Shown: positions 1 to 32,029 of the stretch, piece by piece
How the letters are laid out: the number at the start of each line of letters is the position of its first letter
Position numbering within the stretch: the first letter of the stretch is position 1
Assembly (NCBI GenBank): GCA_902782535.1
Contig: CACZNM010000116.1
Span: 1-32,029 of the forward strand
Length of the DNA stretch: 32,029 bases
Direction of reading: 5' to 3'
From: an uncultured Erysipelotrichaceae bacterium
GTDB taxonomy: Bacteria > Bacillota_I > Bacilli_A > RF39 > UBA660
Made by a program: the position numbers and the translations under genes
Notes under the pieces: model-generated
Told to the model about the DNA's origin: nothing
Seen by the model: the letters and a program-made list of their open reading frames with translations, nothing else
Database searches by the model: none

Positions 1-58
1 AAACTTTGTCTATATTATAACATTTTCATAAAAAAATACAATATTTATCAAATAATAG

Positions 59-87
59 TTGCATGCAAACAATTTCTCTGGTATATT
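59..87 (+). promoter_or_regulatory. Promoter of candidate small RNA 1
   Basis: A -35 TTGCAT at 59-64 and a -10 TATATT at 82-87 are separated by exactly 17 bases, and the bases before the -10 give an extended -10 (TGG). The predicted start is near 94. The -35 lies inside a perfect 10-base palindrome at 59-68 (TTGCATGCAA), which could be an operator. This is pattern matching only. Confidence 0.5.
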
Positions 88-93
88 CATATT

Positions 94-193
94 AACGATT
101 GATATTTATGTTGCATACATGAAACAAAAGTTGTGGATAACTACAACTACCTCTCCATTATTGTATTTAGCCCTTATTTTATAAGGCTTTTTT
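94..193 (+). ncRNA. Candidate small RNA 1 (about 100 nt)
   Basis: No protein gene of convincing length lies in 1-300. A good promoter at 59-87 predicts a transcript from about 94 to the terminator at 169-193. Inside it are a hairpin at 129-148 (AGTTGT paired with ACAACT) and then an unpaired pyrimidine stretch, ACCTCTCC, at 149-156. That stretch is complementary to GGAGAG-type Shine-Dalgarno sequences, three of which occur in this window (2628, 4664, 28244). C-rich seeds that block ribosome binding sites are known in Firmicutes small RNAs. A 21-codon ORF starts at 119 (MKQKLWITTT...) but has no ribosome binding site, so I favour a non-coding RNA. I do not recognise the family. Confidence 0.4.
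169..193 (+). terminator. Rho-independent terminator of small RNA 1
   Basis: AGCC(C)TTAT pairs with ATAAGGCT around a TTT loop, with one bulged C, and is followed by a run of T. Orientation is plus strand. Confidence 0.6.
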
Positions 194-252
194 AGTTTTA
201 TCTCTTTTTGTGAGAAGATTTTGACCTTTTAATACTATATTAAAAAATAAGA

Positions 253-280
253 AAAATTAGGATACATATGCCCTAGTTTT
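253..280 (-). terminator. Terminator downstream of the 310-576 gene
   Basis: AAAATTAGG at 253-261 pairs with CCTAGTTTT at 272-280, with one wobble. The stem is flanked by A-runs on the left and T-rich sequence on the right, so it could work on both strands. It sits just past the end of the minus-strand gene at 310. Confidence 0.5.
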
Positions 281-309
281 ATTTTTAATTTATCACGTAT
301 ATCTAGTTA

Positions 310-576
310 TTATGACAAGTCAGCCCAATAAATATTCAAATCATAATTATCTAAATCATTTATTTTTCTTGATGTTATTTTATTATCCTTTGGATTAAAG
401 AAATACTCTGTATAATTATTTCCATCTTCAAGTACCATATATATACCACTAGTAATTGGTTTTTCTCTTTGTGAATCTTTAACTAAATATGATGGTGGAT
501 ATTTATCAAACTTATAACTATCTTTCCATTCAGCAACTTCAGCTAATTGTTTAAAATTAGAATCCTCAATCATCAT
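310..576 (-). CDS. Small hypothetical protein, 88 aa
   Basis: I do not recognise this protein. It is acidic and soluble, with no membrane segment or signal peptide, and ends in IYWADLS. The middle (SGIYMVLEDG, then NYTEYFFNP) looks like beta-strand-rich sequence. Two ATG codons start it (MM). There is an in-frame stop four codons upstream and no clear Shine-Dalgarno sequence, so it may be the surviving piece of a longer gene or a weakly translated small protein. A hairpin terminator follows it at 253-280. It is transcribed away from the WXG100 pair at 803-1438. An immunity-protein role is conceivable from that position alone, but nothing in the sequence shows it. Confidence 0.45.
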   Translation of the reverse strand: MMIEDSNFKQLAEVAEWKDSYKFDKYPPSYLVKDSQREKPITSGIYMVLEDGNNYTEYFFNPKDNKITSRKINDLDNYDLNIYWADLS

Positions 577-716
577 TATTATAAATTGTTAAAAAAGCTG
601 TCTTCAATATTTTGTAACAGAAAAATAAAAGTTTAAGGCAGTTAATATTATTAAAATATTAAATTATTTTTTTTATAGTATTTTACAATTTTATTTTGAT
701 TTTTTATCTAATACGA

Positions 717-745
717 TTGACAAAAAGAGATAATTACGTTATCAT
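717..745 (+). promoter_or_regulatory. Promoter of the WXG100 pair
   Basis: A consensus -35 TTGACA at 717-722, a 17-base spacer and TATCAT at 740-745. The predicted start is near 752, giving a leader of about 50 bases before the ATG at 803. The 226-base stretch from 577 to 802 otherwise holds only AT-rich sequence; CTGTCTT near 599 could pair loosely with AAGGCAG about 30 bases further on. Confidence 0.55.
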
Positions 746-802
746 TAAAGTGATGATATAGATATACTATGAAATCATATTTTACTGTAGGAGGTGAAAT
801 AA

Positions 803-1102
803 ATGGATGATTTAAATATTAGCATCAATCCTGAATTGCTTGATGAGAAAGGTGTTGCTATAAATGAACAATTTAAGATTATTGATGATGCAATTAATGA
901 AATAGAAAGCGCGCAAAGTCTTCTTGCTAGTTGGCATAGTGTCAATAAAGATAAATATGAAACAAAAGTAAAAGATGTATTGCCAAAAATGAAAGAAATG
1001 GCTGATACTATTAATTCATATGGAAATGTCGCAAGAGTAACTGGACGTGCAATAATAAATACAGAAAAAATTATTTCTGACTCAATAGATGCATCAGCAT
1101 AA
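803..1102 (+). CDS. WXG100-like small secreted-type protein A
   Basis: A 99-residue all-helical protein of the ESAT-6/WXG100 type. Family members form helical hairpins that dimerise and leave the cell through a type VII secretion machine, alone or as partners of larger toxins. The turn between the two helices carries a tryptophan near residue 44 in the context SWHSV, so the classical WXG is WHS here. Length is typical of the family (about 100). The start is supported by GGAGGTG nine bases upstream. The partner gene follows after 21 bases and both end at a strong terminator, so they form a two-gene operon. No secretion ATPase or LXG toxin gene is visible within the window. The assignment rests on length, helicity and the central W, not on a clean motif. 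Confidence 0.6.
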   Translation: MDDLNISINPELLDEKGVAINEQFKIIDDAINEIESAQSLLASWHSVNKDKYETKVKDVLPKMKEMADTINSYGNVARVTGRAIINTEKIISDSIDASA

Positions 1103-1123
1103 AAGTGAAAGGAGATGTGAGTA

Positions 1124-1438
1124 ATGGCTAATAAAGCGATAGCATTAACGTCAAATGATTTATTAATGGCATCACGCCAAATAGAAGATGCAGCTGATAG
1201 AATAGAGGGAGCTCTTCAAAAACTTGATGTAATCATGAGTGATTTAGATACTGTATGGAATGATAAAAATGCTAAAACATATTTAAAAAGATACGAAGAA
1301 TTAAAAGAAATGTTTCCACAATTTAAAGCATCAACAAGAAGTTATGGAACGTTCTTGAATTCAGTTGTTCAAACATATGAGAGAGAGTATAATCAAAGTA
1401 TCGCTGCTAGAGTTAATAAAAATGAAGTTACGAGCTAG
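1124..1438 (+). CDS. WXG100-like small secreted-type protein B
   Basis: A 104-residue helical protein, partner of the gene just upstream. Helix 1 runs roughly over residues 9-42, a central tryptophan sits near residue 45 (TVWNDKNA, the WXG position reading WND), and helix 2 continues to about residue 95. This is the YukE/EsxA-type arrangement of type VIIb secretion substrates or partners. The ATG has AAAGGAGATG upstream. The gene ends at the terminator at 1446-1483, so nothing downstream is co-transcribed. The C-terminal tail is short and basic or polar, with no obvious YxxxD/E export signal. It probably forms a heterodimer with protein A; this is inference from adjacency and similar size. 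Confidence 0.6.
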   Translation: MANKAIALTSNDLLMASRQIEDAADRIEGALQKLDVIMSDLDTVWNDKNAKTYLKRYEELKEMFPQFKASTRSYGTFLNSVVQTYEREYNQSIAARVNKNEVTS

Positions 1439-1445
1439 AAATTAA

Positions 1446-1483
1446 TTTCCTTTACAATTATATGTAAAGTGAAATTTTTTTTT
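1446..1483 (+). terminator. Terminator of the WXG100 operon
   Basis: TTTC-CTTTACA (1446-1456) pairs with TGTAAAG-T-GAAA (1463-1474) around a six-base loop and is followed by nine T. It begins eight bases after the stop codon of protein B. Confidence 0.8.
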
Positions 1484-1493
1484 ACAAAATATA

Positions 1494-1522
1494 TGGACAA
1501 TTATATATATGTGTGGTATATT
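1494..1522 (+). promoter_or_regulatory. Promoter of candidate small RNA 2
   Basis: TGGACA at 1494-1499, a 17-base spacer and TATATT at 1517-1522, with an extended -10 (TGG) identical to the one in front of small RNA 1. The predicted start is near 1529. Confidence 0.6.
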
Positions 1523-1528
1523 TTAGAT

Positions 1529-1662
1529 ACTACTTAAAAAAATCTTTACGTTACAAGTAGGAAAGAAATTTAGTTTATTTGCCTTAAGTGTTAGTTTAAT
1601 AAAAAAATAAAGATTGTCTACTTTAATATAGATTGGCAAAGAAAACTAAATTTCTTTTTTTT
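1529..1662 (+). ncRNA. Candidate structured small RNA 2 (about 135 nt)
   Basis: The 260-base gap between the WXG100 pair and the recombinase gene carries no ORF but a complete RNA unit: a promoter, three helices and a T-run. Helix 1 is CTACTT (1530-1535) with AAGTAG (1555-1560). Helix 2 is a perfect 15-bp stem, 1562-1576 with 1643-1657, extended by six more pairs, TTTGCC (1578-1583) with GGCAAA (1635-1640). The loop of helix 1 contains AATCTTT (1541-1547), complementary to AAAGATT (1609-1615) in the apical loop, so a kissing or pseudoknot contact is possible. The 3' arm of helix 2 runs into eight T, forming the terminator. A 6S-like rod was considered, but the length is short and I cannot assign a family. 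Confidence 0.5.
1643..1662 (+). terminator. 3' arm and T-run ending small RNA 2
   Basis: The distal arm of the 15-bp stem (AAACTAAATTTCTTT) continues into a run of T at 1655-1662. The stem and T-run together form the intrinsic terminator of the small RNA and insulate the recombinase gene that follows. Confidence 0.5.
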
Positions 1663-1698
1663 ATAGATTTTTTTTTTAGAATATAGTAAAATTTAATT

Positions 1699-2592
1699 AT
1701 GGAAAATAAAGATTTAAACAATTATTTACAATATTTAGAATTTAATAGAAATTATAGTGAAAATACTCTACTTAATTATCGAAAAGATATAGAAGAATAT
1801 TTAGTTTTTTTAAAGATTGAACATTTAGATTTATATAAAATAAAGTATAGCGATATAAGGTTTTTATTAGAGTATTATCAAAAAAACAAGTTGAAAAGCA
1901 TGACAATACGAAGAAAGGTTAGTAGTTTAAAAGGGTTTTATAAATTTTTGTGCAGGAACAATAAAGCAGAAGATAATCCTTTTGATTATGTTCTATTACC
2001 AAAGAAAGAAAAGAAGTTACCACAATATTTAAATTATAATGAAATGATAGAAATATTTGATGTAATTGATATTAGTTCCTTTTTTGGATTACGCAACAGA
2101 TTAATTATGGAATTATTATATGCGACAGGTATACGTGTTTCGGAGCTTATTAATATTAAATTGAATGATATTAATATTAATAATAAAAGTATTCGTGTTG
2201 TTGGAAAAGGAAGTAAAGAAAGAATTGTCTTTTTTAATGAAGTTGCAAAGAAATACTTGGAGAAATATATTAAAGAAAGTGCTGATAAAAGAAAAGATGA
2301 TTATTTAATTATCAATAACAATGGTAAAGGTATTACAACAAGAGGTATTAGATTAATTATCGAAAAAGTAATTAAAGAAACATCAATTATCAAAAAGATT
2401 CATCCGCATACCTTAAGACATACTTTTGCCACCCATTTATTAAATAATGGTTGTGATTTATTAACTGTACAAGAACTTCTTGGACATTCTTCCATTAGTA
2501 CAACAGGAATATATACGCATGTTACAACTAGTCATATTCAAGATGTATATTATAAAACGCATCCAAGAGGAAAGAATGACTGTTTAAAATAA
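1699..2592 (+). CDS. xerD: Xer-type tyrosine recombinase
   Basis: A 297-residue site-specific recombinase of the XerC/XerD type, which resolves chromosome dimers at dif with FtsK. The N-terminal SAM-like DNA-binding domain covers about residues 1-95. The catalytic domain has all the expected residues: R146 (ATGIRVSEL), K170 (GKGSKER), H237 and R240 (HPHTLRHTF), H263 (LLGHSS) and nucleophile Y272 (GIYTHV). Length is normal for Xer proteins, not for phage integrases, and no attachment-site repeats or phage genes are nearby, so a housekeeping role is most likely. XerC and XerD cannot be told apart safely from motifs. No Shine-Dalgarno sequence precedes the ATG. A TAAAAT -10-like box lies at 1687-1692, only six bases before it, so the message may be leaderless. 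Confidence 0.88.
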   Translation: MENKDLNNYLQYLEFNRNYSENTLLNYRKDIEEYLVFLKIEHLDLYKIKYSDIRFLLEYYQKNKLKSMTIRRKVSSLKGFYKFLCRNNKAEDNPFDYVLLPKKEKKLPQYLNYNEMIEIFDVIDISSFFGLRNRLIMELLYATGIRVSELINIKLNDININNKSIRVVGKGSKERIVFFNEVAKKYLEKYIKESADKRKDDYLIINNNGKGITTRGIRLIIEKVIKETSIIKKIHPHTLRHTFATHLLNNGCDLLTVQELLGHSSISTTGIYTHVTTSHIQDVYYKTHPRGKNDCLK

Positions 2593-2636
2593 AAAAAATA
2601 TGATATACTAAAAGTATAGAAAGTAAAGGAGAGTAT

Positions 2637-4337
2637 ATGGCTAAAAAGAAAAAGAAATTAAAGAAAAAACCAATTATTATAGTAATAGTATTGTTAATTA
2701 TGGGAATAGGTTCATTTTTTGTGTATCAAAATATTCAAAATAAGAAAAAATTAGAAGATCGATATCTAGGAAGTGAAAAATTAACAGTAGAATTATTTGA
2801 TGAGAATAATGAAAAAGTGAAAGAATTATCACGTGGAACAAAAGTTTCTTATTATATTAGTTATCAAGATGAAGAAAAAAGTAAAATTAAGTATGAAAAT
2901 GTCGATTATTTTGTTAATAACGATAATTTAGTTTCAGATATCAAAGATTCAGTATATGAAAAGGAATTATATGTAAGAACTAGCTATAATCTTAATAAAG
3001 ATAGTGAAGGACTTGATTTATTAAAACTTGTCAAAAAAGGTGATAAAGTTGATATAGTTGGCTTTGATAAGATTAATAATGATGGATCTGTTAATATGTA
3101 TAAAGTTAAATATGACGAAGAAGAAGGTTATTTTTATAGTAAATATTTAGTTAATAATCAAGATGATGCTTTAAAAAACTATGATAATAATGGGTCTTAT
3201 GAATTTCATAGTAAACAAAAGAATGTTTATGGTGGTGGCGATGGTGCCAGTTTAGATTATTTTCCAGTTGAAAAACCAAAATTTGATAATAATGTTATGC
3301 CTGATAAAGTATATTCTTTGTATTTAAATGGAACGAAAGCTACAATGGCAATGGTTGATGAATATATTTCCTTTGCTAAGACAACAAAGATTAATGCTTT
3401 TGTTATTGATATAATTGATGATACTAATATTGGTTATGCTTCTCCTTATATGAAGGAAAATTCACCAACGAGTTATAAACATGCTCAAAATAGTGAAGAA
3501 GAGTATAAAGAAGCAATAAAGAAACTTAAAGATAATGGTTTTTATGTAATAGGAAGAATAACGGCATTTAAAGATTCATATTATGTAAACGATCATACTG
3601 ATCATGCTATTTCAAATGCTAGTGGAGCTCCTTTGAAACATCAGAGTAGCTTTTGGCCAAGTGCTTTTAATAGAGATGTTTGGAAATATGATGTTGAACT
3701 TGCCCGTGAAGCAGTAGAGTTAATGGGATTTAATGAGATACAATTTGATTATGTTAGGTTTCCTGATGGATTAGGTACAATGGAAAAAAACAAAACAGTT
3801 AATTACCATAATACTTATAATGAAACAAAAGCCCAAGCTATTCAAAGATTTTTGATGTATGCAACAAACAATTTACATGAACTAAACGTTTATGTATCTG
3901 CTGATGTATTTGGAGAATCTAGTTATGGTAGTGGATATATAACAAGTTATGGTCAATATTGGCCTGCTATTAGTACGGTAGTTGATGTAATTAGTGCGAT
4001 GCCTTATACTGATCATTTTGGTAAGGATTATGGTGGTCACACAGAACCATGGTTATATCCATATGATACAATTAGCTTTTGGGCAAAAACTGCTAAAAAA
4101 GAACAAGATATGACAGCAAATCCTGCAGTTGCTAGAACTTGGATAACAGCTTATAATACACCAGTTGCCTCTAGTGGAACATTCCTTTCGTATAATTCTA
4201 AGGAAGTATCAGAACAAATTAAAGCTTTGTATGATAATGGACTTACTGGTGGATATATGACTTGGAATGCTTATAGCTATAAAAATAATTTACCAAAATA
4301 TAAGAATCAAAAGGATGCTTACATGAAGGAGTATTAG
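2637..4337 (+). CDS. Membrane-anchored SH3 / glycoside-hydrolase-like protein (DUF4015)
   Basis: A 566-residue protein facing the outside of the cell. A lysine-rich N-terminus is followed by one membrane anchor (residues 12-31). Next come one or two SH3-like segments; the clearer one, about 110-172, contains LYVRTSYNLN and KGDKVDIVGF, typical of bacterial wall-binding SH3 domains. From about 222 on is a TIM-barrel-like domain of the putative glycoside hydrolase family DUF4015: FVIDIIDD (255-262), IGRITAFKD (305-313) and FDYVRFPD (370-377). The acidic residues at strand ends are the likely catalytic region. The substrate is unknown; a cell-wall or surface polysaccharide is plausible. AAAGGAGAG precedes the ATG, and a TATACT box lies at 2604-2609. 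yutD starts two bases after its stop. Confidence 0.8.
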   Translation: MAKKKKKLKKKPIIIVIVLLIMGIGSFFVYQNIQNKKKLEDRYLGSEKLTVELFDENNEKVKELSRGTKVSYYISYQDEEKSKIKYENVDYFVNNDNLVSDIKDSVYEKELYVRTSYNLNKDSEGLDLLKLVKKGDKVDIVGFDKINNDGSVNMYKVKYDEEEGYFYSKYLVNNQDDALKNYDNNGSYEFHSKQKNVYGGGDGASLDYFPVEKPKFDNNVMPDKVYSLYLNGTKATMAMVDEYISFAKTTKINAFVIDIIDDTNIGYASPYMKENSPTSYKHAQNSEEEYKEAIKKLKDNGFYVIGRITAFKDSYYVNDHTDHAISNASGAPLKHQSSFWPSAFNRDVWKYDVELAREAVELMGFNEIQFDYVRFPDGLGTMEKNKTVNYHNTYNETKAQAIQRFLMYATNNLHELNVYVSADVFGESSYGSGYITSYGQYWPAISTVVDVISAMPYTDHFGKDYGGHTEPWLYPYDTISFWAKTAKKEQDMTANPAVARTWITAYNTPVASSGTFLSYNSKEVSEQIKALYDNGLTGGYMTWNAYSYKNNLPKYKNQKDAYMKEY

Positions 4338-4338
4338 A

Positions 4339-4623
4339 ATGAAAAAATATATTATAAATAATATGGAATATGAATTGATAGAGGATAATGGGGATTGTTT
4401 TAACGAAATTGAAGTTAAAGATAAAATCACTGATTATTTTGATGAATTTGATTATATATTAGGTGATTATGCATATAACAAATTAAGACTAAAAGGCTTT
4501 TGTGAAAGGAATAACACTAGATATAATAAAATTAATGATTATAAGACAAAAGATGAGTATTTAAAAAAAATATGCGCATATAAATGCCGATATTTTGTGT
4601 TAAAAAAGAGTAAAAGGTCTTGA
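4339..4623 (+). CDS. yutD: YutD family protein
   Basis: A 94-residue protein matching the YutD (DUF1027) family of Bacilli. The diagnostic block FDYILGDYAYNKLRLKGF covers about residues 37-54, and the C-terminal CAYKCRYFVLKK matches the end of the family. Members are small cytoplasmic proteins; I know of no established biochemical function. It starts two bases after the preceding stop, and its ribosome binding site (AAGGAG) lies inside the end of that gene, so the two are co-transcribed and probably translationally coupled. Length is close to that of the Bacillus protein. Confidence 0.85.
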   Translation: MKKYIINNMEYELIEDNGDCFNEIEVKDKITDYFDEFDYILGDYAYNKLRLKGFCERNNTRYNKINDYKTKDEYLKKICAYKCRYFVLKKSKRS

Positions 4624-4647
4624 AAACATTTAATTTTATGGTAAAAT
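4620..4647 (+). promoter_or_regulatory. Promoter of the DUF1292 gene
   Basis: TTGAAA at 4620-4625, a 16-base spacer and TAAAAT at 4642-4647 with an extended -10 TGG. It overlaps the stop codon of yutD and predicts a start near 4654, just ahead of the GAGGAGAG ribosome binding site at 4662. Confidence 0.55.
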
Positions 4648-4675
4648 GGAAGTAGATAGTAGAGGAGAGATAAAT

Positions 4676-4942
4676 ATGAATGATAAAAAAAATGTTATGG
4701 TAACGGTACTACCTGATGGAACAGAAGAAAAAGTTGAAGTATTATTAGCGTTTGAATTTAAAGATAATAATAAAGAATATGTTATTTATACAAAAAATGA
4801 AGAAGATGAAAATGGTAATGTTACTATTTATATTTCAAATGTTGTTAAAGACGGAGATAAGGTTTCATTAACAACGGTAGCAGATGATAGCGAATGGACA
4901 AGAATCAAAAATGTTCTTCGTGAATTATCAAAAAGTGAATAG
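4676..4942 (+). CDS. DUF1292 family protein
   Basis: An 88-residue acidic protein of the DUF1292 (YrzB-like) family: an N-terminal strand-rich core with VTVLPDGTEEKVEVLLAFEF, then KEYVIYTKNEEDENGNVTIYIS and a C-terminal helix (WTRIKNVLRELSKS). Such proteins are widespread in Firmicutes and have no settled function. I place the start at 4676, not at the upstream in-frame ATG at 4646. The sequence GAGGAGAG sits six bases before 4676, and the 4646 ATG overlaps the -10 of the likely promoter. The next gene follows after ten bases, so they are probably one operon. Confidence 0.8.
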   Translation: MNDKKNVMVTVLPDGTEEKVEVLLAFEFKDNNKEYVIYTKNEEDENGNVTIYISNVVKDGDKVSLTTVADDSEWTRIKNVLRELSKSE

Positions 4943-4952
4943 GAGGTAAAGT

Positions 4953-6002
4953 ATGAGCATGAATGATATTGCAATAAAGGGAATTCCTGGTGGAGCACAA
5001 AAAGTTTTAACAGATACTACGCATAGAGTTGCTAAAATGAGCAATAAACAAGAAACTCCTAAAATACAAACGTTATTAAAAAGATGGCAAGAAGAACTAG
5101 CCAAGGTTACCAATGAAGTGAAGACTACTGTAGAAACTAAAGTTGCCAAAGGAAAAGAAGTATTAGAAAATGCTGGAACAAATGTTAAGGATTTCTTTAG
5201 TAGAACTTTTCGTGTTAGTGCACGTAAATTAAAGGTAAATAAAATTGTTGCTGAAAAATCTCTTAATGCATACGGAGAACATAACGGTATTGTATTACAG
5301 GTAGCCGTAGAACCAAAAGAGGAGAAAGCAGTAGAGACTAGTAACATTAATGATATGGTGAGAGAAGAATTAGTAAATGAAAAATCAATGATGGATAGTC
5401 GTGTTTCAAGATTAGAAAGAACTGGTGAAGTAAAAGTAGCTTCTGAAACTGTTGATACACCAAGAACTGAGCCTATTTATGATACTCCTATTATTAATAC
5501 TCCAACGCGATTCGAAAGACATAAGGATACACAATTTGATGCCTTAATCAATGATAATGCGAATATTTCAAGTATGCCTGTGGATAACACCTTTGAAAAC
5601 CATGAGAGAACTTTTGAAACGAAAGGTGGAGATCCAGATTTATATAACGAATTAATTCGTGGAAATAGCAAATTTGGAAAAGTTCAAGAAGCAAAAAGAA
5701 AATTATCTACTATAAGAGGAGAAAGAGAAAAAGCTACGGCTGTTAATGCTGATTTAGCTAAAGAAGTTGAAGATGTTAAAAGAACTATTGAAGAAATAAA
5801 AAGAAAGCAAAAGGAAGAAGAAGAATTAGAGCTTAGTAATACAATGAACATGATAGGAGAAGAAGAAGAAAAGATTCTTTTTGAGACTAGAAAATATGAT
5901 ACTTTAAAAGCAGAACTAGCAGCTCTTATACGTGAACGTGATAGTTTATTAGGTAATTCTTCATATAAAGAAGAAGGTTATTCAAGAAGAATGGCATCAT
6001 AA
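4953..6002 (+). CDS. Unrecognised coiled-coil protein, 349 aa
   Basis: I do not recognise this protein. Three parts are visible. Residues 1-115 hold a long amphipathic, lysine-rich helix reminiscent of YtxH/LEA-like stress proteins (KVTNEVKTTVETKVAKGKEV). The middle, about 120-235, is polar, low in structure and rich in T, N, P and D (PIYDTPIINTPTR), probably disordered. The C-terminal third, about 240-335, is a strong charged coiled coil (EEIKRKQKEEEELEL). There is no signal peptide or membrane segment, so it is probably cytoplasmic and possibly a structural or scaffold protein. AGGAGG precedes the ATG. It lies ten bases after the DUF1292 gene and ends at a bidirectional terminator. Confidence 0.75.
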   Translation: MSMNDIAIKGIPGGAQKVLTDTTHRVAKMSNKQETPKIQTLLKRWQEELAKVTNEVKTTVETKVAKGKEVLENAGTNVKDFFSRTFRVSARKLKVNKIVAEKSLNAYGEHNGIVLQVAVEPKEEKAVETSNINDMVREELVNEKSMMDSRVSRLERTGEVKVASETVDTPRTEPIYDTPIINTPTRFERHKDTQFDALINDNANISSMPVDNTFENHERTFETKGGDPDLYNELIRGNSKFGKVQEAKRKLSTIRGEREKATAVNADLAKEVEDVKRTIEEIKRKQKEEEELELSNTMNMIGEEEEKILFETRKYDTLKAELAALIRERDSLLGNSSYKEEGYSRRMAS

Positions 6003-6005
6003 AAA

Positions 6006-6035
6006 AAAGGAAACGATTAATTACGTTTCTTTTTT
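6006..6035. terminator. Bidirectional terminator between convergent genes
   Basis: GGAAACG pairs with CGTTTCT around an ATTAATTA loop, flanked by A-runs on the left and T-runs on the right. It therefore works for the plus-strand gene ending at 6002 and the minus-strand gene ending at 6021, whose stop codon lies in the loop. Confidence 0.8.
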
Positions 6036-6923
6036 TACACCTTCAAAGTTAAAATCAGGAATAAAGCTTTCGCTTGCTGTACCGTCTATTTGACAAAAAG
6101 CGTTTTTAATACCGATGTTAACAGCATAATCAATTATTTCATTATAATCAGAATTAGATAAATTTCTTTTTAAATCTTTATTTTTTACCTCTTTATTGGG
6201 AGTATATTGATTCATAATACTAAGAAAAATATTATCATGATATTCATTGTATAAATAATTAATTATTTTTTTTGAATCATCTATATGATTTGGTAATACT
6301 AAATGTCTTATAATGACACCTTTTTTTATTATACCATTCTTATCAAATATACATGGACCAGTTTGTTTATACATCTCTTTAATCGCTAGCATAGCATTTT
6401 CTAAATAATTCGGACACTTAGAATATTTTAAAGCTAAAGTATTATCATAATATTTAAAATCGGGAAGATAAATATCAATATAACCATCTAGTAATTTAAG
6501 AGCGTTAACATTTTCATAACCACTACTATTGTATATAATAGGTATTCTTAAACCATTTCTTTTCGCTTTTTTTATCGCTTTTATAATACTTGGAATATAC
6601 ATTGTTGGTGTTACTAAGTTAATGTTATGAACTTCCTTTTTTTGTAATTCTAACATTATTTCGGCAAGTCTTTTAATACTTATTTTTAGCCCTTTATTAT
6701 ATTTCGATATTTGAATATTCTGACAAAAGATACATTTTAAGTTACATCCGGAAAAAAATATTGTTCCGCTACCTTTAGTACCACTTATTGGTGGTTCTTC
6801 ATAAAAAAAGGGACGAGCTAGAGCAACACGTAATTCATTGTTTAACTTACAAAAACCTAATTCTTGATAACGATTAACCATACATTTTCTTGGACATAAA
6901 GTACAACTTTTATAATAGTTCAT
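6021..6923 (-). CDS. PflX-like radical SAM protein
   Basis: A 300-residue radical SAM protein resembling COG1313 (PflX), a relative of pyruvate formate-lyase activating enzymes. The N-terminus has cysteines for an extra metal or cluster site (C7, C10, C14 in SCTLCPRKC; C25 in GFC). The SAM-binding cluster motif is C60-xxx-C64-xx-C67 in FSGCNLKCIFCQN. Further blocks match the family: LVTPTMYIPSI, IYNSSGYE, IDIYLPDFKYYD and IIRHLVLPNHID. The target of this branch is not established, and no pyruvate formate-lyase gene is in the window. The ribosome binding site on the minus strand is AGGTGGAG. Its promoter overlaps the divergent murC promoter. Confidence 0.85.
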   Translation of the reverse strand: MNYYKSCTLCPRKCMVNRYQELGFCKLNNELRVALARPFFYEEPPISGTKGSGTIFFSGCNLKCIFCQNIQISKYNKGLKISIKRLAEIMLELQKKEVHNINLVTPTMYIPSIIKAIKKAKRNGLRIPIIYNSSGYENVNALKLLDGYIDIYLPDFKYYDNTLALKYSKCPNYLENAMLAIKEMYKQTGPCIFDKNGIIKKGVIIRHLVLPNHIDDSKKIINYLYNEYHDNIFLSIMNQYTPNKEVKNKDLKRNLSNSDYNEIIDYAVNIGIKNAFCQIDGTASESFIPDFNFEGVKKET

Positions 6924-6939
6924 TTCTCCACCTAAGAGT

Positions 6940-6968
6940 ATTATATATCACGAAAGAAAAGTGGACAA
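6940..6968 (-). promoter_or_regulatory. Promoter of the radical SAM gene
   Basis: Read on the minus strand: -35 TTGTCC (6968-6963), a 17-base spacer and -10 TATAAT (6945-6940). The -35 shares five bases with the -35 of the opposite murC promoter. Confidence 0.45.
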
Positions 6969-6990
6969 GTTTAATTTTTTAGTCTATAAT
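6962..6990 (+). promoter_or_regulatory. Promoter of murC
   Basis: TGGACA at 6962-6967, a 17-base spacer and a perfect TATAAT at 6985-6990. The predicted start is near 6997, with GGAAGTG just upstream of the ATG at 7012, so the leader is very short. Confidence 0.65.
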
Positions 6991-7011
6991 ACTTACAGGA
7001 AGTGATTATTT

Positions 7012-8331
7012 ATGAAATATTATTTTATTGGTATAAAAGGAAGTGGAATGAGTACACTTGCTAATCTTCTATTTGATTTAGGTAATGAAATAACTGGTTA
7101 TGATGATAGTACTGGATATAAATTTACTATGGAAGGATTAAATAAGCGTAATATTCCTATTTATCATGGTGAAGATTACCCTAAATTAGATAAAGATACT
7201 ATTGTATGTTATACCGCTGCAATTAATGAAACGCATCATGAAGTGAAAAGAGTTAAAGATTTAGGTTATAGAATAATTCCTTATAAAGAATTAATGGGAG
7301 AGTTATCGAGTAAATTTGAAACAATCTGTGTATGTGGTACACATGGCAAAACAACAACATCTTTAATGATTAGTGAAATATTTGAAAAAACATTAGGATG
7401 CTCTTATTTTGTGGGTGATGGATCAGGTAAAGGTGATAAAAATAGTCATATTTTAATTATGGAATCATGTGAATATAATAAACATTTCTTATCATATCAT
7501 CCTTTTAATACCGTTTTAACTAATATTGAACTTGATCATACTGAAACATATCCTAATATCGATGAGATGATTAAAACTTTTCAAGAGTTTGTTAATAAAA
7601 CGAAAAATTATTGTATTATCTGTAAAGATGATGATAATTCATTAAAATTAAAAGTTAATAAAGCTTTATATTATGGATTTAGTGATGAGAGTGACTTGCA
7701 AGTTAAGAATAAAGTAGTCATAGATAATAAAACAAAGTTTGATGTCTATTATAAGAATGTCTTTTTTGATCATTATGAATTAAATCTTTTTGGTAATCAT
7801 TTAGTTTTAGATGCCTTAGCAAGTATTTTAGTTAGTATTCTTTATGATATACCTAAAAGTATTATTAAAGATGTTTTAGAGCATTTTGTTCCTGCTAAAC
7901 GTCGTTTTAATGAAGCAATTCTTGGTGATAATGTTATTATAGATGATTATGCTCATCATCCTACGGAAATCAGAGTAACATATGATTCTGCTAAACAAAA
8001 GTATCCTAATAAAAGAATAGTTGCTATTTTTATGCCAAATACTTATTCAAGAACAGAAGCTTTATTTGATGATTTTGTTAAATCCTTGAAATTATATGAT
8101 AAAGCCTATATTACAGAGATTAATTGTGATCGAGAAAGAAAGGAAGATTATCCTAATATTTCAAGTTCAAAATTAATTAAAAAAATACCAAATAGTGAAT
8201 TAATTGATATAAAAACAATTGATAAATTAAAAGATTATAATAATACAGTATTTTGTTTTATGAGTTGTGCTTATATTAGTCCGTTGATTGAAGAAACCAA
8301 GAAAATGTTTAAAAAGGAGATCTTATGGTAA
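7012..8331 (+). CDS. murC: UDP-N-acetylmuramate--L-alanine ligase
   Basis: A 439-residue Mur ligase that uses ATP to add L-alanine to UDP-MurNAc, the first amino acid of the peptidoglycan stem. The N-terminal UDP-binding domain starts with IGIKGSGMSTLA (6-17). The ATP-binding loop GTHGKTTT is at 109-116, the metal-binding acidic/His block NIELDHTETYP follows near 180, and the C-terminal domain carries DDYAHHPTEI near 312. These are typical of MurC; the length is a little shorter than the roughly 460 usual for the family. Mpl is excluded less strictly, but the context and size favour MurC. It has its own promoter and overlaps the next gene by seven bases. Its presence shows that the organism makes peptidoglycan. 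Confidence 0.9.
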   Translation: MKYYFIGIKGSGMSTLANLLFDLGNEITGYDDSTGYKFTMEGLNKRNIPIYHGEDYPKLDKDTIVCYTAAINETHHEVKRVKDLGYRIIPYKELMGELSSKFETICVCGTHGKTTTSLMISEIFEKTLGCSYFVGDGSGKGDKNSHILIMESCEYNKHFLSYHPFNTVLTNIELDHTETYPNIDEMIKTFQEFVNKTKNYCIICKDDDNSLKLKVNKALYYGFSDESDLQVKNKVVIDNKTKFDVYYKNVFFDHYELNLFGNHLVLDALASILVSILYDIPKSIIKDVLEHFVPAKRRFNEAILGDNVIIDDYAHHPTEIRVTYDSAKQKYPNKRIVAIFMPNTYSRTEALFDDFVKSLKLYDKAYITEINCDRERKEDYPNISSSKLIKKIPNSELIDIKTIDKLKDYNNTVFCFMSCAYISPLIEETKKMFKKEILW

Positions 8332-8663
8332 AAAATTATAAAGTAATAACATTATGTGGTTCTACAAGATTTAAAGATGAATTTATGCGTGTACAAAAAG
8401 AATTAACACTTAAAGGGAATATCGTTATCTCTGTAGGTTTGTTTGGTCATGCGGGAGATAATGAAGTATGGGAAAATATGGATGAAGGCACCATTACCAA
8501 GACGAAAGAAATGCTTGATGATATGCATAAAAGAAAAATAGATATGGCCGATGAAATATATGTTATTAATGTTGGTGGTTATATTGGTGATAGTACCAAA
8601 AGTGAAATTAAATATGCGAAAGACCATGGTAAAAGAGTTAATTATTTGGAGGAAATGAAATAG
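8325..8663 (+). CDS. Nucleoside 2-deoxyribosyltransferase-like protein
   Basis: A 112-residue Rossmann-like protein of the nucleoside 2-deoxyribosyltransferase / N-glycosidase superfamily. The N-terminal ITLCGSTRFKDEF (8-20) is the usual first strand and phosphate or sugar loop. MADEIYVINVGGYIGDSTKSEIKYAKDHGK (about 74-103) holds the D-E-Y strand and the GYIGDST...E block that carries the catalytic glutamate in family members. Family enzymes transfer or hydrolyse deoxyribose from nucleosides in salvage; the exact substrate here is unknown. The ATG lies in ATGGTAA, overlapping the last codons and stop of murC, with GGAG eight bases upstream, so translation is coupled. A terminator follows at 8671. 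Confidence 0.75.
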   Translation: MVKNYKVITLCGSTRFKDEFMRVQKELTLKGNIVISVGLFGHAGDNEVWENMDEGTITKTKEMLDDMHKRKIDMADEIYVINVGGYIGDSTKSEIKYAKDHGKRVNYLEEMK

Positions 8664-8670
8664 ATTTAAT

Positions 8671-8697
8671 GAAGATTAGTTATTAATCTTCTTTTTT
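8671..8697 (+). terminator. Terminator of the murC operon
   Basis: GAAGATTA (8671-8678) pairs with TAATCTTC (8684-8691) around GTTAT, then six T. Confidence 0.8.
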
Positions 8698-8753
8698 ATT
8701 GTTTTATTTGCCTATTATGTTGTATACTATATATATAGTAGCGGAGTATATGT

Positions 8754-11165
8754 ATGACTGAAATTATTAAAGCGATTGATGGTAATAAAATATATTTATC
8801 GGAAGAAATGGTTCAACAAATCAAAGTACTAATAAGAGGTAAAACTTATCTTGCTAATAAAGAAGAATTAGCTTCTCTAAGTAAAGGTGAAGTTAATGAA
8901 GGAACTTTTGCAAGAATTTATAGTAGTATTATTAGAAGTTTTCAAATGATACTAGATAATCCATATGTTAGTATTGATGATAGTTTTCAATTTGATGAAT
9001 CTCTACTAAACGAATTAAAAGATTTAAAAGAAGAATATAACAAAGCCAAAGCCCAATTGCAATTAAATGATGATTGCTATATGTTGGTTGATGATTATCC
9101 TCGTTTAGAACATGTTATTGATTTAATATATCAATGTACCGAGTTAGAAAAGAAGATGTACTTAATTCGTGATTTAACTAATGCTAAGAGAGATTATATA
9201 ATTGATATGAAATATTTCATGAGTGAAGATTCAATTAAGAAATTTGAAAGAGAATATAGTGAAGCATTACAAGAAAAGAATATTGATAAAATGTTGCAAA
9301 TGTTAAAACAAGTTCAACAGCTTATTTTACAAGAATGGGAAAAATATGATGGTGATATGGAAAGAATGACAGATGATAATTTCTGTTTCATTGGTCATAG
9401 TACAGGTAGTAGTCAATTTAATGGTGATTTTTTTAGTAGATATGTTTCATGCTCTTTATTTAATCAGAATTTAAATGATACATATCGAAGACGTTATGGT
9501 TTTATTATGGCTCCTAAAAACATTATTGGGGCAAGTAGTAATGATATGTTTGTTAATAATTATGCTAACGATATCGAAGATACACTACTATATACTAGTG
9601 TACCAATTATTCACCATCCCCAAAGATTACTTGATGAATGTATTGAACTAAAAAGAAAGAATATCGATGAAGACGAGGAAAAAGCAGTATATAATGAGGT
9701 TTTTATTGATGGCTTTAGTCCAATAGGAATCTTCTGCTTTACCAATGGTGCAAAAGAATTAGATGATAATTATCGTTTAGCTATAGGATTACAAAAGAGT
9801 TTCCCTAATTTAAAAATAAAATTTATAGATATAATGAAATTGAAAAAGGGAAATGACTTAAAACAAATGCAATTAGAACTGCTTAAATCTTTAGAGAAAA
9901 ATAGTGGATATAATATTGGATTAGATGTATTGCCTAGATATGAAATCTTTTTTCAAAAATTTGATGAATTAAAGAAAAAAGGTAATTATACTAAAGAAGA
10001 TATTGAAAATATTTATCAATATAACAATGAATTATTACTTACTAGTCCAGACATATTATTTGATGGGCAAACATCGGAAGAAGAAATCAAATTTGTTTTA
10101 GGAAGAAGTTATACATTTAATATTGATGAGATACTTAAAGGTAATATAACGATATATGCTTTAGAGGATTTAAAATCTTTAATAGAATATAAAGATCGAT
10201 TAAATAAGTATTATGCTGGATTATCTGAATTTGTTTTATTAATGTCGAAAGTTCCTATTGATAATGAAATAATTAATGAAATGAAAAGTGATTTACCAAC
10301 AAATTTTTATAAAATGGCCAAAGTTCTTGCCAAAAGACTGAAATTTATTCTTGAACAAAAAAAATATATTACGCAAACGAAAATTGATAGTTTAAAAGAA
10401 CGCCATCACATATTAATGGAGGAGTATAATAAGCGAAAAGAAATACAGGAAAAGTATCAATTTTATTTTGATATTTTAAGTAATGAATATCGTTATAGTC
10501 TTCTACAAATGGATATAGATAGTTTAGAAAGTGACCAAGAACAGAATAAACAAGAGAAGAATGATTTAATCGTTCAAAAAGAAGAAATAGAAAAGAAAAT
10601 AAATAAATTAATCGCTGATAATAATTCATTACCAAAAGAGAATTATAAGGATAGTATTAGATATAAAAATATCGTAGAAGAAATAAAAATGCTTAAAGTA
10701 CGATTAATTGTATTGCAAAGACATAGTATCTTAAATATGCGAAAAATAAAAGCGATAAAAGATAAAATAAACAGTTTAGAAAGAGAAGCTGAATCAATGG
10801 AGATTGAGTATGACCGTAATCATGATGACAATATTTTGGAAAATGATTTAATAATAGATTCACTAAAAGAAGAATTAAGTGATATAATAGAACGTATTGA
10901 AGAAAGAGAAACCGAAGAAAAAAGTTATAAAGAAGAAAAGGATAATATTAATAAAAAAATATTTGAATTATTTAAATGTCATACGATAGAAGAAGCTTTA
11001 ATAAAAATCCAAGAAGCAAAATCATTTATGAGTAATTATGATCATTCTAATGGATACTTGTTGCGAGAAGTAGAAAGAGAACTACAAGAAATAAATGAAC
11101 AGATATTATCGCATGAGAAAACTTTAACGGAAATAGAAGAGGAAAAAGGAAAATTATCAAAATAG
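8754..11165 (+). CDS. Unrecognised 803-aa protein with long coiled-coil tail
   Basis: I do not recognise this protein. Residues 1-100 contain a strand-rich start and a helix. Residues about 100-200 are helical. Residues about 200-290 form the most distinctive block: FCFIGHSTGSSQFNGDFFSRYVSCSLF followed by YGFIMAPKNIIGASSNDMF. A short segment near 320 (GFSPIGIFCFTNGAKELDDNY) looks like a Rossmann-type strand-turn. From about 500 to 803 the sequence is a highly charged coiled coil, as in SMC-like or scaffold proteins, but no Walker A or B motif is visible. No signal peptide or membrane segment is seen. The ATG follows GCGGAG; TATACT at 8723-8728 is a likely -10. It lies 23 bases before the transglutaminase/Nudix gene and may share its transcript. 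Confidence 0.8.
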   Translation: MTEIIKAIDGNKIYLSEEMVQQIKVLIRGKTYLANKEELASLSKGEVNEGTFARIYSSIIRSFQMILDNPYVSIDDSFQFDESLLNELKDLKEEYNKAKAQLQLNDDCYMLVDDYPRLEHVIDLIYQCTELEKKMYLIRDLTNAKRDYIIDMKYFMSEDSIKKFEREYSEALQEKNIDKMLQMLKQVQQLILQEWEKYDGDMERMTDDNFCFIGHSTGSSQFNGDFFSRYVSCSLFNQNLNDTYRRRYGFIMAPKNIIGASSNDMFVNNYANDIEDTLLYTSVPIIHHPQRLLDECIELKRKNIDEDEEKAVYNEVFIDGFSPIGIFCFTNGAKELDDNYRLAIGLQKSFPNLKIKFIDIMKLKKGNDLKQMQLELLKSLEKNSGYNIGLDVLPRYEIFFQKFDELKKKGNYTKEDIENIYQYNNELLLTSPDILFDGQTSEEEIKFVLGRSYTFNIDEILKGNITIYALEDLKSLIEYKDRLNKYYAGLSEFVLLMSKVPIDNEIINEMKSDLPTNFYKMAKVLAKRLKFILEQKKYITQTKIDSLKERHHILMEEYNKRKEIQEKYQFYFDILSNEYRYSLLQMDIDSLESDQEQNKQEKNDLIVQKEEIEKKINKLIADNNSLPKENYKDSIRYKNIVEEIKMLKVRLIVLQRHSILNMRKIKAIKDKINSLEREAESMEIEYDRNHDDNILENDLIIDSLKEELSDIIERIEERETEEKSYKEEKDNINKKIFELFKCHTIEEALIKIQEAKSFMSNYDHSNGYLLREVERELQEINEQILSHEKTLTEIEEEKGKLSK

Positions 11166-11188
11166 ATTAATACAAGGTAGGTATTGAT

Positions 11189-12268
11189 ATGGAAAAGATT
11201 AAAACGCCAGAGGAATTATTAGACTTTATGTCTAATAATATTGAATATGGATATTTAGGAAGAAGTGGACAAATATATCATTATGATGATAAAGACTTTA
11301 ATAAAAATTGGTATACGGAATATGTTTTAGAAAGTAAAGATGAATTATTAAAAAATCTTTATGGTAATTGCTTTGATCAAGTTGAATTTGAAAGAGATTG
11401 GTTTACAAAAAATGGATATGAAATAAAAACTATCTTTGAAATGGTTAATGTAGATTATGAAAATGAATATCCAACGCATTCTTTTCTTGTATATAATAAT
11501 AAAGAGAATAGATGGTGTTGGTTTGAAAATGCTGATTATGCTAATCGTGGTATTCACATCTTTCGTTCTTTTGATGATTTAATTACTTATCAATATACTA
11601 AGTATGTAAATTTTCTTAAAACTTTTAATATTAGTGATACAGAAATAAATAGAATTATAATGACAGAGTTTTCAAAACCAAAGGAAAATATTAGTGCTAA
11701 AGAGTACCTTAATCATGTTATTAATTCACCACTAATTAATTTTAATAAGAAAAGTGTTTCTGAAAAAAGAGATTTATATGATAAAGACCGAAATAAATTA
11801 GCTGAAACTATTTTTAAAGGTGAAAGAATTCCCGATGATAGATATATTGTTGTTGTTTTAGTCTTTATTGAAAATATGGATGGTCAATTTTTAATTCAAA
11901 AAAGAAGTATGGTAAAAAATGGTTTATATGCTACTACTGGAGGACATCCTAAAAGTGGCGAAAGTAGTCTTGAAGGGCTTATTAGTGAAGTAAAAGAGGA
12001 AATAGGATTAGAACTTGATTCTAATAATCTAGAGTTATATTATCAAGGAAAATCAGATAAAGAACATGTTTTTTGGGATGATTATTATATTAAAATGGAT
12101 ATACATAATATCAATGACTTATCTTTACAAAAGGAAGAAGTTGAAAGTATCGAATGGCTTTCTGAAGATGAAATAAGAAGATTGATGCAGGAAGAAAAAT
12201 TCTTTCAAAGTCATTACGAAGAATTTGAAATATTACTTGAGTGGAAAGCGATGAAGAAGGTGGAATAA
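11189..12268 (+). CDS. Transglutaminase-like / Nudix hydrolase fusion
   Basis: A 359-residue two-domain protein. Residues 1-130 resemble a transglutaminase-like cysteine-peptidase fold: C61 (YGNCFDQVEF), H97 (YPTHSFLVY) and an acidic residue in WFENAD (E113 or D116) would make the triad. Residues about 215-350 are a Nudix domain with the box G252-HPKSG-E258-x7-SEVKEEIG. The usual R of REUXEE is S266, while the metal-binding glutamates E267, E270 and E271 are kept. The Nudix part hydrolyses or otherwise acts on nucleoside-diphosphate-linked or similar substrates; the first domain may cleave an amide. A stand-alone homologue of the first domain lies at 13663. The stop overlaps the next start (TAATG). 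Confidence 0.78.
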   Translation: MEKIKTPEELLDFMSNNIEYGYLGRSGQIYHYDDKDFNKNWYTEYVLESKDELLKNLYGNCFDQVEFERDWFTKNGYEIKTIFEMVNVDYENEYPTHSFLVYNNKENRWCWFENADYANRGIHIFRSFDDLITYQYTKYVNFLKTFNISDTEINRIIMTEFSKPKENISAKEYLNHVINSPLINFNKKSVSEKRDLYDKDRNKLAETIFKGERIPDDRYIVVVLVFIENMDGQFLIQKRSMVKNGLYATTGGHPKSGESSLEGLISEVKEEIGLELDSNNLELYYQGKSDKEHVFWDDYYIKMDIHNINDLSLQKEEVESIEWLSEDEIRRLMQEEKFFQSHYEEFEILLEWKAMKKVE

Positions 12269-12804
12269 TGCAATTATATCTTAGAGAAATAAATAAAAAT
12301 GATCAAGGTGAATTACTCCAAATGGTTAATGAAATAAAAAATGATACAATTGAAGATAAATTTGAAGGTTTTAGAGACATTCAATATTTAAACGAAGAGA
12401 ACTTTAATGATTTTTTAATAGAACGTGAACACAATAAAAATATGAAGTTATATAGACCTGATTTAGTTAACCAAACAACTTTTATATTAGTTGATGATAG
12501 CAATCATATCTATGGTGGAACTAATTTAAGACATGAATTAAATGATAATTTATTGAATTTTGGCGGGCATATTGGTTATTTGATTAGACCTAGCGAAAGA
12601 AGAAAAGGTTATGGAACCTTAATTTTAAGTTTAGTTTTAAAAGAATGTCAAAAAAGAGGAATAACTAAAGTGTTAGTTACATGTCGAGAAGGAAATATTG
12701 GTTCAGCCAAAGTAATTGAAAAAAATCAGGGAATATATGAAAATAGTAAAAAGAAAGTTGAAGATAATAAAATATATCGAAGATATTGGATAGAATTACA
12801 TTAA
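12268..12804 (+). CDS. GNAT family N-acetyltransferase
   Basis: A 178-residue acetyltransferase that would move an acetyl group from acetyl-CoA to an amine. The acetyl-CoA-binding motif A is GYLIRPSERRKGYGTLIL (R/Q-x-x-G-x-G/A type), followed by a helix and the C-terminal pattern NIGSAKVIEKNQGIYENS, normal for GNATs. The C-terminal IYRRYWIEL is the final strand. I place the start at 12268, not at the in-frame GTG at 12241: the ATG forms TAATG with the previous stop and has GAAGGTGG five bases upstream. It is translationally coupled to the transglutaminase/Nudix gene. The substrate is unknown. A terminator follows. Confidence 0.82.
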   Translation: MQLYLREINKNDQGELLQMVNEIKNDTIEDKFEGFRDIQYLNEENFNDFLIEREHNKNMKLYRPDLVNQTTFILVDDSNHIYGGTNLRHELNDNLLNFGGHIGYLIRPSERRKGYGTLILSLVLKECQKRGITKVLVTCREGNIGSAKVIEKNQGIYENSKKKVEDNKIYRRYWIELH

Positions 12805-12810
12805 TTTATG

Positions 12811-12848
12811 AAAAAAGATGGATATTATATAAAAATCCACCTTTTTTT
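12811..12848 (+). terminator. Terminator after the 12268 acetyltransferase gene
   Basis: AAAAAAGATGGAT pairs with ATCCACCTTTTTT with one A/C mismatch, ending in a T-run. A TATAAT lies directly downstream at 12851-12856, a possible -10 for the next gene, but no good -35 fits it. Confidence 0.7.
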
Positions 12849-12898
12849 GATATAATTTAGATAGATGAATTTATTAATTTAATGAAAAGGAGAATGTT

Positions 12899-13570
12899 AT
12901 GAAAAATATTATTTTAACTGGTGCAAGTGATGGTTTAGGAAAAGAGTTTGCCAAACTATGTATAAAGGAAGGTATAAACATAATAGCATTATGTAGAACT
13001 AAGCCTGATTATGAATGTGATTATATAAGAGTTGATTTAACCGATGAATTATCAATGACAAGTGCCTGTCAGGAAATAAAAACTAGATATAACAAAATTG
13101 ATGCGTTAGTTAATTGTGCTGGTGTACCTGGAATTGAAAAATTATATGAAATTACTTATGCATGCCTTGATAATTTAATGAAAATAAATAGTATAGCACC
13201 TATGTTTTTAGTATCACAATTAATTGATTTAATTAAATTAAGTGAAGCAGACATTATAAATATTGGTTCTACAATAGGTTTAAAACAAGGTTATGAAAAT
13301 CAATTAGCATATACAACATCTAAATGGGCATTAAGAGGTACAAGTTATAATTTACAACTTGAATTAAAGAAATATAACTGTCGTGTTATTCAATTAAATG
13401 TTGGAGGGATGAATACGAGAATGCATGAGAAATATACTGGAAATAAAATAGAAAATCCTGATGAATGGATGAATCCCAAAGATATCGCTGAAATTATGTT
13501 ATATACAATTAAATTACCTAAAAAGATTGAAATAAGTGAAATGACGATAAATAGAAAAAATATATGTTAA
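12899..13570 (+). CDS. Short-chain dehydrogenase/reductase
   Basis: A 223-residue NAD(P)-dependent oxidoreductase of the SDR superfamily. The nucleotide-binding turn is TGASDGLG (7-14), the NNAG motif appears as NCAG (72-75), and the active-site residues are N97, S124 (IGST), Y138 and K142 (YTTSK). After the active site come LNVGGMNTRM, where PG is normally seen, and a short C-terminal tail. The length is slightly short for a classical SDR (about 250). The substrate cannot be told. AAGGAGAATG gives the ribosome binding site. It begins a run of genes ending with the transglutaminase-like gene. Confidence 0.85.
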   Translation: MKNIILTGASDGLGKEFAKLCIKEGINIIALCRTKPDYECDYIRVDLTDELSMTSACQEIKTRYNKIDALVNCAGVPGIEKLYEITYACLDNLMKINSIAPMFLVSQLIDLIKLSEADIINIGSTIGLKQGYENQLAYTTSKWALRGTSYNLQLELKKYNCRVIQLNVGGMNTRMHEKYTGNKIENPDEWMNPKDIAEIMLYTIKLPKKIEISEMTINRKNIC

Positions 13571-13634
13571 TTATAAAAAAGTATTAGCAGCCTTAATTGT
13601 TATTTTAGGTATAGTATTAATAAAGATATAAAGA
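13560..13634 (+). pseudogene. Possible remnant of a membrane-anchor segment
   Basis: Between the dehydrogenase stop and the next gene, one frame reads YVNYKKVLAALIVILGIVL and ends IKI-stop at 13632-13634. This is a lysine-anchored hydrophobic stretch typical of a single membrane helix. There is no start codon in frame and a stop lies just upstream (13548-13550). It may be the left-over start or end of a small membrane protein; it could also be chance in AT-rich DNA. Confidence 0.25.
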
Positions 13635-13662
13635 GAAGTTGATTCGATGAAAGAGGTAAATA

Positions 13663-14211
13663 ATGACAATAGAAAATATTAAAACACCACAAGATATTTT
13701 AGAATTTATGAATGAAAAAATTAAATATGGATGGCTTGATATTAATAATGAAGAACATATAGGTAATATGAAAAATTTTAGAAGATTATATCGAACATCC
13801 ACATTAAATGAAATTTTAAAATATGGTATAGGTACTTGTATAGAACAAGTATGGTTAATGAAATATTTATTAGATAAAATTAATATACCAAATAAAATGT
13901 TTTGTACAAGAATATATGAAGGTAAAGATTTTAATAACTTAGAAGCTGAAGAACATATGCATTGTTTTATATTGTATTGTGCTAATAATAAAGTGTTTCA
14001 AATTGAACATCCTAATTGGGAAAGGATTGGTATATATGAATTTAATTCAGAAGAGGAAGCAATCAATACAATCAATGATTATTATGTTAAAATGTCAGGT
14101 GGTAAATCAAGACCAGTAACAGAGTTTTATAACGTTGCACCCAATTTATCATTTAAAGAATTTAATGAATATATAAATAGTTTGGATGAAAAAGAGAAAA
14201 CAAAGAGATAA
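13663..14211 (+). CDS. Transglutaminase-like domain protein
   Basis: A 182-residue stand-alone protein homologous to the N-terminal domain of the fusion at 11189. Both begin with the same signature (KTPQDILEFMNEKIKYGWL here, KTPEELLDFMSNNIEYGYL there). The likely triad is C59 (GIGTCIEQVWL), H100 (EEHMHCFIL) and E115 or H116 (QIEHPNWERIGIYEF). The fold would be a papain-like amidase or transglutaminase; the target is unknown. The C-terminal 50 residues lack the Nudix domain of its relative. AAAGAGG lies upstream of the ATG at a normal distance. It sits between the dehydrogenase and methyltransferase genes in the variable region. Confidence 0.7.
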   Translation: MTIENIKTPQDILEFMNEKIKYGWLDINNEEHIGNMKNFRRLYRTSTLNEILKYGIGTCIEQVWLMKYLLDKINIPNKMFCTRIYEGKDFNNLEAEEHMHCFILYCANNKVFQIEHPNWERIGIYEFNSEEEAINTINDYYVKMSGGKSRPVTEFYNVAPNLSFKEFNEYINSLDEKEKTKR

Positions 14212-14273
14212 AGATAAATTAAATTTTAAAAAGATAATTACATCATTAAGTTACAAAAAACAGGTGAAATTTT

Positions 14274-15353
14274 ATGAAAATAAATAATATAATAGATGAT
14301 AATTATAAGTACAAAATTATTGATAAGATGGAATTTGATAATAAGTATCTATTACGTAATACGGATGGAAGTAAATATAAAAAGTATTTACTGATATGTT
14401 ATAAGAATGATGATATTATTAAGTATGATGATATACCTAATGAAAGTTATCTGAATAGATTTAGTAACATAATAAAAACATATCTTGTGGAAGAAATTGT
14501 ATCAATATGTATTCATTTTGATAGTATGTATAAGGAATTAAATTACTTTCATATAGATGATATTTATTTTATAAAGTATTTAATAGATGAAGAATGCTCT
14601 GATATGTTTAAATCAAATAATGATTACGAAATTATTATAGATAAGTTAGGATTTAAACTAAGATATAAAGAGGTGAATTTTATGATTAAATCAAAAGGAT
14701 GGAATTGGAAAATTGTAAAAGAAAGTAATGAAGAAATTTGGAAAAATCCAAGTATTGAATCATATTATCTTCTTAATAGATGGCTTTCACAAGGAAAAAA
14801 ATCATTTTTAGATTTAGGGTGTGGCTTGGGAAGACATTCTATTTTATTTGGTAAAAATAGTTTTGATGTCTTTTGCTTTGATATTAGTGAAGAAGCTATT
14901 AATAGAACAAAAAAGTGGGCTATAAAAGAAAATTTAAATTTTGATTATCAAATTGGTGATATGCTTAATTTGCCATATGAAGATGAAAAATTTGATTGCA
15001 TATTATGTAGAAATGTTATATCACATACTGATACAGAAGGAATGAAAAAAGTAGTTAAAGAGTTATACCGAGTTCTTAAAATTGGTGGGGAGTGTTATTT
15101 AACTTTAGGATCAAAAGATACATGGGGGTTTAAGCAAGAAAATTGGCCATTACTTGATGAAAATACTAGATTAAGAATGGAACATGGTCCTGAATATAAA
15201 GTTCCTCATTTCTACGTGGATTATGATTTAGTCAAACAATTATTTAGTAGTTTTGATATTATCAATATATATCAAGTTATTGATTATTTTGAAAAAACAG
15301 ATGGATTAGTTGATTCATATCATTATCATGTATTAATTAAAAAAAATAAATAA
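14274..15353 (+). CDS. SAM-dependent methyltransferase with N-terminal extension
   Basis: A 359-residue ORF whose second part is a class I SAM-dependent methyltransferase: motif I FLDLGCGLGRHS (178-189), the acidic CFDIS after strand 2, then GDMLNLPYEDEKFDCILC and the VKELYRVLKIGGECYLT block. Residues 1-136 are an unrecognised, strand-rich, acidic domain. M137, at 14682, is preceded by a perfect AAAGAGGTGA at the right distance, and stand-alone enzymes of this type normally begin about there. The ORF is therefore either a real fusion, or a small gene joined to the methyltransferase gene by loss of its stop, or one frame with two starts. The substrate is unknown. ACAGGTG precedes the 14274 start. 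Confidence 0.75.
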   Translation: MKINNIIDDNYKYKIIDKMEFDNKYLLRNTDGSKYKKYLLICYKNDDIIKYDDIPNESYLNRFSNIIKTYLVEEIVSICIHFDSMYKELNYFHIDDIYFIKYLIDEECSDMFKSNNDYEIIIDKLGFKLRYKEVNFMIKSKGWNWKIVKESNEEIWKNPSIESYYLLNRWLSQGKKSFLDLGCGLGRHSILFGKNSFDVFCFDISEEAINRTKKWAIKENLNFDYQIGDMLNLPYEDEKFDCILCRNVISHTDTEGMKKVVKELYRVLKIGGECYLTLGSKDTWGFKQENWPLLDENTRLRMEHGPEYKVPHFYVDYDLVKQLFSSFDIINIYQVIDYFEKTDGLVDSYHYHVLIKKNK

Positions 15354-15369
15354 GTTAAAGGAGTGAAAA

Positions 15370-15669
15370 ATGAATTATGCTATTGAACTAGTATTTGATG
15401 AAGAAAGCCAAAAAGTTATTAATAATTTAAGGGCAAAACTAAGTGAAAATGGTGTACATGATGAAGCGGTTAAATTAAATCATGTATCTATAGGAGATTA
15501 TAAAACAGGTAATATTGATGAATTAAAAAATAGAGTAATAGAATTTTCTAAAACAATTAAACCATTTGGAATAGCATTAGTTTCAGTAGGAACCTTTATG
15601 ACAAAAGAAAATGTTATATTTTTAGAACCTGTTATTACTAGAGAATTAATAGATGTTATCATGATTTAA
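15370..15669 (+). pseudogene. Truncated 2H phosphoesterase (2'-5' RNA ligase-like)
   Basis: This 99-codon ORF matches the first half of the 2H phosphoesterase superfamily (LigT/2'-5' RNA ligase type). A strand MNYAIELVFDEE is followed by the first HxS/T motif in LNHVSIGDY (about residues 37-45), then a helix and VSVGTFMTKENVIFLEP. Full-length members run to about 170 residues and need a second HxT/S motif, which is absent. The reading frame stops at IMI, and a different frame stays open over 15663-15746 (HDLIPQKVIKVNYKDF...), suggesting a frameshift plus deletion. The ribosome binding site AAAGGAGTG is intact, so the fragment may still be translated, but catalysis is unlikely. Confidence 0.6.
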
Positions 15670-15746
15670 TACCACAAAAAGTTATTAAAGTTAATTATAA
15701 AGATTTTGAAAAATATTTTCATAGAGAAATTAGAAAAATGAGGTAA
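15663..15746 (+). pseudogene. Out-of-frame coding remnant
   Basis: The frame offset from the truncated 2H gene encodes DLIPQKVIKVNYKDFEKYF and then HREIRKMR-stop. Its residue composition is that of a real protein C-terminus, yet it has no start. It may be the tail of the 2H protein after a frameshift or the end of another lost gene. Its last codons (ATG AGG TAA) double as the ribosome binding site of the next gene. Confidence 0.35.
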
Positions 15747-15750
15747 AAAA

Positions 15751-16782
15751 ATGATTAAGCCAAATAAGTTAAAAAAGGGAGATAAAGTTGCAATTGTAAG
15801 TCTTTCATGGGGAGGACTCGGTGATGAAAAATTAATTCATAAATATTATATAGCTAAAGAAAGATTAGAAAATGATTTTGGATTAGAAGTAATTACGATG
15901 CCTAATGCTTTAAAAGGTAGTAAATATATTTACGAACATCCAGAAGCAAGGGCACAAGATTTGATGGATGCATTTAAAGATGAATCAATAAAAGGTATTT
16001 TTTGTGCAATAGGTGGAAGTGATACTATAAGATTATTACCCTATATAGATTATGAAGTAATAAAAAATAATCCTAAGATATTTATGGGATATTCTGATAC
16101 AACAGTCAATCATTTTATGATGAATAAAGCTGGAATTATTTCTTATTATGGACCATCAATAATGTGTGAATTTGGTGAGTATGTTAAGATGTTTGATTAT
16201 ACAAAAGAGGCAGTAGAAAATATTTTGTTTAATGATAGTGAAAATTATGAAATAAAGTCAAGTGAAATTTGGTCAAATGATTTTGTACCATGGAAAGAAG
16301 AAAATATAAATGTTGCTAAAAAGACATTGAAAGAAGAACATGGATATGAAGTGTTACAAGGCTCTGGTACTGTAACTGGAAAAGTACTAGGTGGATGTAT
16401 TGATGTTTTTCCAATGATGACAGGTACTAGAATATGGCCTACCAAAGAAGAATGGAAAGATAAGATATTATTATTGGAAACAAGTGAGGAAAAGCCAAGT
16501 CCAGATTTAGTTACATATTATCTTAGAAATTTAGGGGCACAAGGAATATTTGAAGTAATAAAAGGTATAATTGTTGGAAAGCCACAAGATGAAAAATACT
16601 ATGATGAATATAAAGATGTATATAAAAAGGTAATGAAAGAATTTAAATGCGAAGATTTACCAATAATGTATAATATTAATATAGGTCATGCATATCCAAT
16701 TGGTATAATACCATTAGGAATAAATATAAAAATTGATTATACAAACAAAAAAATATATCTTCTTGAATCAGCAACTAAATAG
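15751..16782 (+). CDS. S66 family peptidase, MccF / LD-carboxypeptidase-like
   Basis: A 343-residue serine peptidase of family S66. The family contains LD-carboxypeptidase A, which trims muropeptides, and MccF, which cleaves microcin C-type peptide nucleotides and gives immunity. The Ser-Glu-His triad is visible: S115 (FMGYSDTT), E243 (LLLETSEE) and H313 (NIGHAYP). The family start KKGDKVAIVSLSWGG (8-22) and AIGGSDTIRLLPYID (86-100) are clear. The length and the SLS-W-G variant suit MccF-like members, but the two subgroups cannot be separated here. No microcin gene is near. GAGGTAA precedes the ATG. It lies in the variable region between the 2H remnant and an acetyltransferase gene. Confidence 0.85.
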   Translation: MIKPNKLKKGDKVAIVSLSWGGLGDEKLIHKYYIAKERLENDFGLEVITMPNALKGSKYIYEHPEARAQDLMDAFKDESIKGIFCAIGGSDTIRLLPYIDYEVIKNNPKIFMGYSDTTVNHFMMNKAGIISYYGPSIMCEFGEYVKMFDYTKEAVENILFNDSENYEIKSSEIWSNDFVPWKEENINVAKKTLKEEHGYEVLQGSGTVTGKVLGGCIDVFPMMTGTRIWPTKEEWKDKILLLETSEEKPSPDLVTYYLRNLGAQGIFEVIKGIIVGKPQDEKYYDEYKDVYKKVMKEFKCEDLPIMYNINIGHAYPIGIIPLGINIKIDYTNKKIYLLESATK

Positions 16783-16948
16783 AAGAAATTGATTGGGATT
16801 AATTAAAATTAAACTAATATCAATATCTTGTGACACTTTTTGTAATACTTTCTAGAAATGCTTCTAAAATAAAGCTTTGTGAGAATTGGCATCTTACATA
16901 ATTAATATAAAAATTTAACTAAGCAGTCATTAAAAATGAGGTGAATTT

Positions 16949-17362
16949 ATGAAAATTGAAAAGGTAAAGTCAAATGAAAAAATAGAAAAATTTATAGAAG
17001 AAGAACAACAAAAATATGAAACAAAAAATGACATTGAATGTAATTATACACCATTTTGTTTCGTAGCTAAAGAAAATGATGAACTAGTTGGTGCAATTGA
17101 AGGTGCAACATTTTTTTCAGAAGTATATATAGATGAATTAGTGGTAAAGGATAATCAAAGAGGAAGAGGCATAGGTACAAAATTAATTAATGCTGTTGAG
17201 GAGTATTATAAAGATTCTGGATTTAATAATATGAATACTTGCACCAATGAATTTCAAGCATCTATTTTTTATGAGAAATGTGGTTTTGAATTAGAATTTG
17301 TTAGAAAGAATAAAGATAATCCAAAATTAAATAAATATTTTTATATAAAATATTTTAAATAA
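16949..17362 (+). CDS. GNAT family N-acetyltransferase
   Basis: A 137-residue small acetyltransferase. Strand 4 and motif A are VYIDELVVKDNQRGRGIGTKLI (about 63-84), with the Q/R-x-x-G-x-G acetyl-CoA loop. The C-terminal half has the usual ASIFYEKCGFELE (about 108-120). The length is typical of minimal GNATs, close to aminoglycoside or protein acetyltransferases, but the substrate is not predictable. GAGGTG lies seven bases before the ATG. The 166 bases upstream (16783-16948) show no gene, only an imperfect hairpin near 16791-16827 without a T-run. The Nudix gene follows after 13 bases. Confidence 0.8.
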   Translation: MKIEKVKSNEKIEKFIEEEQQKYETKNDIECNYTPFCFVAKENDELVGAIEGATFFSEVYIDELVVKDNQRGRGIGTKLINAVEEYYKDSGFNNMNTCTNEFQASIFYEKCGFELEFVRKNKDNPKLNKYFYIKYFK

Positions 17363-17375
17363 AAGAGGTTATATA

Positions 17376-17825
17376 ATGGTAAATTATACATGGTATAATA
17401 CTTCTGTACCAAAAGATATAGAAGTTAGACAAGTTTATGGTATTGTGTTTTCAAATGACTTTGATGTTTTATTAAGAATAGAAGATAATAATTATAAATT
17501 AACAGGTGGAAAGCCAGAAGAAAATGAATCATATGAAGAAACATTAAAAAGAGAATATATTGAAGAGTTAAATGTTGAATTAGATGATTGCTATTATTTA
17601 GGATATTTATTGGTAGAAGATAATAATGAAAGATATGCTCAAGTTAGAATGATCGCTAAAATAAAAAGTATTAATGAAAATCATATTGACCGTGCTACTG
17701 GTAAGATGTATGGAAGAGAGTTAGTAAGTATTAATAAGGTAAAAGAATTATTAAATTATCAAGATGAAGCAGGTAATTTAATGATAGATGAAGCAATAAA
17801 AAAAGCTAAAGAAATATATGGTTAA
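17376..17825 (+). CDS. Nudix hydrolase
   Basis: A 149-residue Nudix protein, which hydrolyses a nucleoside diphosphate linked to another group using Mg2+. The Nudix box starts at G45: G-KPEEN-E51-x7-R59-E60-Y-I-E63-E64-L-N-V. All metal-binding glutamates are present; the usual G near the end of the box is N66. The preceding strand VYGIVFSNDFDVLLRIEDNNYKLTGG fits the fold. The substrate is unknown. AAGAGG precedes the ATG, and the gene follows the acetyltransferase gene by 13 bases, so they form a pair. Compared with the Nudix domain at 11189 it keeps the R and loses the late G, so the two are not recent duplicates. Confidence 0.83.
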   Translation: MVNYTWYNTSVPKDIEVRQVYGIVFSNDFDVLLRIEDNNYKLTGGKPEENESYEETLKREYIEELNVELDDCYYLGYLLVEDNNERYAQVRMIAKIKSINENHIDRATGKMYGRELVSINKVKELLNYQDEAGNLMIDEAIKKAKEIYG

Positions 17826-17834
17826 AAGTATTAG

Positions 17835-17963
17835 ACAATTGAAAATAATTGTGGTGTTTTAAAAGAGGTAATATTTGATTCACAAGAAAATTGTAATTTT
17901 AAAAAATATTGGATAAATGTAAAAGAAGCATTAAATAAAAAAGAAGAAATCAGAAGGAGGTAA
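17835..17963 (+). pseudogene. C-terminal remnant of an acetyltransferase (GNAT)
   Basis: Directly after the Nudix stop, an open frame without a start encodes TIENNCGVLKEVIFDSQEN, then CNFKKYWINVKEALNKK, ending at TAA 17961-17963. The pattern (IExNxGVL ... KKYWI) is the C-terminal end of a GNAT enzyme, like VIEKNQGIYEN ... YRRYWI in the intact protein at 12268. The N-terminal domain, including motif A, is missing. This is a decayed gene. Confidence 0.6.
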
Positions 17964-17968
17964 TTCAA

Positions 17969-18160
17969 ATGAATAATGAAGGAAAAGTTATCAAGATGAA
18001 TATCAACTGTTTGATTGAAATTTATTCTAGATTTTTCGCAAATTTCTATAAAATAAGGGAAAATTTATCAAAATAGAAAAAAAGTTCCCAAAATGACATG
18101 GCATTAGATTCGAGTCTAACTTTTGGTAAATACTTTGATAAAATTGACTTAAATGTGTAG
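17969..18160 (+). pseudogene. Small ORF interrupted by an in-frame TAG
   Basis: A strong ribosome binding site (AGAAGGAGG) precedes ATG 17969, which opens a 35-codon ORF (MNNEGKVIKMNINCLIEIYS...) ending at TAG 18074-18076. The same frame then continues for 27 codons (including DMALDSSLTFGKYFDKIDLN) to TAG 18158-18160. The second part looks like real coding sequence, so this may be a short gene broken by a nonsense mutation, or the remains of a longer one. I recognise no family. The promoter of the next gene overlaps its end. Confidence 0.4.
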
Positions 18161-18172
18161 ATATTATATACT
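18144..18172 (+). promoter_or_regulatory. Promoter of the 18193 gene
   Basis: TTGACT at 18144-18149, a 17-base spacer and TATACT at 18167-18172. The predicted start is near 18179, directly in front of AGAGGAGG and the ATG at 18193. It is the best promoter in the 11-20 kb region. Confidence 0.65.
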
Positions 18173-18192
18173 CTTCTAAGAGGAGGAAATAT

Positions 18193-18675
18193 ATGGAACT
18201 TAATTATGATTTTAGGAATTTAACATATGAAGATATTCAAATGTGGAGTCATGCACCCCATTCAACAAAATATGATTTATGTTATCGTATAGCTGAAGAT
18301 GAAGAATTAAAACATGATAAAATTGCTCTTATGAATATAGTATCTATTCATGGTGTAGAACCATGGATACTGGATTATATTGGTGATGATGTAAGAAATG
18401 ATATGGAATTTTTAACTGTTTTAATTAATTCTACCGATGAGACTAGGTTTTCTTTTAATGAATTTTTTACAAGGAATGATGATGGTTTTACTTTTAAATA
18501 TGTAGACAAAATTTCTCCAGAAATTAGATGTAATGAAATGTTTTGGGATATTTTGAATGCACATTCTTTTGAATTATCTAAAAAAAATCCACAAATGAGT
18601 ATATATAGATTTGATAAAGCAACCGAAATTTCTAAAGCTCAATCTGAATTAGAACAAAAAGGAAAAAGATTATAA
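18193..18675 (+). CDS. Hypothetical protein, 160 aa
   Basis: I do not recognise this protein. It is acidic and mainly helical, with no membrane segment or signal peptide. Two stretches have a similar pattern, LDYIGDDVRNDMEFLTVLIN and VDKISPEIRCNEMFWDILN (I/Y-x-x-x-x-R-x-D/N-x-x-F-x-x-x-L), suggesting a repeated helical unit of about 50 residues. This distantly resembles DUF4116-type repeats, but I would not rely on it. It has a good ribosome binding site (AGAGGAGG), its own promoter (18144-18172) and its own terminator (18677-18705), so it is a single-gene unit inside a region of otherwise promoter-poor genes. Confidence 0.65.
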   Translation: MELNYDFRNLTYEDIQMWSHAPHSTKYDLCYRIAEDEELKHDKIALMNIVSIHGVEPWILDYIGDDVRNDMEFLTVLINSTDETRFSFNEFFTRNDDGFTFKYVDKISPEIRCNEMFWDILNAHSFELSKKNPQMSIYRFDKATEISKAQSELEQKGKRL

Positions 18676-18676
18676 T

Positions 18677-18705
18677 AAAAATGCTTATTGCCAATAAGCA
18701 TTTTT
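18677..18705 (+). terminator. Terminator of the 18193 gene
   Basis: A perfect 13-bp stem (AAAAATGCTTATT with AATAAGCATTTTT) around GCC, starting two bases after the stop. Confidence 0.85.
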
Positions 18706-18708
18706 ACG

Positions 18709-18801
18709 CAAAAAACAACGATTAATGGTTGTATTGATTGGAATCCAGCTAATGAATTTTACAAGTATATGGGTTGGCATTCCTATGCAACATTTAGATA
18801 A
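18709..18801 (+). pseudogene. C-terminal remnant of a second acetyltransferase (GNAT)
   Basis: After the terminator, an open frame without a start encodes TINGCIDWNPANEFYKYMGW followed by HSYATFR-stop. The pattern (D-x-N-x-x-A-x-x-F-Y-K-x-x-G-W) is the conserved end of a GNAT acetyltransferase. Everything upstream is lost, and the terminator of the preceding gene sits where the rest of the gene would be. This is a decayed gene unrelated in sequence to the 17835 remnant. Confidence 0.6.
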
Positions 18802-18825
18802 AAAAAGAAAAATGAGGTAATATTT

Positions 18826-19377
18826 ATGATGTATGAAACACCACAATTAGAAACAGAAAGATTAATATTAAAAAGAGGAACATATGATGATTTTGTAAAG
18901 GTATATGAATATGATTTTACTAAATTAAGAAATATAAATGGTGAATTTGAATTTGTTAAATATGATCCAGAAAGATTAAAAGGTTGGGAAATCCCTGATC
19001 CTGAAACATACGATTGGCTTTTATATTTAAAAGAAACAATGGAACCTATTGGAAATGTTGTTGCAAATCGAGAACAAAAAGATATTAAAGCAATTGAACT
19101 CGCTTTCAATACTCATCCAAACTATTGGAGAAAAGGTTATACAAGTGAAGCTATTATTGAAATAATGAGATTCTTATTTAAACAAGGGTATGAAAATATA
19201 TTATGTGGATATGATGAAGGTAATATTAAATCAAAATCAATAGGAGAAAAACTTGGATTTTTACCATATGAAGTAGAAGAAAATGCTTGGACAAAAAATG
19301 GTGTATCAATAACAAGATACACAAGTATATTATCAAAAGAAAGATTTAATGAATTATATAAAACAAATAGTAAATAA
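18826..19377 (+). CDS. RimJ/RimL-type N-acetyltransferase
   Basis: A 183-residue GNAT of the RimJ/RimL type (acetylation of ribosomal protein N-termini or small-molecule amines). The hallmark start LETERLILKRGTYDDF covers residues 8-23. Motif A is IELAFNTHPNYWRKGYTSEAI, followed by the end motif GNIKSKSIGEKLGFLPY. The first codons read ATG ATG; GAGGTAA lies seven bases before the first ATG. The 125 bases after it (19378-19502) hold no gene and no terminator that I can see. The substrate is unknown. Confidence 0.83.
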   Translation: MMYETPQLETERLILKRGTYDDFVKVYEYDFTKLRNINGEFEFVKYDPERLKGWEIPDPETYDWLLYLKETMEPIGNVVANREQKDIKAIELAFNTHPNYWRKGYTSEAIIEIMRFLFKQGYENILCGYDEGNIKSKSIGEKLGFLPYEVEENAWTKNGVSITRYTSILSKERFNELYKTNSK

Positions 19378-19502
19378 AGATAATGTGCTAATATTAATAA
19401 ATAATTACTAAAAAGTATAAAAAGCAACTAAAAATAGCTAAAAATAGCATGCCATTTGATACTTGGTATTGACGGTTAACATAATATAAAAGAGGTGATA
19501 TT

Positions 19503-20285
19503 ATGATTTATAATACATGTAATAATATATCTGAATTAAATGATTTAAAGGATTATTTTAATAGTGAATTAATAAATGATTTATATTTTAAACCTAAAAA
19601 AGTTAATAAAGATTTAATAGATGAAAAATTAAATAATTCCAATTATATAGAAAAATTTAATAATATTATAAATAATTATAAAGATTATGATATAGAAAAA
19701 CTAATAAGTGAAAAGATAAGTAATTTTGAAAAAAATACATCATTTAAATTAGATAGTTATAAGATATATGTAATAATAGGTCTTGATACCACTACAATAT
19801 ATTCAATTAAATATAAGGATGAAGATGTTACAGTACTATTACTTGAATCTACAAATGGTAATATGGATAATTTGGACATGTTACTAGCACATGAATTTAC
19901 TCACTTTGTTAGAAGACAAATATTTAAAAGAGACATATTTGAAAATTCTATAGGAGAAAGATTTATAGTTGAAGGTATAGGATGTAATTATTCAAGAGAG
20001 ATAGTACCTAATAAAGAAGACTATGAATATTGTATTGTTAATAAAGATACTGTAGAATGGGTTAAAAACAATATTGATAAAGTAGAAGAACACATGTATG
20101 GTAAAATGGATACAAATGAATTAATGAGTGATTACTTTTATATGTTTGCCGATACGGAAAAAACAGGATTACCTGCAAGAACAGGTTATGTATATGGATA
20201 TTTAAAAGTAAAAGAATATTTAGAAAATAATAATCTAAGAATAAAAGATATTATTGATAAAGATTGGAAAGATATATTGAATTAA
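19503..20285 (+). CDS. DUF2268-like putative zinc protease
   Basis: A 260-residue protein with a zinc-peptidase motif, HEFTH at 130-134 (LLAHEFTHFVRR), and a downstream glutamate in FIVEGIG (E157) that would be the third zinc ligand, as in gluzincins. The order AHExTH ... EGxx fits the DUF2268 family of predicted Zn-dependent proteases. The N-terminal 110 residues are lysine- and asparagine-rich and helical, then strand-rich (YKIYVIIGLDTTTIYSIKY). There is no signal peptide, so it acts in the cytoplasm if at all. AAGAGGTG precedes the ATG. Very high A/T at silent positions (many AAT and AAA codons) is stronger than in neighbouring core genes. It ends 14 bases before rbgA. Confidence 0.72.
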   Translation: MIYNTCNNISELNDLKDYFNSELINDLYFKPKKVNKDLIDEKLNNSNYIEKFNNIINNYKDYDIEKLISEKISNFEKNTSFKLDSYKIYVIIGLDTTTIYSIKYKDEDVTVLLLESTNGNMDNLDMLLAHEFTHFVRRQIFKRDIFENSIGERFIVEGIGCNYSREIVPNKEDYEYCIVNKDTVEWVKNNIDKVEEHMYGKMDTNELMSDYFYMFADTEKTGLPARTGYVYGYLKVKEYLENNNLRIKDIIDKDWKDILN

Positions 20286-20299
20286 AGGAGTTGATCCAA

Positions 20300-21151
20300 A
20301 TGAATGAAAATCAAACTAATATAAACTGGTACCCAGGCCATATGGCTAAAACTAAAAGGGAAATTAAAGAAAAACTAGATTTAATAGATATTGTTTATGA
20401 AATAGTTGATGCGAGAATTCCTAAATCAAGTCGAATAATAGATTTAGATGATATTATCATAAATAAACCAAGAATTATTATTTTTACTAAATATGATTTA
20501 TGTGATAAAAGTATTACTGATAAGTATATTGATGAATTAAATAAAGAGTATGTTGTCTTAGAAACAAATTTAAAGGAAAATAGTAATATTAATAAGGATA
20601 TAATTGCTAAAACAGAAGAATTATTAAAAAATATTAATAATAAAAGACAAGAAAAAGGTCTTAATAAGAGAAATTATCGAGCTTTAGTAATTGGTGTGCC
20701 TAATGTCGGTAAAAGTACTTTGATTAATCGTTTAGCAGGACGTAATGTTGCTAAAACTGGTAATATTCCTGGTGTTACAAAAACTTTATCGTGGATTAAA
20801 TTAAATAAAAATATTGAATTATTGGATACACCGGGTATTTTGTGGCCAAAGATAAATGATCCAATACAAGCTTTAAATCTAGCAAGTTTATCAAGTATTA
20901 AAGAAGAAATACTAAATAAAGAAGAAATAGCAACATATATTATTGAAACATTATATAAGTATTATCCAGAATTATTAAAAGAAAAATATGGTATTGAAGA
21001 TATATGTGATATCAATAATGTATTTGATAAGATAGGACGAAAAAGAGGATGTTTATTAAAAGGTAATATTATTGATTTGGAAAAAGTTTACACAATTATT
21101 ATGAATGATTTAAAGGAAGGGAAAATAGGAAAAGTTAACTTTGATAGATAG
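20300..21151 (+). CDS. rbgA: Ribosome biogenesis GTPase RbgA
   Basis: A 283-residue circularly permuted GTPase (YlqF/RbgA) needed for late assembly of the 50S subunit. The family start INWYPGHMAKTKREI is clear. The G motifs come in permuted order: G4 TKYD, then G1 GVPNVGKST, G2 in the GVTKTLSW region and G3 DTPG, followed by the C-terminal RNA-binding helices with IGRKRGCLLKGN. I place the start at 20300 (MNENQ), with AAAGGAG at 20284-20290; an in-frame upstream extension to 20264 would overlap the previous gene and lacks conserved sequence. It marks the return from the variable region to core genes. Confidence 0.92.
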   Translation: MNENQTNINWYPGHMAKTKREIKEKLDLIDIVYEIVDARIPKSSRIIDLDDIIINKPRIIIFTKYDLCDKSITDKYIDELNKEYVVLETNLKENSNINKDIIAKTEELLKNINNKRQEKGLNKRNYRALVIGVPNVGKSTLINRLAGRNVAKTGNIPGVTKTLSWIKLNKNIELLDTPGILWPKINDPIQALNLASLSSIKEEILNKEEIATYIIETLYKYYPELLKEKYGIEDICDINNVFDKIGRKRGCLLKGNIIDLEKVYTIIMNDLKEGKIGKVNFDR

Positions 21152-21173
21152 CTTTTCTTTTTTTTAAAAAAAA

Positions 21174-21201
21174 TTAGCACTCATATATTGACAAGTGCTA
21201 A
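21174..21201 (+). promoter_or_regulatory. CIRCE operator 1
   Basis: TTAGCACTC at 21174-21182 and AAGTGCTAA at 21193-21201. This is the HrcA operator (consensus TTAGCACTC-N9-GAGTGCTAA) with one base change and a spacer one base longer than usual. The -35 of the promoter lies inside it. Confidence 0.85.
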
Positions 21202-21216
21202 TCATAAGATTATAAT
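21188..21216 (+). promoter_or_regulatory. Consensus promoter of the heat-shock operon
   Basis: TTGACA at 21188-21193, a 17-base spacer and TATAAT at 21211-21216: a perfect vegetative promoter. The -35 overlaps CIRCE 1, and the predicted start (about 21223) falls in CIRCE 2, so HrcA would block it from both sides. Confidence 0.85.
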
Positions 21217-21220
21217 GGTA

Positions 21221-21247
21221 TTAGCAATCAGAAAAAGAGAGTGCTAT
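21221..21247 (+). promoter_or_regulatory. CIRCE-like operator 2
   Basis: TTAGCAATC at 21221-21229, a nine-base spacer and GAGTGCTAT at 21239-21247. This is the canonical CIRCE layout with one change in each arm, placed at the transcription start and within the leader. Confidence 0.7.
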
Positions 21248-21260
21248 TTTGGAGGTAGAG

Positions 21261-22268
21261 ATGCTTACTAAAAGACAAAATGAAATATTAAAATTAATTG
21301 TTATGTCTTATATTAAACTTGCACATCCTGTTCCGTCTAGTCTTATTTGTGAAGAACTTAATTGTTCCTCTGCAACGGTAAGAAATGAAATGGTTGCTTT
21401 GGAAGAGGCTGGTTACTTAGAAAAAACGCATACATCATCTGGACGAGTACCATCTGAGGCTGGCTATAGGTATTACGTTGATAATTTGATGGATAAAGCA
21501 AATATTAATAAAGATGAAGAATATAAATTACAAACAATTTTCGCTAATCGTCAATTAGAATTATCTGATGTAATTACCAAGAGTTTACAAATAGTATCAG
21601 ATATGACTTTATATACATCGGTTATTTTAGATGAAAAATCACATGAGAATAAACTTAAAGAAATAAGTGTTGTTCCCATTAATAATACGGAGATGGTTGT
21701 TTTAATTGTTACAGATAAAGGTTATGTTGAACATAAAGATTTAAGACTTGATGATGTTAGTTTAGATGATATTAAAAATACCGTTAAATTAATCAATGAT
21801 TTAATTGTTGGTACACCAATTGATGAAATAAGTAGTAAGTTGGAATTTGATATTAAACCTATTATTTCAAAATATGTTAAGCAACATGAAATGTTATACA
21901 AAGCTTTCTATAATGTTTTTGAAGATATATCGAAACCTGGTAGTAACATTAATGTTGTTGGTAAAAATAATATCTTTAAACATAAAGAATTTAATGATAT
22001 CGATAAAGTTCAAGATATCTTTGAAAAATTGGATGATAAAGATACGATGCTTAGTATTAAAGAAGAAAATGATAATGATATAAAGGTATATATTGGTCAT
22101 GAAAGTAACTTGGATGATGATGTAACAGTGATTAAAACAAGTTACAAAACGGACAAAGATAATGGTACAATTGCCATAATTGGTCCAAAGAGAATGGAAT
22201 ATTCAAGAGTTGTTAATCTTCTTGATTATATAAAGAAGCAGATTGAGAGGGATGAAAATGGAAAATGA
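21261..22268 (+). CDS. hrcA: Heat-inducible transcription repressor HrcA
   Basis: A 335-residue repressor that binds CIRCE and controls the chaperone genes, with GroEL normally helping its folding. The N-terminal winged helix is MLTKRQNEILKLIVMSYI with CEELNCSSATVRNEMVALEEAGYLEKTHTSSGRVPSEAGYRYYVD, the strongest family block. The rest is the GAF-like dimerisation domain ending in GTIAIIGPKRMEYSRVVNLLDYI. The start at 21261 has GGAGG five bases upstream; an in-frame TTG at 21249 is too close to that site. It autoregulates through the two CIRCE repeats. It overlaps grpE by 11 bases. Confidence 0.93.
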   Translation: MLTKRQNEILKLIVMSYIKLAHPVPSSLICEELNCSSATVRNEMVALEEAGYLEKTHTSSGRVPSEAGYRYYVDNLMDKANINKDEEYKLQTIFANRQLELSDVITKSLQIVSDMTLYTSVILDEKSHENKLKEISVVPINNTEMVVLIVTDKGYVEHKDLRLDDVSLDDIKNTVKLINDLIVGTPIDEISSKLEFDIKPIISKYVKQHEMLYKAFYNVFEDISKPGSNINVVGKNNIFKHKEFNDIDKVQDIFEKLDDKDTMLSIKEENDNDIKVYIGHESNLDDDVTVIKTSYKTDKDNGTIAIIGPKRMEYSRVVNLLDYIKKQIERDENGK

Positions 22269-22824
22269 TGTAAAACAAGAAACAAAAGAAGAAAAGCTAG
22301 AAGAATTAAAAAAGCGCCATGAAAGACGTGATAAAAGAAGAGAGAATAAAGAAGAAAAAGATAAGAAAGATGAAATGATTAAATCCTTATCAGAAAATGT
22401 TGAAGAACTTCAAAATAAACTCTTGTATAATCAAGCTGAGTTTGCAAACTATAAAAGGAGAAGAGAAGAAGAAACAAGGAATATGCTTAAATATCAAAAC
22501 TTTGATATAGCATTAGAACTTATCAATGTTGTGGATAGTTTTGAAAGAGCGGTTAGTATTCCTGATGATAAATTATCGGATGAAGTTAAAAAATATTTAA
22601 GTGGGTTTAAGATAATGTATACGAATTTAATTAATATTTTAAATAAGTTCGAGATACATGAAATTGATGTCTTAAATAAAGAATTTGATCATAATACTTC
22701 ACAAGCTTTAATGACAGAACATCGTGATGGTATATCTTCTGGAATTGTAATTGAAGTATTACAAAAAGGATATATGATAAAAGATAAACTATTACGTGTG
22801 GCACTTGTTAAGGTTAGTGAATGA
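22258..22824 (+). CDS. grpE: Nucleotide exchange factor GrpE
   Basis: A 188-residue cofactor that releases ADP from DnaK. The N-terminus is a long charged coil rich in K and E. The core begins at NVEELQNKLLYNQAEFANYKRR, and the C-terminal beta domain ends with GYMIKDKLLRVALVKVSE, typical of GrpE. Of three in-frame starts near the site, ATG 22258 has GAGAGG at the proper distance. It overlaps the end of hrcA, so its translation is coupled. An unknown small gene follows after one base. Confidence 0.92.
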   Translation: MENDVKQETKEEKLEELKKRHERRDKRRENKEEKDKKDEMIKSLSENVEELQNKLLYNQAEFANYKRRREEETRNMLKYQNFDIALELINVVDSFERAVSIPDDKLSDEVKKYLSGFKIMYTNLINILNKFEIHEIDVLNKEFDHNTSQALMTEHRDGISSGIVIEVLQKGYMIKDKLLRVALVKVSE

Positions 22825-22825
22825 T

Positions 22826-23087
22826 ATGAATGACAATGAATTAGATAAATATTCAATGGATTTTCTTGATAAACCAATTTCAAATATTGAAGATAGCTAT
22901 AAAAAGAAATCTTTTGTTTGTAGTATGTATCTATTAAAATACATCAATGATAAAGACAAAGATGCATATAATAATTTTGTTTTAATGTTTAAAAACTTAA
23001 ATTACGAAGATAAAATACAAGTTTTATTAAGTGTAAAAAATAATTTAAGTAAACAAGAACATATAAAAGTAAAGAAAAAGGATATAC

Positions 23088-23095
<8 letters not shown>
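22826..23095 (+). CDS. Unknown small protein 1 of the heat-shock operon
   Basis: An 89-residue acidic helical protein that I do not recognise. No membrane segment or known motif is visible. The central block is CSMYLLKYINDKDKDAYNNF followed by a helix and a lysine-rich end (KVKKKDIHE). It starts one base after the grpE stop and overlaps the next small gene by eight bases (ATGAATGA), so it is translated as part of the chaperone operon. The in-frame GTG at 22796 would overlap grpE deeply and is unlikely. Spacing of hydrophobic residues resembles that of the following protein, which suggests that the two are distant paralogues. A role as a co-chaperone, adaptor or regulator is inference from position only. 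Confidence 0.75.
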
Positions 23096-25203
<2,108 letters not shown>

Positions 25204-25209
25204 GTATAA

Positions 25210-25227
25210 GTCCTAGGAATCTAGGAC
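25210..25227 (+). other. Intergenic hairpin between dnaK and pepF
   Basis: GTCCTAG pairs with CTAGGAC around GAAT (7 bp, G/C-rich for this genome) in the 49-base gap after dnaK. No T-run follows, so it is not a normal terminator; it may stabilise or process the message or cause partial attenuation. Confidence 0.5.
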
Positions 25228-25252
25228 CTTTGCTTATTAGGGAAAGGATAAT

Positions 25253-27043
25253 ATGAAACAAAAAAATCGTAGTGAAATCAAATTAGAAGATACATGGGAT
25301 TTAACATATATTTTTAAAGATAAAAAAGCCTTTTTAAAAGCCTTAGATGATGTTAAACCTTTAATTTTGGATATTTCTAAATACAAAGGAAAAATTCTAG
25401 AGAGTGCCAATAAACTTTTATCCTTTTTGGAATTTAGTGACGATATTGAAAGAAAACTTTATAAATTATATTATTATGCTCATTTATCATTAGATGTTGA
25501 TACGACTAATACTTTATCTCAAGAAATGGAAGGTAAAGTAAGTAATTTGCTTCAAGAATATAGTGTTTTATCAAGTTTTGTTGTACCAGAGTTGTTAAAA
25601 AGTAACTATAGTGTTGTAGAAGAGTATATCAAAAAAAATAAAGATTTAGAAAAATATCGCTTTAATTTAGAATGTATTTATCGTTATCAAAATCATTCTT
25701 TAAGTGAAGAGATGGAAAAAACTTTATCAACACTTTCTAAAAGTTTTATTGCAGATGATACTTTTGAAGCTTTAACTGATGCGGATATTACTTTTCCATC
25801 CATTTTAATAGATGGTAAAAAAGTAGAACTTACAGAGAGTAATTATAACTCATATATAAGAAGTGCTAATCGAAATACAAGAAAGAAAGCATTTACTAAT
25901 CTTTTAAAAACATATGGAAATTATAAAAATACTCTTGCTAAAACTTTTAGTGGTAATGTAGAATTATTAACTAGTATGGCTAAAATTAAAAAATTCAATT
26001 CTAGTTTAGAGGCTAGTTTATATAAGGATAATATAAAAGTAGAAGTATACAATAAATTAATTGATACGGTTAATAAGCATTTGGATGTTTTATATAAATA
26101 TTATGCTTTAAAGAAAAAAGTATTAGGCTTATCTAGATTACATTTATATGATATTTATACACCACTTGTTAAAGATAACGATAAAAAATATAGTTTTAAT
26201 GAAGCGAAAAATATAGTTATAAAAGCCTTAAGTATTTTAGGTGATGATTATATTAAGAATCTTAATAAAGCTTTTGATGAACGCTGGATTGATATTTATA
26301 ACAACAAAGGAAAAAGGGGAGGAGCATATTCTAGTGGTTTTTACGATACTAAACCATATGTTCTTTTGAATTTTGAAGGAAGATATGAAGATGTTACCAC
26401 ACTTGCTCATGAATTAGGGCATTCTATGCATACATATTATTCTTGTTCAAATCAGCCATATAATTTATCTAGTTATAATATTTTTGTTGCTGAAGTAGCA
26501 TCAACAGTTAATGAGTTATTATTAGTTCATTATTTAATAAAGAATAGTAAAGATAAAAATGAAAAATTATTTCTATTAAATCAATTGATGGAATTATATA
26601 AAGGAACAATATATCGACAAGTTATGTTTGCTGAATTTGAACGTGATATGCATGCTGATTTGGAAAAAGGCGAAGTATTAACAAACGAATATTTATCAAG
26701 TAAATACTATGAACTTGTTAAGAGATATTTTGGTAAAGATGTTGTTTGTGATGAATTAATTAAAAATGAATGGATGAGAATTCCGCATTTCTATTACGAT
26801 TTTTATGTTTATAAATATGCTATTGGTCTTTCATGTGCTACAAAAATAGTAGATGGTATTTTAAATAACAAAAAGGATGCCTTAAACAATTATTTATGTT
26901 TCTTAAAAACAGGTGGAAGTATGTATCCTGCAGATGAACTTTTAGTAGCGGGTGTTAATGTTTTTGAAAAAGATGTATATGAAAGTGCGATAAATGCATT
27001 TAATAGCTTTATTGATTCCTTTAATGAAATATATAAAGAATAG
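25253..27043 (+). CDS. pepF: Oligoendopeptidase F (M3 family)
   Basis: A 596-residue cytoplasmic zinc metallopeptidase that cuts short peptides. The M3 motif is HELGH in TTLAHELGHSMHTYYS, with the third ligand in FVAEVASTVNELLL. The N-terminal helical part (TWDLTYIFKDKKAFLKAL) and the C-terminal WMRIPHFYYDFYVYKYAIGLS are the family's other strong blocks. The length is right for PepF. GGAAAGGA precedes the ATG. The gene sits between dnaK and dnaJ, 13 bases before dnaJ, so a peptidase that can recycle peptides from misfolded proteins is tied to the chaperone operon. Confidence 0.92.
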   Translation: MKQKNRSEIKLEDTWDLTYIFKDKKAFLKALDDVKPLILDISKYKGKILESANKLLSFLEFSDDIERKLYKLYYYAHLSLDVDTTNTLSQEMEGKVSNLLQEYSVLSSFVVPELLKSNYSVVEEYIKKNKDLEKYRFNLECIYRYQNHSLSEEMEKTLSTLSKSFIADDTFEALTDADITFPSILIDGKKVELTESNYNSYIRSANRNTRKKAFTNLLKTYGNYKNTLAKTFSGNVELLTSMAKIKKFNSSLEASLYKDNIKVEVYNKLIDTVNKHLDVLYKYYALKKKVLGLSRLHLYDIYTPLVKDNDKKYSFNEAKNIVIKALSILGDDYIKNLNKAFDERWIDIYNNKGKRGGAYSSGFYDTKPYVLLNFEGRYEDVTTLAHELGHSMHTYYSCSNQPYNLSSYNIFVAEVASTVNELLLVHYLIKNSKDKNEKLFLLNQLMELYKGTIYRQVMFAEFERDMHADLEKGEVLTNEYLSSKYYELVKRYFGKDVVCDELIKNEWMRIPHFYYDFYVYKYAIGLSCATKIVDGILNNKKDALNNYLCFLKTGGSMYPADELLVAGVNVFEKDVYESAINAFNSFIDSFNEIYKE

Positions 27044-27056
27044 GAAGTGAAGTATT

Positions 27057-28178
27057 ATGAATAAAAGAGATTATTACGAAGTATTAGGTGTTTCCAAGAC
27101 AGCAACTGATGACGAAATTAAAAGCGCTTTTCGTAAATTAGCGAAAAAATATCATCCCGATATTAATAAAGATCCTGATGCTCCTGCTAAATTTAAAGAA
27201 GCCCAAGAAGCATATGCGGTTTTATCAGATAAAAATAAAAGAGCACAATATGATCAATTCGGACATGCTGCCTTTGAAAACAATGGTATGGGTGGATTCT
27301 CAACAGGTGGCTTTGATTTTTCAGATTTCGATATCGATCTTGATGATATTTTAGGAAATGTTTTTGGTGGTGGTTTTGGCTTTTCTGGTGGAAGAAGAAA
27401 ATCTTCTTCAAGGAAGCATCGCGGTAATGATTTATTAAAAAGCATCAATTTATCTTTTGAAGAAGCAGCCTTTGGTTGCGAGAAAGATTTAAAGATTGAT
27501 GTTAATAGTAAATGTCCAGAATGTAATGGTGATGGTGGCTTTGATAAAGAGACTTGTTCAAAATGTCATGGTAGTGGAGCAATAACTAGTGAACAACGTA
27601 CGATATTTGGAGCATTTATGACTAAGACAACGTGTCCTACTTGTGATGGAGCAGGAGTAACTTATAAAAAACGTTGTACTAAATGTCGTGGTACAGGTTT
27701 TGTTAAAGAGAATAAAACTATTACCGTTAAGATACCAAGTGGTATTGATAATGGTATGCGATTAAGACTTAGTGGTAAAGGTGAAGCAAGTCCTGACGGT
27801 GGAGAAAATGGTGACTTATATTTAGAATTTTCTGTTTCAAAACACGATTTCTTTGAAAGAAATGGTGATGATATTATCCTTGAAGTACCAATTAATTTAG
27901 CCGAAGCAGCCCTAGGTTGTAAGAAAGATATTAAAACATTATCTAGTATTATTACTTTACAAGTACCAGCAGGAACAAATAGTGGTGACAAACAACGAAT
28001 TAAAGCACGTGGTATTAAAAATAGTACAACAGGTAATACTGGTGATATGTACATTATCTTTAAAGTTATTACACCAAGTAAACTTACACGAGAACAAAAG
28101 AATATTTTAGAAAAATTAAATGAAACAAATTTAAATACTAGTGAAATTGATAGATTTAATCGCTTTGTTGAAAAATAA
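27057..28178 (+). CDS. dnaJ: Chaperone DnaJ (Hsp40)
   Basis: A 373-residue type I J-protein that delivers substrates to DnaK and stimulates its ATPase. The J domain has the HPD motif (YHPDINKDP) near residue 33. A G/F-rich linker with [12 protein letters not shown] and [13 protein letters not shown] follows. Four zinc-finger repeats are intact: [32 protein letters not shown]. The C-terminal substrate domains complete it. GGAAGTG lies upstream of the ATG. It ends the operon at a terminator two bases after the stop region. Confidence 0.96.
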
Positions 28179-28199
28179 AAACGCTTATTGCGTTTTTTT
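28177..28199 (+). terminator. Terminator of the heat-shock operon
   Basis: AAAAACGC pairs with GCGTTTTT around TTATT and continues as a T-run. It overlaps the dnaJ stop codon. Confidence 0.8.
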
Positions 28200-28202
28200 G
28201 TA

Positions 28203-28231
28203 TGGACTTCTCTTATCTTTTTTGATACAAT
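28203..28231 (+). promoter_or_regulatory. Promoter of the 28253 gene
   Basis: TGGACT at 28203-28208, a 17-base spacer and TACAAT at 28226-28231, three bases past the preceding terminator. The predicted start is near 28238, followed by AGGAGAG. Confidence 0.55.
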
Positions 28232-28252
28232 AGTATTAGATTAGGAGAGAGT

Positions 28253-28684
28253 ATGAAAAAGAAAGATTATAACTTATCAATAAGAATAGGCATAATTATA
28301 TTATTTGTTTTTGCATTTATTATTTTAATTGGAAAGCAACAAGATAGTGAAACCATTTTAGCGGATATTGTTGATAATGAGTTTTATTTAAGAACAATTC
28401 CATCAAAACAATATGTTGTAAAAGATTTAGATGTAATTTATCCTAGGTATTATGTTTTTTATTTCGATAATACTGATAATACATATATAATTCACTCATT
28501 TAATTATTATCAAACTGATAGTCAATACGAATTAGAATTTAGTAATCATCGTAAATATGTTGTTGACTATAATTATAGTGATTATATGATTAGATATGTT
28601 GTTGGTGATGGTAAAGGTAGTTATGATGATATGATAGAGGCTGTACCTTTCATAATTGATACTTTTAATTATAAAGTTTATTGA
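28253..28684 (+). CDS. Small membrane-anchored hypothetical protein, 143 aa
   Basis: I do not recognise this protein. A short basic start (MKKKDYNLSIR) is followed by one hydrophobic helix at about residues 11-27 (IGIIILFVFAFIILIG) and then a strand-rich, tyrosine-rich domain outside the membrane. It contains YPRYYVFYFDNTDNTYIIHS and a repeat-like YNYSDYMIRYVVGDG. There is no lipobox, so it stays anchored by the helix. AGGAGAG precedes the ATG. It is followed after 14 bases by the MgtC-family gene and probably shares its transcript. Confidence 0.7.
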   Translation: MKKKDYNLSIRIGIIILFVFAFIILIGKQQDSETILADIVDNEFYLRTIPSKQYVVKDLDVIYPRYYVFYFDNTDNTYIIHSFNYYQTDSQYELEFSNHRKYVVDYNYSDYMIRYVVGDGKGSYDDMIEAVPFIIDTFNYKVY

Positions 28685-28698
28685 TGTAGGGAGTTATT

Positions 28699-29421
28699 AT
28701 GGAAACAAATACCTTTGTAATTAATTTAGCAATATGTTTTCTTTTGAGCTTTATGATTGGTATTGAAAGACAATATCGAAGAAGATTAGTTGGTCTTCGA
28801 ACGACTATTTTAGTATGCGTTGGGTCATTTTTGTTTGTTAGTGCATCTTTTATTATTGGTGGAAATAAAACTGATTTAACAAGAATAGCGGCTCAAGTTG
28901 TTTCAGGAATTGGTTTTTTAGGTGCGGGTGTCATTATAAAAGATGGAATGAAAGTTAGAGGATTAACAACTGCTGCTACAATGTGGTGTGATGCATCAAT
29001 TGGTGTTTTATGTGCGACAGGGGCATCTATTCCGGCTATTCTTGGTACATTTGTTATTCTTTTTTCAAATACTGTTTTACGATATCTTAATAAAGAGATT
29101 AATAGAATATCTACTAATAAACGAATATGTGAGCAATACTTAATTAAAGTTGAGGCTAATAATAAAAATATTTTAGGTATAAAGAGTTATCTTTATGATG
29201 AATTAAAAAATGATTTTACATCAGATATTATTGTTGACGATATAAGACTAAATTTATCTGGTAGAAATAGTAATATTAATTTATTATTAACAATTAAAAA
29301 GAATAAATCTATGCTTTTAGATAGAGTAGTTGAAGAGATAAGTAAAAAGTTTTCTACTGATAAAATTATATTTAAAATGGAGAAAGAAATTATTAATGCT
29401 GATGAAGAAGAAATAATGTAA
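28699..29421 (+). CDS. MgtC/SapB family membrane protein
   Basis: A 240-residue integral membrane protein of the MgtC/SapB family. The N-terminal 120 residues hold four or five membrane helices with the family blocks FMIGIERQYRRRLVGLRTT, VSGIGFLGAGVIIKDG and VRGLTTAATMWCDASIG. The C-terminal half (about 135-240) is a soluble domain of ACT-like type. MgtC proteins affect Mg2+ homeostasis, F-ATPase activity or survival inside hosts in different bacteria; which applies here is unknown. GGGAG lies upstream of the ATG. No terminator is obvious before the rpsO promoter. Confidence 0.88.
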   Translation: METNTFVINLAICFLLSFMIGIERQYRRRLVGLRTTILVCVGSFLFVSASFIIGGNKTDLTRIAAQVVSGIGFLGAGVIIKDGMKVRGLTTAATMWCDASIGVLCATGASIPAILGTFVILFSNTVLRYLNKEINRISTNKRICEQYLIKVEANNKNILGIKSYLYDELKNDFTSDIIVDDIRLNLSGRNSNINLLLTIKKNKSMLLDRVVEEISKKFSTDKIIFKMEKEIINADEEEIM

Positions 29422-29437
29422 AAGAAGAAAAAAAGTA

Positions 29438-29466
29438 TTGATTTTATTAAAAAAATAGAGTATATT
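29438..29466 (+). promoter_or_regulatory. Promoter of rpsO
   Basis: TTGATT at 29438-29443, a 17-base spacer and TATATT at 29461-29466. The predicted start is near 29473, giving a leader of about 70 bases. Confidence 0.65.
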
Positions 29467-29472
29467 TATATT

Positions 29473-29545
29473 GCTACTGATTCGTAGTAGTAAGATTTCC
29501 TCGTCTGCTACTCCGTATTGGTGAATAATAAATAAGGAGGATTAA
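29473..29545 (+). promoter_or_regulatory. Candidate S15 autoregulatory leader of rpsO
   Basis: The leader can fold in two exclusive ways. CTACT (29474-29478) can pair with AGTAG (29486-29490), or GTAGTAG (29484-29490) with CTGCTAC (29505-29511, one G-U pair). Ribosomal protein S15 represses its own message through structured leaders in several bacterial groups. The ribosome binding site AAGGAGG follows. Whether this RNA binds S15 is inference. Confidence 0.45.
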
Positions 29546-29815
29546 ATGGCTTTAACGAAAGATGAAAAGACAAGTATCATTGAAAAATATCGTGTAGATG
29601 AAAATGATACTGGTTCTGTTGAAGTACAAGTTGCTTTGTTAACAAAAAGAATTAATGACTTAAATGAACATTTAAAGGTTCATAAACATGATTTTCATTC
29701 TAATCGTGGACTTTTAAAGATGGTTGGTCAAAGAAAGAGTTTGTTAAATTATTTAGCAAAGACAGATGTACAAAGATATAGAAATTTAGTTAAAAAATTA
29801 GGATTAAGAAAGTAG
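29546..29815 (+). CDS. rpsO: 30S ribosomal protein S15
   Basis: An 89-residue protein that binds the central domain of 16S rRNA early in 30S assembly. The family pattern is complete: [22 protein letters not shown], then [25 protein letters not shown] and the end [12 protein letters not shown]. The length is exact for the family. AAGGAGG lies five bases before the ATG. It stands before pnp, a conserved pair in bacteria, with a hairpin between them. Confidence 0.97.
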
Positions 29816-29843
29816 ACACTGTTTTAATAGTGTCTTTATTTTT
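29814..29843 (+). terminator. Terminator between rpsO and pnp
   Basis: AGACACT pairs with AGTGTCT around an eight-base loop, followed by TTATTTTT. It overlaps the rpsO stop. As pnp has no clear promoter of its own, it probably lets part of the transcripts through. Confidence 0.7.
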
Positions 29844-29857
29844 GAAAAGGAGTAGGA

Positions 29858-31996
29858 ATGAAAAAAATATTTGAAAAAGATTTTCGTGGGAGAAAATTAG
29901 TTATTGAACATGGAGAACTTGCTAAACAAGCTCACGGTTCAGTTTTAGTTAGATATGGAGATACTGTTGTATTATCAACTGTTGTAGTTAGCAAAACGGC
30001 TAATATTTTATCAGATTTTTTTCCACTAATGGTTTTATATCAAGAAAAACTATATTCAGTTGGTAAAATACCTGGTGGATTTATTAAAAGAGAAGGTCGT
30101 CCTACGGATGCTGCAACGCTTGCAGCTCGTATGATTGATAGACCAATGCGTCCAATGTTTCCGGAGAATTTTCGTAATGAAGTGCAAGTTGTTAATACTG
30201 TCCTTTCTGTTGATACCGATAATTCACCAGAATTAACTGCAATGTTTGGATCAAGTCTTTCTACATGCATTAGTAAAATTCCTTTTGATGGACCAATTGC
30301 AGGAGTAAAAGTAGGAAGAGTTAATGGTGAGTTTGTAATTAATCCAACCCCAGATGAACTTGAGGTAAGCGATTTGGATTTAACAGTAGCAGGAACAAAA
30401 TATGCAATTAACATGGTTGAAGCTGGTGCTAAAGAAGTATCCGAGGATGATATGTTAGAAGCACTTATGTTTGGTCATGAAGCAGTTAAAGAATTATGTG
30501 AATTCCAAGAGGAAATTATCCAAGAAATTGGTGTAGAAAAAATGGAATACGAACATATTGAACTTCCTGAAGAATTAGTTAATGAAATAACTCAACTTGC
30601 TAGTGATAAATTAGATAAGGCAATGCGTATTCATGAAAAACTTGAAAAATATGCTGCTATTGATGCTGTTAAAGAAGAAGTTGTTAAGAAATATGAAGAA
30701 GAAAACAAGGAAAAACTTGAAAACGAAGAGTTAACTCTTTTATTAACACAAGTAAAATTAATATTAGAAAATATTGAATATGATATTTTTAGAAGCATTA
30801 CAGTTAACGAAAAAACTAGAAGTGATGGAAGAAGTATGACAGAGATTCGTCCTTTATCAACTGCAATTGATTTACTTCCAAGAACTCATGGTAGTGCACT
30901 ATTTACAAGAGGTGAGACACAAGCTCTTGCTGTAACAACACTTGGTGCCATTAATGAAAATCAAATTTTAGATGGTTTAAGTTTAGAAACAGAAAAAAGA
31001 TTTATGTTACATTATAATTTCCCGGCTTTTTCAGTTGGTGAAACTGGTCGTTATGGAAGTCCAGGACGTCGTGAAATAGGCCATGGTGCGTTAGGAGAAA
31101 GATGTCTATCACAAGTTATGCCAAGTGAAGAAGAGTTCCCATATACAGTTCGTGTGGTATCAGAAATACTAGAAAGTAATGGTTCAAGCTCTCAAGCAAC
31201 TATTTGTGCAGGATGTATGAGTCTAATGGCAGCAGGTGTTCCTATTAAAGCACCAGTTGCTGGTATCGCTATGGGATTAATTACATCTAAAGATGGTAAA
31301 GATTATACAATTTTAACTGATATTCAAGGAATGGAAGATCATTTAGGAGATATGGACTTTAAAGTTGGTGGAACAAGAAATGGTATTTGTTCACTTCAAA
31401 TGGATATCAAAATTAAAGGTATAACAAAGCAAATATTAAAGGAGGCTTTAGCACAAGCTCATACTGCTAGACAAGAAATTCTTGATGTAATGGAAAAAGA
31501 AATCGCTGAACCAAGAGCAGATGTATCAGAATATGCTCCAAAGATGGAAACATTTATGATTAATCCTGATAAGATTAAAGATGTTATTGGTAAAGGTGGA
31601 GACACTATTACAAAGATTATTTGTGAAACAAGTAATGTAACTAGTGTAAGTGATGTACGAGCCGTTAAAATTGAACTTGAAGATGATGGTCGCGTAATGA
31701 TTTATCATATGGATCGTGATATTATTAATAAAGCAAAAGAAATGATTTTAGATTTGACAAGAGAAGTAGAAGAAGGTAAAATATATTCTGCAAAGGTTGT
31801 TAAAATAGAAGATTTTGGATGTTTTGTTGAAGTATGGCCTGGATGTGAAGGTTTAGTGCATATTTCTAAACTTGCTAAAGACCATGTTGAAAAAGTTGAA
31901 GATGTTGTTAAACTAGGAGATGAAATACTAGTTAAAGCTATCGGAACTGATAAAAAAGGAAGATTAAACTTTTCAAGAAAGGATGCTTTAAAATAA
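29858..31996 (+). CDS. pnp: Polyribonucleotide nucleotidyltransferase (PNPase)
   Basis: A 712-residue phosphorolytic 3'-5' exoribonuclease, a trimer that degrades mRNA. Two RNase PH-like domains are present: the first has [34 protein letters not shown], the second [14 protein letters not shown], then [19 protein letters not shown] and [13 protein letters not shown]. The KH domain ([20 protein letters not shown]) and the S1 domain ([25 protein letters not shown]) complete it. The length is normal. AAGGAG precedes the ATG. It follows rpsO on the same strand. Confidence 0.97.
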
Positions 31997-32003
31997 GCAT
32001 TCC
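31981..32003 (+). other. Hairpin at the 3' end of pnp
   Basis: GG-ATGCTT pairs with AAGCAT-T-CC around TAAAAT, covering the last codons and the stop of pnp. No T-run follows, so it is a weak terminator at best, or a processing signal before the tRNA. Confidence 0.35.
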
Positions 32004-32009
32004 TCTTAT

Positions 32010-32029
32010 GCCGACTTAGCACAGTGGTA
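32010..32029 (+). tRNA. 5' end of a tRNA, probably tRNA-Thr (cut by window edge)
   Basis: The last 20 bases, GCCGACTTAGCACAGTGGTA, match the 5' acceptor strand and D arm of a tRNA (TTAGCNCAGTGGTA pattern). The acceptor GCCGACT is like that of tRNA-Thr in Firmicutes. The anticodon lies outside the window, so the identity is a guess. Confidence 0.7.

Follow-up and report, generated by a model that had tools for sequence, protein, structure and literature searches.

A transglutaminase-like domain fused to a Nudix domain in an uncultured low-GC Bacilli genome: one of many domain combinations

Gene organization and the fusion joint

The window (the whole 32,029-nucleotide stretch that was analysed, contig CACZNM010000116.1) contains a single open reading frame of 359 residues at 11189–12268 that comprises a transglutaminase-like (TG) domain and a Nudix domain. 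A second, related TG open reading frame at 13663–14211 follows after 1.4 kb (12268 to 13663). The features discussed here are as follows.

11189..11749, + strand, TG1, transglutaminase-like (TG) domain, residues 1–187 of the fused protein (AF2 model, mean pLDDT 88.3)
11369–11371, + strand, TG1 Cys61
11477–11479, + strand, TG1 His97
11525–11527, + strand, TG1 Glu113
11750..11758, + strand, residues 188–190, at the fusion joint (188–192 by comparison with standalone Nudix genes)
11759..12268, + strand, Nudix domain, residues 191–359, plus stop (PF00293, E 1.9e-13)
11942–12010, + strand, Nudix box, with Ser266 (11984–11986) in the Arg position
12268..12804, + strand, GNAT acetyltransferase (PF13302/PF00583; likely ATG at 12268)
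13663..14211, + strand, TG2, standalone transglutaminase-like protein, 182 aa (AF2 pLDDT 84.8)
13837–13839, + strand, TG2 Cys59
13960–13962, + strand, TG2 His100
14005–14007, + strand, TG2 Glu115
15751..16782, + strand, S66 peptidase of MccF/MccC-family type (PDB 5f1y 'MccC family protein', E 6.8e-113)
20264..21151, + strand, YlqF-type GTPase (the product that we take to be YlqF), synteny marker anchoring a variable island (orthologues in 5/5 genomes of the genus)

The TG1-Nudix protein and TG2 show 27% identity over 185 residues (BLASTP E 2e-9), and their relationship and spacing agree with the preliminary description. The TG domain, which that description confined to the first 125 residues, reaches approximately residue 187, as indicated by standalone relatives of roughly 178–201 aa. 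Common to TG1 and TG2 are the motifs KTPxxxLxFM, GxCxxQV and xHxF and the Glu of the last motif; the Trp that had also been listed as shared is not, with the last motif reading WFEN in TG1 and QIEH in TG2. TG2 is a diverged TG paralogue that falls in a different subfamily from TG1.

Standalone Nudix genes begin with MEKRDLYD, where the fused protein reads SEKRDLYD with Ser191 (TCT) replacing the Met. Because, in addition, no ATG, GTG or TTG codon occurs between codons 158 and 230 of the open reading frame, the Nudix domain has no separate start. Pairwise dN/dS is about 0.2–0.4 for the TG1 half and for the Nudix half, and both halves look to be under constraint. An alignment of the full-length fused protein was dropped owing to TG-only rows being drawn into the Nudix columns. 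The fusion is known from one MAG contig, and an assembly join error is an unlikely source of it. The likely ATG of the downstream GNAT gene overlaps the stop codon of the fused gene (TAATG), which suggests that the two are translationally coupled.

TG1 and TG2 lie within a variable island beside ylqF, with the MccF-like S66 gene 1.5 kb downstream of TG2. The co-location of both TG genes, proposed earlier as a point to follow in relatives, is not conserved among those examined. In a genome of the same genus (G731), a relative of TG1 near ylqF, matching at 68.8% over 124 aa, ends without a Nudix domain; the fusion thus appears to be a local event, and it was seen nowhere else within this lineage.

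Fold and putative catalytic residues

AF2 was run on the TG1 domain and on TG2 separately, rather than on the whole two-domain protein. The best structural match of both models is CPR-C4, a Candidate Phyla Radiation cysteine protease (PDB 7ob6/7ob7/7pjo), which matches over the whole domain with Z 12.7 for 162 residues (rmsd 3.5) in TG1 and Z 12.0 for 147 residues in TG2, at 13–17% identity. The vasohibins VASH1/VASH2, which have a transglutaminase-like cysteine protease core in common with TG, follow for both models with Z of about 10 and 11–16% identity; 130–162 residues are aligned across the CPR-C4 and vasohibin matches. Foldseek returned ten matches at E ≤ 0.001 for TG2, including CPR-C4, vasohibins and the Cys-His-Glu NAT3 4dmo, and nothing at this threshold for TG1, although its structural re-alignment is strong. 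No relative was found when the TG sequence profile was compared with solved structures (best E 0.88). The Pfam family matched most often by TG domains is DUF553 (PF04473, 'Transglutaminase-like'), with 16 of 37 members matching at E ≤ 0.01 (best 4.3e-7); TG2 scores 19.2 bits (E 8.5e-4), below the curated cut-off of 20.5 bits, and TG1 is unmatched. Relative to DUF553, the TG family is a distinct subfamily and carries a DQVELER motif. On the models, its members would be little-known bacterial cysteine enzymes with the shape of transglutaminases and of vasohibin-type proteases, a likeness that ties bacterial genomes to the vasohibin/CPR-C4 fold.

In the TG1 model, Cys61 is the first residue of helix 61–74, His97 the first of strand 97–103 and Glu113 the last of strand 109–113. 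Among 111 relatives (113 rows minus two short ones), Cys61 is retained in 105, His97 in 110 and Glu113 in 110 (Asp once). The predicted secondary structure and this conservation place the three residues, as the preliminary description had proposed, in the positions of a transglutaminase-like (papain-like, C-H-D/E) triad. Homologues lacking the cysteine, which were held to count against such an assignment, do occur (6/111), and the His is missing from one of the 111; some family members may therefore be non-enzymatic.

CPR-C4 and TG both have the Cys before the His, and both come from uncultured bacteria. They may differ in the triad, which in CPR-C4 is Cys-His-Leu (carbonyl of L115), whereas the TG family conserves Glu113, and the available text of PMC9108980 describes no fusions of CPR-C4, unlike TG. 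Vasohibins, according to the same text, require the partner SVBP, and their tubulin substrate is absent from bacteria (PMC9108980).

The Nudix domain

The Nudix domain scores 51 bits against PF00293, above the cut-off of 21.1. Its box reads G-HPKSG-E-SSLEGLI-S-EVKEEIGL; relative to the full pattern GX5EX7REUXEEXGU, the R is replaced by Ser, as noted previously, with G, E, E, EE and G all retained. Ser or Thr occupies the R position in 33 of 45 distinct Nudix rows and Arg in nine. The R-to-S change is a trait of a Nudix subfamily (GHPKSGE), shared with standalone relatives. Genes of this subfamily are 160–175 aa long, come from Clostridia/Bacilli MAGs, are 58–73% identical to the fused half and have the same S/T-for-R box; in loci L034–L052 they are standalone, unlike the fused half.

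Fusion partners and distribution

Two of the 113 distinct TG open reading frames, a set enriched for long ones, carry a Nudix domain, and 63 others carry at least 60 residues of something else. Open frames of at least 255 aa account for 64 of the 150 TG places listed. The partners assigned with Pfam are ASCH, GNAT, HD, HAD, APH, S51, 2H, metallophosphoesterase, Ala_racemase_N (YggS), Peptidase_MA-like and Nudix, alongside unknown domains; ASCH is the commonest, and the most extensive fusion is GNAT-TG-GNAT-ASCH in one chain. The GNAT fusion requires five changes on the tree, at least three of them forced by well-supported branches, and the recurrent GNAT and ASCH fusions could represent real functional coupling rather than chance. 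The second Nudix fusion (L119; Nudix E 2.4e-15) belongs to another family and has lost the TG His. Since TG is joined to many other enzymes, the Nudix pair is one combination of many and no proof of a dedicated pathway: a single fusion hints at a pathway, the hundred relatives at a mix-and-match module. The specific TG-Nudix unit envisaged in the preliminary description is thus not borne out. The fusions show how small-genome gut bacteria build multi-enzyme proteins.

Among same-strand immediate neighbours of TG genes, home-made profiles gave raw counts of just 2/161 for Nudix and 4/161 for GNAT, which speaks little for any functional neighbourhood. A non-exhaustive literature search returned, for a fusion of transglutaminase-like and Nudix domains, only papers unrelated by title and abstract, and nothing joining transglutaminase-like with Nudix and ASCH, or an ASCH domain with transglutaminase. 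At the level of gene context, the GNAT and S51 fusions and the MccF-like neighbour recall the microcin C resistance enzymes.

The distribution of the TG family is patchy. It scarcely occurs outside a single GTDB family of uncultured, low-GC Bacilli, in which 162 of the 386 genomes and 88 of the 150 genera carry it; a phylum-wide draw found it in 10 of 392 genomes, three of them outside that family. A viral origin was considered and rejected: the TG profile gave 14 pattern matches in viral contigs, none confirmed, and no matches in phages and plasmids, and a BFVD fold search gave two matches at E ≤ 0.001, both named acetyltransferases and with weak TM-scores. One of 37 TG members matched a PADLOC defence-family profile (E 0.0069), and PHROGs gave no TG match among six proteins compared.

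Putative function

A cysteine-enzyme family that is restricted to one clade and preserves its triad while switching partners offers a natural guide to substrate, and the ASCH, GNAT, Nudix, S51, HD and 2H partners point to small-molecule or nucleotide-linked chemistry. The TG domain is most likely a thiol amidase/peptidase from a mosaic house-cleaning or detoxification pool. With modest confidence, we lean towards a small TG-fold thiol hydrolase in such a pool to which Nudix was joined for co-expression, rather than as one of two steps of a fixed pathway. TG1 and TG2 would possess Cys-His-Glu triads (C61/H97/E113 and C59/H100/E115) in which the Cys, activated by His-Glu, would attack an amide (or acyl) carbon to form an acyl-enzyme, with water then freeing the acyl group; TG is thus proposed to act as an amidase/peptidase. 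The accessory pool would be specific to this lineage of small-genome gut Bacilli and would most likely detoxify small molecules or clear them in a house-cleaning role; in it, TG is often fused in tandem to GNAT, Nudix, ASCH, HD, HAD, APH-like, 2H and peptidase domains. The fusion probably arose when a TG1 gene came to lie next to a downstream Nudix gene and the stop and start separating them were lost; the Nudix half is expected to retain cleavage of a pyrophosphate-type bond. We infer hydrolysis by TG, an intracellular detoxification role and the absence of an obligate two-step pathway.

A protein-directed TG enzyme (a processing protease, carboxypeptidase or deamidase), with fused domains that serve only for its targeting or regulation, appears unlikely: the closest folds are proteases, CPR-C4 and the vasohibins, and CPR-C4 cleaves labelled casein (PMC9108980), but the fusion partners are small-molecule enzymes and not targeting domains.

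The preliminary description had TG acting as an amidase, followed by Nudix, on one amide-linked nucleotide compound. Such a reading, with a peptidyl- or aminoacyl-nucleotide or a modified cofactor as the compound, we regard as rather improbable. The TG1-Nudix fusion itself and the second, independent one in L119 are consistent with such a sequence, as are two gene adjacencies (in L035, a TG2-type gene that lies 58 bp upstream of a Nudix gene with 70% identity to the fused half; in L171, TG and Nudix genes separated by 13 bp), the MccF-like S66 gene near TG2 and the fusions of TG to S51 (MccG-type class) and GNAT (MccE-type class). For ASCH, the partner seen most often, hydrolysis of N4-acetylcytidine by one member is described (PMC6972931). 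However, Nudix is rare both as a partner and as a close neighbour in the counts above, many TG partners have no nucleotide link, the L119 fusion lacks the TG His, and a TG gene adjoins only one of the 19 loci (L034–L052) recruited by the Nudix half.

An acyltransferase resembling arylamine N-acetyltransferases (NATs), in which the Cys would move an acyl group, seems very improbable: NATs are in the next fold groups for both models and NAT3 4dmo is likewise Cys-His-Glu by the title of its entry, but their Z of about 8 is close to what common arrangements produce, and the TG domain has about 190 aa against roughly 250–295 aa for the NAT chains listed.

We give least credence to TG as a further class of enzyme in gut Bacilli, a transglutaminase-fold thiol amidase that would inactivate aminoacyl-/peptidyl-nucleotide (microcin C-like) or other amide-nucleoside toxins, spread by fusion with GNAT and S51, classes for which this activity is established, and beside an MccF-like S66 peptidase, with Nudix destroying the released nucleotide. 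The microcin C resistance classes described in the available text of PMC9239234 do not include the TG fold. The resistance enzymes themselves (MccE GNAT, MccF S66, MccG S51 and MccH HIT) overlap the TG partners and neighbour in GNAT, S51 and S66.

The two TG proteins

The source genome is a 1.29 Mb assembly of 134 contigs, of which the window is contig 116. Both open reading frames (ORFs) that the preliminary description had linked through a transglutaminase-like domain (TG) are present.

11189–12268: TG1–Nudix ORF, 359 residues
13663–14211: TG2 ORF, 182 residues

Their TG regions are homologous (27% identity, E 2e-9) and the motifs said to be common to both proteins were confirmed, with one exception: the two do not share the W in the final motif. 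The 11189–12268 protein matches NUDIX with its C-terminal half (Pfam, E 1.9e-13), and TG2 gives a sub-threshold match to DUF553, 'Transglutaminase-like' (Pfam, E 8.5e-4). In a quick tree, TG1 clusters with 11 standalone genes and TG2 falls into a clade of 14 rows, nine of them standalone and five GNAT fusions, so the pair in the window did not arise by a recent duplication.

Each half of the TG1–Nudix protein has relatives encoded as standalone genes, of roughly 178–201 residues for the first half (≤66% identity) and about 160–175 residues for the Nudix half (identity up to 70–73%). The standalone Nudix begins MEKRDLYD, and the window reads SVSEKRDLYD at the same place, without a start codon nearby. 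Together, the standalone halves and the missing start codon indicate, at the sequence level, a clean head-to-tail fusion with its joint at residues 188–192. No second protein spanning both halves was among the matches listed in a whole-protein search of 291 genomes. The pairwise dN/dS of each half against its relatives is about 0.2–0.4, a history that probably mostly predates the fusion. The downstream GNAT gene probably starts at the ATG at 12268, overlapping the stop codon of the fusion (TAATG).

The S reported in place of the R of the Nudix box is present, but S or T occupies this position in 33 of the 45 distinct rows; it is a trait of the subfamily and is therefore no sign that the fusion has a new activity. 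Members of the subfamily and its wider relatives are also fused to GNAT, peptide deformylase-like, ATP-grasp-like and nucleotidyltransferase-like parts (labels by eye). Nudix proteins of ∼540 residues with a C-terminal part that is ATP-grasp-like by eye were seen in several genomes (loci L070, L071 and L086–L089).

Conserved residues and fold

Within an alignment of 37 family members (A2), 16 match DUF553 (best E 4.3e-7) and ten match ASCH. Adding loci gave 113 distinct TG ORFs, 111 of which have near full domains and were aligned. C61 (TG1 numbering) is kept in 105 of these, and H97 and E113 in 110 each. The Cys is absent from L016, L156, L117, L177, L142 and L143, the His from L119, and L091 has D in place of E. 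Two of these are large proteins that possibly carry a C-terminal membrane segment.

L142, 2104–4980, and L143, 731–3673: proteins of ∼960–980 residues, TG-like region with P or E at the Cys position

AlphaFold2 models, built from five sequences each, have pLDDT values of 88.3 (TG1) and 84.8 (TG2). Structural re-alignment of the models ranks the Candidate Phyla Radiation cysteine protease CPR-C4 first (Z of 12.7 for TG1 and 12.0 for TG2), followed by vasohibins (Z about 10) and then by pseudomurein endoisopeptidases and NATs (Z 8–9); the Foldseek E-values are weaker (best 7.9e-3 for TG1 and 1.5e-4 for TG2). CPR-C4 has been confirmed as a cysteine protease, and its triad is Cys-His-Leu(carbonyl) (PMC9108980). 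The TG family conserves a Glu as the third residue, which the NAT3 enzyme 4dmo also has according to its PDB entry title. We judge the fold and family assignment to be highly probable.

Fusion partners

At least 60 residues lie outside TG in 65 of the 113 distinct ORFs, a share biased upward because the set was enriched for long ORFs; a less biased figure is the 64 of 150 listed places that fall in open frames of at least 255 residues in the GTDB-family search. Partners were classed by sequence clusters, with our own labels for GNAT and with Pfam on representatives. The commonest are ASCH (27) and a 'YFYH' domain (11), both from sequence clusters, and GNAT (11, own labels); one member of the ASCH cluster, L158, has 72 residues outside TG without a Pfam match. 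Partners found once or twice are HD, HAD, APH, S51, 2H, metallophosphoesterase, YggS-type and Peptidase_MA-like domains and a large ORF, together with a cupin-like part (our guess, without a Pfam match) and, in two ORFs, Nudix. The quick tree gives one origin each for the ASCH and the YFYH fusions (both as labelled) and at least three for GNAT.

L064, 2897–3445, and ten relatives: 'LYFYH' ('YFYH') domain, ∼180 residues, C-terminal to TG, 11 distinct proteins, without a Pfam match
L137, 1672–3585: four-domain GNAT-TG-GNAT-ASCH protein, 637 residues
L155, 1791–3257: three-domain GNAT-TG-ASCH protein, 488 residues

Distribution and genomic context

In the GTDB family to which the window belongs, TG was found in 162 of 386 genomes, spread over 88 of 150 genera. 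A draw of 392 genomes across the phylum gave 10 with TG, of which three lie outside that family. One TG2-type gene (L035) is in a MAG titled Clostridia. A search of viral contigs, phages and plasmids found no TG.

The region upstream of the GTPase gene ylqF (window 20264; loci L162, L181 and L182) is hypervariable, with different accessory genes in each genome seen in the genus: ASCH- and TIR-like ORFs in G776, EVE- and TfoX-like ORFs in G216 (both from sequence starts, by eye), and in G731 a relative of TG1 (68.8% across the 124 residues available) that ends without Nudix. In the window, 19503–20285 encodes a DUF2268-type predicted Zn protease (E 2.1e-17) that runs into the beginning of the ylqF ORF as listed. 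A 99-residue ORF at 15370–15669 weakly matches only the first part of a 170-residue 2H-type family (PRK13679) and looks truncated. Two small ORFs at 803–1438 have a WXG100/ESAT-6-type look by eye.

Functional implications

TG is most likely a thiol amidase/peptidase that belongs to an accessory pool of enzymes for detoxification or house-cleaning; we consider the predicted hydrolase chemistry probable and the putative detoxification role a tentative proposal. In favour of the earlier view that TG and Nudix form one pathway are the fusion itself, an independent TG–Nudix fusion in L119, a TG2-type gene 58 bp before a Nudix of the same subfamily in L035 and a Nudix 13 bp from a TG gene in L171. 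However, Nudix accounts for only two of the 113 partners and two of 161 immediate same-strand neighbours, and the suggested synteny check counts against it: the surroundings of TG2 are not kept in its orthologues (L161, L163, L164, L165 and L167). A shared pathway seems improbable.

Breakdown of a peptidyl-nucleotide, in a microcin C-like context, is more doubtful still. The variable island that holds TG1 and TG2 also encodes an MccF-like peptidase.

15751–16782: MccF/MccC-family S66 peptidase (PDB 5f1y, E 6.8e-113)

L140 carries an S51–TG fusion (Pfam, E 8.1e-19). Microcin C resistance routes are described as including S51 peptidases (MccG), MccF, MccE-type acetylation and MccH phosphoramidases (PMC9239234). 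The idea gains some colour from the MccF-like gene, the S51–TG fusion and the recurrent GNAT fusions. Yet GNAT and S51 genes are common, and the idea does not accommodate the HD, HAD, APH, 2H and YggS partners, so we regard it as very unlikely.
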